Source: Brachybacterium epidermidis
GTDB lineage: Bacteria; Actinomycetota; Actinomycetes; Actinomycetales; Dermabacteraceae
DNA length: 64,000 nt
Assembly (NCBI RefSeq): GCF_015209585.1
Contig: NZ_JADEYR010000011.1
Span: 1-64,000, forward strand
Reading direction: 5' to 3'
Below, in pieces: positions 1 to 64,000 of this stretch. Positions within the stretch are counted from its first letter, which is position 1. Each line of letters opens with the position of its first letter. Position numbers and translations under genes: made by a program. Under the pieces are notes generated by a model. That model searched no databases. It saw nothing but the letters and a program-made list of their open reading frames with translations, and was not told the DNA's origin.

Positions 1-1
1 G

Positions 2-940
2 TGGGTCACCGAGACCGTGGGCTGGAGGATCGTGTTCCTGGCGGTGCCGCTGCTGGTGGTGCCGGCGAGGCTGCTGCTGCAGGACCCGACGGGCGCGGCC
101 TCCGTGCCCGGTGATGCCTCGGCCGACGACGGTGCGACCTCGCGCGCACCTCGGCCCCCGGTGCTGGCGGCCTGCGCTGCAGCCCTGGGGGTGGCCGCGC
201 TGTCGGTGATCGGCGAGCAGGCCGACGGCTCGCTCTCCCCCGTGACCGTGGCACTGCTGGCGGTGGCCGTCGCCGTCGTGGTCGTCGCCGTGCCGCGCCT
301 GCTGCCGCGCACCGTGCTGCTGTCCCCGGACCGGGTGGGGCGCCTGGTGCTGGCGCGCGGCGTGCTGGCGGCCTCGTTCGTGCTGGCTGAGGTGTACCTG
401 CCTCTGCAGCTGGTGGCGCGGTACGGGATGAGCGCGGCCCACGCCGGCCTGATCCTCACCGTCACCACCATTACCTGGTTCACCGGTTCGTGGATGGCGG
501 GCCGGGAGATGCTGCCCGAACGGGTGCGCATCTCCGCGGGGGCCGCGGCGATGGCGGTGGGCACGGCCGCGACCGCGGCAGTGCTGCTCACGCACCACTC
601 CCCCTGGCTGGCCGGGCTGACCTGGTGCCCGACCGGGCTGGGCATGGGCCTTTCCTACACCTCCACCTCGATCCTCACCATGCGCCGCTCCCATGCCTCC
701 CGGCAGGGTCGCAACTCCGCCGCGCTGCAGATGGCGGAGGCGCTCGCGCAGGCGGTGATGCTGGCCCTGACGGGTGTGGCCTTCCAGCTGCTGCTGCAGC
801 GGCACGGCGAGACCTCTCCCGCTCCCTACGGTGCGGTGCTCGCGGCGGCGACCGCGCTGGCCGTCCTCGCGATGATGGTGGGGGTGGCGGTGCGTCGTCG
901 GGCGCCGCAGCGGCCCCCGGGTCTGCGCGGGGGCCGCTAG
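2..940 (+). CDS. MFS transporter, C-terminal part (5' end outside window)
   Basis: This is the C-terminal part of a major facilitator superfamily drug/solute exporter. The frame is open from the first base, so the start lies upstream of the window. It opens with a GWRIVFLAVP stretch, like the GWRWiFliNvP signature of the DHA2 14-helix family, followed by alternating hydrophobic segments typical of the last seven or so membrane helices. The tail is short and Arg/Gly/Pro-rich. The gene converges on the dehydrogenase at 963, and a GC hairpin spans its stop codon. Substrate cannot be read from the sequence. Family membership is fairly sure; the DHA2 assignment is less sure because the N-terminal half is missing. 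Confidence 0.75.
   Translation, partial: WVTETVGWRIVFLAVPLLVVPARLLLQDPTGAASVPGDASADDGATSRAPRPPVLAACAAALGVAALSVIGEQADGSLSPVTVALLAVAVAVVVVAVPRLLPRTVLLSPDRVGRLVLARGVLAASFVLAEVYLPLQLVARYGMSAAHAGLILTVTTITWFTGSWMAGREMLPERVRISAGAAAMAVGTAATAAVLLTHHSPWLAGLTWCPTGLGMGLSYTSTSILTMRRSHASRQGRNSAALQMAEALAQAVMLALTGVAFQLLLQRHGETSPAPYGAVLAAATALAVLAMMVGVAVRRRAPQRPPGLRGGR
910..937. terminator. Hairpin at convergent gene ends
   Basis: A perfect 10-bp inverted repeat (GCGGCCCCCG / CGGGGGCCGC, 8-nt loop) covers the last codons of the MFS gene, just before the convergent stop of the dehydrogenase at 963. There is no T-tract, so termination in either direction is an inference. Confidence 0.4.
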
Positions 941-962
941 GCGATCGGTCGGTCTCGCGCGC

Positions 963-2099
963 TCAGTGCGCGGTGTGCAGCTCCGGCTCCGGCAGTCCGC
1001 GCCGGGCCCGCACCCGACGGGAGAGCTGCTCGGCCGCGCGCAGTGCCGTGTACACCATCTCCGCGGTCACCTCGAAGGGCATCGCGTGGATGGTCTCGCC
1101 CTCCACCACCGCCGCCTCGGAGACGGCGCGCAGCTCCTTCTCGTCCTCCAGCGTCAGGCCCACCTCGGTGAGGGTGGTGGGCAGGCCCACCAGGGTGCTG
1201 AACTCGATGAAGTCCTCGATCTCCTCGCGCTCGGCTCCCTCCAGGATGAGCTGCACCGTGGTGCCCAGGTTGACCTTCTCCCCGTGGGTGAGGCCGTGGG
1301 CCTGCGGGGCGGCGGTCAGGGCGTTGTGGATCGCATGGGCCGCGGCGAGGCCCCCGGACTCGAAGCCCAGCCCGGACAGCAGGGTGCAGGCCTCCACGGT
1401 GGCCTCCAGGGCGGGGGTGACGGCCTTCGCCTCGACGGCATCGATGGCGGCCAGTGCGTTCTCGTGCAGCAGCTCCCAGGCCAGGTGCGCCGGTGCGGTC
1501 GCCGAACGGGTGGGGCGTGCACCGGCCATGGTGTCGCTGCGTCCTCGCGCGGTGGCGCGAGCCTCGATCCAGGTGGCCAGGGCGTCACCGATGCCGCCCA
1601 CCAGGAAGCGCACCGGGGCGTTCGCGACCACCGCGGTGTCGATCAGCACCAGGTCGGGGTTGCGGGGGAAGAAGCGGTACTCCAGGAACTCGCCGTCCTC
1701 GGTGTAGATCACCGAGAGGGCCGAGGTGGGAGCATCGGAGGAGGCGGCGGTGGGGACGGACGCCCAGCGGATGTCGGCCAGGTGACCGGCGGCCTTGGCG
1801 GCGTCGATGGCCGAGCCGCCGCCCAGGCCCACGATCACTCCGTGGCTGCCGGAGCGGATCTTCTCCACCAGGGAGTCCACGGCCTCGGGGGTGGCGTAGC
1901 GACCGAAGCCCACGCGCTCGAAGGCGATGTCGGCGGCCTTCAGTCCGGCGCTGACGGACTCGCCGACCAGGTCCCACACGGTGTCGTCGGCCACGATCAA
2001 GGGGTTTGCGCCGAGCGGGGCCAGATGGGTGCCGAGCTCCTCGAGCACGCCGGGTCCCTGCACGTACGTCGAGGGGCTGGTGAAGATGGTGGTGGGCAT
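963..2099 (-). CDS. gldA: Glycerol dehydrogenase (iron-type alcohol dehydrogenase family)
   Basis: Cytoplasmic NAD-dependent oxidation of glycerol to dihydroxyacetone. The 378-residue length fits GldA (about 365-380). The N-terminal half carries the NAD-binding GLGGGSAID motif near residue 92. The three metal ligands of the family are in place: Asp172 (GGIGDALATW), His255 (AAHAIHN) and His272 (HGLTHGEKV), as in zinc-dependent GldA. The ATG at 2099 has a GGAGG 8 nt upstream. Upstream lies an AT-rich palindrome, suggesting regulation. There is no dihydroxyacetone kinase or glycerol facilitator nearby, so the physiological substrate (glycerol or another 1,2-diol) is not fixed by context. Confidence 0.88.
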   Translation of the reverse strand: MPTTIFTSPSTYVQGPGVLEELGTHLAPLGANPLIVADDTVWDLVGESVSAGLKAADIAFERVGFGRYATPEAVDSLVEKIRSGSHGVIVGLGGGSAIDAAKAAGHLADIRWASVPTAASSDAPTSALSVIYTEDGEFLEYRFFPRNPDLVLIDTAVVANAPVRFLVGGIGDALATWIEARATARGRSDTMAGARPTRSATAPAHLAWELLHENALAAIDAVEAKAVTPALEATVEACTLLSGLGFESGGLAAAHAIHNALTAAPQAHGLTHGEKVNLGTTVQLILEGAEREEIEDFIEFSTLVGLPTTLTEVGLTLEDEKELRAVSEAAVVEGETIHAMPFEVTAEMVYTALRAAEQLSRRVRARRGLPEPELHTAH

Positions 2100-2113
2100 G
2101 GGGAGGACCTCCG

Positions 2114-2131
2114 TTGTTAAGCAATTTACAA
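2114..2131. promoter_or_regulatory. AT-rich imperfect palindrome, candidate operator/promoter of gldA
   Basis: TTGTTAAGCAATTTACAA has 7-nt arms with one mismatch around a 4-nt centre. It sits 15 bp upstream of the gldA start, inside a 91-bp divergent gap, and is the most AT-rich spot in the area. It may be an operator overlapping the gldA promoter. No regulator gene is adjacent. Confidence 0.35.
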
Positions 2132-2190
2132 GGCGGTGATGTCAGCGTATTCCCGGTGCGTGGCCGGCCGCCAGAGGTCGGAGGTCCCGG

Positions 2191-4032
2191 ATGTCAGTAC
2201 TGTGGTTCCCGAGCCGAGAGGACGGGGGTGGGATGCGAACGGACCGACCTCCTCCACCCCCGCGCAGCGCTGCCGCGCGCTGGTGCGTGCTGGGAGGGTT
2301 GCCGAACGGCCGCCTCGCCCTGGTGGAGCTCACGGCCGACGGCAGCCCCATCAGCACCACGCAGCTCGATGCCGCACAGCTCCCGGAGCTGGTGGCGCAG
2401 CAGGAGGGCGCCGCCCGCCGTGACGGGGCCTCGCCACCGCGCTGGGTGTGGGCCGATGCCGCCGCGTGGTACCCGCAGCTGCTCGCCGCCGGGATCCGCG
2501 TGGAGCGCTGCCATGACCTGCGCCTGGTGCACACGATCCTGCGGCATTCGCAGCGCGTGCAGGATCACGCGCCGATCCGCGGCGCCGACGCCTGGGACGT
2601 GCCCGTGCTGCCCCCGGTCACGGAGTCACCGTCGGCCGGGGCCACCCTGTTCGACGTGGACAACGGCACCGCCGCGCGCGGTGCCGTGCCCGCGGGCATC
2701 GACGAGGTCCTCGCCGAGTTCACCCGTCAGCGCGCCGCCATCGAGAGCGCGAGGGAGCTGAGCAGTGACCGGGCTCGGCTGCGACTGCTGGTCGCAGCGG
2801 AGTCCGCGGGTGCGCTGATCGCCGCAGAACTGCAGGCCGCCGGGATCCCTTGGGACGTCGCCGAGCACGATCGCATCCTCACCGAGCAGCTGGGGCCCCG
2901 GCCTCGCTTCGGGCAGGTGCCGGAGCTTGTGGCGCACAAGGCCGCGCAGGTGCGGGACGCTCTGGGCGATCCGCTGCTGAGCATCGAGTCCCAGCCGCGG
3001 CTGCTGCGCGCTCTGCACCGGGCCGGTGTCGACGTGCGGTCAACCTCGCAGTGGGAGCTCATGGGGCACGGGCATCCCGCGATCGCGCCGCTGCTGCAGT
3101 ACAAGAAGATGGTGCGGCTGCTGACGGCGAACGGGTGGGCGTGGATGGACGAATGGGTGCACGAGGGCCGGTACCGGCCGGTGTACGTCCCCGGGGGCGT
3201 GGTCACCGGGCGGTGGGCCTCCAGCGGCGGTGGCGCGCTGCAGATCCCCCGTCAGCTGCGACCCGCGCTGCGCGCCGACCCCGGGTGGCGCCTGGTCAGT
3301 GCCGACGTCGCCCAGCTGGAGCCGCGGGTGCTGGCGGCAATGGCGAACGACCAGGGCATGATCAGGGCCGGGGCCGGCACCGACCTGTACGCGGGGATCG
3401 TCGCCGCGGGCGTGGTGGCCACCCGCCAGGAGGCGAAGGTGGGGGTGCTGGGTGCCCTGTACGGCGGCACCACCGGGGACAGCGGCCGGATCGTTCCGCG
3501 ACTGCGGCGCACGTTCCCGCGGGCGATGGCCCTGGTGGACGACGCCGCTCGGCTGGGCGAGGCCGGGGGCACGGTATCGACCTGGCTGGGCCGCTCCTCT
3601 CCCCCGGCCGATGCCGCGTGGACCTCGGCACAGCAGGCCGCGAACCTGCCCGACGCCTCGACTGCCGAACAGGAGCGGACCCGCCGCTCGGCGCGCGATC
3701 GGGGACGCTTCACCCGCAACTTCGTGGTGCAGGGCACCGCCGCGGAATGGGCACTGAGCTGGATGGCCGGGCTGCGACTGGCCCTGTCGCGCTTCGAGGA
3801 GGTGCCGGAGAATCAGGCGGCGCGGGCGTCAGGTCCCGCGTTCGCGCGCCGCGCGCACCTGGCGTTCTTCCTGCACGACGAGGTGATCGTGCACGCTCCC
3901 GCCGCGGAGGCCGAGCAGGCCGCTCACGCCATCCAGGAAGCGGCCGACGCGGCCGGGCTCCTGCTGTTCCCCGGCAGCGGTATCGACTTCCCCCTGGACC
4001 TCGCGATCACCGAGCGCTCCGAGGAGAAGTGA
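2191..4032 (+). CDS. Bifunctional 3'-5' exonuclease/DNA polymerase-like protein (second family-A polymerase)
   Basis: Family-A DNA polymerase-like protein of 613 residues without the 5'-nuclease domain; a separate full-length polA lies at 14394-17075. Motif A is present in altered form, DVAQLEPR (Asp372, with Glu377 at the steric-gate position; usual form DYSQIELR). Motif B is RQEAKVGVLGALYG, with Arg412, Lys416 and the YG pair. Motif C is LHDEV, with catalytic Asp563. Both metal-binding aspartates therefore remain. The N-terminal 200 residues would be the degenerate exonuclease region. The protein resembles the actinobacterial family annotated as bifunctional 3'-5' exonuclease/DNA polymerase; its cell role is not established. 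The ATG at 2191 is chosen because GGAGGT lies 5 nt upstream; Met15 (2233) is an alternative. It converges on uvrB with only 4 bp between stops, which suggests but does not prove a repair role. Confidence 0.8.
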   Translation: MSVLWFPSREDGGGMRTDRPPPPPRSAAARWCVLGGLPNGRLALVELTADGSPISTTQLDAAQLPELVAQQEGAARRDGASPPRWVWADAAAWYPQLLAAGIRVERCHDLRLVHTILRHSQRVQDHAPIRGADAWDVPVLPPVTESPSAGATLFDVDNGTAARGAVPAGIDEVLAEFTRQRAAIESARELSSDRARLRLLVAAESAGALIAAELQAAGIPWDVAEHDRILTEQLGPRPRFGQVPELVAHKAAQVRDALGDPLLSIESQPRLLRALHRAGVDVRSTSQWELMGHGHPAIAPLLQYKKMVRLLTANGWAWMDEWVHEGRYRPVYVPGGVVTGRWASSGGGALQIPRQLRPALRADPGWRLVSADVAQLEPRVLAAMANDQGMIRAGAGTDLYAGIVAAGVVATRQEAKVGVLGALYGGTTGDSGRIVPRLRRTFPRAMALVDDAARLGEAGGTVSTWLGRSSPPADAAWTSAQQAANLPDASTAEQERTRRSARDRGRFTRNFVVQGTAAEWALSWMAGLRLALSRFEEVPENQAARASGPAFARRAHLAFFLHDEVIVHAPAAEAEQAAHAIQEAADAAGLLLFPGSGIDFPLDLAITERSEEK

Positions 4033-4036
4033 GCGG

Positions 4037-6142
4037 TCAGGAGGAGCGCTGCACGCGCCGCAGCTCCTTCTTCAGCTCCTGCACCTCGTCGCGCAGGCGG
4101 GCAGCAACCTCGAACTGCAACGACTCCGCCGCCTGGTGCATCTGGGCGGTGATCTCGTCGATCATGCCGGTGAGCGCACCCACCGGGTCGTCTCCCAGGT
4201 CCACGGTGCGGCCGCTGACCGCGTCGATCGCATTGGCGCGGGCACGGTCCCGGGCCACCCGCTCCTTGCCGGAGCGGTAGTCGGTGGACATCAGGGTGTC
4301 GGTGTCGATGTCCTCCCGGGCCAGCATGTCGGTGACGTCCGCGATGCGCTTGCGCAGCGGGGTGGGGTCTATCCCGTGCTCGGTGTTGTACGCGATCTGC
4401 TTCTCACGGCGACGGTTGGTCTCGTCGATCGCCGACTGCATCGACTCGGTGACGGTGTCCGCGTACATGTGCACCTGCCCGGAGACGTTGCGGGCGGCAC
4501 GGCCGATGGTCTGGATCAGCGAGGTGCGCGAGCGCAGGAAGCCCTCCTTGTCGGCGTCGAGGATCGACACCAGCGACACCTCGGGCAGGTCCAGGCCCTC
4601 GCGCAGCAGGTTGATGCCCACCAGCACGTCGAACTCGCCCTTGCGCAGGGACCGCAGCAGCTCCACGCGACGCAGGGTCTCCACGTCGGAGTGCAGGTAC
4701 TGCACCCGCACGCCGTTCTCCAGCAGGTAGTCGGTGAGGTCCTCGGCCATGCGCTTGGTCAGGGTGGTGACCAGGACGCGCTCATCGGCGGCGACCCGCT
4801 TCTCGATCTCCTCGCGCAGATCGTCGATCTGTCCCTTCACGGGTTTGACGATCACCTCGGGGTCGACCAGGCCGGTGGGGCGGATGATCTGCTCGACCAC
4901 GCCGTGCGACCGCTCCAGCTCGTAGTCCGCGGGAGTGGCGGAGAGGTAGACCGTCTGCCCGGTGCGCTCGGTGAACTCGCCGAAGGTGAGGGGCCGGTTG
5001 TCCAGGGCGCTGGGCAGGCGGAACCCGAAGTCCACCAGCGTGCGCTTGCGGGAGCGGTCCCCCTCGAACATGGCACCGATCTGCGGGATCGTCACGTGGG
5101 ATTCGTCGACCACCAGCAGGAAGTCCTCGGGGAAGTAGTCCAGCAGAGTGTTGGGCGGCGTGCCCGGGCCGCGGCCGTCCAGGTGGCGGGAGTAGTTCTC
5201 CACGCCGTTGGTGCTGCCCGTCTGCCGCAGCATCTCCAGATCGTGGCCGGTGCGCATCCGCAGGCGCTGCGCCTCCAGCAGCTTCTGCTGGCTCTCGAGC
5301 TCCTCCAGTCGCTCTCCCAGCTCCACCTCGATCGAGTCGATCGCGCGGGCCAGGCGCTCGGGACCGGCCACGTAGTGGGAGGCCGGGAACACGTGGATCT
5401 GATCCTCCTCGCGGATCACCTCACCGGTCATGGGGTGCAGCGTGTACAGGGCGTCGATCTCGTCGCCGAAGAACTCGATGCGCAGTGCGAGCTCCTCGTA
5501 CATGGGGATGATCTCGACCGTGTCGCCGCGCACCCGGAAGGTGCCGCGCTCGAAGGCCACGTCGTTGCGGTCGTACTGCATGTCCACGAAGCGGCGCAGC
5601 AGCTCGTCACGGTCCAGGGCGTCCCCGCGGGAGAGCCGCACCATGCGGTCCACGTACTCCTGGGGGGTGCCCAGGCCGTAGATGCAGGACACGGAGGAGA
5701 CCACCACCACGTCGCGCCGGGTGAGCAGGGAGTTGGTGGCGCTGTGGCGCAGTCGCTCCACCTCCGCGTTGATGGAGGAGTCCTTCTCGATGTAGGTGTC
5801 CGACTGCGGGACGTACGCCTCGGGCTGGTAGTAGTCGTAGTACGAGACGAAGTACTCCACCGCGTTGTGGGGCAGCAGCTCGCGGAACTCGCTGGCCAGC
5901 TGGGCGGCGAGGGTCTTGTTGTGGGCCATCACCAGGGTGGGCCGCTGCAGCTGCTCGATCAGCCAGGCGGTGGTGGCGCTCTTGCCGGTGCCGGTGGCGC
6001 CCAGCAGCACCACGTCCTGCTCGCCGCGGTTGATCCGCTCGGTGAGCTCCTTGATGGCCTGCGGCTGATCGCCGGAGGGCGTGTAGTCCGAGACGACCTC
6101 GAAGGGGTGCTCGGCGCGGACCAGATCGGTGACAGGACGCAT
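4037..6142 (-). CDS. uvrB: UvrABC excinuclease subunit B
   Basis: DNA-damage recognition helicase of nucleotide excision repair; it is loaded by UvrA and recruits UvrC. The 701-residue length is normal. Walker A is GATGTGKS (about residue 48). The beta-hairpin used for damage sensing is seen as [12 protein letters not shown] (about 103-114), followed by the DESH helicase box, and the conserved QTIGRAARN motif VI is present. The C-terminal UVR domain that contacts UvrC closes the protein ([17 protein letters not shown]). It lies 9 bp downstream of coaE, the same order as in Mycobacterium. A TAGCAT -10 element sits exactly 6 nt before the ATG and no Shine-Dalgarno is evident, so the gene may also be made as a leaderless mRNA. 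No LexA box was recognised. Confidence 0.97.
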
Positions 6143-6148
6143 GCGTCG

Positions 6149-6154
6149 ATGCTA
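6149..6154 (-). promoter_or_regulatory. Leaderless-type -10 element of uvrB (TAGCAT)
   Basis: TAGCAT (fits TANNNT) ends 6 nt before the uvrB ATG, the spacing expected when transcription starts on the initiator A. Its TAG is also the coaE stop codon. coaE has the same hexamer at the same spacing. Confidence 0.5.
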
Positions 6155-6835
6155 CGTCGCGGTGCTGACGAACCGCCCTGTGCCGTTGCGCGCACCGGTA
6201 CTCGACCCCCGCGCCTGCGCGATGATGCGCGCACGTTCGAGTGCCCTCAGTGACCGCTCCCGCAGCTCCTGGATCCCGGCGTTGTTGAGGATCAGCAGGT
6301 GGCAGCGATGGATCCGCTCCAGATCGGTCACCTGGGCGGCCATCACCGACTCGACGTAGCCGCGATCACGGCCGCGGTCGCGCACCACTCGGTCGATGCG
6401 GTCGCGGTGACGGGCGATCACCCCGGCCACCGCGTCGTACTCGCCCTCGCGATGCTTCTCCAGCAGCAGGGGGTTGTCGTGCACCACCAGCGCCGCGCCC
6501 GCCGCGCGAGCGGCCTCCTCCTCGGCACGCACCGCCGCGTCGACCCGCCCCAGCACGATCGCCTCGAGATCCGCTCGCGCCCGGGCATCGGCGAACACCA
6601 GGGTGGCCAGGGCAGAGCGGTCGATGGTGCCGTCGGGCGCCCGGTACTCCTCCCCGAAGCGCGCCACGGCCTCCTCCACACCGGCGCCGGGCACATCCAG
6701 CACGGCCCGTGAGTGCGCATCGAGATCGATCACCGTGTGCCCGGTCTCGCGCCAGATGCGCGCCACCGTGGACTTCCCGGAGCCGATACCACCGGTCAGC
6801 CCGATGCGCAGGAGCGGTCGCTGAACACTGCTCAT
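6152..6835 (-). CDS. coaE: Dephospho-CoA kinase
   Basis: Last step of coenzyme A synthesis: phosphorylation of the 3'-OH of dephospho-CoA by ATP. The P-loop is GLTGGIGSGKST (residues about 12-23). The substrate-binding DLDAHSRAV and later VVHDNPLLLE segments match the family, where the usual form is VxDxPLLxE. Length is 227 residues against about 200 usual. Single-domain here: many actinobacterial CoaE proteins carry a GrpB-like C-terminal domain, which is absent. Its neighbour uvrB is the conserved actinobacterial arrangement, but rpsA, often adjacent, lies 5.8 kb away beyond the aro operon. The ATG is favoured by a leaderless-type TAGCAT 6 nt upstream. Confidence 0.95.
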   Translation of the reverse strand: MSSVQRPLLRIGLTGGIGSGKSTVARIWRETGHTVIDLDAHSRAVLDVPGAGVEEAVARFGEEYRAPDGTIDRSALATLVFADARARADLEAIVLGRVDAAVRAEEEAARAAGAALVVHDNPLLLEKHREGEYDAVAGVIARHRDRIDRVVRDRGRDRGYVESVMAAQVTDLERIHRCHLLILNNAGIQELRERSLRALERARIIAQARGSSTGARNGTGRFVSTAT

Positions 6836-6841
6836 CCCCCG

Positions 6842-6847
6842 ATGCTA
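6842..6847 (-). promoter_or_regulatory. Leaderless-type -10 element of coaE (TAGCAT)
   Basis: TAGCAT with a 6-nt spacer to the coaE ATG. The 9-base string GTAGCATCG is shared with the uvrB promoter. No Shine-Dalgarno is evident, which fits a leaderless transcript. Confidence 0.5.
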
Positions 6848-6935
6848 CGGGCACTCGCGCCGATGGGGCGTCACCTTCGCCACGTGCAGGCGCGCAGCAC
6901 GGCCATCACCGCGGGATCAGCATTACCGTCATCAC

Positions 6936-7940
6936 GTGGACCCGCTCGAACTGCTGATCACCAACGACGTGCTGCGCGCCCTGGACCTGCTGGGCGTGTT
7001 CGTGATGGGCGTGGCCGCCGGTGGTCTGGCGGCCCGGCTCAACTTCGACGCCATGGGCTTCGCGATCATCGGGATCATCGCGGGGCTGGGCGGTGGCCTC
7101 GTTCGCGACCTGATCCTCGACTACGGGGTGCCCGCCGCGTTCTCCGGCCCCTGGTACCTCACCTGCGCCCTGGCCGGCTCCGCCTTCGCCTTCGTGGTGA
7201 ACTCCGAGCGCGCCTGGTGGCGCCGCATCGTCACGGGAATGGACATCACCGCCATGGGACTGTGGGCGGCCACGGGCACCGCGAAGTCCCTGGGCTACGG
7301 GCTGGACGTGCTCCCGGCGATCCTGCTGGGGCTCACCAGTGCCACCGGTGGCGGCATCATGCGCGATGTCCTGGTGGGCCGCATCCCGGCCGTCTTCGGC
7401 GGCGGGCCGCTGTACGCCACCGGTGCCGTGGTGACGGCGGTGCTGACCTGGGCGGTGGTGGCTCTCGGCCTCGACGCCGTCTGGGTGGTGGTCGCGGCGG
7501 CCGCCGGCTCCGGTCTGGCGATGCTGGCCGCCTGGCGCCGCTGGACTCTGCCCGCTCACAGCGAGTGGGAGGTCACGATGTCCGCCACCCAGCTGAAGTC
7601 CATGGTGCGCAGGATCCGTCGGGCCGAGCGCGCGAAGGTGGCAAAGGAGACCGGGGCGATCTCCATCGTGGATGCGAACGAGGACGATCTCGCGGCTGAT
7701 TCCAACTACGAGGAGAGCGCCGAGGAGTACGCCACCCGGATCCTCGGGGAGGAGGGCCCCGATCTGATCCCTGAGGCGGTGGAGGACACCCCCGTCGACC
7801 AGGAGATCAAGGAGCAGGTCGAGGAGAAGGTGGACGAGAGGATCGAGGCGAAGGTCGACGAGGAGATGCAGGCCGAGGAGGGCGCCTGGGTGCGGAAGGG
7901 CCAGGACGGCGAGGAGATCCCCGACCCCATCGGGCACTGA
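6936..7940 (+). CDS. TRIC/UPF0126-type membrane protein with acidic C-terminal tail
   Basis: Integral membrane protein of the trimeric intracellular cation (TRIC) channel-like family (formerly UPF0126, YadS/YicG). Two repeats carry the glycine-rich signature: GLGGGLVRDL (about residue 52) and ATGGGIMRDVLVGRIP (about 137). About seven hydrophobic segments cover residues 10-205. Prokaryotic TRIC proteins are about 200-220 residues; here a 120-residue cytosolic tail follows, first basic (RRIRRAERAKVAK), then a strongly acidic, coiled-coil-like run of E/D/K repeats. The GTG start at 6936 is chosen because the membrane domain begins at once. TACCGT (TANNNT) lies 6 nt before it, which fits a leaderless mRNA. 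Ion selectivity is unknown. Confidence 0.85.
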   Translation: MDPLELLITNDVLRALDLLGVFVMGVAAGGLAARLNFDAMGFAIIGIIAGLGGGLVRDLILDYGVPAAFSGPWYLTCALAGSAFAFVVNSERAWWRRIVTGMDITAMGLWAATGTAKSLGYGLDVLPAILLGLTSATGGGIMRDVLVGRIPAVFGGGPLYATGAVVTAVLTWAVVALGLDAVWVVVAAAAGSGLAMLAAWRRWTLPAHSEWEVTMSATQLKSMVRRIRRAERAKVAKETGAISIVDANEDDLAADSNYEESAEEYATRILGEEGPDLIPEAVEDTPVDQEIKEQVEEKVDERIEAKVDEEMQAEEGAWVRKGQDGEEIPDPIGH

Positions 7941-7955
7941 GACCCGGGTCCGCTC

Positions 7956-8726
7956 TCAGGGACGCAGCAGCTCCAGCATCCGCTCCACGTCATCGACCGC
8001 GAGCTGGCCGGGGGCCGAGGCCTCCCCGGCCGTCGCGAACGTCGCGGCCGAGCCGAACGCCTCCGCGGCCACGCGGCTGACCGCGCCCAGCGACCCCATG
8101 CTGATCGCGATGTGGGGCCCCTCCTGCGCGGCCGCGACCCGGGTGCTCGCGGCCAGCAGGCGCAGCACGTCCTGCGGGTGCTGCGGCATGACGGCCACCT
8201 TGGGCACGTCGACGCCCATGCGTCGCTGAGCCTGCAGCAGCGCCACCAGCTCGTCCTCGCCGGGTGTGGCCCCGAAGTCGTGGAAGGAGCCCACGACGAC
8301 CGCGCGATGCTGCTGCGCTGCCCTCACCACCCGCTGCACCACCTCGGGATCCCGCGACGTCTCCACGTCCACCATGTCCGCATGCCCGGTGGAGACCACC
8401 GCCTCCAGCAGGTCCCCCAGCTCGTGATCGGTCAGCGCGCGCCCCCCGCCCTCCGCGGCGGTGCGCAGGGTGACCAGCAGGCAGCGCTCCTCACCGATGC
8501 TCTCCCGCAGCTGGGGCAGCAGGTTCCGTACCGCGTCCCGGTGCTCGACGGTCCCCGAGCCCGGCGCGTACAGGTCGGTGCGCCATTCCAGGACCCGTGC
8601 AACGGTGCCTGCGGCGGCGGCCGCCTGATCGAGGACCACCTGCTCCTGCGCCCCCGTGAGCGGGACGATGATCTCGGGGCGGCCTGCCCCGAGCTCCACC
8701 CCCCGCACGGTCACCGTCGCCCCCAT
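7956..8726 (-). CDS. aroD: 3-dehydroquinate dehydratase, type I
   Basis: Third step of the shikimate pathway: 3-dehydroquinate to 3-dehydroshikimate via a Schiff base. 256 residues. The type I catalytic set is visible: Glu47 (EWRTDLY), His149 (SFHDF) and Schiff-base Lys176 (VPKVAVMP). The start at 8726 is chosen because homology begins there and it lies 2 nt after the aroB stop; the frame stays open far upstream without resemblance. Last gene of the aroC-aroK-aroB-aroD operon. Actinobacteria more commonly carry the unrelated type II enzyme (aroQ) at this place, so the type I form is of note. Confidence 0.93.
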   Translation of the reverse strand: MGATVTVRGVELGAGRPEIIVPLTGAQEQVVLDQAAAAAGTVARVLEWRTDLYAPGSGTVEHRDAVRNLLPQLRESIGEERCLLVTLRTAAEGGGRALTDHELGDLLEAVVSTGHADMVDVETSRDPEVVQRVVRAAQQHRAVVVGSFHDFGATPGEDELVALLQAQRRMGVDVPKVAVMPQHPQDVLRLLAASTRVAAAQEGPHIAISMGSLGAVSRVAAEAFGSAATFATAGEASAPGQLAVDDVERMLELLRP

Positions 8727-8728
8727 GG

Positions 8729-9811
8729 TCACTCCTGGGTGATGGCGGCGTAGGCGGACAGCAGCAGGGCAGGGTCCGGTCCCTCCAGGCGGGAGGGGCG
8801 GCCGATCCGGTCCAGCACCACGAAGCGCAGCAGGCCGGCACGGGTCTTCTTGTCGCGCTTGATGGAGTCCTCCAGCTTGGGCCACTGCCGGCCCCGGTAG
8901 GTGATCGGCAGGCCGAGCGAGGTGAGGACGTCCCGGTGGCGGTCCACCTCGGCCTCGGAGAGCTTGCCGGCCAGGTGGGACAGCTCGGCGGCGAACATCA
9001 TGCCCACGGCCACGGCTGCACCGTGGCGCCACTGGTAGCGCTCATTGCGCTCGATGGCATGGGCGAGGGTGTGCCCGTAGTTGAGGATCTCCCGCTCCCC
9101 CGCTTCACGCAGATCGGCGGAGACCACCCGTGCCTTGACCCGGATGGATCGCTCCACGATCTCCCGGAACGCATCCGAGGCGATGTCCAGGCATGCGGCC
9201 GGGTCCTTCTCCACGATCTCCAGGATCCGCTGGTCCTCGATGAAGCCGGCCTTGACCACCTCGGCCAGGCCCGCGGCGACGTCGTTCGCGCCCAGTCCCG
9301 CCAGCACGTCGAGATCCGCGACCACCGCGATCGGCGGGGGGAAGGCACCCACCAGGTTCTTGCCCTCGGCGGTGTTGATCCCGGTCTTGCCGCCCACGGC
9401 GGCATCCACCATGGCTGCGACCGTGGTGGGGATCTGCAGCACGTCCACGCCGCGCAGCCAGGTGGCGGCCACGAAGCCGGCCAGGTCCGTGGCGGCGCCG
9501 CCGCCGAGACCGACGATCAGGTCGGTGCGGCCGATCTCGGCCTGCCCGCACACCTGCCACAGGAACCCGGCCACCTGGGCCGTCTTGGCCTCCTCACCGT
9601 CGGGCACCTCGGCCAGGAACGCCTGCCGGGCGCCCGTGGACAGCGCCTCCCGCAGCTCCTCGGCCACGGTGCGCAGGCTGGGCTGGTGCACCACCACGAT
9701 GCGTCGCACCCGCTCGGGAACATGGGCCGGGACCTCCCGCAGCAGGCCGCGCCCGATGGTGACGTCATAGCCGCCAGTCGGGGTGGTGACGGGAATGGTC
9801 GTGGAGCTCAC
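8729..9811 (-). CDS. aroB: 3-dehydroquinate synthase
   Basis: Converts DAHP to 3-dehydroquinate using bound NAD and a divalent metal (cytoplasmic). 360 residues, normal length. The NAD-binding glycine motif is GLGGGAATDLAGFVA (about residues 100-114). The metal ligands are the Glu of LAEVVKAGF and the two His of NYGHTLAHAIE and RHGAAVAVGM. The GTG start overlaps the aroK stop by 4 nt (GTGA), so it is translationally coupled. No frameshift or missing residue was seen. Confidence 0.97.
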   Translation of the reverse strand: MSSTTIPVTTPTGGYDVTIGRGLLREVPAHVPERVRRIVVVHQPSLRTVAEELREALSTGARQAFLAEVPDGEEAKTAQVAGFLWQVCGQAEIGRTDLIVGLGGGAATDLAGFVAATWLRGVDVLQIPTTVAAMVDAAVGGKTGINTAEGKNLVGAFPPPIAVVADLDVLAGLGANDVAAGLAEVVKAGFIEDQRILEIVEKDPAACLDIASDAFREIVERSIRVKARVVSADLREAGEREILNYGHTLAHAIERNERYQWRHGAAVAVGMMFAAELSHLAGKLSEAEVDRHRDVLTSLGLPITYRGRQWPKLEDSIKRDKKTRAGLLRFVVLDRIGRPSRLEGPDPALLLSAYAAITQE

Positions 9812-10344
9812 GGACTCACCTTCGCTTCGCGTTCGAGGATCAGGTCATGGATGCGGCGGGCGACGGCCGCCGGCGGGCTGCCGTCGGAGTCGACGGTCCA
9901 GCATGCCAGGTCGCGGTAGCGCGGCATGCGGCGCTCGCTGATCTCGCGCCAGCGGCGCAGCGGGTCCTCGCCGCTGAGCAGCGGCCTGTCCTGTGCACGG
10001 CGGAGCCGCGCCTGCACGATCTGCTCGTCGACCTGCAGCAGCACCACCGGGCAGCCCCGCAGCAGTGCCGCCGATTCCGGTCGCGTCGGGGCCCCGCCGC
10101 CCAGGGCCAGCACCCCGGTGCGGGTGGAGAGGGCCACCGCCAGCAGCTGTGCCTCCAGGTCGCGGAAGTGGTCCTCGCCGTCCTCGGCGAAGATCTGCGG
10201 GATCGGCTTGCCTGCCTCCTGCACGATCAGGGCGTCGAGGTCGGCGAAGGGCTCGCGAAGCCGACGCGCGAGTTCGCGGCCCACGGCCGTCTTCCCGGCG
10301 GCCATCGGCCCGATCAGCACGGCGGTGAGCGCGGTGGGGCTCAC
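9808..10344 (-). CDS. aroK: Shikimate kinase
   Basis: Phosphorylates shikimate at O3 with ATP. 178 residues. The Walker A is GPMAAGKT (residues 12-19), with Ala where most family members have Gly (GPMGAGKT). DLDALI carries the conserved Asp that binds shikimate, and GGGAPTR holds the substrate-binding glycines. The lid arginine lies in the RPLL segment. The GTG start overlaps the aroC stop (GTGA), and the gene end overlaps aroB, so the three are one translation unit. Confidence 0.95.
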
Positions 10345-11588
10345 CGCGCCCCTTCGCGCGGCTGAGCGAGCACCGCCTGCAGCTCGTCGGTGCCCTCGAG
10401 ATGGGCGCGGATCTCGGCGATGCTGTCCCCACCGGTCTTCTCCAGCAGCGCATCGGCCAGGGTGAGCGCCACCACGGCCTCGGCGATGACGGCCGCGGGG
10501 GCGACCGCGCAGACGTCGGAGCGCTGGTGGTTGGCGGTGGCCTGTTCGCCGGTGGCGACGTCCACGGTGCGCAGTGCCCGGGGAACGGTGGAGATGGGCT
10601 TGAGCGCCCCCCGCACTCGGATCACCTGGCCGTTGCTGATGCCGCCCTCGAGGCCGCCGGCACGGTTGGAGCCGCGATGGATGCCCCCGGCGGCGTCCTT
10701 TCCGGAGCCTGCCAGGATCTCGTCGTGCGCAGCGGAGCCCCGGCGGGCGGCGGTGGCGAACCCGTCACCGATCTCCACCCCCTTCATCGCCTGGATGGAC
10801 ATGATCGCCTGGGCCAGGCGGCCGTCGAGCCGCCGGTCCCACTGGGTGTGCGAGCCCAGCCCCACGGGCACCCCGTAGGCGAGCACCTCGACCACACCGC
10901 CCAGGGTGTCCCCCTCGGACTTGGCCGCATCGACCTCGGCGACCATGGCCGTCGAGGTGGCAGGGTGGTGGCAGCGCAGCGGATCGGCATCCAGCGCCTC
11001 GACGTCGTCCGGGGTGGGCAGCGGTGCGTCCTCGGGCACGCGCACGGGGCCGACGGACAGGGTGTGGGAGACCAGGCGGATCCCGGCGGCCTGCTCCAGC
11101 AGCGCGGCGGCGACCCGACCGGCCACCACCCGGGCCGCGGTCTCCCGGGCGCTGGCGCGCTCCAGCACGGGCCTGGCCTCGGTGAAGCCGTACTTGAGCA
11201 TCCCGGCGAGGTCGGCATGGCCGGGGCGGGGGCGGGTCAGCGGCTTGTTGCGTGCGATCTCCCGCTCGTCCCCGGTGCCGGCGTCGATCAGCAGGTCCTC
11301 CCGGGCCACGGGATCGGCGCTCATCACCTTCTCCCACTTGGGCCACTCCGAGTTGCCGATCTCCACCGCCAGGGGGGAGCCGAGGGTGAGCCCGTGCCGG
11401 ATCCCGCCGTGCACGGTCAGGGCGTCCTGCTCGAACTTCTGGCGGGACCCGCGGCCGTGGCCGAGGCGGCGCCGGGCCAGGGCGTCCCGCAGGTCCTGGG
11501 TGGTCAGCTCGATCCCGGCGGGGACGCCGTCGAGCAGGGCGATGAGGGAGGGGCCGTGGGATTCCCCGGCGGTGAGCCAACGCAGCAT
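10341..11588 (-). CDS. aroC: Chorismate synthase
   Basis: Final shikimate-pathway enzyme: FMN-dependent elimination of phosphate from EPSP to give chorismate, the precursor of the tryptophan made by the trp genes in this window. 415 residues. Family signatures are GESHG at the N-terminus, [13 protein letters not shown] (about 43-55), the central [12 protein letters not shown] and the C-terminal [15 protein letters not shown]. First gene of the aro operon. aroA (EPSP synthase) and aroE are not in the window. Confidence 0.97.
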
Positions 11589-11674
11589 GGAGGCGATTCT
11601 CCCACGTCTGACCGGTGGTGGGCCCGGGGGTCCGCTCCGTGGTGCGCCGTGCCTGTTCCCGGTGGGTCGCCGGG

Positions 11675-12505
11675 TCAGTCCTCCCCGAGTTCCTGCGCCC
11701 TGCTGGGCGACATCTGCTCCACCAGCGGTACCACCTGTTCGATGGAGGGGAGCACGGCGGTGGGCCGGTACGGGAAGCTGGTGATCGCCTCGGCCCGGGT
11801 GGAACCGGTGAGCACCAGGATGGAGCGCAAGCCAGCCTCGAGGCCGGACTTCACGTCGGTGTCCATGCGGTCGCCGATCATCACCGTCGTCTCGGAGTGC
11901 GCCTCGATGCGGTTCAGTGCGGTGCGCATCATCAGCGGGTTCGGCTTGCCGACGTAGTACGGCTCGATGCCGGTGGCCGCGGTGATCATGGCGGCCACGG
12001 CCCCGGTGGCCGGCAGCGGGCCGGCGGGGCTGGGGCCGGTCACGTCAGGATTGGTGGCGATGAACTTCGCGCCCTCTCCCACCAGGCGGATGGCGCGGGT
12101 GATGGCCTCGAAGGAGTAGGTGCGGGTCTCCCCCAGCACCACGAACTCCACGTCCACGTCCGAGAGGATGAAGCCCTCATCGTGCATCGCGCTGGTGAGG
12201 CCGGCCTCGCCGATCACGTAAGCGGTGCCGCCCGGGGACTGCTCGGACAGGAACCGCGCCGTAGCCAGGGCACTGGTCCACAGCGCGTCCTCCTCCAGGT
12301 CGATCCCCGCGCGGGCCAGCCTCGCCCGCAGGTCCCGCGGGGTGAACATCGAGTTGTTGGTGAGCACCAGGAAGCGGCGCCCGCAGCGCGCCAGCTCGGA
12401 GATGAACTCGGCGGCGCCGGGCAGGGCCTCCTCCTCGTGCACCAGCACGCCGTCCATGTCGGTGAGCCAGGAGTGGATGGGACGTTCCTCGAGTGCAGTG
12501 GTCAT
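11675..12505 (-). CDS. HAD superfamily IIA phosphatase (NagD-like)
   Basis: Cytosolic HAD hydrolase of subclass IIA, probably a sugar-phosphate or nucleotide phosphatase. Residues: DMDGVL motif I near residue 15 with nucleophile and acid/base aspartates, LTNNS motif II (about 49-53), GKPNP motif III lysine (about 182), and IGDRMDTD motif IV (about 207-214). 276 residues, the usual NagD length. The start at 12505 is chosen because upstream sequence in frame is low-complexity Arg/Gly. It lies between aroC and the rpsA terminator and is not obviously part of either operon. Substrate unknown. Confidence 0.88.
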
Positions 12506-12598
12506 GGATCCAGTCTCGCACCGATCGCGCTCGCGCCCCAGCCCTGCCCCAGCCCAGCACCGTCCCAGCCACGCGCGGGTGGATCCTCCGCACGCACG

Positions 12599-12634
12599 AC
12601 GACGGGGCGCCACCCGAAGGTGACGCCCCGTCGT
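12599..12634 (-). terminator. Terminator hairpin after rpsA
   Basis: Stem of 16 bp with one mismatch (arms 12599-12614 and 12619-12634, CGAA loop) located 21 bp beyond the rpsA stop. No U-tract follows, as often in actinobacteria. It closes the rpsA transcript before the HAD gene. Confidence 0.7.
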
Positions 12635-12655
12635 ACTGCTGGGATCAGCCGGCGA

Positions 12656-14140
12656 TCAGTTGCCGGTGAGCTTGGCGCGCAGAGCGGCCAGGGCCTCGTC
12701 GGAGGCCAGGGTGCCCTCGTCGGAGGAGGAGGACTGGTAGGAGGACTGGCTCGCCGGAGCGGACTCCGAGGAGGACGAGGTGGAGGCGGCAGCCGGAGCG
12801 TTCGCGGACTCCTCGTCGGCCTTGATGGCCTCGGCGACCTGGGTCTTGTGGGCGGTCCAGCGCTCGTAGGCGGCCGCGTACTGGGCCTCCCACTCCTCGC
12901 GCTGGCTGTCGTAGCCCTCGAGCCACTCGTTGGTCTCCGGGTCGAAGCCCTCGGGGTACTTGTACTCGCCGTTCTCGTCGTACTCGGCGGCCATGCCGTA
13001 CAGGGCCGGGTCGAAGGTGGTGTCGTCACCCTCGGGGTCCACACCCTCGTTGGCCTGCTTGAGGGACAGGGAGATCCGGCGACGCTCGAGGTCGATGTCG
13101 ATGACCTTGACGAAGACGTCCTGGTCGACGGTGACGACCTGCTCGGGCAGGTCCACGTGGCGCTGGGCCAGCTCGGAGATGTGCACCAGGCCCTCGATGC
13201 CGTCCTCCACGCGAACGAACGCACCGAAGGGCACCAGCTTGGTGACCTTGCCCGGCACGACCTCGCCGATCGCGTGGGTGCGGGCGAACAGCTGCCACGG
13301 GTCCTCCTGGGTCGCCTTCAGCGACAGGGAGACGCGCTCGCGGTCCATGTCGACGTCCAGGACCTCGACCTTGACCTTCTGGCCCACCTCGACGACCTCG
13401 GAGGGGTGGTCAATGTGCTTCCAGGACAGCTCGGAGACGTGCACCAGGCCGTCGACGCCGCCCAGGTCCACGAAGGCACCGAAGTTGACGATCGAGGAGA
13501 CGACGCCCTCGCGCACCTGGGACTTCTGCAGGGTCTGCAGGAAGTCGGAGCGGACCGCGGACTGGGTCTCCTCCAGGTAGGCGCGGCGGGAGAGCACCAC
13601 GTTGTTGCGGTTCTTGTCCAGCTCGATGATCTTGGCCTCGATCTCCTGGCCGACGTAGGGCTGCAGGTCGCGCACGCGGCGCATCTCGACGAGGGAGGCC
13701 GGGAGGAAGCCGCGCAGGCCGATGTCGACGATGAGGCCGCCCTTGACCACCTCGATGACGTGGCCGGTGACGACGCCCTCGTCCTCTTTGATCTGCTCGA
13801 TCGTGCCCCAGGCCCGCTCGTACTGGGCGCGCTTCTTGGACAGGATCAGACGGCCTTCCTTGTCCTCCTTCTGGAGGACCAGGGCCTCGATCTCGTCGCC
13901 GACGCCGACGACCTCGCCGGGATCGACGTCGTGCTTGATGGACAGCTCGCGCGAGGGGATGACGCCCTCGGTCTTGTAGCCGATGTCCAGCAGGACCTCG
14001 TCGTGATCCACCTTCACCACGGTGCCCTCGACGATGTCGCCATCGTTGAAGTACTTGATGGTCGAATCGATGGCGGCCATGAGGTCGTCGGCGCTACCGA
14101 TGTCGTTGATGGCGATCTGGGGGGTGGTGGTGTCGGTCAT
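12656..14140 (-). CDS. rpsA: 30S ribosomal protein S1
   Basis: RNA-binding ribosomal protein that helps mRNA engage the 30S subunit. 494 residues with four S1 (OB-fold) domains at about 37-105, 123-190, 210-280 and 295-365, each with a GxVxxIxxFGxFVxL-type core (for example SIVNFGAFVDLGGVDGLVH). The C-terminal 130 residues are low-complexity, Ser/Glu/Ala-rich and probably disordered, as is common for actinobacterial S1. ATG 14140 is chosen because MTDTTTPQ is the usual actinobacterial start; the open frame upstream is non-coding leader. The leader carries several hairpins. Gene order with polA upstream matches Mycobacterium. Confidence 0.97.
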   Translation of the reverse strand: MTDTTTPQIAINDIGSADDLMAAIDSTIKYFNDGDIVEGTVVKVDHDEVLLDIGYKTEGVIPSRELSIKHDVDPGEVVGVGDEIEALVLQKEDKEGRLILSKKRAQYERAWGTIEQIKEDEGVVTGHVIEVVKGGLIVDIGLRGFLPASLVEMRRVRDLQPYVGQEIEAKIIELDKNRNNVVLSRRAYLEETQSAVRSDFLQTLQKSQVREGVVSSIVNFGAFVDLGGVDGLVHVSELSWKHIDHPSEVVEVGQKVKVEVLDVDMDRERVSLSLKATQEDPWQLFARTHAIGEVVPGKVTKLVPFGAFVRVEDGIEGLVHISELAQRHVDLPEQVVTVDQDVFVKVIDIDLERRRISLSLKQANEGVDPEGDDTTFDPALYGMAAEYDENGEYKYPEGFDPETNEWLEGYDSQREEWEAQYAAAYERWTAHKTQVAEAIKADEESANAPAAASTSSSSESAPASQSSYQSSSSDEGTLASDEALAALRAKLTGN

Positions 14141-14311
14141 GTAGTCGAGAACTCCGTCGGGACAGGAAATGAGTAGGGTCAGGGGCATGCTCGGCCCGTG
14201 GGCCGATCCGTGGATCAGTCGTGGACACGGTCTTCGTGTGGGCTCCAATGGATCCCCGTGGAGCCCAGGACAGCAGACGGGCACGACTGAGCACAGACCT
14301 GGACAAGCCTA
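14141..14311 (-). promoter_or_regulatory. Structured 5' leader of rpsA
   Basis: The 253-bp gap between polA and rpsA holds no gene. On the rpsA strand I see a possible -10 element TAGGCT (14306-14311), then inverted repeats in a row: 14239-14267 (9-bp arms TGGGCTCCA/TGGAGCCCA, 11-nt loop), 14225-14239 (ACACG/CGTGT), and two palindromes GATCCGTGGATC (14205-14216) and GGCCCGTGGGCC (14193-14204). Such a folded leader suggests autogenous control by S1, as known for E. coli rpsA; this is inference. Confidence 0.4.
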
Positions 14312-14393
14312 CCAGCCCTGCGGCGTGCTGGCACGGGCGGGACCGGTCCGGTCAGTGCGGCCAGGTGTGAGCTTCGTCCCCGTCGCGGACCGC

Positions 14394-17075
14394 TCAGTGC
14401 GCAGCGGCCAGCCAGTTCGGACCCACCCCGATGCCCACCTCGAGGGGGACGGACAGCTCGTACGCCCCGCCCATCCCGGCGGTGATGATCTCCCGCAGCC
14501 GCTCCTCCTCGCCCGGAGCCACATCGAGCACCAGCTCGTCGTGCACCTGGAGCAGCACGCGTGAATCCAGGCCCGCCTCGCGCAGGCCCTCGTCCACGCG
14601 CAGCATCGCCAGTTTGATGATGTCGGCGGCGCTGCCCTGGATCGGGGAGTTCAGCGCCACCCGCTCCGCGTTCTCACGGCGCTGGCGGTTGTCGCTGGTC
14701 AGATCCGGTAAGGGTCGACGCCTGCCCAGAATGGTCTCGGTGTATCCGATCGCCCGGGCCTTCTCGACGCTCTCGCGCAAGTAGTCCCGCACACCGCCGA
14801 AGCGCTCGAAGTAGCCGTCGCGCAGTGCGGTCGCCTCCGCCTGGGAGATCCGCAGCTGGCGGGCCAGGCCGAAGGCGCTCAGCCCGTAGGCCAGCCCGTA
14901 GCTCACGGCCTTGGTCTTGGACCGCATCGGGGCGTCGACGTCCTCCGGTGCCACGTCGAACACTCGCGAGGCGACGAACCGGTGCAGGTCCTCCCCGGAG
15001 CGGAAGGCCTCGATAAGCCCCTCGTCCTCGGACAGGTGCGCCATGATGCGCATCTCGATCTGCGAGTAGTCCGCCGTCATCAGCGACTCGAAGCCGTCCG
15101 AGGGGCGGAAGGCCGAGCGGATGCGGCGCCCCTCCTCGGTGCGGGTGGGGATGTTCTGCAGGTTCGGGTTGTTCGAGGACAGCCGCCCGGTGGCCGCGAT
15201 GTTCTGGTGGAACGTGGTGTGGATCCGTCCGGCCGGGGAGATGAAGCGCCGCAGGGTGTCGATGATCTGGCGCATCTTGGTCACATCCCGGTGCGCCAGC
15301 AGGTCCGTGAGGAACGGGTGCTGGGTCTTCTCGTGCAGATCGGCCAGGGACTCCGCATCCGTGGAGAAGCCTGTCTTGGTGCGGCGGGTCCTGGGCATCC
15401 CCAGCCGTTCGAACAGCACCTCCTGCAGCTGCTTGGGCGAGCCCAGGTTGATGCGATCCCCACCCAGGTGCGAGTAGGCCGATTCCGCGACCCGCTCCTG
15501 CTCGATCTCGTGCTGGGAGTCGAGATCGGCCAGCACGGAGTCGTCCACAGCGATGCCGGTGGCCTCCATCACCGCGATCACGCGGGACAGCGGGAGCTCG
15601 AGGTCGTCGTGCAGCGAGACGGCCGCGTGCTGCTCGAGGTCGGTGCGCAGGTGCGAGCCCAGTCTGTCCACGGCGTCCGCCGCTCGGGCCAGCAAGTCCG
15701 CACCGGAGTCCTCCTGGTCCAGGTCCAGCTCCTGCTGTGCGGCGGCCGAGGTGACCTGCAGGTCCTCCTGCAGATGGCGCAGGGTCAGTCCCGCCAGATC
15801 GGTGGGCCTCTGATCGGGACGGCACAGGAACTCGGCGATCGCCAGGTCCGTGCTCCACCCGGCCGCCTCCAGGCCGCGGCCGCGCAGCTGATGGGTGGTG
15901 AGCTTGGTGTCGTGCGCGCACTTCGCAACGGCCGGGTCCGCGAGCCATCCGGCAAGTGCGCGCTCGGCTTCGTCGTCCAGGGACACCAGGTCGATCACGG
16001 CCAGGGCCCCCGGGGTGGCCAGGGCCAGCATCGCGGCGTCGCCCTCGCCGAGGTCCCAGCTGCCGTCGACAGCCAGTGCCGCGCCACCGGCGAAGTCGCG
16101 CGCCAGCACCTCGGCGACCTGCTGCCCCGTGGGCTGCTGCAGCGCGGGCAGGGAGCGCTCAGGCACCGCGGAGGCGGCATCGCCCTCGGCCAGCAGGGAC
16201 GCGGGCACGTCGCGGCGGATGGTGGGGCCGAAGGCGAGCTCGTCGAACACGGCGTTCAGGGCGACGGCGTCACCGCGGCCCAGCAGATAGCGGTCGGGGT
16301 CCAGGGGCAGGTCGAGGTCCGTCACCGCGGCGTTCATCCGCCGGTTGCGCTCCACGGCCTCGACGTTGTCGCGCAGCGACTGGCCGGCCTTGCCCTTGAT
16401 CTCCTCCGCATGGGCAAGGATCCCCTGCAGGTCGCCGTAGGCGGTGATCCACTTCGCGGCGGTCTTCGGGCCCACTCCGGGAACGCCGGGGAGGTTGTCG
16501 GCGCTCTCCCCCACCAGGGCCGCCAGATCCGGGTAGCGCTCCGGGGGGATGCCGTACTTCTCCTCCACCGCCGCCGGGTCCATCCGGCGCAGCTCGGTGA
16601 CGCCCTTGACGGGCTGCAGCAGCGTGACGTGCTCACCGACCAGCTGGATCGCATCGCGGTCCGAGGAGACGATCAGCGCCTGGCCGCCCTCCTTCTCCGC
16701 ACGGGTGGCGAGGGTGGCGATGATGTCGTCGGCCTCGTAGTCCTCCACGGTGAACCACGGCACACCGAGGGCGTCCAGCACCTGCTGGATCAAGCCGATC
16801 TGCCCCTCGAACTCGGGCGGGGTGACCTCGCGACCGGCCTTGTACTGGTCGTAGATGCGGTCGCGGAACGTGCCACCGGGCAGGTCGAAAGCGACCGCCA
16901 CATGGGTGGGCTGCTCGGAGGCGACCACGTTGATGATCATGCGGGTGAAGCCGTAGACGGCATTGGTGGACTGCCCGCGGCCGTCGGTGAAGCTGTCCGC
17001 CGGCAGCGCGAAGAACGCCCGGAAGGCCATCGCGTGACCGTCGATGAGAAGGATCCGCTGCTCGCTCGCACTCAT
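14394..17075 (-). CDS. polA: DNA polymerase I
   Basis: Gap-filling and primer-removing polymerase in replication and repair. 893 residues. Residues 1-300 form the 5'-nuclease (LIDGHAMAFRAFFALP, then YEADDIIATLA and GESADNLPGVPGVG, the helix-hairpin-helix). Residues about 310-500 are a 3'-5' exonuclease-like domain that has lost its DxE acid motif (VDGSWDLGEGD in that place), so no proofreading is expected, as in other actinobacterial Pol I. The C-terminal polymerase has motif A DYSQIEMR, motif B RSKTKAVSYGLAYG and motif C QVHDEL. Start 17075 follows homology; upstream in-frame sequence is antisense to the thioesterase. It is divergent from that gene with a 50-bp gap. Confidence 0.97.
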   Translation of the reverse strand: MSASEQRILLIDGHAMAFRAFFALPADSFTDGRGQSTNAVYGFTRMIINVVASEQPTHVAVAFDLPGGTFRDRIYDQYKAGREVTPPEFEGQIGLIQQVLDALGVPWFTVEDYEADDIIATLATRAEKEGGQALIVSSDRDAIQLVGEHVTLLQPVKGVTELRRMDPAAVEEKYGIPPERYPDLAALVGESADNLPGVPGVGPKTAAKWITAYGDLQGILAHAEEIKGKAGQSLRDNVEAVERNRRMNAAVTDLDLPLDPDRYLLGRGDAVALNAVFDELAFGPTIRRDVPASLLAEGDAASAVPERSLPALQQPTGQQVAEVLARDFAGGAALAVDGSWDLGEGDAAMLALATPGALAVIDLVSLDDEAERALAGWLADPAVAKCAHDTKLTTHQLRGRGLEAAGWSTDLAIAEFLCRPDQRPTDLAGLTLRHLQEDLQVTSAAAQQELDLDQEDSGADLLARAADAVDRLGSHLRTDLEQHAAVSLHDDLELPLSRVIAVMEATGIAVDDSVLADLDSQHEIEQERVAESAYSHLGGDRINLGSPKQLQEVLFERLGMPRTRRTKTGFSTDAESLADLHEKTQHPFLTDLLAHRDVTKMRQIIDTLRRFISPAGRIHTTFHQNIAATGRLSSNNPNLQNIPTRTEEGRRIRSAFRPSDGFESLMTADYSQIEMRIMAHLSEDEGLIEAFRSGEDLHRFVASRVFDVAPEDVDAPMRSKTKAVSYGLAYGLSAFGLARQLRISQAEATALRDGYFERFGGVRDYLRESVEKARAIGYTETILGRRRPLPDLTSDNRQRRENAERVALNSPIQGSAADIIKLAMLRVDEGLREAGLDSRVLLQVHDELVLDVAPGEEERLREIITAGMGGAYELSVPLEVGIGVGPNWLAAAH

Positions 17076-17125
17076 GGGCAGCAGTCTCCCACGCTTCGGG
17101 TCCGGCCCTGTGGGAAGCTGAGCGC

Positions 17126-17560
17126 ATGACCACGACATCGGATCGAGTCCCCCTGCCCCCGGAGCTCGCGGCGCTGCTGGCCGGCACCCTGGTGGAGCGC
17201 TGCGGGATGGAGGTGCTCGACCTGGGCCCCGAGGGCGGCGCCATGACGATGCCCGTGGCGGGCAACACCCAGCCGGCCGGCCTGCTGCACGGCGGTGCCA
17301 CCATCGCGCTGGCGGAGACCATCGCCTCACTGGCTGCGACCCTGCAGGCGCGGGCGGTGCACGGCGAGGGCGCCCAGGCCGTGGGCACGAATGTGGCCGC
17401 CACCCACCATCGTTCCGCACGGGAGGGCACCGTGACAGCCCGATGCACGGCCCGGCACAGGGGGCGCCAGGTGGCCACCTACCTGGTCGATGTGCACGAC
17501 GAGGGCGGCACGCTGCTGAGCACGGTCACGGTCTCCACCATGCTGCTCCCTGCGCGCTGA
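17126..17560 (+). CDS. PaaI-family hotdog thioesterase
   Basis: Acyl-CoA thioesterase-like hotdog-fold protein, 144 residues. The active-site region LLHGGATIALAETIAS (about residues 53-68) matches the PaaI/YbdB family HGG motif, where the following helix carries the catalytic acid, here Glu64. It sits divergently next to polA and converges on the binding-protein gene with a 9-bp gap. A thioesterase next to polA is, as I recall, common in actinobacteria. Substrate unknown; the menaquinone pathway enzyme (DHNA-CoA thioesterase) is one possibility. Confidence 0.85.
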   Translation: MTTTSDRVPLPPELAALLAGTLVERCGMEVLDLGPEGGAMTMPVAGNTQPAGLLHGGATIALAETIASLAATLQARAVHGEGAQAVGTNVAATHHRSAREGTVTARCTARHRGRQVATYLVDVHDEGGTLLSTVTVSTMLLPAR

Positions 17561-17569
17561 GCGGGCTGC

Positions 17570-18937
17570 TCAGCCGGGGGCCTCCTCGAAGGTGCTGGTG
17601 CCCGGAGCCGTCAGCGCACCCGCCTCGTTCCATGAGTACGTGCGCAGGGTGCCCTTGCCCGCATCGCCCCTGCTGCCGATCTCCACGGCGCCCATGCGTC
17701 CCTGGTAGCTGATCGTGGCGCGCTGATTGTTGGCCACCGCATTGCGCAGATGGTTGCGGCACAGGCCGAAATCGGTGCACTCGGCGTCCCCGACCAGCAC
17801 CTTGGGCACGGACGCGGCGATGTCGCTGCCGGCGACGGACAGCGCGCTCTGGGCGGCCAGACAGGCCAGCACGACGGCGTCGTAGCCCTGCTGTGAGTAG
17901 GCGTACCCGGTGGTGAGGAAGCCGGGGTCCACGTTGATCATCATGAGCTCGTGATCGGTCGTGACCGCACCCCCCGGCTCCCAGCCGGTGGCGCGGGTCA
18001 TGGCCTCCGGCGCCAGCTCGGCACTGGAGTAGTCCACCGTGGCGGCCGGGCTAAGCCAGGCGGGGATCTCCAGGGTGGGGCGGTTCCCCTCGTCGAGGGT
18101 GGCCGTGTACAGGGCCGAGAGGAAGGGCCCCGCCTCCGGGCCCCCGTTGATCACCAGCAGTGCGGGGTGGTTCGAGACCACGGCCTCCACGATCGGGGCG
18201 ATGTCGCCCATGTCGCCCGGTGCGTAGAAGTGGGTGTGGACGATGCCGCCGTTGGCGGGCTGCAGCACCTCGGTCAGGGCGGCCTCGAGGCTCTTGCCCT
18301 GCTCGGTGTCCTCCGAGAGGTAGACCACGGTGCCGCGCTTGCCGGCGCGATCAGAGGTCCCCCCGGACAGGGCCTGCTCGGCGAGGCTGCCGGCGGTGAC
18401 CCGATCGTTGGGGGACAGCCGCACCAGCATGCCCGCGGAGTCGACCTCCTCGCGCACGCTCGTGCCCGAGGTGATCACGTCGATCACCGCGATGCCCCGC
18501 TCCACGAAGACCGGTAGGGCAGCCTGCAGCGCCGCCTCGTCCAGGGAGCTGATCACCGCCGTGACGCCCTCGTCGGCCAGGGCGTTCACGGCCTCGGTGA
18601 TGTCCTCCCCGGGATCGGCCATGACGTGGCGGGGGACCATCTGGACCTTCTGACCGAACAGCCCGTCGTAGCGTGCGTTGACATCGATCATCGCTTCGGC
18701 GATGGCGGTGGCGATGGCCTTCTCGAACGGCGCGGTGCGGCCGTGGGTGGCGCCGATGGAGCCGAGCATGAGTGCCTGCTCCGGCTCCTCCAACGGCTTC
18801 GCCGTGGGCGCGGTGGTGGTGGGCCGACGCCCCCTCCTGCCTCTGCGGACACCACCCTCACCGCAGCCACTGAGAGCCCCCGCACCGAGCACGCTCGCGC
18901 CCAGCGTGCCCATCAGTGCGCGTCGCGAGATGGCCAT
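17570..18937 (-). CDS. ABC transporter substrate-binding lipoprotein (branched-chain amino acid type)
   Basis: Exported type-1 periplasmic-binding-fold protein of 455 residues. The start MAISRRALMG at 18937 gives a twin-arginine signal (SRR) and a lipobox LSGC with Cys25, so it should be a Tat-exported lipoprotein. The start is supported by AAGGAG 9 nt upstream. After a basic, Thr/Pro-rich linker, the mature part (about 55-455) shows the leucine/urea-binding (LivK/UrtA) pattern: LGSIGATHGRTAPFEKAI, DPGEDITEAVNALADEGVTAV and the TTGYAYSQQGYDAVVLA tail helix. No permease or ATPase genes lie next to it, so it is an orphan receptor here. It could serve a transporter elsewhere or act as a sensor. 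Ligand unknown. Confidence 0.82.
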   Translation of the reverse strand: MAISRRALMGTLGASVLGAGALSGCGEGGVRRGRRGRRPTTTAPTAKPLEEPEQALMLGSIGATHGRTAPFEKAIATAIAEAMIDVNARYDGLFGQKVQMVPRHVMADPGEDITEAVNALADEGVTAVISSLDEAALQAALPVFVERGIAVIDVITSGTSVREEVDSAGMLVRLSPNDRVTAGSLAEQALSGGTSDRAGKRGTVVYLSEDTEQGKSLEAALTEVLQPANGGIVHTHFYAPGDMGDIAPIVEAVVSNHPALLVINGGPEAGPFLSALYTATLDEGNRPTLEIPAWLSPAATVDYSSAELAPEAMTRATGWEPGGAVTTDHELMMINVDPGFLTTGYAYSQQGYDAVVLACLAAQSALSVAGSDIAASVPKVLVGDAECTDFGLCRNHLRNAVANNQRATISYQGRMGAVEIGSRGDAGKGTLRTYSWNEAGALTAPGTSTFEEAPG

Positions 18938-18971
18938 CCCCCAGCTCCTTCTCCGCTCCCCCGGCGGCAGG

Positions 18972-19595
18972 TCAGTCCTTGCCCTGACCCCCGCCGAGCT
19001 GATCGACGACGGCGTCGGCGACCTCACGCATGGTCAGGCGGCGATCCATGGAGGTCTTCTGGATCCAGCGGAACGCCTCGGGCTCACTGAGGCCCATGTT
19101 GGTCTGCAGCAGCCCCTTGGCGCGGTCCACGCGCTTGCGGGTCTCGAACCGTTCGCCGAGGTCCTGGATCTCGGACTCGAGCTGCGTGATCTGGGCGTGG
19201 CGGGAGATGGCGATCTCCACCGCGGGGAGCAGATCCGCCGGGGTGAAGGGCTTGACCACGTAGGCCATGGCTCCGGCGTCCCGGGCCCGCTCGACCAGCT
19301 CGGCCTGCGAGAACGCGGTCAGCATCACCACCGGGGCGAGGGACTCCTCGCCGATGCGCTCGGCCGCGGTGACCCCGTCGACCTGGGGCATCTTCACGTC
19401 CATGACCACGACGTCCGGTCGCAGCTCGCGGGTCTTGGCGACGGCGCTCTCGCCGTCCCCGACCGCGGCGATCACCTCGAACCCGGCCTCGGTGAGGGTC
19501 TCGACGATGTCCATCCGGATCAGGGACTCGTCCTCCGCGACGATCGCAGTGCGACGCGGCTTGTCGTCGGGGGAAGTGGGGGTCTCGTCGTTCAT
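18972..19595 (-). CDS. pdtaR: ANTAR-domain response regulator (PdtaR-like)
   Basis: Two-component response regulator acting on RNA rather than DNA. Residues 15-130 form the receiver: acid pair DE at 22-23, phospho-acceptor Asp66 (VVVMDVKMP), switch Thr (MLTAF) and Lys (VKPF). Residues about 140-200 are an ANTAR domain with the conserved RKRVDRAKGLLQ...SEPEAFRWIQ pattern; phosphorylated ANTAR dimers bind paired hexaloop RNA hairpins to prevent termination. Mycobacterial PdtaR sits in the same pyk/polA neighbourhood and responds to the kinase PdtaS, which is not in this window. 207 residues, normal length. The gene starts 109 bp from the divergent tRNA-Leu. Confidence 0.9.
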   Translation of the reverse strand: MNDETPTSPDDKPRRTAIVAEDESLIRMDIVETLTEAGFEVIAAVGDGESAVAKTRELRPDVVVMDVKMPQVDGVTAAERIGEESLAPVVMLTAFSQAELVERARDAGAMAYVVKPFTPADLLPAVEIAISRHAQITQLESEIQDLGERFETRKRVDRAKGLLQTNMGLSEPEAFRWIQKTSMDRRLTMREVADAVVDQLGGGQGKD

Positions 19596-19672
19596 GTCAC
19601 CCTGTGTCTCGGTCGAGGGGCCGGCACGGCCAGAGGGAACCCCTGCCGGTCCGATCCGGTGGTCATCAGCGT

Positions 19673-19679
19673 TATCCTA
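19673..19679. promoter_or_regulatory. Back-to-back -10 elements for tRNA-Leu and pdtaR
   Basis: TATCCTA reads as a -10 box TATCCT on the plus strand (27 bp before the tRNA) and TAGGAT on the minus strand (toward pdtaR). One AT-rich site could drive both directions; -35 boxes are weak on both sides. Confidence 0.35.
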
Positions 19680-19704
19680 GTCCAGCCCCCGATGGAGCGG
19701 CTGA

Positions 19705-19787
19705 GCCGGGTTGGCGGAACGGTAGACGCGGTGCACTCAAAATGCACTGTCCGCGAGGGCGTGCGGGTTCGAATCCCGCACCCGGCA
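19705..19787 (+). tRNA. tRNA-Leu (anticodon CAA)
   Basis: 83-nt class II tRNA. The acceptor stem GCCGGGT pairs with ACCCGGC (19780-19786). The anticodon stem GTGCA/TGCAC closes the loop CTCAAAA with anticodon CAA, which reads TTG leucine codons. A long variable arm (TCCGCGAGGGCG region) is typical of tRNA-Leu. The T arm is GCGGG-TTCGAAT-CCCGC. The 3' CCA is not encoded (CCT follows the discriminator A). TTG is a rare leucine codon in this GC-rich sequence. Confidence 0.96.
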
Positions 19788-19793
19788 CCTGTC

Positions 19794-19843
19794 GACGACG
19801 GCGGTGGCATCCGGTCCTGCGACCGGGTGCCACCGCCGTCGTC
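19794..19843. terminator. Long bidirectional hairpin between tRNA-Leu and pyk
   Basis: Arms of 23 nt (19794-19816 and 19821-19843) with one non-Watson-Crick pair and a CTGC loop. It lies 6 bp after the tRNA and 6 bp after the convergent pyk stop, so it should end transcription from both sides. No T-tract. Confidence 0.75.
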
Positions 19844-19849
19844 CTCGTC

Positions 19850-21322
19850 TCAGGCCTGCTCGGGCCCGGCGGCGATGCGATCCGCCTCGATGCGGGCGGA
19901 CTCACTGCCGGAGAGGTCACCGATGCGGTGCACGCGCAGCGAGTTGGTGGAGCCGTGCACGCCGGGGGGCGAACCGGCGGCCACCACCACCAGGTCGTTG
20001 TTCTGCAGGCCCTTCTGCTCGCGCAGCAGCTCGTCGACCACGCCCACCATGGCGTCGCTGTCCTTCTGCATGGGCACCAGGTGCGCCTCGACGCCCCAGG
20101 TCAGGGCGAGCTGATGGGCGACCTCCTCGTAGGGCGTCATGGCCAGCAGAGGGATCGTGGGACGCAGGCGCGCCAGACGGCGGGCGGTGTCCCCGGACTC
20201 GGTGAAGGTCACCAGGTACTGGGCGGAGAGCTGATCGCCGATCTCCGCGGCAGCGCGGGTGATGGCACCGCCGCGGGTGTGCGGGATGGTGCCCAGCGGC
20301 ATGATGCGGTCGGCGCCGTTCTGCTCGGTGTTGGTGATGATGCGGGCCATGGTCCGCACGGCCTCGAAGGGGTAGGCGCCCACGCTGGTCTCACCGGAGA
20401 GCATGACGGCGTCGGCCCCGTCGAGGATCGCGTTGGCGCAGTCCGAGGCTTCCGCGCGGGTGGGCCGCGGATTGGTGATCATCGACTCCAGCACCTGGGT
20501 GGCGACGATCACGGGCTTGGCGTTGCGGCGGGCCAGCTCGATGGCGCGCTTCTGCACCAGCGGCACCTGCTCGAGCGGCAGCTCCACGCCGAGGTCGCCG
20601 CGGGCCACCATGATGCCGTCGAAGGCGCCGACGATGGAGCGCAGCGCCCGCACCGCCTGCGGCTTCTCGATCTTGGCGATGACGGGGACGCGGCGGCCCT
20701 CCTCCTGCATGATGCGCAGCACGTCGTCCATGTCGTGGGCATCGCGCACGAAGGACAGGGCGATCATGTCGGCGCCCAGGCTGAGGCCCCAGCGCAGATC
20801 GGCGATGTCCTTCTCGCTCATGGCGGGGACGGACACGGCGACGCCGGGCAGGTTGATGCCCTTGTTGTTGGAGACCGGGCCGGGGACCTCCACGACGGTG
20901 GTGACGTCGGTGTCGGAGACGTCCGTGACGCGGACGGTGACCTTGCCGTCGTCGATCAGCAGCACGTCGCCGGGGCGGCAGTCGCCGGGCAGGCCCTTGA
21001 AGGTGGTGGAGACGCGCTCCTTCGTGCCGACGATGTCCTCCGTGGTGATCACGAAGGTCTCTCCCACCTCGAGCTGGTGGGGGCCGTTCTCGAACTTGCC
21101 CAGGCGGATCTTGGGGCCCTGCAGGTCCACCAGCACGGCCACGTTGCTGTCGAGGTCCTTGGCGGCGCGACGGATGTTCGCGTAGACCTGCTCGTGATCG
21201 TCGTAGGTACCGTGGCTGAGGTTCATCCGGGCGACGTTCATCCCCGCCTCGATCAGCGTCCGGATCTGCTCGTAGGTGTTGGTCGCCGGACCAAGTGTGC
21301 AGACGATCTTGGCTTTACGCAT
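19850..21322 (-). CDS. pyk: Pyruvate kinase
   Basis: Final ATP-forming step of glycolysis: phosphoenolpyruvate + ADP to pyruvate + ATP. 490 residues. Visible signatures: MNLSHGTYDDH (about 33-43), the B-domain insert after LQGPKIRLG, the active-site AKIEKPQAVRAL with its catalytic lysine, MVARGDLGVELP, and the C-domain LSGETSVGAYP. Full length with the C-terminal allosteric domain. The 99-bp gap to gltD contains a possible -10 TACACT (21426-21431, overlapping the gltD end), giving a leader of about 95 nt. Convergent with tRNA-Leu. Confidence 0.97.
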   Translation of the reverse strand: MRKAKIVCTLGPATNTYEQIRTLIEAGMNVARMNLSHGTYDDHEQVYANIRRAAKDLDSNVAVLVDLQGPKIRLGKFENGPHQLEVGETFVITTEDIVGTKERVSTTFKGLPGDCRPGDVLLIDDGKVTVRVTDVSDTDVTTVVEVPGPVSNNKGINLPGVAVSVPAMSEKDIADLRWGLSLGADMIALSFVRDAHDMDDVLRIMQEEGRRVPVIAKIEKPQAVRALRSIVGAFDGIMVARGDLGVELPLEQVPLVQKRAIELARRNAKPVIVATQVLESMITNPRPTRAEASDCANAILDGADAVMLSGETSVGAYPFEAVRTMARIITNTEQNGADRIMPLGTIPHTRGGAITRAAAEIGDQLSAQYLVTFTESGDTARRLARLRPTIPLLAMTPYEEVAHQLALTWGVEAHLVPMQKDSDAMVGVVDELLREQKGLQNNDLVVVAAGSPPGVHGSTNSLRVHRIGDLSGSESARIEADRIAAGPEQA

Positions 21323-21421
21323 GTCAACCCATCTGTAGAAGCGTGTACGGGTGCGCGCCCTGGGGCTCGGGAACGCCCGTAGGTGCTCCTGAGAACAGGG
21401 GGTCGCATCACCGGGATCCGT

Positions 21422-22907
21422 TCACAGTGTAATGGGCGAGGCCGACGGATGTACCGGGACCGGGAGCGCACTGCTGCCCATCAGGTGCGCGTCGACCGCG
21501 GCGGCGGCCGCGCGTCCCTCCGCGATGGCCCACACGATGAGGCTCTGCCCGCGGGCGCAGTCTCCCGCGGTGAACACGCCGGGCGCACTGGTCTCCCAGG
21601 TCGCGGCGTGCTCGATGGTGCCGCGGCGGTGCCGGGTCACCCCGAGCGCCTCGGTCAGCGCCTCGCCGCCGGGGCCGGTGAAGCCCATCGCGATCAGCAC
21701 CAGCTGGGCCGGCAGCTCGTGCTCGGTGCCCGGGGTGGGCACCCGGCGGCCGTCCTGGATGCGGGTGCGAGCCACCCGGATCCCCCGCACCGCTCCCTCG
21801 GCATCGGCCACGAACCCGGTGGTCGAGGCCAGGAACGATCGGTCCCCGCCCTCCTCGTGGGCGCTGCTGACCTCGAACAGCAGGGGTGGGTGGGCCAGGG
21901 GTGCCCGGCATCGCGCTCGGCCGGGGGCTGCTGGCCGATCGCCAGGTGGTCACGGAACGGGCACCCTGGCGCAGCGCGGTGCCCAGGCAGTCCGCACCGG
22001 TGTCGCCACCGCCGATGATCACCACGTCCTTGCCTTCGGCGGAGATCGGGTCGGCCACCCAGTCGCCCTCCACGGCCCGATTGGCCTGGGTGAGGTACTC
22101 CATGGCCGGGTGGATGCCGGTGGCCTCACGACCCTCGACCGGGAGGTCCCGGGGGGTCTGGGCACCGATCGCGAGCACCACCGCGTCGAAGCGGGAGCGC
22201 AGCTCCTGCACGGACAGAGCGTCCGGGCCGTCTGCCCCCACCTCGACACCGGTGCGGAAGCGGGTCCCCTCGGCACGCATTTGCTGAAGCCGCCGATCCA
22301 CGTGGCGCTTCTCGAGCTTGAACTCGGGGATGCCGTAGCGGAGCAGTCCGCCGATGCGGTCGTCCTTCTCCAGCACCACCACGGTGTGCCCGGCGCGGGT
22401 GAGCTGCTGCGCGGCGGCCAGGCCCGCGGGCCCGGAGCCCACCACGGCGACGGCGCGGCCCGTCTGGCGGGTGGGCTCCACGGGCTGCACCCATCCCTCC
22501 TCGAAGGCCCGGTCGATGATGGAGACCTCGATGTTCTTGATCGTCACCGGGGGTTGGTTGATGCCGAGCACGCAGCTGGACTCGCAGGGGGCGGGGCAGG
22601 CTCGCCCGGTGAACTCGGGGAAGTTGTTGGTGGCGTGGAGGCGCTCGGCGGCCTCGCGCCAGTCGTCCCGGTACACCAGCTCGTTCCACTCCGGGATCAG
22701 GTTGCCCAGCGGGCAGCCCTGGTGGCAGAAGGGGATGCCGCAGTCCATGCAGCGGCCCGCCTGCCGGGAGACCCGGCTCAGGCCCTCGGGCCCCTCCTTC
22801 TCCCGGATCTCGTAGACCTCGCGCCAGTCCATCAGCCGCACCGGCACGGGCCGGCGCGGGGGCAGTTCGCGGTCGCGGTGCTTGAGGAAGCCGCGCGGAT
22901 CAGCCAT
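21422..22907 (-). pseudogene. gltD: Glutamate synthase small subunit, with two apparent -1 frameshifts
   Basis: FAD/Fe-S subunit that feeds NADPH electrons to GltB. The start at 22907 overlaps the gltB stop by 8 nt. Intact N-terminal features: cysteine cluster [13 protein letters not shown] (about 50-62) and [12 protein letters not shown] motif [15 protein letters not shown] motif GGGDTGADC. After GARSVTT the frame breaks near 21945: the expected [21 protein letters not shown] reads in the next frame. It breaks again near 21884, after which [14 protein letters not shown] to the C-terminal [14 protein letters not shown] segment reads in the third frame up to the stop at 21422. Both breaks are one missing C in a C-run. 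With two bases restored the product is 495 residues, the normal size. This is either a real loss of GltD or a sequencing error; the conservation on both sides favours error or a very recent event. Confidence 0.85.
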
Positions 22908-25900
22908 GGGAGCCCTCCAGGATCGTGTTCCACACCTCGTGGGAGTCGGGGTCGATGCCGTCCTCGACCGCACGGTCGCGCAGGGCGGTCACCCGGAGGA
23001 ACTCGCGCGGTGCGATCTGCGTGATCCGCGCGAGGGTCTCCTCCGGGGCCTCCAGCAGGGCCGCGGCCAGCACGGATCCGGTGCGGCGGGCGTGCTCGCG
23101 CAGGGCCTCCAGCACGAAGCCGCGGTGCTCCTCGCGCAGCGGCGTGATCTCGAAGGTCGCGGCGTCGGACGGGTTCAGGCGGGCGGGGTCGAGGTCCAGG
23201 ACGAACAGGGTGCCGCCGCTCATCCCGGCACCGAGGTTGCGCCCGGTGGTGCCCAGCACCAGCACCGCACCACCGGTCATGTACTCGCAGCCGTGGTCGC
23301 CGATGCCCTCCACCACCAGGGTGGCCCCGGAGTTGCGCACCCCGAACCTCTCCCCCGCCTCACCGGCCAGGAACATCCGCCCGCTGGTGGCGCCGTAGGC
23401 GCAGGTGTTGCCCGCGATGGTCATGGGCCCCGGCGAGGCATCCGGGCCGAGTCCCACGGCGATCACGCCTCCGGAGAGCCCCTTGCCGACGTAGTCGTTG
23501 GCGTCCCCGCGCAGCTCGATGCTCACGCCCGCCGGCAGGAACGCCCCGAAGGACTGGCCTCCGGTTCCCTCCAGCTCGAGCCGGATGGTGTCGTCGGGCA
23601 GACCGGCACCCCGGTACCGCCGGGTCACCTCATGGCCCAGCAGGGTGCCGACGGTGCGCTGCGTGTTGCGGACGGTGTCGCGGATGACGACGGGCTCCCC
23701 CCGGTCCAGGGCCGGAGCGGCCTGCTGGATCCAGGGACGGTCGGCAGCGGTCTCCAGTCCGTGCTGCTGGGCGCGGCGTCGGCGCACGTGGTCGCCCTCG
23801 TGGATCCGCGGGGCCGCCAGCACGGGCGAGAGGTCGAGGCCCTGCTGCTTGTAGTGGCGCAGGGCGTCGTCCACGTCCAGCAGGTCGATGCGTCCCACGG
23901 CCTCGTCGATCGAGCGCAGTCCCAGGTACGCCAGGTGCTCGCGCACCTGCTCGGCGATGAACTCGAAGAAGGTGATCACGAACTCCGGGGTGCCGGTGTA
24001 CCGCTCCCGCAGCTCCGGGTTCTGCGTGGCCACGCCCACGGGACAGGTGTCCAGGTGGCACACCCGCATCATGATGCAGCCCGAGACCACCAGCGGGGCG
24101 GTGGCGAAGCCGAACTCCTCCGCACCCAGCAGCGCTGCCACGACCACGTCGCGGCCCGTCTTCATCTGTCCGTCCACCTGCACGGTGATGCGGTCGCGCA
24201 GGCCGTTCAGCAGCAGGGTCTGCTGCGCCTCGGCCAGGCCCAGCTCCCAGGGGGTGCCGGCGTGCTTGAGGGAGTTCAGCGGGCTGGCGCCGGTGCCTCC
24301 GTCGTGCCCGGAGATCAGCACCACGTCGGCGTGGGCCTTGGAGACCCCGGTGGCGACGGTCCCCACCCCGAAGCGGGAGACCAGCTTGACGTGGATGCGG
24401 GCAGCGGGGTTCGCGCACTTGGCGTCGTGGATCAGCTGGGCGAGGTCCTCGATCGAGTAGATGTCGTGGTGCGGCGGCGGGGAGATGAGGCCGATGCCGG
24501 GCGTGGAGTGCCGGGTACGGGCGATCCACGGGTACACCTTGGGGCCGGGCAGCTGGCCGCCCTCACCGGGCTTGGCGCCCTGGGCCATCTTGATCTGGAT
24601 GTCGCGCGCGAAGGTGAGGTACTCGCTGGTCACGCCGAAGCGCCCGGAGGCGATCTGCTTGATGGCGCTGGAGCGCTCGGGGTCGTGGAGGCGCTCGGGA
24701 TCCTCCCCGCCCTCCCCGGAGTTGGACATGCCGCCCAAGCGGTTCATCGCCACCGCCAGGGTCTCGTGGGCCTCCTGGGAGATGGACCCGTAGCTCATGG
24801 CCCCGGTCATGAAGCGCCGAACGATCGAGTGGACGGGCTCCACCTCGTCCAGGGGCACCGCCGAGACGGCGTCGGTGCGCAGGCGAAGCAGCCCGCGCAG
24901 CGTCATCAGGTGCTCGGAGCGGTCGTCCACCAGGTCGGTGTAGCGGCGGAACTCCTCGTACTGCCGGGTGCGCGTGGAGTGCTGGAGGCGGAAGACCGTC
25001 TCCGGCGTGAAAAGGTGCGGCTCCCCCTCCCGCCGCCACTGGTACTCCCCTCCCACCTCGAGGCGGCGGTGCGGGGGGCGGGTGCCCTCCTCGGGGTGCG
25101 CACGGCGGTGCCGGGCGGCGTTCTCCTCGGCGATGACGTCCAGGCCGATGCCGTCGATGCGGCTGGTGGTGCCAGGGAAGTACTCCTCGATTAGCTGGGC
25201 GGACAGCCCCACGGCCTCGAACAGCTGCGCCCCGCGGTAGGAGGCCACCGTGGAGATGCCCATCTTGGACATGATCTTCAGCACACCCTTGCCGAGGGCC
25301 GTGATCAGGTTGGCGACGGCCTCGGGTCCGCTGACCCCGCCGACGACGTCGCGCCGCACCAGGTCCTCGGCGCTCTCCATCGCCAGGTACGGGTTCACAG
25401 CGCTGGCCCCGTACCCGATCAGCAGGGCGGCATGGTGCACCTCGCGCACGTCACCCGCCTCGACCAGCAGCGCGGCACGGGTGCGTCGCCCGGTGCGGAT
25501 CAGGTGGTGCTGGACGGCGCTGGTGAGCAGCAGGCTGGGGATGGGTGCGAGGCGGGCGTTGGAGTCGCGGTCGGACAGCACCAGGAAGGTGGCGCCCTCG
25601 TCGATCGCGTCCGTTGCCTCCTGGCAGATCTCGGCCAGTCGCCGCTCCAGTCCCTGCGCTCCCTCGTCCACCGGGTACAGGCCCTTGAGCCGCACCGCGT
25701 GCAGGTCCGCGGTGCGGGGCGAGGCCGAGACGGCGAGGATGCGGGCCAGCTGGTCGTTGTCGATGATCGGGAAGTCCAGGGCGAGCTGCCGGGCGTGGGC
25801 CGGGGTGGCGTCCAGCAGGTTGCGGGACTCCCCGATGCTCACCCGCAGGCTGGTGACGATCTCCTCCCGGATCGAGTCCAGCGGAGGGTTGGTGACCTGG

Positions 25901-27453
25901 GCGAACTGCTGCGTGAAGTAGTCGAACAGCAGGCGAGGGCGATCCGAGAGCACCGCGATCGGGGTGTCGGTGCCCATGGCGCCGATCGGCTCCACACCCT
26001 TGGCGGCCATCGGCGCGATCAGGATCCGCAGCTCCTCCTCGGTGTAGCCGAAGGTCTGCTGCCTGCGGGTGACGGAGGCCGGGGAGTGCGCGACGTGCTC
26101 CCGCTGGGGCAGCTGGTCCACGTGGACCTTCTGCTCGGACAGCCAGCGTCCCCACGGCTGCTGGCCCACGACGGAGTCGCGCACCTCCTGGGCCGGGACG
26201 ATGCGTCGCTGCACCAGGTCCAGGCAGAACATGTCACCGGGCGCCACACGGCCGCGGGCGGCCACCTGCTCGGGCTCCATCGGGATCATCCCCGCCTCGG
26301 AGCCCAGCACCACCAGGCCGTCCTCGCCGAGCCACCAGCGCAGCGGTCGCAGCCCGTTGCGGTCCAGGGTGGCGCAGGCCAGGGTGCCGTCGGTGGCCAG
26401 CAGCGCGGCGGGGCCGTCCCACGGCTCCTGGAGGCAGGCGTGGTACTCGTAGAAGGCGCGCAGGTCCGCGTCCATGGCCGGGTCGTTCTCCCACGGTTGC
26501 GGGACCAGCATCATGAGGGCGTGAGGCAGGGAGCGGCCGGACAGCTGGAGCAGCTCGAGGGCCTCGTCGAGGCTGGCGGAGTCGGAGGCCCCGGGCGTGT
26601 TCACCGGGAGCAGGCGCTCGAAGTCCTCGCCGAAGGCGTCGGTGGCCATGCGTCCCTCCGCGGCCCGCAGGCGGTTGCGGTTGCCCACCACGGTGTTGAT
26701 CTCGCCGTTGTGGGCGAGCATCCGGAACGGCTGGGCCAGCGGCCAGGACGGGAAGGTGTTGGTGGAGAAGCGGGAGTGGACGATCGCCAGCTCGCTCTCG
26801 AACCGGTCGTCGCCCAGGTCCGGGTAGAACGCCTCCAGCTGGGCGGTGGTGAGCATCCCCTTGTAGACCATGGTGCGGGTGGACAGCGAGGGGAAGTAGG
26901 CGTCGGTCCCGTGCTCCACGCGGCGGCGCACCGCGAAGGCGGCCCGCTCGAGCGCCAGTCCGCTGCGGCGGGCCTCCGCATCCACCAGGACCAGCTGCTC
27001 GATGTGAGGGCGGGTGCGCTCCGCCGAGGGCCCCACCAGCCCGGTGACGACGGGGACCTCACGGCGGGCCAGCACCGTGAGCCCCTCGGATGCTGCGATC
27101 TGCTCCACGGACCGCAGCTGGGCCTCGCGCTCGCCCTGATCGCGGGAGAGGTACAGGCAGCCGGCCGCGTAGGCCCCGGCAGCGGGCAGCTCGACGTCCA
27201 GCACCGCCCGCAGGAAGCGGTCGGGCATCAGGGTGAGGATGCCGGCCCCGTCACCCGTGGTCTCCTCGGCACCGACCGCCCCGCGGTGGTCGAGGTTCTC
27301 CAGTGCGGTCAGCGCCAGGGCGACGATGTCGTGCCCGGCGGTGCCGCGCAGGGTGGCGACCAGGGCGGCGCCGCAGGCGTCCTTCTCGTCCTGGGGACGG
27401 TACAGCCCCTGTGCCGGAGGGACCGCCGAGAAGCGGGCGGACAGTGGTCGCAT
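22900..27453 (-). CDS. gltB: Glutamate synthase large subunit
   Basis: Makes two glutamates from glutamine and 2-oxoglutarate, with GltD supplying electrons. About 1517 residues. A short propeptide precedes the amidotransferase nucleophile Cys27 (KDACGAALV). Then come the class II glutaminase domain (about 27-430), a central domain, the FMN-binding synthase domain with the 3Fe-4S cysteines [16 protein letters not shown] (about 1080-1095), and the C-terminal GxGxG beta-helix (about 1270-1450, for example [13 protein letters not shown]). ATG 27453 is preferred to 27459: AGGAGG lies 7 nt before the former but only 1 nt before the latter. Downstream gltD overlaps by 8 nt but carries frameshifts. 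Confidence 0.96.
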
Positions 27454-27564
27454 GCGCATCCCTCCTGGGGTGTGGGGAACCGGGAGAGGATATGCGCGCG
27501 GGCCATCGAGGCGCGCACAGGCTTCCGGGATGCGGACACCCGTGTCACAGGAAGGTCACGGCGA

Positions 27565-28539
27565 TCATCGCCGCCGGGGCGTCGGCTCCGGCTGCTCGCC
27601 GCCCTCGCCGGCCTGCTCGGTGCTCGTTCCCGGAGCCGGTCCCGATGCGGTGCCCCCGCGGCGGTGGCCTGCACCGGCGACGGCGGGATCCGGCCAGTCG
27701 TAGGAGCCGTCCGCCGAGACCACTTCTCCCCCGCGCTGATGCCTGCGCCTGGTGAGGTGCACGAACACGGCGATCGCCACCACGGCCATCACGATCGCCA
27801 CCAGGGTGTGGATGCGCAGGGGGCCCACCATCAGCACGGGCTCACTGCGGATCGAGTCGATCCAGGCGCGGCCCGTGGAGTAGATCGCCACGTAGGCCCA
27901 GAACACGCGACCGCCGGCGAGCTGGAAGCGATAGGACAGGAACAGCAGCACAGCCATCCCGGCCAGCAGCCACAGCTGCTCGTACAGGAAGGTGGGGTGG
28001 TAGGTGCCGGGCTCGCAGCCGCCGATGCGGGTGCCGTTGGTCAGGCAGGTGACGTCCCATCCCCAGGGCAGGTCCGTGGGCGGGCCGTACAGCTCCTGGT
28101 TGAACCAGTTGCCCAGCCTCCCGATGGCCTGGGCGGCCATCAGGGTCGGGGCGATGGTGTCCGCCAGGGCGGCGAAGGAGACGCCCTTGATGCGGGACAT
28201 GACGTACACGGCCAGCGCCCCGCCCGCGACGGCGCCGTAGATCGCCAGTCCGCCCTGCCAGATGTACAGGGCGGAGACCGGGTCACCCCCGGGACCGAAG
28301 AAGGGGGCGGGGGAGGTCAGCACGTGCCAGACGCGGGCGCCGATGATCCCGGCGAACACGGCGACGAACACGATGTCGAACAGATCGTCGCCGGAGCCGC
28401 CGCGCTTCTCCCAGCGCTTGGTGGCCCACCACTGGGCCACCGCGATCCCGGCCAGGATGCACACCGCGTACAGGTGCAGCGTCAATGGTCCCAGCGAGAA
28501 GGCGGAGACCGGGGGGCTGGGGATCAGGGCGAGGGTCAT
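27565..28539 (-). CDS. lgt: Prolipoprotein diacylglyceryl transferase
   Basis: Membrane enzyme that attaches diacylglycerol from phosphatidylglycerol to the lipobox cysteine of prolipoproteins, such as the two binding proteins in this window. 324 residues with seven hydrophobic segments. The Lgt signature GRLGNWFNQELYG (about 143-155) and the preceding WQGGLAIYGAVAGG are present. The C-terminal tail of about 50 residues is hydrophilic (Gly/Glu/Pro-rich), a usual actinobacterial extension. ATG 28539 overlaps the trpA stop (ATGA); the longer open frame upstream is trpA/trpB antisense-frame noise. Following trpA directly is the conserved actinobacterial order. Confidence 0.96.
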   Translation of the reverse strand: MTLALIPSPPVSAFSLGPLTLHLYAVCILAGIAVAQWWATKRWEKRGGSGDDLFDIVFVAVFAGIIGARVWHVLTSPAPFFGPGGDPVSALYIWQGGLAIYGAVAGGALAVYVMSRIKGVSFAALADTIAPTLMAAQAIGRLGNWFNQELYGPPTDLPWGWDVTCLTNGTRIGGCEPGTYHPTFLYEQLWLLAGMAVLLFLSYRFQLAGGRVFWAYVAIYSTGRAWIDSIRSEPVLMVGPLRIHTLVAIVMAVVAIAVFVHLTRRRHQRGGEVVSADGSYDWPDPAVAGAGHRRGGTASGPAPGTSTEQAGEGGEQPEPTPRRR

Positions 28540-29375
28540 GCGCGCGCACCGCCGGGGGCGCGACGCGCGCGTTCGACGCCGGAACGGAGGTCGTCGGCGA
28601 CGTCCGCCAGGGCACGGAGGTCCCCGCCGCAGCCCTCGTCCTGGGCCTGCAGCAGGGTGCGCACGAAGGCGGAGCCCACGATCACGCCGTCGGCGTAGGC
28701 GCCCACCTCTGCGGCCTGGGCGCCGGTGGAGACCCCGAGGCCGACGCACACGTTCGCGGCACCGGCCGCGCGGGTGCGCTCGACCAGGCCCTCGGTGGCG
28801 GCGGAGACGGAGGCACGGGTGCCGGTGACCCCCATGGTGCTGGCCGCGTAGACGAAGCCGGTGGTGTGCGCGACCACGTGCTGGAGGCGGTCCGGCGGGG
28901 AGCTGGGCGCCACCAGGAACACCCTGTCCAGCCCGTGGGCCTCGGAGGCCTCCAGCCATTCGCCGGCCTCGTCGGGGATCAGGTCGGGGGTGATCAGGCC
29001 CGCCCCACCGGCGGCGGCGAGGTCGCGCGCGAAGGGGTCCACGCCGTAGGCCAGGACCGGGTTCCAGTAGCTCATCACCAGGATGGCCGCTCCGCGGCCG
29101 GAGAGCTGCTCCACCGCCGTGATCACGTCGCGGTTGCGGATGCCGCCGGCGAGGGCGGAGGTGGCGGCGCGCTGGATCACGGGCCCGTCCATGACCGGGT
29201 CGGAGTAGGGCAGGCCCAGTTCGATCATGTCGGCACCGTGGTCGATCAGGGTGCGGGCGGCGTCGATCGAGCCGGCCAGGTCGGCGTACCCCACCGGGAG
29301 GTAGCCGATCAGGGCGGCGCGGTCCTCGGCGCGGGTGCGGTCCAGGACCTGTGCTGCTCGCAGTCGCTCGCTCAT
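28536..29375 (-). CDS. trpA: Tryptophan synthase alpha subunit
   Basis: Splits indole-3-glycerol phosphate and channels indole to TrpB. 279 residues, TIM barrel. Catalytic Glu and Asp lie in [16 protein letters not shown] (about residues 48-63); the phosphate-binding end carries [13 protein letters not shown] and [11 protein letters not shown]. The start at 29375 overlaps the trpB stop (ATGA), and the end overlaps lgt in the same way. Part of trpE-(membrane genes)-trpC-trpB-trpA. Confidence 0.97.
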
Positions 29376-30769
29376 GCGTCCTCCTCGGTGCCCGCGGTCG
29401 CGGCGTCCATCGTGGTGCGCGCCAGCTCCAGCAGCGGCGCGAGGTCGGCCCGGCCGTGGCGGGGGGCCCCGTCGGTGCCGGTGGCGTCGGCGCCTGCCGG
29501 CTCCGTGCCGTCGTCGCTGCCATCGGCGGGATCGCCGTCGAGCAGCCCGAACCACTCCGAGGCGGTGTGGACGTCCTTGTCGCCGCGCCCGGAGACGTTC
29601 ACCAGGATCACGGCCCCCTCCCCCAGCTCCTTGCCGAGGCGGAGGGCCCCGGCCAGGGCATGGGCGGACTCGATCGCGGGCATGATCCCCTCTGTCATCG
29701 ACAGCAGCGCGAAGGCGTCCATGGCCTCGGCGTCGCTGATGGGCACGTACTCGGCGCGGCCGATCTCGGCCAGCCACGCATGCTCGGGGCCGATGCCCGG
29801 GTAGTCGAGGCCGGCGGAGATCGAGTGCGACTCGATGGTCTGGCCGTCCTCGTCCTGCAGCACGAACGAGCGGGCGCCGTGGAGCACGCCGGGGGTGCCG
29901 CGGTTCACGGTGGCGGCGTGCCGGGGCGTGTCCGCACCGTCGCCGGCGGCCTCGCAGCCGATCAGCCGCACGGTGCCGCCCTCCTCGGTGTCGTCGAGGA
30001 AGGCGTGGAAGATGCCCATCGCGTTGGAGCCGCCGCCCACGCAGGCCACCACCGCGTCGGGGAGCCGACCGGTGCGGTCGAGCACCTGGGCGCGCGCCTC
30101 CTCGCCGATGATGCGCTGCAGGTCCCGCACCAGGGTGGGGAACGGGTGGGGGCCCGCCACGGTGCCGAAGATGTAGTTGGAGGACTCCACGTTGGTGACC
30201 CAGTCGCGGAAGGCCTCGTTGATGGCGTCCTTGAGGGTGCGCGACCCGTGGGTGACGGGGACCACCTCGGCACCGAGCAGGCGCATGCGGGCCACGTTGA
30301 GCGCCTGACGGCGGGTGTCCTCCTCCCCCATGTAGATCGTGCACTCAAGTCCGAACAGGGCGGCGGCGGTGGCGGTGGCCACGCCGTGCTGGCCGGCGCC
30401 GGTCTCCGCGATCACTCGCTTCTTGCCCATGCGCACGGTGAGCAGTGCCTGGCCCAGGACGTTGTTGATCTTGTGGGAGCCGGTGTGGTTGAGGTCCTCA
30501 CGCTTGAGCAGGATGCGCGCGCCCCCGGCGAGCTTCGAGAAGCGGGGGGCCTCGCTGAGCAGGGACGGCCGGCCTGTGTACTCCTCGGCCAGACGCTGCA
30601 GCTCGGCGATGAACTCCGGGTCCACGACCGCCTTCTCGTACACCTCGGACAGCTCGTCCAGAGCAGGAACCAGGGCCTCGGGCAGGAACCGCCCTCCGAA
30701 GCTGCCGAAGTAGGGGCCGGTCTGGGAGCGCAGGTCACCGCTGGGGCGGGACAGGTCGGGCACGGTCAC
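29372..30769 (-). CDS. trpB: Tryptophan synthase beta subunit
   Basis: PLP enzyme joining indole and serine to tryptophan. 465 residues, about 60 longer than usual because of a C-terminal Asp/Gly/Ala-rich stretch near residues 415-440 ([21 protein letters not shown]), an apparent low-complexity insertion before the last helix. PLP lysine in HTGSHKINN (about 94-102), phosphate cup GGGSNAMG (about 238-245), substrate Glu in GAGQHG. The GTG start overlaps the trpC stop (GTGA). TrpB1-type, partner of TrpA. Confidence 0.96.
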
Positions 30770-31599
30770 TGGGTGCCTCCTTCGGGGGCGGGGCGGCCGC
30801 GGCGCGCGACGTCGCGGAAGGTCTGGACAGTGGAGAGGGTCTCGCCCGAGGTCACCAGGGCCTCGCCCACCAGCACGGCATCGGCTCCGGCGCGGGCGTA
30901 GGCCTCGACGTCCGCCACGTCGGCGACGGCGGACTCGCCGATCGCCAGGATCTGCGGGGGAATCTGCCCGAGCAGGGCGGCGGCGCGGGCGAGGTCCACG
31001 TCGAGGGTCTTCAGATCGCGTGCGTTGACCCCGACGATGGCGGGATCGATCGCGAGCGCACGTTCCAGCTCGGCGGCGGTGTGCGTCTCGACCAGGGCCT
31101 GCATCCCCAGCTCGGCGGTCAGGGCGTTCAGGTCACGCAGCTGGGCGTCGTCCAGGGCAGCGACGATCAGCAGGATCAGGTCCGCCCCGTGGGCTCGGGC
31201 CTCGAGGATCTGGTACGGGTCGACCACGAAGTCCTTGCGCAGCAGTGGCACGTCCACCCGGGCGCGCACGGCGTCGAGATCCGCGAGGGAGCCTCGGAAG
31301 CGGCGCTGCTCGGTGAGCACACTGATCGCCCCGGCACCGCCGGCCTCGTAGATCGCGGCGAGCTCCGCCGGGGCGGGAATGCTGGCGAGCGCGCCCTTCG
31401 ACGGGCTGGCCCTCTTCACCTCGGCGATCAGACCCAGGGTGGAGCCGTCGCCTCGCAGCGACGCAGCGGCATCCAGCGCCGGCCCCCTCTCGCGCACGAG
31501 GCTCTCGAGCTCGGCGCTGCCGACGGTGCGGCGGCGCTGCTCAAGGTCCTCGCGGACTCCCACGATGATGTCGTCGAGAACGGTTCCGGTACGGGTCAC
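30766..31599 (-). CDS. trpC: Indole-3-glycerol phosphate synthase
   Basis: Ring closure of carboxyphenylamino-deoxyribulose phosphate to indole-glycerol phosphate. 277 residues. Signatures: [10 protein letters not shown] (about 56-65), [12 protein letters not shown] (about 112-123), [12 protein letters not shown] and [15 protein letters not shown] 31599 is chosen because GAGGAG lies about 8 nt upstream and [11 protein letters not shown] matches the family start. It begins 38 bp after the DUF2752 gene, the only sizeable gap inside the trp run besides the 31-bp one near 32350. No separate trpF or trpD is present; in many actinobacteria these lie elsewhere. Confidence 0.96.
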
Positions 31600-31637
31600 G
31601 GAGAGGCTCCTCAGGGATCGGGGCGGGCCGGGCGGGC

Positions 31638-32102
31638 TCAGGCGCCGACGAACGAGACGGGGGCCAGGAACCAGACCGCCGGCAGGCTGCGCGCCACCGC
31701 GAAGAGGACTTCCAGCGCCACGCAGGTGACGAGCATCCACGTGGAGGGCCCCGGTGTGGACAGCCCCCGCATCCGTCGCAGCGCCCATCGGACCAGCACG
31801 AGGGCGAGCAGGGGCAGAGCCCCGATGATCAGCGCGTTGTTGCGCAGGGCGAGGGCCAGGTCCCCGTCCAGCAGGGCGTGCACGGAGCGGATCGCACCGC
31901 AGCCGGGGCAGTGCAGGCCGGTGAGGTGGTACACCACGCACAGGGGGATGTCGGTGCGGAAAGGGTCGAAGACCATCTGCACGATCAGTGCGGTGCCGAT
32001 ACCGCCCAGGACGAGAGCCGCGGGCAGCACGGCACGGCGCGGTCCGCGGGCGGCACCGACGGGCCCCCTCCGGGGGCGGTCGGTCCGCACCGCGGTGGTC
32101 AC
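31638..32102 (-). CDS. DUF2752 membrane protein
   Basis: Small membrane protein of 154 residues. The family hallmark is the short motif CPGCGAIRSVHALLDGDLALAL (a CPxCGxxR core, about residues 68-74) between the first and second hydrophobic segments. Four hydrophobic stretches are visible (about 27-45, 75-85, 87-107, 122-145). Function unknown. Found between trpE and trpC with the two other small membrane proteins, an arrangement I recall from several actinobacteria. The GTG start overlaps the preceding gene by 4 nt. The CPxCG pair could bind metal, which is speculation. Confidence 0.8.
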   Translation of the reverse strand: MTTAVRTDRPRRGPVGAARGPRRAVLPAALVLGGIGTALIVQMVFDPFRTDIPLCVVYHLTGLHCPGCGAIRSVHALLDGDLALALRNNALIIGALPLLALVLVRWALRRMRGLSTPGPSTWMLVTCVALEVLFAVARSLPAVWFLAPVSFVGA

Positions 32103-32338
32103 CGGTCCTCGGTCTTAGTGGACTTCTGGCCCAGCCCGACGAAGGACAGGCCGACTCCCACGACGATGGCCAGGAGGATCACCACGATACCGGCGATCCA
32201 GAGCGTGGGCTGGCTCCGCACCATCCCGAAGGCCACCAGGACGGCGCCCAGGACCACCCCCATGTTGAGGGTCCAGGCGGCCACGGTCTTGCCCTCGTTG
32301 AGGGGCGGGGGCGGCGGCACGGCGTAAGTCTTCGGCAT
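32099..32338 (-). CDS. HGxxPAAW-like small membrane protein
   Basis: 79-residue protein with two hydrophobic helices (about 20-40 and 46-66). It matches the layout of the actinobacterial HGxxPAAW family found inside trp operons, but the naming motif has drifted: here NEGKTVAAW with only the AAW part kept. The start at 32338 (MPKTYAVPPPP) is chosen for hydrophobic-core position and a good distance (31 bp) after the previous gene. Its end overlaps the DUF2752 gene (GTGA). Function unknown. Confidence 0.72.
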   Translation of the reverse strand: MPKTYAVPPPPPLNEGKTVAAWTLNMGVVLGAVLVAFGMVRSQPTLWIAGIVVILLAIVVGVGLSFVGLGQKSTKTEDR

Positions 32339-32369
32339 GGTCCTTCTCCGGGTCAGGGCAGGGTCGGTC

Positions 32370-33002
32370 TCATTCTGCCACGTCGGGGCGCGAAGGCTCG
32401 TCGTCGCCCGCGGTGGGGTCCTCGCCACGGGTGAGCGCGTCCCAAGCGGCGGCCGGATCCTCCTGCGGCAGTGCCGCAGGACCGGTCGGTGCCTTGACCG
32501 CCGCGCTGCGGTACCGGCTGCCGCTGCTCCAGCGACCTCCCACCGTCAGCACGGCAACCCCGGCCGCGGCCACCAGCACGGCCGGCACCAGCGCCAGCAG
32601 CGGCCAGCTGCCTGCGGTGGCGTGGACCTCCCCACCGAGCACCCCGGTGGCCCGGGCGACCCCGGCCCTGGATGCGGCCTCCGGGTCCAGGGAGGTGCCG
32701 AGCGCCAGCACGGCGGCCCCGGCCCCGGCGGCCAGCAGCACCGACCCGGTCACCCAGCGCAGCCAGCGCGAGGAGAGCGCGCTGGCCACGGAGGCCGCAA
32801 CGCCCACCAGGGCCAGGGCGAGCACGCCGGGCGCTGCTTCCTGACCGGTCACCGACACGTCGATCACGGTGCCGGTGAGGTCCGGGGCGGTGGCGCGGAT
32901 CCATTCCAGGGCCGTGGTGCCGGCCAGTGCGAGGGAGGCGGCCAGCCCGACCAGCACCACCAGGGGTCGGGTCAGACGGGTCCTGCCGGGGGCGCCGCTC
33001 AT
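32370..33002 (-). CDS. Trp biosynthesis-associated membrane protein
   Basis: Membrane protein of 210 residues of the TIGR02234/Trp_oprn_chp family, found next to trpE or trpC in actinobacteria. Four hydrophobic segments are visible: about 11-30, 55-73, 79-97 and 126-147. They are followed by a hydrophilic Asp/Pro-rich tail. The start at 33002 overlaps the trpE stop (ATGA), so it is translated with trpE. Molecular role is not known; a link to tryptophan supply is inferred from position only. Confidence 0.8.
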   Translation of the reverse strand: MSGAPGRTRLTRPLVVLVGLAASLALAGTTALEWIRATAPDLTGTVIDVSVTGQEAAPGVLALALVGVAASVASALSSRWLRWVTGSVLLAAGAGAAVLALGTSLDPEAASRAGVARATGVLGGEVHATAGSWPLLALVPAVLVAAAGVAVLTVGGRWSSGSRYRSAAVKAPTGPAALPQEDPAAAWDALTRGEDPTAGDDEPSRPDVAE

Positions 33003-34603
33003 GCGGGCCGCAGGGTCTCGGCGGAGGCCACCGCGCGCAGTGCGGCGGCGGCCTTGGACTGGCTCTCGCGGTGCTCCATGGTGGGGTCGGAGTCGGCGAC
33101 CACTCCCCCGCCGGACTGCACGTGGGCGGTGCCGTCCTTGAGCACGGCGGTGCGGATCGCGATCGCCATGTCCATGTCGCCCGCGAAGTCGATGTACCCG
33201 ACGGTGCCGCCGTAGATGCCGCGCCGCACCGGTTCGAGCCGGTCGATGATCCGCAGCGCGGAGGGCTTGGGCGCTCCGGAGAGTGTGCCCGCCGGGAAGG
33301 TGGCGCGCAGGGCGTCGTAGGCGGTGGCACCCTCGCGGATGCGACCGGTGACGGTGGAGACGATGTGCTGGATGTGGGAGTAGCGCTGGATGTGCATGAA
33401 GTTCCGCACCACCACCGAGCCCGGGTCGCAGAACTTCTGCAGGTCGTTGCGGGCCAGGTCGACCAGCATCAGATGCTCGGAGCGCTCCTTGGGGTCGGCC
33501 AGCAGCTGCTCGGCCAGGTGCTGGTCCTCGGCCGGGTCCGCACCGCGGGGGCGCGAGCCGGCGATCGGGTGCGTGGTGGCGGTGCCCCCGCGCACGGTCA
33601 CCAGGGACTCCGGGCTCGCGCCGACCACATCGATCGGCTCGCCGTCGGCGTCGGTGGTGCGCAGCAGGTACATGTAGGGGCTGGGGTTCATCCGCCGCAG
33701 CACCCGGTACACGTCCAACGGGTGCGCGGCCACCGGCAACGAGAAGCGCTTCGAGGGCACCACCTGGAAGATCTCGCCGTCGATGATGTCCTGGACGGCC
33801 TCGCGCACAGCGGCCTCGTACTCGAGCTGCGCGGTGCGGGCCTTGGGCTCGATGTCGCTGACGGTCTCGTAGACCGTGGCGGCGGAGTCCAGCGGCCGGC
33901 GCAGCGCCGAGCGCATCGCCTCCAGCCGTTCGAGGGCGTCGTCGTAGGCAGCGTCCACACCGTCGGGGGTGCCGTTGAGGTTCAGCGCGTTCGCCACCAG
34001 CAGCACGGTGCTGTCGCGGGCATCGTGCACGGCGACGTCCTGGGCGAGCAGCAGGGAGAGGTCCGGCAGTCCGATCTCGTCGGGAGCGGAGCCCTCGAGC
34101 TTCTCCCAGTAGCGCACGGCGTCGTAGGCCACGAATCCCACCAGGCCCCCCGTGAAGGGCGGCAGCTGGGGATCCCGGGCGGCCCGGAAGGCGGCCGCGA
34201 CCTCGCGCAGCGCCTCCACCGGGGTGGTGCCCACATCCAGGCCCACCGGGGCGTCCCCGATCCACCGGGCGGTGCCGTCCTGCTCGGTGAGCACCGCGCG
34301 GGCGCGGGAGCCGATGATCGACCACCGGGAGTCCTCGGCAGCGGCGGCCTGGCCTGCGGACTCCAGCAGGAAGGTGCCGCGGCCGTCCGTCCCGGCGGTG
34401 AGGCGGCGGTAGAGGGAGACAGGGGTGTCCTCGTCGGCCAGCAGGCGCACGGTGACCGGCACGATGCGCTGCTGGGCGGCCAGGGAGCGGAAGGTCTCGC
34501 GGTCCGGTTGGACGCGGCCCAGCAGATGGCCCTCCCGGCCACGCACCAGCTCGGGATAGGCCTGGGCGTCGGGGACGGGCGCGGACGCGGGGGTGGTGCT
34601 CAT
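32999..34603 (-). CDS. trpE: Anthranilate synthase component I
   Basis: Converts chorismate, with ammonia from the TrpG glutaminase, to anthranilate. 534 residues. N-terminal domain with the feedback site ([17 protein letters not shown], usual form LLES). C-terminal chorismate-binding domain has [20 protein letters not shown], and [15 protein letters not shown] followed by [22 protein letters not shown] 34603 overlaps the hisI stop (ATGA). trpG and trpD are not in the window. No leader peptide or attenuator is possible directly upstream because hisI overlaps. Confidence 0.96.
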
Positions 34604-34989
34604 GGGGTGCGCTCCGAGAGGGGAAGGACGTGGGCGGGCAGGTCGTTGCCGTCGAAGCAGGTGTGCGTGCCGCGGTGGCAGGCCGCGCCCACCTGGTCCA
34701 CCTGGACCAGCAGGGTGTCGCCGTCGCAGTCGAGGGAGACCGAGCGCACCCACTGGACGTGGCCGCTGGTGTCGCCCTTGCGCCAGTACTCCCCGCGGGA
34801 GCGGGACCAGTAGGTGGCCCGTCCGGTGGTCAGAGTGCGGTGCAGGGCCTCGTCGTCCATCCAGCCCACCATCAGCACGCGGTGGTCGGTGGCGTCCTGC
34901 ACCACGGCGGTGATCAGACCGGCCCGATCCCTCGTGAGCCGCGCAGCGATCTCGGGGTCGAGGGAGCCCGCGGGCCTCGGCCCGGTCAC
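34600..34989 (-). CDS. hisI: Phosphoribosyl-AMP cyclohydrolase
   Basis: Third step of histidine synthesis; Zn/Mg enzyme that opens the adenine ring of PR-AMP. 129 residues, monofunctional (no HisE domain). Metal sites: the Asp triad in [13 protein letters not shown] and Cys residues in [12 protein letters not shown]. Located between metK and trpE, overlapping both by 4 nt. In Mycobacterium hisI is also upstream of trpE, but metK is far away, so the metK-hisI junction joins two usually separate neighbourhoods. Confidence 0.96.
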
Positions 34990-36191
34990 AGTGCCTGCTC
35001 CAGCTCCCCGGCCCGATCGGTGCGCTCCCAGGTGAACTCCGGCAGCTCCCGGCCGAAGTGCCCGCCTGTCGAGGTGAGGCGGTAGATGGGGCGCAGCAGG
35101 TCCAGGGCGTCGATCAGGGCCGCCGGGCGCAGGTCGAACACCCGGCGCACGGCAGCGGCGATCTGGTGGTCCGGTCGCACACCGGTGCCGAAGGTCTGCA
35201 CGTACAGGCCCATCGGCTCGGCCACCCCGATCGCGTAGGCGACCTGGACCTCGCAGCGCTTGGCGAGACCCGCGGCGACGATGTTCTTGGCCACCCAGCG
35301 CATCGCGTAGGCACCGGAGCGATCCACCTTCGAGGGGTCCTTGCCGGAGAAGGCGCCGCCGCCGTGGCGGGCCATGCCGCCGTAGGTGTCCACGATGATC
35401 TTGCGGCCCGTGAGACCGGCGTCACCCTTGGGTCCGCCGATCACGAAGCGACCCGAGGGGTTGATGTGGCAGGTGACGTCGGAGACGTCCAGGCCGAGCT
35501 CACCCAGCTCCTCGAGCACGGGAGCGATGACCACCTTGCGCAGGGCCGGGGCCAGCTGGGTGTCGAGGTCGATCTCCTCGGCGTGCTGGCTGGAGACCAC
35601 CACGGCCTCCACGCTGCGGGCGATGTCGTCCTCGTCGTAGCCGATGGTGACCTGGGTCTTGCCGTCCGGGCGCAGATAGGGCAGCACGCCGTCGCGCCGA
35701 GCGCGCGAGAGGTTGCGGGTCAGCGTGTGGGCGGCGTGGATCGGAAGCGGCATCAGCTCGGGGGTGTCGTCGCACGCGTAGCCGAACATGAGGCCCTGGT
35801 CCCCGGCACCGAGCCGGGCGTACTCCTCGGAGCTGCCGCCGCGGGACTCGAAGGAGGTCTCCACGCCGGCGGAGATGTCGCCGGACTGGGAGCCGATCGA
35901 CACCTCGATGCCGCAGGAGTCGGCGTCGAAGCCCTTCTCGGAGGAGTCGTAGCCGATGTCCCGGATCACGTCGCGCACGATGCGCGCGACATCGCTGTAC
36001 CCGCGGGTGCGCACCTCCCCGGCGACGTGCACCAGGCCCGTGGTGACCATGGTCTCCACGGCGACCCGGGCGTCCCGGTCCTGGGACAGCATGTCGTCGA
36101 GGATGGAATCGGAGATCTGGTCGCAGATCTTGTCGGGGTGGCCCTCGGTGACCGATTCGGACGTGAAGGTGCGCAGCTCGCTGGAGGTCAT
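34986..36191 (-). CDS. metK: S-adenosylmethionine synthase
   Basis: Makes SAM from methionine and ATP. 401 residues. Signatures: [19 protein letters not shown] (about 11-29), the [10 protein letters not shown] hexapeptide region (about 118-127) and [16 protein letters not shown] phosphate loop (about 276-291). It starts 5 nt after the coaBC stop and lacks a clear Shine-Dalgarno. TACCCT (36199-36204) lies 7 nt upstream of the ATG and could be a leaderless-type -10. There is no room for a SAM riboswitch. The gene end overlaps hisI by GTGA, so metK may lead a metK-hisI-trpE unit. Confidence 0.97.
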
Positions 36192-36196
36192 GGCCT

Positions 36197-37463
36197 CTAG
36201 GGTACGGCCGGGAGCCGACGCACGAGCTCATCGAGCACGGCGTGGGCGACCTGCGTCTTGCTGCCCTCGGAGCGGGCGACCTGCCGGCCCTCGGAGTCGA
36301 GGATCATCACGGAGTTGTCCGCCGAGCCGAACACGCCGGTGGTGACGTCGTTGAACACCAGCAGGTCGGCGCCCTTGCGGCGGGCCTTCTGCGCGGCGAG
36401 CTCCAGGGCACTGTGACCTGCGCCTCCGGTCTCGGCGGCGAACCCGACGATCCCCGGGCGGGGCTCCTCGCCGCGCCAGGTGACCGTGCTGCGCAGGATG
36501 TCCTCGGTGCGCCGCAGGGCGATCGCTGGGGCGTCCTGCTCGGCGGGGTCCTCGCTCTTCTTGATCTTGTCGGCGGAGCGCTCCGCGGCGGTGAAGTCGG
36601 CCACGGCGGCCGCCATCACCCCGGCATCGACGTGCTCCCGCTGCTCGGCGATCAGCGAGGCGAGCTCGGCGGCGGCGAACGTGCAGCGCGAGGACCCGCC
36701 GGTCGACGCCCGGCGGGTCCTCGAGCTGCACGTTCGCCGCCGCCAGGGTGACGCGCGCACCGCGCACCAGGGCGGCGTGTGCGAGGGCCCAGCCCTGACG
36801 GCCCGAGGAGTGGTTGGCCAGGAACCGGACCGGGTCCAGCTCCTCCCTTGTGCCGCCGGCGCTGATCAGCAGGCGGCGGCCCTCCAGGTCGCGGTGCACG
36901 GCACCCAGGGCGGTGCGCGGGGCGGCGATGGCCGCGCGCGCCGCGTCCAGGATGGCGGCGGGCTCGGGCAGGCGACCGGGGCCGGAGTCCGGTCCGGTGA
37001 GGCGACCCACGGCGGGCTCCAGCACGACCAGACCGCGCTCGCGCAGCACCGCCACGTTCTCCACGGTGGCGGGGTGCTCCCACATCTCTGTGTGCATCGC
37101 CGGGGCGACCACCACCGGTGCCCGGGTCACCAGCAGGGAGGCGGTCAGCAGGTCGTCGCCGCGTCCCATGCGCAGGCGAGCGAGCAGGTCCGCGGTGGCG
37201 GGGGCGATCACCACCAGGTCGGCCTGCTGGCCGACCCGGACGTGAGCGACCTCCTCGACGCGCTCGAACACGCTGGTGAGCACCTCGTGGTGGCTGAGCG
37301 CCTCCCAGGTGGCGGTGCCCACGAACTGGAGGGAGGAGGCGGTGGGGATGACCTGGACATCGGCTCCCTCACCGACAAGACCGCGCACCAGGTGCGCGGT
37401 CTTGTAGGCGGCGATGCCGCCGCCCACGCCCACCAGGACGCGGGCACCGGCGAGGCTGTTCAT
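36197..37463 (-). pseudogene. coaBC: CoaBC (PPC decarboxylase/PPC synthetase), frame broken by a palindromic insertion
   Basis: Bifunctional flavoprotein of CoA synthesis: CoaB joins cysteine to 4'-phosphopantothenate, CoaC decarboxylates the product. From ATG 37463 the CoaC half is intact: GVGGGIAAYKTAHL, VVAPAMHTEMWEHPAT with the catalytic His region, and the GPGRLPEP flap. The CoaB half begins with ISAGGTREELDPVRFLANHSSG, then runs into a 35-bp inverted duplication at 36668-36744. Beyond it, homology (AAELASLIAEQ, GVMAAAVADF, KIKKSEDP, GFAAETG, FNDVTTGVFG) continues in another frame to the TAG at 36197. The span is 1267 nt, not a multiple of three. The enzyme is normally essential, so an assembly error, or a recent template-switch mutation with rescue elsewhere, must be considered. 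Followed by metK after 5 nt, the usual order. Confidence 0.85.
36668..36744. repeat. 35-bp inverted duplication inside coaBC
   Basis: Arms 36668-36702 and 36710-36744 are reverse complements with a single mismatch (36688/36724) around a 7-nt centre. The right arm is the normal coaB coding sequence (AANVQLEDPP); the left arm copies it in inverted form where VxxVxTAAEL-type sequence is expected. It causes the coaBC frameshift. Confidence 0.95.
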
Positions 37464-37485
37464 GGGATCGCTGGATTCGCGAGGA

Positions 37486-37848
37486 TCAGAAGGTGAAGTC
37501 CGAGGGCGGGACCTCGGGGGCGTCGTCACCGAGCACCAGGGGGGCGGGGCCGTCCTCCTGGGCCGCCTGCGCGGCGGCCACCTCGGCCTCGTCGACCTCA
37601 CGCACGGTGAGCAGGCCCTCGTCGATCTCGCGCAGGGCGATGGAGAGCGACTTCTCCTGGTTGTGGACGTCCACCAGCGGTCCTACGAACTCCAGCAGGC
37701 CCTCGGAGAGCTGCGAGTAGTAGGCGTTGATCTGGCGGGCACGCTGAGAGGCGTACAGGACCAGGGCGTACTTGGAATCGACGGTCTCCAGCAGGCCGTC
37801 GATCGGCGGGTTCGTGATGCCTTCGGGGTGGGCGACGGTTCCAGCCAC
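37486..37848 (-). CDS. rpoZ: RNA polymerase omega subunit
   Basis: Small assembly subunit of RNA polymerase that chaperones beta-prime. 120 residues. The conserved core is [32 protein letters not shown] (about 17-47) followed by [13 protein letters not shown], the part that binds beta-prime; the acidic C-terminus is typical of actinobacteria. GTG start at 37848 with GAAGGGA about 6 nt upstream. A -10-like TATCCT (37883-37888) lies 35 bp before the start. Placed between gmk and coaBC, as in other actinobacteria. Confidence 0.95.
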
Positions 37849-37928
37849 GGAAGTCCCTTCGTAGTGGTGGGTGCGACACTCCAGGATACGCGCCGGGGCG
37901 CGAGGGGGCCAGGAGCTGTGCGGAGGGG

Positions 37929-38525
37929 TCAGGTGAGGTCGCCCACGCCCATCAGCGCCGCCAGCTGGGCGGAGGCGCGGTCCACCGTGTCGTTGACGAC
38001 GGTGACGTCGAACTCCCCCTCGGCGGCGAGCTCGATCCGGGCGGTGGCCAGACGGCGCTCCCGTTCCTCCTCGCTCTCGGTGCCGCGGCCGACGAGGCGC
38101 TGCACGAGGGTGTCCCAGTCCGGTGGGGCCAGGAACACGAATCGGGAGTCCGGCAGGGTCTCGCGGATCTGCCGGGCACCGGCGAGGTCGATCTCCAGGA
38201 GGACGGGACGGCCCTCGGCGACGGCCTGCTCGACGGGCCCGCGGGGGGTGCCGTAGCGGTGGCGGCCGTGCACCACGGCCCATTCCAGCATCTGGCCGGA
38301 CTCCACCAGCTCGGTGAACTCGTCCTCGCTCAGGAACCGGTAGTGGACGCCGTCCCTCTCACCGGGCCGCGGAGGCCGGGTGGTGGCGGAGACCGAGAGC
38401 CAGATCTGGGGATAGCGGGCGCGGATGGCGGCCGAGACGGTTCCCTTGCCCACCGCGGTGGGCCCTGCCAGGACCGTCACCGGGGCCGGCACCGCGCGGG
38501 GGCCGGCCCCCGGAGCGCAGGTCAC
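37929..38525 (-). CDS. gmk: Guanylate kinase
   Basis: Phosphorylates GMP to GDP. 198 residues. P-loop [11 protein letters not shown] (about 19-29), GMP-binding [21 protein letters not shown] (about 44-64) with the conserved Ser/Arg/Tyr set, and [12 protein letters not shown] (about 107-118). The GTG start overlaps the mihF stop (GTGA). Normal family length. Confidence 0.97.
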
Positions 38526-38848
38526 TCGGAGAAGTGCGCGACGAGCTTCTCCGCCTGGTGGGAGCCGAGGCCGCGGATCTTGCGGGATGGGGAGATGCCG
38601 ATCTCCTCCATGATCTGCTGCGCCTTGACCTTGCCGACGCCCGGGAGGGCCTCCAGCAGGGCGGAGACGCGCAGGCGGCCGATGACCTCGTTGGACTCGG
38701 CCTCCTTGAGGACCTTCGAGATCTCTTCGCCGCGACGGCCGGCGCTGTCCTTCAGGCGGGCCTTGATCGCCGCTCGCTCACGACGGGCCTCAGCGGCCTT
38801 CTTGAGGGCGTCCGCCCGCTGCTCGGGGGTGAGGGGAGGGAGAGCCAC
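38522..38848 (-). CDS. mihF: Integration host factor, actinobacterial type (mIHF)
   Basis: Nucleoid-associated DNA-bending protein specific to actinobacteria, 108 residues. It begins MALPPLTPEQRADALKKAAEAR, the family hallmark, and ends with the helix-two-turn-helix region VSALLEALPGVGKVKAQQIMEEIGI that contacts the DNA backbone, followed by RKIRGLG. GTG start at 38848 with AGAGG 8 nt upstream. A 108-bp gap separates it from pyrF, long enough for its own promoter (possible -10 TACGCT at 38912-38917). Confidence 0.96.
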   Translation of the reverse strand: MALPPLTPEQRADALKKAAEARRERAAIKARLKDSAGRRGEEISKVLKEAESNEVIGRLRVSALLEALPGVGKVKAQQIMEEIGISPSRKIRGLGSHQAEKLVAHFSE

Positions 38849-38956
38849 GGTTCTTACCTCTTGTTCTGTTGCGTTCGCAGTCGGATCCGGCAGAGCGCCG
38901 GGCGTGGGTAGAGCGTAACCCCATCATGGTGGCGGGGCGCACACCTGACACGCTTC

Positions 38957-39834
38957 TTACCAGGTGGGCGCGTCGATCCTGCCCGTTTCGTACATCTTTC
39001 TGAGCGCTTCGGCGCGATCCGTCAGATCCTGGGGCAGTGGTCCGGCGGCCAGCAGGCCCCGCGACAGGCACACCAGCACTCGCGCGGCGGCCGGTCCGAA
39101 CACCTCCGGCAGCTGCGTAGGTCCCGCCCCCTGCGCTCCGAACCCGGGAGCGAGCAGGGGCACCGTGGGGGCGGCGCGGTCGAGTCCGAGACGGCGGTAG
39201 GAGTCTTTGACGGTGGCCCCCACCACCAGGCCCACGCTCCCCCATGCGTCCTCGGACCCGCGCCCGGCCGCCTCGGCGTATCGTGCCACCTCCCGGGCGA
39301 GCGGGGATCCCTCGGCCGTGCGTGCGTGCTGCACCGCCTCGGCTCCGGGGTTCGAGGTGAGGGCGAGGACGAACAGACCCTTCCCGTGCTCGCGCGCCAG
39401 TTCGACCGCAGGTTCCAGGGAGCCGGCCCCCAGGTACGGGCTCACGGTGATCGCATCGGCCTCCGCCACGGCCCCGGGCTGCAGGTGCGCCTGGGCGTAG
39501 GCCGCCATGGTGGAGCCGATGTCGCCCCGCTTGACGTCCAGCACGGTGAGCACACCGCGCTCGCGGGCCCGGGCGAGCAGCTCCTCGAGCACCGCCACGC
39601 CTGCGGATCCGTGCCGTTCGAAGAACGCGGACTGCGGCTTGACGGCGCAGACCCGCCCGGCCACCGCGTCCAGGGTCCGCAGGGAGAACTCCCGCAGTCC
39701 CGCGGCATCGTCGGTGAGCCCCCAGTCCCGCAGCAGCGCGGCGTGCGGGTCGATGCCGGCGACGATCGGTCCGCTCTCCGCGACCGCGCGCTGCAGCCGC
39801 CGCCCGAAGGTCGGGCCGGAGGAGGCCGGGGCGC

Positions 39835-39838
<4 letters not shown>
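38957..39838 (-). CDS. pyrF: Orotidine 5'-phosphate decarboxylase (type 2)
   Basis: Last step of UMP synthesis. 293 residues, the longer actinobacterial/myxococcal type. Catalytic motif [13 protein letters not shown] (about 88-100) with Lys and two Asp; [12 protein letters not shown] and [12 protein letters not shown] phosphate loop. The start is set at GTG 39838 because it overlaps the carB stop as GTGA, like most joints in this operon; an ATG 9 nt upstream (39847) is the alternative. Last gene of the pyr operon. Confidence 0.95.
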
Positions 39839-43187
<3,349 letters not shown>

Positions 43188-43188
<1 letters not shown>

Positions 43189-44360
43189 CAGGACTCCTTG
43201 TTCCCTGCGGCGGAGCCGGCGCGGTGCTCGCGCACCAGCTGGGCAAGACGATCGAAGAGGTAGGCGGCGTCGTGGGGGCCGGCCGCGGCCTCAGGGTGGT
43301 ACTGGACGGAGTAGGCGGGGATGTCGAGGCATCGGATGCCCTCGACCACGTCGTCGTTGAGGCCGACGTGGGAGACCACGACCCGTCCGTAGCGGCCCCC
43401 GCCGTGCGGGGCCGTGTGCTCGCCCTCCAGCGGCACGTCCACGGCGAAGCCGTGGTTGTGGGCGGTGATCTCGACCTTCCCGGTGGCGCGGTCCAGCACG
43501 GGCTGGTTGATGCCGCGGTGGCCGTACTTCAGCTTGTAGGTGCCGAAGCCGAGCGCGCGGCCCAGCAGCTGGTTGCCCAGGCAGATCCCGAAGTACGGCA
43601 GCCCCGCGTCGAGGGCGCCCCGCAGCAGTTCCACCTGGTGGTCCGCGGCGGCCGGGTCCCCGGGCCCGTTGGAGCAGAACAGGGCGTCCGGCTCGGTGGC
43701 CAGCAGTTCCTCGAGGGTGGTGGTGGCCGGCAGCAGGTGCACTCGCAAGCCTCGCTCGAGCATGCTGCGGGGGGTGGCGCCCTTGATCCCGAGATCCAGG
43801 GCGGCCACGGTGCCGATCACCTCGCCCTCGGGCTCCAGCACCACGGGCTGGGCGATGGTCACCTCCGCCAGGAAGTCCGCGCCGGCCATGGCGGGCGCCG
43901 AGCGCACCTCCGCCAGCAGCTCCTCGGTGCTGCGGGTGAGCGCGTCGCCGGAGAACACGCCGCCCCGCATGGAGCCCTGCTCGCGCAGGATGCGGGTGAT
44001 CATGCGGGTGTCGATACCAGCGATGCCCACCACGTCCTCGGCGGCCAGGAAGTCCTCCAGCGACTGCTCGCTGCGCCAGTTGGAGACCGTCCGGCTGGCC
44101 TCGCGCACCGCGTAGCCGCGCACCCACACGCGGCGGGACTCCATGTCGGCGGTGTTGACGCCGGTGTTGCCGATGTGGGGAGCGGTCTGCACCACGATCT
44201 GGCCGGCGTAGGAGGGATCGGTGAGGGTCTCCTGGTACCCGGTCATGCCGGTGGAGAACACCACTTCGCCCAGGCGAGCGCCGCGGGCGCCGTAGGCGGT
44301 GCCGTGCACCACCGTGCCGTCCTCCAGGATCAGTACGGCGGAGTCGGTGCGGGAGGTCAT
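43188..44360 (-). CDS. carA: Carbamoyl-phosphate synthase small subunit
   Basis: Glutaminase subunit giving ammonia to CarB. 390 residues: N-terminal CPSase small-chain domain ([19 protein letters not shown]), then a class I amidotransferase with nucleophile Cys in [12 protein letters not shown] (about 270) and His/Glu in [13 protein letters not shown]. The ATG at 44360 overlaps the end of the preceding small membrane-anchored gene (ATGA). Confidence 0.98.
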
Positions 44361-44854
44361 GACGGGTCCTTCCTCAGGAGCAGATCGTGGTCGGCGCGAT
44401 GGGCCAGTCGCAGGCCCGTGTCGAGCTCGGTGGAGTCCGGGCCGTGCTGCCAGCGGATCACCAGCAGCCCGTCCCCGCCGACCACCTTCCCGGCCATGCC
44501 GGGGGCGGCGGCGACCTCGGTCACCGCATCACCGGGAATGGTGAAGGAGGGGGCGCCCTCCCTCTCGATGCGCCAGGTGCCGGCGGTGCCACGAGTGAGC
44601 CGGGCCCGCGAGCGGGTGCCCAGCCCGTGGGCGACCACGCGCTCGAAGGGACGGTCCGCGAGCACGGTACTCACATACACGGCGTCGAAGGGACCCGCGT
44701 CCACGCCGTGGTCGAGCTGCTCGACGGGCGCGTCGGGGGCAGGGGCGGGAAGGGCGGACTGCCGCACGCCACGGCCGCGCCAGCCCAGGTGCATCAGCGC
44801 CAGGATGCCGGCGAACACCGCGGCCAGGATCAGGACGGGTACGAGCTGATCCAT
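44357..44854 (-). CDS. Conserved membrane-anchored protein of the pyr operon (Rv1382-like)
   Basis: 165 residues: one N-terminal membrane helix (residues 5-24), then a cytosolic domain that I recognise as the small protein found between pyrC and carA in actinobacteria (Rv1382 position in M. tuberculosis). Its soluble part has a beta-rich, PH-like look ([31 protein letters not shown]) but no catalytic motif. It overlaps carA by 4 nt and starts 4 nt after pyrC ends, so it is co-translated with pyrimidine enzymes. Function unknown; a scaffold role is speculation. Confidence 0.75.
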
Positions 44855-44858
44855 CCGC

Positions 44859-46177
44859 TCAGCGCTCCACGAGTGCGCCGTCGCGCACGGTCACGCGACC
44901 GGCGTGGACGGTCAGACGGTTCATGCCCGGCAGCTCGAGGCCGATGTAGGGACTGTTGGCGCTGCGGGACGCGTGCTCGGCGACGTCCACGGCGCGGCGC
45001 GGGCGCGGGTCCCACACCAGCAGGTGGGCGGGCGATCCCGGTTCGAGGGCCCGGCCGTGGTCCTCGTCTCGGGCGATCAGCGCCGGGGTCTCCGAGAGCA
45101 CCCGGGCCACGTCCCGCCAGCTCAGGGCGCCGGTGCCGACCATGGTGTGCTGCACGATCGGCAGGGCGGTCTCCAGGCCGGTCATGCCCATCGCGGCCTG
45201 GTCCCACTCGCGGTCCTTGGCGTCGCGCAGGTGGGGGGCGTGGTCGGTGGCGACGATGTCGATGGTGCCGTCGGCCAGGCCCTGCCTCACCGCGTCGACG
45301 TCGGCCTGGGTGCGCAGCGGCGGGTTGACCTTGTAGCGGGCGTCGAAGCCGCGCACCTCCTCGTCGGTCAGCAGCAGATGGTGCGGGGTGACCTCTGCGG
45401 TCACGGCGACGCCTCGCTGCTTGGCCCAGCGCACGATGTCCACGCTGCCTGCGGTGGACAGGTGGCACACGTGCAGGCGGGAGCCGACATGCTGGGCGAG
45501 CAGCACGTCGCGGGCGATGATCGACTCCTCGGCGACGGCCGGCCAGCCGGTCAGGCCCAGCTCGGCGGAGACCACCCCCTCGTGCATCTGCGCGCCCTCG
45601 GTCAGGCGGGGGTCCTGGGCGTGCTGGGCGATGACCCCGTCGAAGGCCTTCACGTACTCCAGGGCACGGCGCATCAGCACGGGATCGTGCACGCACTTGC
45701 CGTCGTCGCTGAACACCCGCACCCGGGCGCGGGAGCTGGCCATCGCGTCGAGCTCGGCCAGCCGCTCCCCCGCCAGGCCCACGGTGACCGCGCCGACAGG
45801 CCGCACGGTGCACCAGCCGGCGCTGTCACCGGCGCGGGCCACCTGCTCGACGACCCCGGCGGTGTCGGCCACGGGCGTGGTGTTGGCCATGGCGTGGACG
45901 GCGGTGAAGCCGCCCCGGGCCGCGGCACGGGTACCGGTCTCGACGGTCTCGGACTCCTCGCCGCCGGGCTCGCGCAGGTGGGTGTGGAGATCCACCAGGC
46001 CGGGCAGGACCACGCAGCCCTCCGCGTCGATGATCTCGGTGCCCTCGGGTGCGGTCAGATCAGGGCCGATCTCCTGGATCAGGCCGCCGACCAGCAGCAC
46101 GTCGGTGCGCTCGTCGCCGTACAGGGAGCCGCCGCGCACCAGGACGGGGGCCGGGGGCGGTGGGGTGAGGTTCGTGG

Positions 46178-46181
<4 letters not shown>
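44859..46181 (-). CDS. pyrC: Dihydroorotase
   Basis: Cyclises carbamoyl aspartate to dihydroorotate. 440 residues, class I amidohydrolase type. Metal site [10 protein letters not shown] (about 64-73), later histidines in [10 protein letters not shown] and [11 protein letters not shown], and catalytic Asp in VATDHAPH (about 310). The ATG overlaps the pyrB region: the pyrB stop and pyrC start share ATGA. Confidence 0.97.
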
Positions 46182-47744
<1,563 letters not shown>

Positions 47745-47799
47745 GTTGTTAAAGGGTGGTGGTGGCGTTCAGGTGGTTCGTGCGCAGTGTAGTGCGGTC

Positions 47800-48339
47800 T
47801 CAGCCGAGCATGCTGCGCATGTCCAGCAGGCGCTGCAGCAGGCCGTTGACGAACCGGGGGGAGCCCTCCGTGGACAGCACTTCGGCGATCTTCGTGTACT
47901 CGCCCACGATCACGCCGCGCGGGGTGTCAGGCTCCTCGGGGCCGTGCACCACCTCGGCCGCCCCCAGCCGTAGGATCGCTCGATCCACCGCGGGCATGCG
48001 CTGCAGGGGCCAGTCCCGGGAATGGGTGGCGAGCTGCTCGTCGATCTCCTCGGCGTGCTGGGCGTACAGCGACACCAGTTCGCGGGACCACTGCGGCAGC
48101 GGCGACTGCGCGGCGGTGCGGGCGATGCGGTCCTCGAGGACCTCGCGCACAGCGCGACCGCGCGCATCGGCCTCGTAGAGCACGTCGATCGCGCGGATGC
48201 GGTCGCGACTGCGGCCGGTGAGGCGGTCGGTGCGGGCGGGAACGGTGCGCTCGAAGGCCACCTCCTCCCCCTCCCTGCCGGGCAGGGGGAGGCCCGGGTC
48301 CTTCTGGGTCCTGCGGGCCGCGCCGGGGGTGTCGGTCAC
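47800..48339 (-). CDS. nusB: Transcription antitermination factor NusB
   Basis: All-helical RNA-binding factor that, with NusE (S10), acts in rRNA antitermination. 179 residues, of which the first 40 are a low-complexity actinobacterial extension. Core: RDRIRAIDVLYEADARG (about 46-62), RMPAVDRAILRLGAAEV (about 114-130) and the terminal VGEYTKIAEVLSTEGSPRFVNGLL. GTG start, 1 nt after the efp stop, so efp and nusB form one unit. Confidence 0.95.
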   Translation of the reverse strand: MTDTPGAARRTQKDPGLPLPGREGEEVAFERTVPARTDRLTGRSRDRIRAIDVLYEADARGRAVREVLEDRIARTAAQSPLPQWSRELVSLYAQHAEEIDEQLATHSRDWPLQRMPAVDRAILRLGAAEVVHGPEEPDTPRGVIVGEYTKIAEVLSTEGSPRFVNGLLQRLLDMRSMLG

Positions 48340-48340
48340 G

Positions 48341-48898
48341 TCAGGCGCGCCCGAGGTAGTCGCCCGAGCGGGTGTCCACCTTCACCTTGGTGCCCTGCTC
48401 CAGGAACAGGGGGACCTGGATCTCGTGGCCGGTCTCCACGGTGGCGGGCTTGGTGCCGCCGCTGGAGCGGTCGCCCTGCAGGCCCGGCTCGGTGAAGGTG
48501 ATCTCGAGCACCACGGAGGCCGGCAGCTCGATGTACAGCGGGGTGCCCTCGTGGAAGGCGACGATGACGTCCTGCCCCTCGAGCATGAAGTCCTTGGCGT
48601 CGCCGACGACCTCGGAGGTGACGTTGGTCTGCTCCCAGGTGGAGGTGTCCATGAACACGTACATGTCGCCATCTAGGTAGGAGTACTGCATGTCGCGACG
48701 GTCCACCGTCGCCGTCTCCACCTTCACCCCCGCGTTGAAGGTCTTGTCCACGGTCTTGCCGGACAGGACGTTCTTGAGCTTGGTGCGCACGAAGGCCGGG
48801 CCCTTGCCGGGCTTGACGTGCTGGAACTCGACAACGCTCCACAGCTGGCTGTCCAGCTTCAGGACCATTCCGTTCTTGAGGTCGTTCGTCGTCGCCAT
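48341..48898 (-). CDS. efp: Elongation factor P
   Basis: Relieves ribosome stalling at polyproline runs. 185 residues, three OB/KOW-like domains. The tip loop is [10 protein letters not shown] with Lys32 at the position modified in other bacteria; actinobacterial EF-P generally acts with an unmodified lysine and proline-rich loop, and no epmA/ymfI-type gene is near. The ATG has GAGGAGA upstream. Promoter-like TATCCT lies at 49013-49018 beyond a tandem repeat in the leader. Confidence 0.97.
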
Positions 48899-48957
48899 GG
48901 ATCTCCTCGTAGCTGCCCACCCGGGCCGCAGGGCCGGCAGGCGTGGTTCGGTGGACC

Positions 48958-49011
48958 GCTCGGGGCGGGCCGCGAGCGCTGGTTGCTCGGGGCGGGCCGC
49001 GAGCGCTGGTT
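48958..49011 (-). repeat. Perfect 27-bp tandem duplication in the efp leader
   Basis: Two identical 27-nt units (48958-48984 and 48985-49011) follow each other exactly. On the efp strand each unit can fold GCTCG...CGAGC into a small hairpin. A -10-like TATCCT (49013-49018) lies immediately upstream, so both copies would sit at the very 5' end of the efp-nusB mRNA or span its start site. Confidence 0.9.
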
Positions 49012-49026
49012 AAGGATAGCGCGCCG

Positions 49027-49641
49027 TCATGAGGTCAGATCGATCATGGCCAGCAGGCGCACCAGCAGCGGGTGCGCCGCACTCTCCTCGCGCCAGCCAC
49101 TGGTCTTCAGCGAGCGGGAGACCGTCTGCTGGGTGATGCCGAGCAGGGCGGCCAGGTCACGCTGGGTGAGCTGGGGATTCCCGCGCAGCGCCCGCACCAC
49201 GCGCCACTGGCCCGTGCTGCGGGTGGCGATCATCCATCCGATCAGGCGCAGCACGGCCTCCGCATCGGCCGCGGTGGCAGCGTGACGGGGATCGCCCGCG
49301 CGGACGGACAGCGGCACCTGGGCCGTGGCACGGGCGGCCCGCAGCGCCTGGCGCGCGGCGTCCACGGCCGGCCCGCGCAGGGCTCGCACCTCGGCCGGCA
49401 GCGGGGCGTCGACTCCGCCCACGCCGAGTCCGACGCACCAGCCCCCGAGCTCGGCGGTGGTGCAGATCGCCTCGACGGCCTGCTCGGCGCGGTCGAGCAC
49501 CACGATGGCCTCCTCCCCCATCGTGCGCTCGAGCGGACGGCGCAGCCCCAGCGGGGCCAGGGCCTCGCCCAGCTCTGCGACGGGATCGGACCGGCCGGCC
49601 CGGGAGGCGGATCGGGAGGGGGCGAGCAGCAGCACGTGCAT
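49027..49641 (-). CDS. SatD-like helix-turn-helix protein
   Basis: 204-residue soluble protein. Residues about 40-110 (GEEAIVVLDRAEQAVEAICTT ... CVGLGVGGVDAPLPAEVRALRGPAVDAARQAL) resemble the SatD family. A C-terminal HTH follows at about 158-185 (LTQRDLAALLGITQQTVSRSLK). SatD proteins are little studied, so the function is open; DNA binding is inferred from the HTH. Start at 49641 is supported by TAGGGT exactly 6 nt before the ATG (leaderless pattern). Neighbouring upstream sequence holds short direct repeats that could be its own operator. Confidence 0.62.
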   Translation of the reverse strand: MHVLLLAPSRSASRAGRSDPVAELGEALAPLGLRRPLERTMGEEAIVVLDRAEQAVEAICTTAELGGWCVGLGVGGVDAPLPAEVRALRGPAVDAARQALRAARATAQVPLSVRAGDPRHAATAADAEAVLRLIGWMIATRSTGQWRVVRALRGNPQLTQRDLAALLGITQQTVSRSLKTSGWREESAAHPLLVRLLAMIDLTS

Positions 49642-49647
49642 GCCCGC

Positions 49648-49680
49648 ACCCTAGCATTGCACAGCTGTATTGCGCTGTAC
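49648..49680 (-). promoter_or_regulatory. Leaderless promoter and short direct repeats before the SatD-like gene
   Basis: TAGGGT (49648-49653) with a 6-nt spacer to ATG. Just upstream, ACAGC-GCAAT and ACAGCTGTGCAAT form a direct repeat between the expected -10 and -35, with the palindrome ACAGCTGT inside. Possible autoregulatory site. The remaining 49681-49796 shows nothing recognisable. Confidence 0.35.
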
Positions 49681-49796
49681 TTCACGAATCAGCTCTCACG
49701 AACTGATTGCCGCCGGGTGGACCACCAGGGAGGCCCATCCGGCCCCCGCCCGATCCAGGGGTGGTCACCCCCACCGCTCGGGGAGGGGGAACCGGC

Positions 49797-51401
49797 TCAG
49801 GCCAGCTGCACGAGCTCCTCGTACTCCGCGTTCCACAGGTCCTCGACCGCGTCGGGCATCAGCAGCACGCGCTCCGGGGAGAGCGCTGTGACGGCGCCGG
49901 GATCGTGCGAGACCAGCACCACTGCCCCCTCGAAGGCTGCCAGGGCCCCGAGGATCTCCTCGCGGCTGGCGGGATCGAGGTTGTTGGTGGGCTCGTCCAG
50001 CAGCAGCACGTTCGCACTGGAGACCACCAGGGTGGCCAGGGCCAGGCGGGTCTTCTCCCCGCCGGAGAGCACCCGGGCGGGCTTGTGCACGTCGTCGCCG
50101 GAGAACAGGAAGGAGCCCAGGATCTTGCGGGCCTCCACCTCGGGCAGCTCGATGGCCGCGCTCATCATGTTCTCCAGCACGGTACGGTCCAGGTCCAGGG
50201 TCTCGTGCTCCTGGGCGTAGTACCCGATGCGCAGGCCGTGCCCAGGGAGGATGCTCCCGGTGTCCGGCTGGTCCACTCCGGCCAGGATCCGCAGCAGCGT
50301 GGTCTTGCCCGCCCCGTTCAGCCCCAGGATCACGACGCGGGATCCGCGGTCGATGGCCAGGTCCACGTCGGTGAAGATCTCCAGGCTGCCGTAGGACTTC
50401 GAGAGCCCCTCCGCCATCAGCGGTGTCTTCCCCGACGGCGCGGGCTTGGGGAAGCGCAGGGAGGCCACGCGGTCCTTCTGCCGCTCCCCCTCGGTGCTCT
50501 CCAGCATCCGCTCGGCACGGCGCAGCATGTTCTGGGCCGCCACCGCCTTGGTGGCCTTGGCACGCATCTTCTCGGCCTGGGCGGTGAGGGCGGAGGCCTT
50601 CTTCTCGGCGCTGAGCCGCTCCCGCCGGCGGCGCTTCTCGTCGTCCTCGCGCTGGCGCAGATACTGCTTCCAGCCCATGTTGTACACATCGATCACGGCG
50701 CGATTGGCGTCGAGGTAGAAGACCTTGTTCACCACCTGCTCCACCAGCTGCACGTCATGACTGATCACGATCAGCCCGCCGCGATAGCTCATCAGGTACT
50801 CACGCAGCCACACCACCGAGTCCGCATCGAGGTGGTTGGTGGGCTCGTCGAGGATCATGGTGGTGGCCTGCGAGAACAGGATGCGGGCCAGCTCCACGCG
50901 CCGCCGCTGGCCACCGGAGAGGGTGCCCAGCTCCTGCTCGAGCAGACGATTGGGCAGCCCGAGGTTGGCGGCCATGCGCTTGGCCTCGGCCTCGGCTGCG
51001 TATCCGCCGACGGCATCGAGCTCGGCCTCCAGACGCGGGTAGCGGTTCATGGCCTTCTCGCGCCTGGCCTCGGACAGGCTCATGTCGGCCATCTCCTCCT
51101 CCGCGCGGCGCAGGCGGCGCAGCACGTCGTCCAGGCCCCGGGCCGACAGGATCCGGGAGATGACCGTCTCGGAGTCGTCGCCGCTGTGGGTGTCCTGCGG
51201 CAGGTAGCCCAGCTCCCCGCTCACCTCGACGGTGCCCTCGGTGGGCTGGATCGCGCCGGAGAGCACCTTGGTCAGCGTGGTCTTGCCGGCTCCGTTCCTG
51301 CCCACCAGTCCCACGCGGTCACCGTCCACCACCTGGAAGCTCACCTCGCTCATGAGCAGCCGGGCGCCGACGCGGACGGCGAGGTCGTGCACGGTGATCA
51401 C
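49797..51401 (-). CDS. ABC-F family ATP-binding protein
   Basis: Soluble tandem ABC ATPase that acts on ribosomes rather than in transport. 534 residues, no membrane helices. First domain: Walker A GRNGAGKTTL (about 34-43), signature LSGGQRRR, Walker B MILDEPTNHLD. Linker about 240-300 is highly charged (REDDEKRRRRERLSAEKKAS), the P-site tRNA interaction motif region. Second domain: GLNGAGKTTL, signature LSGGEKTR, LLLDEPTNNLD. Both catalytic glutamates are present. Whether it is a translation factor (EttA-like) or gives antibiotic protection cannot be decided; the short C-terminus argues against the Uup group. Confidence 0.92.
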   Translation of the reverse strand: MITVHDLAVRVGARLLMSEVSFQVVDGDRVGLVGRNGAGKTTLTKVLSGAIQPTEGTVEVSGELGYLPQDTHSGDDSETVISRILSARGLDDVLRRLRRAEEEMADMSLSEARREKAMNRYPRLEAELDAVGGYAAEAEAKRMAANLGLPNRLLEQELGTLSGGQRRRVELARILFSQATTMILDEPTNHLDADSVVWLREYLMSYRGGLIVISHDVQLVEQVVNKVFYLDANRAVIDVYNMGWKQYLRQREDDEKRRRRERLSAEKKASALTAQAEKMRAKATKAVAAQNMLRRAERMLESTEGERQKDRVASLRFPKPAPSGKTPLMAEGLSKSYGSLEIFTDVDLAIDRGSRVVILGLNGAGKTTLLRILAGVDQPDTGSILPGHGLRIGYYAQEHETLDLDRTVLENMMSAAIELPEVEARKILGSFLFSGDDVHKPARVLSGGEKTRLALATLVVSSANVLLLDEPTNNLDPASREEILGALAAFEGAVVLVSHDPGAVTALSPERVLLMPDAVEDLWNAEYEELVQLA

Positions 51402-51614
51402 CTAGGGGCTCGCTTTCGTCAGGCACCGGGGCAGGCAGGGATGCGGCCGGAGGGCCGGGTACGAGTGTAGGCGCAGGCAGGACGCCTCCCGCGGGTTGTG
51501 ACGGGCTTCTCCCCGTCGGACCCTCAGCCAGGGCCGCCAGGGGGGCTTTCGTGAGAAGCTGATCCGGCACGGCCGTGTCCAGCGACCGTCTTTCCAGGCA
51601 AGGAGGCACGAGAG

Positions 51615-52733
51615 ATGCGAGTGGGCGTTCCCCGCGAGGTCAAGAACAACGAGAACCGGGTCGGCCTTGCTGCCGCCGGTGTGTACGAGCTGGTGAACCG
51701 CGGCCACGAGGTCGTGGTCGAGACCGGCGCCGGCGTGGGTGCCGGCGTCACCGATGACGAGTACCGCGCCGCCGGGGCCACGATCCTCGATTCGGCAGAC
51801 AAGGTCTGGGAGCAGGCCGACCTGATCGTCAAGGTCAAGGAGCCGCTCGAGGAGGAGTACGAGCGCATGCGCGAGGGGCAGCTGCTCTTCACGTACCTGC
51901 ACCTCGCGGCCAACAAGCCGCTGGCCGAGGCCCTGATGGAGCGCAGGATCACCTCCGTGGCCTACGAGACCGTCCAACTTCCCAACCGTTCTCTGCCGCT
52001 GTTGGCCCCGATGAGCGCGATCGCCGGCCGTCTGGCCACCCAGGTGGCCGCCTACCATCTGATGAGCCCTCTGGGCGGCTCCGGCAAGCTGATGGGCGGC
52101 GTCCCCGGCACCGACGAGGCCAAGGTCGTCGTGATCGGTGGCGGCGTGGTGGGCGAGCAGGCGGCCATCATGGCGCGCGGCCTGCATGCCAACGTCACGG
52201 TGATGGACGTGAACGTCTCCAGGCTGAACGAGATCTCCACCGTCCACAACGGTGACATCCTCACCCGGTACTCCAGCAAGCTGGACGTCACCGAGCTGGT
52301 CACCGGTGCCGACGTCGTGATCGGTTCGGTGCTGATCCCGGGGAAGAGGGCCCCCAAGCTCGTGACCGACGAGATGGTGTCCCAGATGAAGCCGGGCGCC
52401 GTGCTGGTGGACGTCGCGATCGACCAGGGCGGTTGCTTCGAGAACTCGAAGCCCACCACCCATGACGCTCCCACCTTCAAGGTCCACGACGCCGTGTACT
52501 ACTGCGTGGCGAACATGCCCGGCTCCGTGCCGAACACCGCCACCAAGGCGCTGAACAACGCCACCATCCCGTACGTGGTGAAGCTGGCGAACAGCCAGGG
52601 CCTGGACGCCCTGAAACAGGATTCGGCACTGGCCAAGGGCCTGCACACCTACAACGGCAAGCTGTACCACGACGGCGTCGGCGAGGCGCACGACATCGAG
52701 GTCGCACCGCTCGAAGACGTGCTGGAAAGCTGA
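51615..52733 (+). CDS. ald: Alanine dehydrogenase
   Basis: NAD-dependent reversible deamination of alanine to pyruvate and ammonia. 372 residues. Catalytic Lys in LIVKVKEP (about 75) and His in YLHLA (about 96); Rossmann motif VIGGGVVGEQAA (about 173-184). ATG 51615 has AGGAGG 9 nt upstream. The 213-bp gap before it (51402-51614), shared with the divergent ABC-F gene, shows no clear operator. A strong hairpin follows the gene. Links to the nitrogen metabolism of gltBD. Confidence 0.97.
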   Translation: MRVGVPREVKNNENRVGLAAAGVYELVNRGHEVVVETGAGVGAGVTDDEYRAAGATILDSADKVWEQADLIVKVKEPLEEEYERMREGQLLFTYLHLAANKPLAEALMERRITSVAYETVQLPNRSLPLLAPMSAIAGRLATQVAAYHLMSPLGGSGKLMGGVPGTDEAKVVVIGGGVVGEQAAIMARGLHANVTVMDVNVSRLNEISTVHNGDILTRYSSKLDVTELVTGADVVIGSVLIPGKRAPKLVTDEMVSQMKPGAVLVDVAIDQGGCFENSKPTTHDAPTFKVHDAVYYCVANMPGSVPNTATKALNNATIPYVVKLANSQGLDALKQDSALAKGLHTYNGKLYHDGVGEAHDIEVAPLEDVLES

Positions 52734-52752
52734 TCGAACGCACCTGATCTGC

Positions 52753-52788
52753 ACGGGGGCCCGTCACCGCGAGGTGGCGGGCCCCCGT
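52753..52788 (+). terminator. Terminator of ald
   Basis: 16-bp arms (52753-52768 and 52773-52788, one mismatch) with a GCGA loop, 20 bp after the ald stop. No T-tract. It isolates ald from the peptide transporter cluster. Confidence 0.75.
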
Positions 52789-52850
52789 CGTCTCACGATG
52801 TGGCACACAGCTCCCCAGATCACATGCAGCACCTAACCTCCGGGAATCCA

Positions 52851-52862
52851 GATTGTATACAA
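52851..52862 (+). promoter_or_regulatory. GntR-type operator over the -10 box of the peptide cluster
   Basis: GATTGTATACAA contains the perfect palindrome TTGTATACAA and a -10-like TATACA. It is 42 bp upstream of the binding-protein start. The same GATTGTATACA occurs before the TauE gene at the far end of the cluster. It fits FCD-group GntR operators (GT...AC core), so the regulator at 59851 probably binds here. Confidence 0.65.
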
Positions 52863-52904
52863 CGAGTCCTCAGGTTCTGCGGGCGGACCCCGAAGGGAGT
52901 CACC

Positions 52905-54527
52905 ATGCTGAGAAGGCGAACCGTCGTCACCGCGGGCACCGCCGCCCTGCTCGCCGCCGGCTGCGTGCCGAGGCAGGAGCTCGAGGCGCCGCCGGACAGA
53001 CCCAACGTGGTCGGCACGGGCGAGCCGACGTCGGGCGTGCGCGAGGGCGGCGATCTGGTGATGGCGCTCTCCTCGGAGCCGGACCGGCTGGATCCGACGA
53101 CCTCCTCGTCGCTCTACACCCGGTACGTCATGCAGCCGATGTGCGAGAAGCTCTACGACATCGACAGCGACGGCGAGATCGTGCCGATGCTCGCCACCGA
53201 GCTGCCCACCATCGAGGAAGGCGGCCTGACGCTGACCTTCCCGCTGCGCACCGATGCCGTGTTCAGCGACGGCGAGCCGTTCAACGCCGCGGCCGTCGCG
53301 GCGATGCTCACCCGCCACCTCACGCACGAGGCGTCCTCGCGCAAGTCCGAGCTCGGGCCGGTGGACACGGTCGAGGCCGTGGACGAGCACACCGTCAAGG
53401 TGACCTTCTCCGCGCCGTTCTCCCCGTTCACCGCTGCTCTGGCGGACCGCGCCGGCATGATTCTCTCCCCGAAGGCCGTGGAGGAGATGGGCGACGACGT
53501 CGGCAATCATCCCGTCGGCGTCGGGGCCTTCCGCTTCGTGGGACGGGTGCCGCAGACCTCCATCGAGCTCGAGCGCGACCCGCTGTACTACGACGCCGAC
53601 AACGTGCACCTGGACCGGATCATCTACCGGATCATGACCGATGCCAACATCCGCGCCGCGAACGTCCAGAGCGGTGACGTGCACGTCGCCGACAGCATCT
53701 CCCCCCAGGACATCGAGGTCCTCGAAGCCGCCCGCGGGGTCACCACGCTGCAGGTCGGCTCGCTCGGGTACCAGGCGCTGACGATCAACCTGCGCGACAC
53801 GGACCCCGACGGCAACCCCACCGACCCGCCGCTGATCGCCACGGATCCGCGCGTGCGCCAGGCGCTGTCGATCGCGCTGGACCGCGAGGCGCTCACCAAC
53901 ACGGTGTTCAACGGCTGGTACACCCCGGCCGGCTCTCCGATCGCCCCCGGCACCCCGTTCTCCACCCCGGAATCGGACCATCTGCCCGCGTACGACCCCG
54001 ACGCCGCCAGAACGCTGCTGGCCGAGGCGGGCGCTCCGATCCCCTACCCGCTGCAGGTGAAGGTCTCGAACTCCCAGGACGCGCTGCGCTACGCCCAGGC
54101 GATGCAGGCGCAGCTGTCCCAAGCGGGCTTCGCCCTCGCCCTCCTGCCGACCGAGTACACCGCGATCCTCGACGCGCAGGACCGCGGGGACTTCGAGGCG
54201 GTGCAACTGGGCTGGTCCGGACGCGTCGACCCGCACGGGAACGCCTACAACTTCTGGACCACGGACGCCTCCAACAACTACTCCGGCTACAGCTCCCCGG
54301 AGATGGACGACCTGCTGGCCCGCGGCGCCGAGCAGACCTCGATCGATGACCGCGCCGCGACCTACGGCGAGGCGGTGACCCTCATGCAGGAGGTCAACGC
54401 CGTGATCTACCTGTACCGGCAGCGCAGCCTCACCGCCCTCAGCTCCGACGTGACGGGCGTGGCGACCTTCGCCGACGGCGTGGTGCGCCTGTCCCACGCC
54501 GCCTTCCTCGACGAGAAGGAGACCTGA
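52905..54527 (+). CDS. Peptide ABC transporter substrate-binding lipoprotein (family 5)
   Basis: Extracellular solute-binding protein of the OppA/DppA/GsiB family that delivers a peptide-like ligand to the permease. 540 residues. ATG 52905 has AAGGGAG 6 nt upstream and gives a signal peptide with RRRT and lipobox LAAGC (Cys20), so it is a lipoprotein, possibly Tat-exported. The family-5 core begins about residue 45 with GGDLVMALSSEPDRLDPTTSSSLYTRYV and includes VHLDRIIYRIMTDANIRAANVQSGDVH and LRDTDPDG...DPRVRQALSIALDREAL. First gene of an operon controlled by the palindrome at 52851. Ligand unknown; the ggt neighbour suggests gamma-glutamyl peptides. Confidence 0.9.
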   Translation: MLRRRTVVTAGTAALLAAGCVPRQELEAPPDRPNVVGTGEPTSGVREGGDLVMALSSEPDRLDPTTSSSLYTRYVMQPMCEKLYDIDSDGEIVPMLATELPTIEEGGLTLTFPLRTDAVFSDGEPFNAAAVAAMLTRHLTHEASSRKSELGPVDTVEAVDEHTVKVTFSAPFSPFTAALADRAGMILSPKAVEEMGDDVGNHPVGVGAFRFVGRVPQTSIELERDPLYYDADNVHLDRIIYRIMTDANIRAANVQSGDVHVADSISPQDIEVLEAARGVTTLQVGSLGYQALTINLRDTDPDGNPTDPPLIATDPRVRQALSIALDREALTNTVFNGWYTPAGSPIAPGTPFSTPESDHLPAYDPDAARTLLAEAGAPIPYPLQVKVSNSQDALRYAQAMQAQLSQAGFALALLPTEYTAILDAQDRGDFEAVQLGWSGRVDPHGNAYNFWTTDASNNYSGYSSPEMDDLLARGAEQTSIDDRAATYGEAVTLMQEVNAVIYLYRQRSLTALSSDVTGVATFADGVVRLSHAAFLDEKET

Positions 54528-54529
54528 TC

Positions 54530-55486
54530 ATGGGCCGGTTCCTCGCGGTTCGCGCCGTCGAATCGCTCATCACGCTGCTGATCTCCGCCGCGGTGATCTT
54601 CCTAGGCGTGCGCGCGCTGCCGGGCGACCCCGCCCGCGCCATGGCCGGGGAGGAGGCAACGCCCGAGCAGCTCGCCGCCATCCGCGCCGACCTCGGACTC
54701 GACCAACCGCTGCTGGTCCAGTTCCTGGCGTTCCTGCGCAACACCGTGACCTTCGACCTCGGCACGTCGACCCGGACGGGCCAGGAGATCACCCAGATGC
54801 TCGCCGCCGCGATCCCGGTGACCCTGCAGCTGTCGGTCTACGCGATCATCGTCGCGATCATCATCGGCATCACCTTCGGCATGTACGCCGAGCGCCGACG
54901 CGGCAAGCCCGACGAGCTGCTCGCCAACGCCGGTGTGCTGCTCGGTCTGTCCGTACCGAACTTCTGGCTGGGCCTGCTCGGGATCCTCATCCTCGCGGTC
55001 ATGCTCGGCATCGTCCCCGCCTCCGGGTACGTCCCGTTCTTCGAGAGCCCGGTGCGCAGCATCTACCACCTGACACTGCCTGCGCTCGTGCTCGGCACCG
55101 GGCTCGCCGCCGTGATCGCCCGCCAGACCCGCGCGAGCCTCATCGAGACCATGGGCACTGACTACGTCCGCACCGCACGCGCCACCGGCATCGCCCCGCG
55201 TCGCGTGCTGTTCCGCTACGGGCTGCGCAACTCCCTCATCGTGCTGGTCACCATCGTCGGCCTCCAGCTGGGCGGCCTCATCTCCGGCGCCGTCGTCACC
55301 GAGCGGATCTTCGCCCTGCCGGGGCTCGGCCGCATGACGCTGGACGCCGTGTTCTCCCGCGACTATCCCGTGATCCAGGCCGTGGTGCTCGTGGTCACCT
55401 TCTCCTACGTGCTCATCAACTTCCTGGTCGACGTCCTGTACTCCGTCGTCAACCCCCGCATCCGAACAGGCGGTGCCCGCGCATGA
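54530..55486 (+). CDS. Peptide ABC transporter permease (DppB/GsiC type)
   Basis: Inner-membrane permease, 318 residues, six predicted helices. N-terminal signature RAVESLITLLISAAVIFLGV followed by LPGDPARAM is the DppB pattern. The coupling-helix EAA-like loop is GTDYVRTARATGIAPRRVLFRYGLRNSL (about 205-232). It starts 2 nt after the binding-protein stop and overlaps the next permease by ATGA, so the two form a heterodimer. Confidence 0.92.
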   Translation: MGRFLAVRAVESLITLLISAAVIFLGVRALPGDPARAMAGEEATPEQLAAIRADLGLDQPLLVQFLAFLRNTVTFDLGTSTRTGQEITQMLAAAIPVTLQLSVYAIIVAIIIGITFGMYAERRRGKPDELLANAGVLLGLSVPNFWLGLLGILILAVMLGIVPASGYVPFFESPVRSIYHLTLPALVLGTGLAAVIARQTRASLIETMGTDYVRTARATGIAPRRVLFRYGLRNSLIVLVTIVGLQLGGLISGAVVTERIFALPGLGRMTLDAVFSRDYPVIQAVVLVVTFSYVLINFLVDVLYSVVNPRIRTGGARA

Positions 55487-56367
55487 CCACGACTGCCACC
55501 GTCACCGAGCCGCGGACCGCCGTCCGTCGCCGCTCCGGTGTCCTCACGAGGCTCGTGAGCACACCCGCGGGCCTGGCCGGCACCGTGCTCGTCGTGCTCG
55601 TGCTCGTCGCCGCGGCCGTCGGTCCGCTGCTGGCGCCGTACAGCTTCGCCGAGACCAACTTCTCCTACCCGTACCAGCAGCTGTTCACCCAGGGATTCTG
55701 GCTGGGCACCGACGACCTGGGACGTGACGTGCTCTCGCGTCTGCTTTACGGACTGCGGGCCTCCCTGCTGGTGGGTCTGCTGGCCGTGGGTCTCGCCGTC
55801 GCCGTCGGCACGCCGCTGGGGCTGCTCGCCGGCTACTGGCGGCCCGCCGACATGGTGATCTCCCGCTTCGTGGACGTGACACTCGCCTTCCCGTTCCTCA
55901 TTCTGGCCGTCGGTCTGGCGGCGATCTCCGGGGCGAGCCTCTCCAACGCGGCGATCGCCCTGGGAATCGGGTTCATCCCGAACGTCCTCCGCGTAGTCCG
56001 CGGCGAGACGATGCGGCTCAAGCAGGAGTCCTTCGTCAAGGCGGCGGTCGCCACCGACGCACCGCTGTGGCGCATCCTCGGCCGCCACATCCTGCCCAAC
56101 ACGCTCAGCGCGATCATCGTGCAGGCCACCGTGATCCTGCCCGCCGCGATCATCGGCGAGTCGATGCTGTCGTTCCTGGGCCTGGGCATCCAGCCGCCCA
56201 ACCCGAGTCTCGGCATCATGCTGTCCGATGCGCAGCAGTACATCTACCGCGCGCCGTCGGTGGCGGTCCTCACCGGCCTCACGATCATCATCATGTGCTT
56301 CGCCTTCAACCTCTTCGGCGATGCGCTCCGCGATGCGCTCGATCCCAATTCCTCGAAGGGACACTGA
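55483..56367 (+). CDS. Peptide ABC transporter permease (DppC/GsiD type)
   Basis: Second permease, 294 residues. After a 25-residue N-terminal tail come six hydrophobic helices. Family pattern FWLGTDDLGRDVLSRLLYGLRASLLVG (about 70-96) and the EAA loop RGETMRLKQESFVKAAVATDAPLWRILGRHILPN (about 172-205) match DppC/OppC. Translationally coupled to the permease before it, and 3 nt from the gamma-glutamyltransferase start. Confidence 0.92.
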   Translation: MTTTATVTEPRTAVRRRSGVLTRLVSTPAGLAGTVLVVLVLVAAAVGPLLAPYSFAETNFSYPYQQLFTQGFWLGTDDLGRDVLSRLLYGLRASLLVGLLAVGLAVAVGTPLGLLAGYWRPADMVISRFVDVTLAFPFLILAVGLAAISGASLSNAAIALGIGFIPNVLRVVRGETMRLKQESFVKAAVATDAPLWRILGRHILPNTLSAIIVQATVILPAAIIGESMLSFLGLGIQPPNPSLGIMLSDAQQYIYRAPSVAVLTGLTIIIMCFAFNLFGDALRDALDPNSSKGH

Positions 56368-56370
56368 CCC

Positions 56371-58209
56371 GTGACATCCTTCACCGCACCCCCGTCGCCG
56401 CTGCACCGCCCGGACCTCCGCGGCACCTTCGGCATGGTCAGCTCCACGCACTGGATCGCCTCGGCCACCGCGCAGGGCATGCTCGAGCGCGGCGGCAACG
56501 CCTTCGACGCGGCCGTCGCCGGAGCGTTCGTGTTGCACGTGGTCGAGCCGCATCTCAACGGCCCCGGCGGGGACATGACCGGCGTGTTCGCCGCTGTCGC
56601 CGACGACTCCCGGCCCCGCGTGCTCATGGGCCAGGGCCCCGCGCCCGCCGGGGCGAGCATCCGGACGTACCGCGACGAGCTCGGTCTGGATCGCGTACCG
56701 GGCTCGGGAGCGCTCGCCGCCGCGGTGCCGACGGCCGTGGACGCATGGCTCATGCTGCTGCAGGACTACGGCACGCTGCGCCTGGAGGAGGTGCTCGCCC
56801 CGGCGATCCGGTACGCCCGCGACGGTCATCCCGTCCTGCCGCGGGTCGCCGCGCAGATCGCGTCGATGCGGGAGTTCTTCCTCGCCCACTGGCCGAGCTC
56901 CGCCGAGCTGTGGCTGACGGACGGTGCGGCTCCGCAGGCGGGCGACCTCATCACCAACCCGCGTTACGCCGACGTGCTGCAGGACCTCGTCGATGCCGCG
57001 AACGCCGTCGAGGACCGTGCCGCCGGCATCGCCGCCGCCCGGGACCGCTGGCGCACCGGTCCGGTCGCGGAGGCGATCGACGCGTTCGTCCGCACCCCGC
57101 ACCGCCACGCGGACGGCGGTGACTACGCGGGGGTGATCACCCGGGAGGACATCGCCGGGACCGCGGCCGCCTACGAGGAGCCGACCGTCGCGACCTTCCG
57201 CGGCGCCGAGATCGCCAAGACCGGACCGTGGGGGCAGGGCCCCGTACTGCTCATCGCGCTGCGGATCCTCGACGGGTTCGACGACGCCGACCTGGACCCG
57301 TCGACCGAGCGCGGGGCCCACCTGGTCCTGGAGACGATGAAGCTCGCGCTCGCCGACCGCGACGCGTTCTTCGGCGCCGACGCCGACGTCTCCGCGCTGC
57401 TCACCGACGAGTACGTCGCCTCGCGGCGCGCTCTCATCGCCGAGACGGCGTCCGCAAAGCTCCGCCCCGGCACGCTCCACGGGCGCCCGGGCGATCTCTC
57501 GCACGTGCAGACCCGCGAGGAGTACGCGCAGGCCGGAGGCACCGGCGACGCCTCCGCCGGCGAGCCGACCGTGCGCGTCGGTGCGGGCGAGGAGAAGGCC
57601 GATCCCGAGACCGGCGAAGTCTCCGGCGACACCTGCCACATCGACGTCGTCGACCGCTGGGGCAACCTGATCAGCGCCACCCCGTCGGGCGGCTGGCTGC
57701 AGTCCTCCCCGACGATCCCCGAGCTCGGCTTCTGCCTGGGCACTCGTCTGCAGATGATGTGGCTTGAGGAGTCCTCGCCGTCGGCCCTGCGGCCCGGGGC
57801 GCGGCCCCGCACCACGCTCAGCGCGACGCTCGTCCTGCGCGACGGGGAGCCGGTCATCGCGGTGGGCACGCCGGGCGGGGACCAGCAGGACCAGTGGCAG
57901 CTGCTGTTCCTGCTGCGCGTGCTCGCCGGCGGCTACACCCCGCAGCAGGCGATCGAAGCGCCGATGCTGCACACCACCTCGATGGTCGACAGCTTCTGGC
58001 CGCGCACCTGGGCGCCCGGCGAGTCCGTGGTCGAGGACCGCATCGGCGACGAGGTCATCGCCGGTCTCGAGGCGCGCGGACACCGGATCGTCCGCGCCGG
58101 CGACTGGGCGCTCGGACGCCTCTCCGCCGTCACCCGGGATCCGTCGACCGGTCTGCTCGGCGCCGCCGCGAACCCGCGCGGCGAGCAGGGCTACGCGGTG
58201 GGTCGGTGA
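56371..58209 (+). CDS. ggt: Gamma-glutamyltransferase family protein
   Basis: Ntn-hydrolase that cleaves the gamma-glutamyl bond of glutathione or related amides. 612 residues. The precursor self-cleaves before the conserved Thr; here the site is GDTCHIDVVDRWGN with Thr421 as predicted nucleophile, giving chains of about 420 and 192 residues. Other family features: RGGNAFDAAVAGAFVLHVVEPHLNGPGGD (about 47-75) and the oxyanion GTPGGDQQ (about 500). There is no signal peptide, unlike classical secreted GGT, so it should act in the cytosol on imported substrate. GTG start 3 nt after the permease gene. It could also be a cephalosporin-acylase-like member. Its place inside an ABC importer operon supports peptide catabolism. 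Confidence 0.88.
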   Translation: MTSFTAPPSPLHRPDLRGTFGMVSSTHWIASATAQGMLERGGNAFDAAVAGAFVLHVVEPHLNGPGGDMTGVFAAVADDSRPRVLMGQGPAPAGASIRTYRDELGLDRVPGSGALAAAVPTAVDAWLMLLQDYGTLRLEEVLAPAIRYARDGHPVLPRVAAQIASMREFFLAHWPSSAELWLTDGAAPQAGDLITNPRYADVLQDLVDAANAVEDRAAGIAAARDRWRTGPVAEAIDAFVRTPHRHADGGDYAGVITREDIAGTAAAYEEPTVATFRGAEIAKTGPWGQGPVLLIALRILDGFDDADLDPSTERGAHLVLETMKLALADRDAFFGADADVSALLTDEYVASRRALIAETASAKLRPGTLHGRPGDLSHVQTREEYAQAGGTGDASAGEPTVRVGAGEEKADPETGEVSGDTCHIDVVDRWGNLISATPSGGWLQSSPTIPELGFCLGTRLQMMWLEESSPSALRPGARPRTTLSATLVLRDGEPVIAVGTPGGDQQDQWQLLFLLRVLAGGYTPQQAIEAPMLHTTSMVDSFWPRTWAPGESVVEDRIGDEVIAGLEARGHRIVRAGDWALGRLSAVTRDPSTGLLGAAANPRGEQGYAVGR

Positions 58210-58250
58210 CGGCGATGACCCACAGCGCAGGCAGCGAGGAGGAATCCGCA

Positions 58251-59858
58251 ATGAGCACCGATGAGCACGTGCTGGAGGTCACCGACCTCGAGATCACCTA
58301 CGGCCGCAGCGCGGAGCCCACGGTGAAGGGCATCAGCTTCGTGCTGGCCCCGGGCGAGAAGATGGCGATCGTCGGCGGCTCCGGATCCGGCAAGTCGACG
58401 ACCATCGCCGCGCTGCTGGGCCTGCTGCCCGGCGAGGGCCGCATCACCGGCGGTTCGATCCGGTACCGCGGCCAGGAGCTCGTCGGCGCCACCGCTGCCG
58501 AATGGCGGCAGCTGCGGGGGCGTCGCATCGCGCTCGTGCCGCAGGATCCGATGTCGAACCTCAACCCGACGATGCGGGTCGGTGACCACATCGCCGACGC
58601 CCTGCGCGCCTATGGGCAGACCGACAAGCAGAGCATCCACGACGACGTCATCCGCCTGATGACCGAGTCGGGGATCCCCGAGGCCGAGCGGCGCGCCCGC
58701 CAGTACCCGCACGAGTTCTCCGGCGGCATGCGGCAGAGGATCCTCATCGCGATCGCCCTCGCTGGCGATCCCGACATCGTCATCGCGGACGAGCCCACCA
58801 GCGCGCTCGACGTCACGGTGCAGAAGCAGATCCTCGACCACCTGGAGCGACTGGTCGAACAGCGCGGCATGTCACTGCTGTTCGTCACCCATGATCTGGG
58901 CGTCGCGGCGGACCGCACCGACGGCATCGCCGTGATGCACGAGGGCGAGCTGGTCGAGCGCGGCCTGCCAGGCGAGGTGCTGCGCCACCCGGAGCACCCG
59001 TACACCCGCGAGCTCGTCGACGCCTCTCCCGTGCTCACGAACCTCTCCTCGACGCCGCCGGTGGCCGAGTCGGAATACGTGCTGGAGGTGAAGGACCTCA
59101 CCAAGGTGTTCCGCATGCGCGGCTCGGCCCGCGGCGAGGTCCGGGCGGTCGACGGGATCAGCTTCCGCGCGCGCCGCGGTGTGACAACCGCGATCATCGG
59201 CGAGTCCGGCTCCGGGAAGTCGACGCTCGCCTCGATCGTGCTCGGGCTCGAGACGTCGACGAGCGGCGACGTGCTGCTCGACGGCCGCTCCGTCACGGAC
59301 GCCTCCCGCCGGGAGATGAAGCAGCTGCGGCGCTTCACCCAGCCCGTCTTCCAGGACCCCTACTCCTCGCTGAACCCCATGTGGACCGTGGAGCAGATCA
59401 TCCGGGAGCCGCTCGACGTCTTCGGCATCGGTGATCGAGGTGAGCGGCGGGAGCGGGTGCGCACCCTGCTCGAACAGGTGGCCCTTCCCGCGCATCTGGC
59501 GCACGCCCATCCGAGCCAGCTCTCCGGCGGACAGCGCCAGCGCGTCGCCATCGCCCGTGCGCTCTCCTCGAGCCCGCAGCTGCTGGTGTGCGACGAGGCG
59601 GTCTCCGCCCTCGACGTGCTCGTGCAGGATCAGATCCTCACCCTGATCGGCGGACTCACCCGGGAGCTCGGCATCAGTTGCCTGTTCATCACGCACGACC
59701 TCGCCGTGGTCTCGGAGCTCGCCGAGGACGTCGTGGTCATGCGGTCCGGCAGCGTCGTCGAGACCGGACCGGTCAGGGACGTCATCACGAACCCTCAGCA
59801 TGACTACACTCGGGGACTGATCGAATCGGTGCCGGGCAGGGAGTTCATGAGTGTCTGA
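58251..59858 (+). CDS. Fused double peptide ABC transporter ATPase (DppD-DppF / GsiA-like)
   Basis: 535-residue ATPase with two complete ABC domains, like E. coli GsiA. Domain 1: Walker A GGSGSGKST (about 39-47), signature FSGGMRQR, Walker B IVIADEPTSALD. Domain 2 from about 280: Walker A GESGSGKST, Q-loop PVFQDPYSSLNP, signature LSGGQRQR, and Walker B LLVCDEAVSALD (Ala for the usual Pro). The ATG at 58251 is chosen for AGGAGG 8 nt upstream; an in-frame ATG at 58215 is possible. The ATPase powers the two permeases. The end overlaps the regulator gene by 8 nt. Confidence 0.93.
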   Translation: MSTDEHVLEVTDLEITYGRSAEPTVKGISFVLAPGEKMAIVGGSGSGKSTTIAALLGLLPGEGRITGGSIRYRGQELVGATAAEWRQLRGRRIALVPQDPMSNLNPTMRVGDHIADALRAYGQTDKQSIHDDVIRLMTESGIPEAERRARQYPHEFSGGMRQRILIAIALAGDPDIVIADEPTSALDVTVQKQILDHLERLVEQRGMSLLFVTHDLGVAADRTDGIAVMHEGELVERGLPGEVLRHPEHPYTRELVDASPVLTNLSSTPPVAESEYVLEVKDLTKVFRMRGSARGEVRAVDGISFRARRGVTTAIIGESGSGKSTLASIVLGLETSTSGDVLLDGRSVTDASRREMKQLRRFTQPVFQDPYSSLNPMWTVEQIIREPLDVFGIGDRGERRERVRTLLEQVALPAHLAHAHPSQLSGGQRQRVAIARALSSSPQLLVCDEAVSALDVLVQDQILTLIGGLTRELGISCLFITHDLAVVSELAEDVVVMRSGSVVETGPVRDVITNPQHDYTRGLIESVPGREFMSV

Positions 59859-60528
59859 CCATGCTGCGCGCAGCGTGACCGATGAGCTGCGCTCGCGCAT
59901 CATGGAGGCGCGGCTCGACGCCGGGACACCGCTGCGGGAGGTGGCCCTCGCTGAGGAGTTCGGGGTCTCCCGCATCCCGGTGCGCGAGGCGCTGCAGACC
60001 CTCACCGGAGAGGGCTTCGTGATCTCGACGCCGAACGTCGGCTCGCGCGTGGCCAGTCCGCCCTACGCCGACGCCGCTGAACTGTTCGATCTGCGCATCG
60101 TGCTCGAGGTCGCCATGGTGCGCAGCGCCGCCGAGCGATTTCGCGACGACACCGAGCCCGGGGAGAGGTCCGCCGCGCTGCTGGCGGAGGTCGAGTCCTC
60201 GCTGTGCGACGGTGAGCAGGGGGTCGAGCGTCGCGATGCGCGGCAGATCGCCTCGGCGAACCTGCACTTCCACCAGGGGATCGCCCTGTTGGCGCAGCGC
60301 CCGGTGCTGTCTGATCTGCTGCAGCGGATCGGCGGCAGGATCGAGTGGATGCACGCCACCCACGGCGGCTACACCGCCAATCGCGGCTCGTCCACGTGGA
60401 CGCAGCATCGGCGGATCTTCGAGCTGGTGACCGACGGGGCCGTCGAGGGGGCCGCCGAGGCGATGCGCGATCACCTGGTCCGCAGCCGCGATGCGTTCCT
60501 CGCGGGACTCGCGGACCTCCCCGACTGA
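59851..60528 (+). CDS. GntR family regulator, FCD subfamily
   Basis: Transcription factor of 225 residues. Winged HTH at about 8-70 (LREVALAEEFGVSRIPVREALQTLTGEGFV) and a C-terminal FCD ligand domain with candidate metal-binding residues: Asp in AELFDLRIVLE, His in NLHFHQGIA, His in QHRRIFELV and His in MRDHLVRS. GTG start overlaps the ATPase gene by 8 nt. It probably regulates the whole cluster through TTGTATACA sites at 52851 and 61413, releasing on binding of a carboxylate ligand (inference from the FCD family). Confidence 0.92.
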   Translation: MSDHAARSVTDELRSRIMEARLDAGTPLREVALAEEFGVSRIPVREALQTLTGEGFVISTPNVGSRVASPPYADAAELFDLRIVLEVAMVRSAAERFRDDTEPGERSAALLAEVESSLCDGEQGVERRDARQIASANLHFHQGIALLAQRPVLSDLLQRIGGRIEWMHATHGGYTANRGSSTWTQHRRIFELVTDGAVEGAAEAMRDHLVRSRDAFLAGLADLPD

Positions 60529-60549
60529 TCGAGCCGGGCCGCAGGAGGG

Positions 60550-61386
60550 TCAGCCCAGGAGCTGCCGGAAGAGGGCTGCGAGGGCCACGACGACGATCGC
60601 GGCGCGCAGCACGCTGTTGGGCAACCGCTTGGCGATGTGCGAGCCGGCGAAGCCCCCGATGAGGCCCGAGACGGCCAGCGTGAGCACGCCCCACCAAGCG
60701 ATCGTCGACCCGACCAGCACGAACGCGCTGATGTAGACGACGGCGGCCGCGATGTTCACCACCAGCTGCATGAGGTTCTTCACCGGGTTGATCGCCTTGG
60801 GCGAGCGACCGGTCATCGTGCCGAGGATCGCCGTGTAGAGAATGCCCTGGGCCGCCGTGAAGTAGCCGCCGTAGACCGCGGCAAGACCCATCGGCGCGAT
60901 CACCTCGGGTCGGCGGTAGGCGGCTCCGACAGGGCCCTCGGCATCTGCGCCCGTCTGCGCCAGAGCCGTCGACACCTGCGGATCCGTCGCGCGGCGAGCC
61001 CGCCGGGCGGCCATGCGGCGGGTGATCGTCGGCTGCAGCACGACGAGCACGAGCGCGACCACGATGAGGACCGGCACCACCACGTCCAGCGCGCTGGAGG
61101 GAGAGAAGAGCAGCAGCAGCGAGCCGACCATTGCGCAGAGCACCGTGACCAGCGTGAGCGGTCCAACGTGCGCCCGCTCCGCCGCGATCTCCCGACGGAA
61201 CCCGAGCACCGATCCAATGGTCGCGAAGGACATGCCGACCGTGTTCGTGCGCACCGCCTCACCGGGCGGGAGCCCGAGGGCGAGCAGTACCGGCAGCGTC
61301 AGGAGCGAGCCTGAGCCGACCGCGGCATTGATGATGCCAGCCAGCACGCCCATCAGCGCGAGCAGCGCGATGCTCCACAGATCCAC
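60550..61386 (-). CDS. TauE/SafE family sulfite/organic acid exporter
   Basis: Membrane protein of 278 residues, about eight hydrophobic segments in two similar halves, as in the TauE/SafE (DUF81) family. Half one: LLALMGVLAGIINAAVGSGSLLTLPVLLALGLPPGEAVRTN, with the GSGSLL-type glycine motif; half two near FTAAQGILYTAILG. GTG start 61386 with AGAGGTGA upstream. The family exports sulfite, sulfonates or organic acids. It converges on the regulator and has its own copy of the operator, so it belongs to the peptide cluster; sulfite or thiol by-product export is a reasonable but unproven role. Confidence 0.85.
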   Translation of the reverse strand: MDLWSIALLALMGVLAGIINAAVGSGSLLTLPVLLALGLPPGEAVRTNTVGMSFATIGSVLGFRREIAAERAHVGPLTLVTVLCAMVGSLLLLFSPSSALDVVVPVLIVVALVLVVLQPTITRRMAARRARRATDPQVSTALAQTGADAEGPVGAAYRRPEVIAPMGLAAVYGGYFTAAQGILYTAILGTMTGRSPKAINPVKNLMQLVVNIAAAVVYISAFVLVGSTIAWWGVLTLAVSGLIGGFAGSHIAKRLPNSVLRAAIVVVALAALFRQLLG

Positions 61387-61412
61387 AGGTCACCTCTCCA
61401 CGTCGATCCCCG

Positions 61413-61424
61413 GATTGTATACAG
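61413..61424 (-). promoter_or_regulatory. GntR-type operator over the TauE promoter
   Basis: GATTGTATACAG on the plus strand; read toward tauE it is CTGTATACAATC and includes -10-like TATACA/TACAAT, 27 bp before the start. It shares 11 identical bases with the site at 52851. Confidence 0.62.
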
Positions 61425-61437
61425 ACCTGGGAGGGGT

Positions 61438-61469
61438 GGGCCGCAGCGTCCACAGGGACGCTGCGGCCC
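61438..61469 (-). terminator. Terminator of the suf operon
   Basis: Perfect 14-bp arms (61438-61451 and 61456-61469) with an ACAG loop, 33 bp after the sufT stop on the minus strand. It also separates the suf operon from the tauE promoter. Confidence 0.7.
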
Positions 61470-61502
61470 TTCCGATCGCTGTGGCCGGCTCAGCGGATCG
61501 GA

Positions 61503-61841
61503 TCAGAGGTTGAACCCGATCGCGCGCAGCTGCTCGCGGCCGTCCTCGGTGATCTTCTCCATGCCCCACGGCGGCATCCACACCCAGTTGATGCGGTGGG
61601 ACTCGGTGATGGGGTCCAGAGCCGCGAAGGTCTGCTCCTCGAGCAGGTCCGTCAGCGGGCAGGCGGCCGAGGTGAGGGTCATGTCCACCACGGCGTTGCC
61701 CTCCTCGACGGTGATGCCGTAGACCAGGCCCAGGTCGACGACGTTGATCCCCAGCTCGGGATCGATCACATCCTTCATCGCCTCCCAAACCTGCTCAGCG
61801 GTCGCGTGCTCGGAGGCACCGGGTGCGCTGGTCTCTGTCAT
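61503..61841 (-). CDS. sufT: SufT-like Fe-S assembly factor (DUF59)
   Basis: 112-residue MIP18/PaaD-like (DUF59) protein that helps Fe-S cluster maturation. Core pattern DPELGINVVDLGLVYGI (about 27-43) and TSAACPLTDLL with the conserved cysteine (about residue 61). Last gene of the suf operon, 13 bp after sufC. Same partner order as in other actinobacteria (Rv1466 position). Confidence 0.93.
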   Translation of the reverse strand: MTETSAPGASEHATAEQVWEAMKDVIDPELGINVVDLGLVYGITVEEGNAVVDMTLTSAACPLTDLLEEQTFAALDPITESHRINWVWMPPWGMEKITEDGREQLRAIGFNL

Positions 61842-61854
61842 GGCTCCTCCGTGG

Positions 61855-62613
<759 letters not shown>

Positions 62614-62676
62614 GCGGTGGTTCTCCTCAGCTGTGCGGCCAGGCGCTTCGACCTGGCATTCGTTGTACGGGGATGT

Positions 62677-63015
62677 TCAGGGGGCGAGGGTCGCGGTCGG
62701 GTCGACCGAGATCTCGCCGGTGGTCTCGTCCACCCGCACCGGGTGCACCGGCACGGGGAGGACGGCGGGCAGCTGCAGCGGACGGCCGGTGCGCAGATCG
62801 AACTGGCTGCCGTGCTTCCAGCACTCGAGGGTGCAGCCCTCGACGTCCCCGTCGGAGAGGGGGACGTCCTCGTGGGAGCACCGGTCCTCGATGGCGTGGA
62901 CGCCTCCGTCCTCGTCGCGCACCAGGGCGATCTCCACCCCGCCGGCGACGACGTCGATCGCCTCGCCCGGGGCGAGCTGATCGAGGGTGGCGACGGGGAC
63001 GAAGGCGTCGGGCAT
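62677..63015 (-). CDS. Rieske-type [2Fe-2S] ferredoxin
   Basis: Small electron-transfer protein of 112 residues. The Rieske cluster ligands are CSH (about 47-49) and CWKH (about 66-69). Located between sufD and sufC in the actinobacterial suf operon, where it may deliver electrons for cluster assembly. The start shares one base with the sufD stop (TGATG). Confidence 0.93.
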   Translation of the reverse strand: MPDAFVPVATLDQLAPGEAIDVVAGGVEIALVRDEDGGVHAIEDRCSHEDVPLSDGDVEGCTLECWKHGSQFDLRTGRPLQLPAVLPVPVHPVRVDETTGEISVDPTATLAP

Positions 63016-64000
63016 CAGTTCATGCTCCGCTCGAGCTCGTTCTCGATCGACTCGAAGAGGTGCTCGCGGATCTCCGGGACGTCGATCTGCTGGATGAGCT
63101 CGGCGAAGAAGCCCCGCACGACCAGGCGGCGGGCCTCCTTCTCCGGGATGCCGCGGGCCATGAGGTAGAACAGCTGCTCGTCGTCGAAGCGACCCGTGGC
63201 GGCGGCGTGGCCGGCGCCCTCGATCTCCCCGGTCTCGATCTCGAGGTTCGGCACCGAGTCCGCGCGGGCGCCCTCGGTGAGCACCAGGTTGCGGTTCAGC
63301 TCGTAGGTGGTGGTGCCCTCGGCCTGCTTGCGGATCAGCACGTCGCCGACCCACACGGAGCGGGCCTTGGCCCCCTGCAGCGCGCCCTTGTAGGCGACGT
63401 TGGAGGTGCAGTTCGGTGCGGCGTGGTCCACGAACAGGCGGTGCTCGAGGAACTGATCGGCATCAGAGAAGTACAGTCCCAGGTTCTCCAGCTCGCCGCC
63501 GGGGGCGGCCAGCTCACCGATGACGTCCACGCGCACGCCGCTGCCACCCAGGGAGACCACGATGTGCTTGAGCTTCGCGTCGCGGCCCACGCGGGCGTGG
63601 TGGCGGGCGATGTGCAGCGCATCGTCGTCCCAGTCCTGCAGGGCGATGACGGTCATCTGCGAGTTGTCGCCGACGACCATCTCCACGTTCTGCGCGTACT
63701 GGGCGCTGCCGGTGTGGTTCAGCACGAAGGTGGCCGAGGAGGACTCCTCGGTCTCCAGCACGATGTGGGCATTGCCGCGGCGGTCGGCACCGCTGCCCGT
63801 GATCGCGACCCGGAAGGGCTCTGCCACGTCGGTGCCCTTGGGGGCCACCAGGTGCAGGGCCTGCTCGCAGCGGGCGGAGGCCACGGCGCTGGTGAGGTCC
63901 TCGGGCACCAGCACGGTGCCGCGGGGGGCCTGGCCGGGGGCCAGGTTCGCGACATCGGGAACACCCTGCGGGATCTCCACCTGGTAGTCCAGGGCCGGGT
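63015..64000 (-). CDS. sufD: Fe-S assembly scaffold protein SufD (5' end outside window)
   Basis: C-terminal 328 residues of SufD, a beta-helix scaffold partner of SufB and SufC. The frame is open to the window edge, so the start lies beyond 64000; residues ALDYQ precede the VEIPQGV seen at 63980. Family signature region: FSDADQFLEHRLFVDHAAPNCTSNVAYKG and the terminal GFFAELIQQIDVPEIREHL. It overlaps the Rieske gene by 1 nt. Confidence 0.95.
   Translation of the reverse strand, partial: PALDYQVEIPQGVPDVANLAPGQAPRGTVLVPEDLTSAVASARCEQALHLVAPKGTDVAEPFRVAITGSGADRRGNAHIVLETEESSSATFVLNHTGSAQYAQNVEMVVGDNSQMTVIALQDWDDDALHIARHHARVGRDAKLKHIVVSLGGSGVRVDVIGELAAPGGELENLGLYFSDADQFLEHRLFVDHAAPNCTSNVAYKGALQGAKARSVWVGDVLIRKQAEGTTTYELNRNLVLTEGARADSVPNLEIETGEIEGAGHAAATGRFDDEQLFYLMARGIPEKEARRLVVRGFFAELIQQIDVPEIREHLFESIENELERSMN

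Follow-up and report, generated by a model that had tools for sequence, protein, structure and literature searches.

How does a normally essential gene come to lie in two reading frames at a near-perfect palindrome, and was it broken in a living cell or in the making of its sequence? The gene is coaBC of a Brachybacterium-like actinobacterial genome (30 contigs, 3,073,790 bases, completeness 99.88%). The window, by which we mean the whole 64-kb stretch of DNA analyzed, has a GC content of 68–74%.

A palindrome at the frame break of coaBC

The gene lies on the minus strand and is read in two pieces with an inverted repeat at their junction. Its features are as follows.

37463, minus strand: ATG of coaBC
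36699..37463, minus strand: coaBC piece 1, CoaC and N-terminal CoaB (TIGR00521 positions 2–245)
36710..36744, minus strand: donor arm of the palindrome, normal CoaB codons (LAAANVQLEDPPG), with a similar protein motif in frame in relatives
36703..36709, minus strand: loop of 7 nt
36668..36702, minus strand: copy arm, the reverse complement of the donor with one mismatch, CoaB-like at its ends and a new tract in its middle
36677..36698, minus strand: stretch of 22 nt standing against four DFP profile positions (64–67, equal to 12 nt), a net gain of 10 nt that breaks the frame
36197..36676, minus strand: coaBC piece 2, C-terminal CoaB in a different frame with its own stop (TIGR00521 positions 257–391)

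The frame of the first piece continues past the junction to a stop at 36228. In the Pfam search the DFP domain (PF04127) is divided between 36699–36887 (profile positions 1–63) and 36299–36676 (positions 68–186, in a different frame), which bears out the claim of an earlier note on this DNA that the palindrome breaks the coaBC frame. CoaC and CoaB, which share one open frame in a functional CoaBC, do not do so in the window. A GARVTL-like motif and MAAAVAD stand 145 nt apart here, whereas in the other sequences listed their spacing is divisible by three and mostly 135 nt. Searches for a second CoaB in the same genome returned one match only with a protein query, and with the PF04127 profile, followed up to E = 10, four matches below the cut-off (12.3 to 15 bits) beside the two pieces of coaBC.

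The palindrome itself is as the earlier note had described it, with arms of 35 nt at 36668–36702 and 36710–36744, a loop of 7 nt, and 34/35 positions paired; a repeat search extends it to arms of 38 nt with 1 nt between them at 95% identity. It is the longest of the 10 inverted repeats listed for the window (at least 22 nt, arms within 200 nt), and the only one of these to exceed 30 nt with more than 90% pairing. Its hairpin score (match +1, mismatch −2) is 32, against 13 for the next-best hairpin around the site. This is the top score across the 704 kb of the assembly that were sampled, where the runners-up reach 20 (406,555 bases) and 21 (a further 297,611 bases), and the highest score in 580,000 bases of four relatives is 27. 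Taken as RNA, the 77-nt palindrome has a predicted fold of −83.2 kcal/mol (z = −13.4), with 0/200 shuffles equally stable.

Origin of the copied arm

Comparison with relatives places the anomaly in one arm. The nearest named coaBC, that of Brachybacterium squillarum, is 86% identical over the CoaC part (among the best 80 of 554 relatives), and the nearest relatives reach 88% identity in CoaC. The protein of the genus relatives mostly reads ...AANV-x-LETPPGA-xR-x-DVGSAAEL... in a single frame. A motif search covered 141 sequences, 132 of them readable and 9 unreadable by the motifs used. Among the readable sequences, which include duplicates because some loci were fetched twice via different searches, 129/132 are in frame at the site and free of the palindrome; the three exceptions are all the window, once as such and twice as refetched copies. 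PF04127 matches 36 of 38 genus genomes and gave no match in 2, the match of the source genome being the one in two pieces. In 33 of the 35 other PF04127-positive genomes the domain is almost whole in one frame, and in one relative (G038) the match stops at the contig end. A frame loss further along the gene was seen in the relative G044 (L133; single contig, 85% complete), where coaBC loses its frame in the C-terminal part, near C1 1660118, and PF04127 matches at 3–147 only.

The upstream arm alone can be read as normal CoaB from end to end, and the in-frame motif of the relatives confirms the earlier note on this point. The left arm had been described as an inverted copy standing wholly in place of unrelated coding sequence, and here the description holds in part. 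The tract between Asp-Arg-Arg and Ala-Ala-Glu-Leu has no counterpart in relatives and is the reverse complement of the upstream arm, but the outer end, GCC-GCC-GAG-CTC (Ala-Ala-Glu-Leu), is common among relatives, and the inner Asp-Arg-Arg matches the nearest relative (L112) at the protein level, with differing codons. The single mismatch appears to sit in the copy arm, since the upstream arm retains CTC-GAG codons that are common in relatives.

These features very probably reflect a short-range snap-back template switch, a known mechanism that gives rise to quasi-palindrome-type mutations. As is expected of such an event, the arms are near-perfect, one being ancestral and the other its copy; the sequence rejoins the gene after the copied tract, with DFP resuming at profile position 68; and short repeats mark both the point where the gene is left and the point of return. 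In the sequence of steps that we propose, a strand growing in the same direction as the coding strand of coaBC would pause just past the Asp-Arg-Arg codons, and its 3′ end, CCGGCGG, would snap back onto the freshly made complementary CCGCCGG across a loop of 7 nt. The snapped-back strand would then copy its own upstream stretch in reverse and rejoin the proper template at the GCC-GCC repeat of Ala-Ala-Glu-Leu. The outcome would be a reverse-complement tract, a near-perfect 35-nt palindrome, a gene longer by 10 nt, and the loss of the CoaB frame. Short pairing seeds in the ancestor are plausible from the codons. The normal upstream arm, the copied middle of the left arm, and the frame break together support the template-switch signature that the earlier note had recognized. 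A preexisting hotspot is unsupported, because the site is not unusually quasi-palindromic in relatives (mean hairpin score 6.6 in 26 relatives, against 6.6 for random stretches of the same loci) and because the inner seed is absent at the nucleotide level in L112.

Two other origins would do without a template switch. The palindrome might be a small inserted element or a natural hairpin from elsewhere, as the net gain of 10 nt might suggest, and another frame-breaking insertion, of about 31 nt and with a small hairpin, is found in an IS256-like transposase of the same genome. However, the adjacent CoaB codons already account for the new tract, which is their reverse complement; an outside source is unneeded, and we regard such an insertion as very unlikely. 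A chance likeness of two GC-rich coding stretches would draw on the high GC content, at which short inverted repeats are common in a random sample. Its probability is practically nil, since no hairpin in 20 first-order Markov simulations of 64 kb scored above 14, against the observed 32, and the frame breaks at the same spot; on the simulated scores we rejected it.

The coaBC palindrome is thus one more case of a known type of copying error, and published cases differ from it in instructive ways. In the quasipalindrome template-switch mutations of Escherichia coli (PMC7202029), the nascent strand likewise copies itself across a short inverted repeat and leaves a more perfect palindrome. Those cases lie at recognized quasi-palindromes, whereas here we infer no more than an inner seed of about 7 nt, and relatives show no hotspot; the gene hit by the coaBC event is, moreover, normally essential, and a cellular origin is only a possibility. 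Template switches in yeast coding genes also make inverted-repeat arms similar within protein-coding sequence, but they are described as amino-acid replacements in genes that are kept (PMC8604942), while in coaBC the frame is broken. Coding palindromes in nematomorph mitochondria similarly place a long inverted repeat inside protein-coding DNA; there both arms encode conserved protein (PMC6649704), whereas in coaBC only one arm does so throughout and the frame is lost. A literature search brought up no report of a palindromic frameshift in coaBC, and one on frameshifts and pseudogenes in Brachybacterium genomes brought up a single genome announcement. As a worked example, the locus lets a snap-back template switch be followed base by base in a gene that is normally essential.

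Frame breaks elsewhere in the assembly

Several other genes of the same assembly are broken as well. We scanned 704,166 bases of it for frame switches with an in-house model built from 36 open frames, and judged the flags by reading three-frame translations. The scan gave 11 frame switches without a nearby stop, 9 of which, in 8 genes, read as broken genes, coaBC included; of the other two, one is an ordinary gene border (L186) and one is undecided (L181 14232). Applied to 580,000 bases from four relatives, the scan gave a single flag, at an ordinary carB/pyrF border. The chance of all nine falling in this assembly is about 0.005, a figure calculated by hand for equal rates and independent sites and weakened by non-random sampling of the scanned stretches and by the paired SNF2 sites; the controls were single-contig assemblies, set against a source draft of 30 contigs. 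The further breaks are as follows.

L151 15107: TetR regulator
L152 18630: SpoU methylase
L153 11991: GH32 enzyme
L159 15555: aspartate kinase (lysC)
L164 14017 and 14145: SNF2 helicase (presumed), two sites
L181 11765: HAD hydrolase
L162 around 15079 (G000 contig C12): IS256-like transposase (presumed)

The names of the SNF2 and IS256 genes are those we take them to have from reading the translations. Pfam searches on five of the breaks (TetR, SpoU, GH32, aspartate kinase, and HAD) found parts of the family to either side. In SpoU and GH32 a single model spans both frames above its cut-off; the second part of HAD and the C-terminal part of TetR fall under the curated cut-offs, and the two parts of aspartate kinase are different domains (kinase and ACT), so that the split is less direct. 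The IS256-like copy is 501 bases long, against 470 bases in two other copies in the genome (83–84% identity), and the extra stretch of about 31 nt, which holds the small hairpin, breaks its frame; this copy may be an ordinary dead transposon.

A comparison of open frames with the relatives G039 and G004 covered about 14.4 to 52.7 kb and 61.4 to 64 kb of the window. The gene for the small subunit of glutamate synthase, gltD (21425–22988, minus strand), which the scan missed, changes frame near 21950 and differs slightly in length from both relatives; it is the only further true split in the ranges compared. A split row at pyrF/mihF proved on reading to be a shadow frame. The assembly thus holds unexplained frame breaks at nine sites in eight genes, plus gltD, and these may themselves be errors.

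Both pieces of coaBC are well kept. The first retains 132/134 and the second 32/32 of the residues that are invariant in 27 relatives (27/29 genus loci were used for this set, G044 among them). Mean identity to relatives is 0.829 for piece 1 and 0.654 for piece 2, and the corresponding values for L112 are 0.813 and 0.654, which puts piece 2 within the normal range of the relatives, with no decay. Because the second piece keeps all and the first nearly all of the invariant residues, with identities like those of the relative L112, the break would be very recent, absent in the cell, or bypassed.

Living cell or consensus, and further palindromes

We lean toward an artefact, with the palindrome possibly absent from the organism, because other genes are broken in the same assembly and the downstream CoaB piece is undecayed. 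On this evidence the event was probably, though by no means surely, made in the library or the consensus, the coaBC of the living cell being intact; that the sequenced material itself carried a real and recent mutation has a sizeable chance, short of an even one. Where one draft shows aspartate kinase, gltD, and coaBC all broken, with well-kept pieces, consensus errors would seem an easier account than a strain that has lost all three. The structure of the palindrome itself fits an artefact less well. Artefacts at inverted repeats in sequencing libraries, explained by the PDSM model, also involve pairing of single strands in vitro that puts reverse-complement copies into reads; those described are chimeric, soft-clipped reads from human libraries at low allele frequency (PMC10908179), whereas the coaBC palindrome stands in a consensus that returns correctly to the gene on its far side. 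The one mismatch in the copy is likewise unexpected of a simple read fold-back. Furthermore, the other breaks are small length changes with hairpin scores of 6 to 10, none of them beyond the random range, and therefore give no proof that this assembly generates palindromes.

The coaBC gene serves coenzyme A (CoA) synthesis and is normally needed. Depletion of CoaBC is reported to be bactericidal in Mycobacterium tuberculosis (PMC7794376), and in Bacillus subtilis coaBC is described as essential yet deletable when pantethine is supplied (PMC11487621). The earlier note had held that a true break would need a second CoaB. None was found in this genome, but the need is not strict, because coaBC can be deleted on pantethine in B. 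subtilis and this genome has a type I CoaA (TIGR00554, 462.5 bits); a type III pantothenate kinase was not found in the genome. A strain with inactive coaBC might take up pantetheine-type precursors and phosphorylate them with CoaA, bypassing CoaB and CoaC, and the double-ended templated structure of the palindrome would suit the model of quasi-palindrome mutation in vivo (PMC7202029). Against such a loss stand the retention of at least PanC of the pantothenate route, the undecayed second CoaB piece, and the other broken frames of the assembly, some of them in housekeeping genes, and we judge it rather unlikely. Alternatively, coaBC might remain functional by recoding, with ribosomes slipping or hopping over the hairpin and so joining the two frames. 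The conservation of both pieces and the very stable predicted mRNA hairpin would accord with this, but no comparable structure exists in the other readable coaBC genes, no slippery run was seen on reading the arms, and frame breaks elsewhere in the assembly explain the undecayed pieces more simply; recoding is barely credible. That the palindrome is truly part of the sole coaBC of the strain, which would then live by pantetheine salvage or ribosomal frame joining and have a nearly complete actinobacterial genome without normal CoaB, is doubtful. If it were so, the organism would be an actinobacterium dependent on a CoA precursor. The locus also serves as a warning that essential genes that appear to be missing from drafts can stem from template switches or consensus errors.

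Elsewhere in the genome, a perfect, loopless 40-bp palindrome at L156 16535–16574, between two convergent genes, is probably a two-way terminator. In the window, a 23-nt inverted repeat with a 4-nt loop at 19794–19843 is possibly a terminator as well. We also considered other palindromes as signs of wider template switching and set this reading aside; those of this genome score at most 21, and two of the next ones (L156 and L159) are intergenic on reading of the open reading frame lists.
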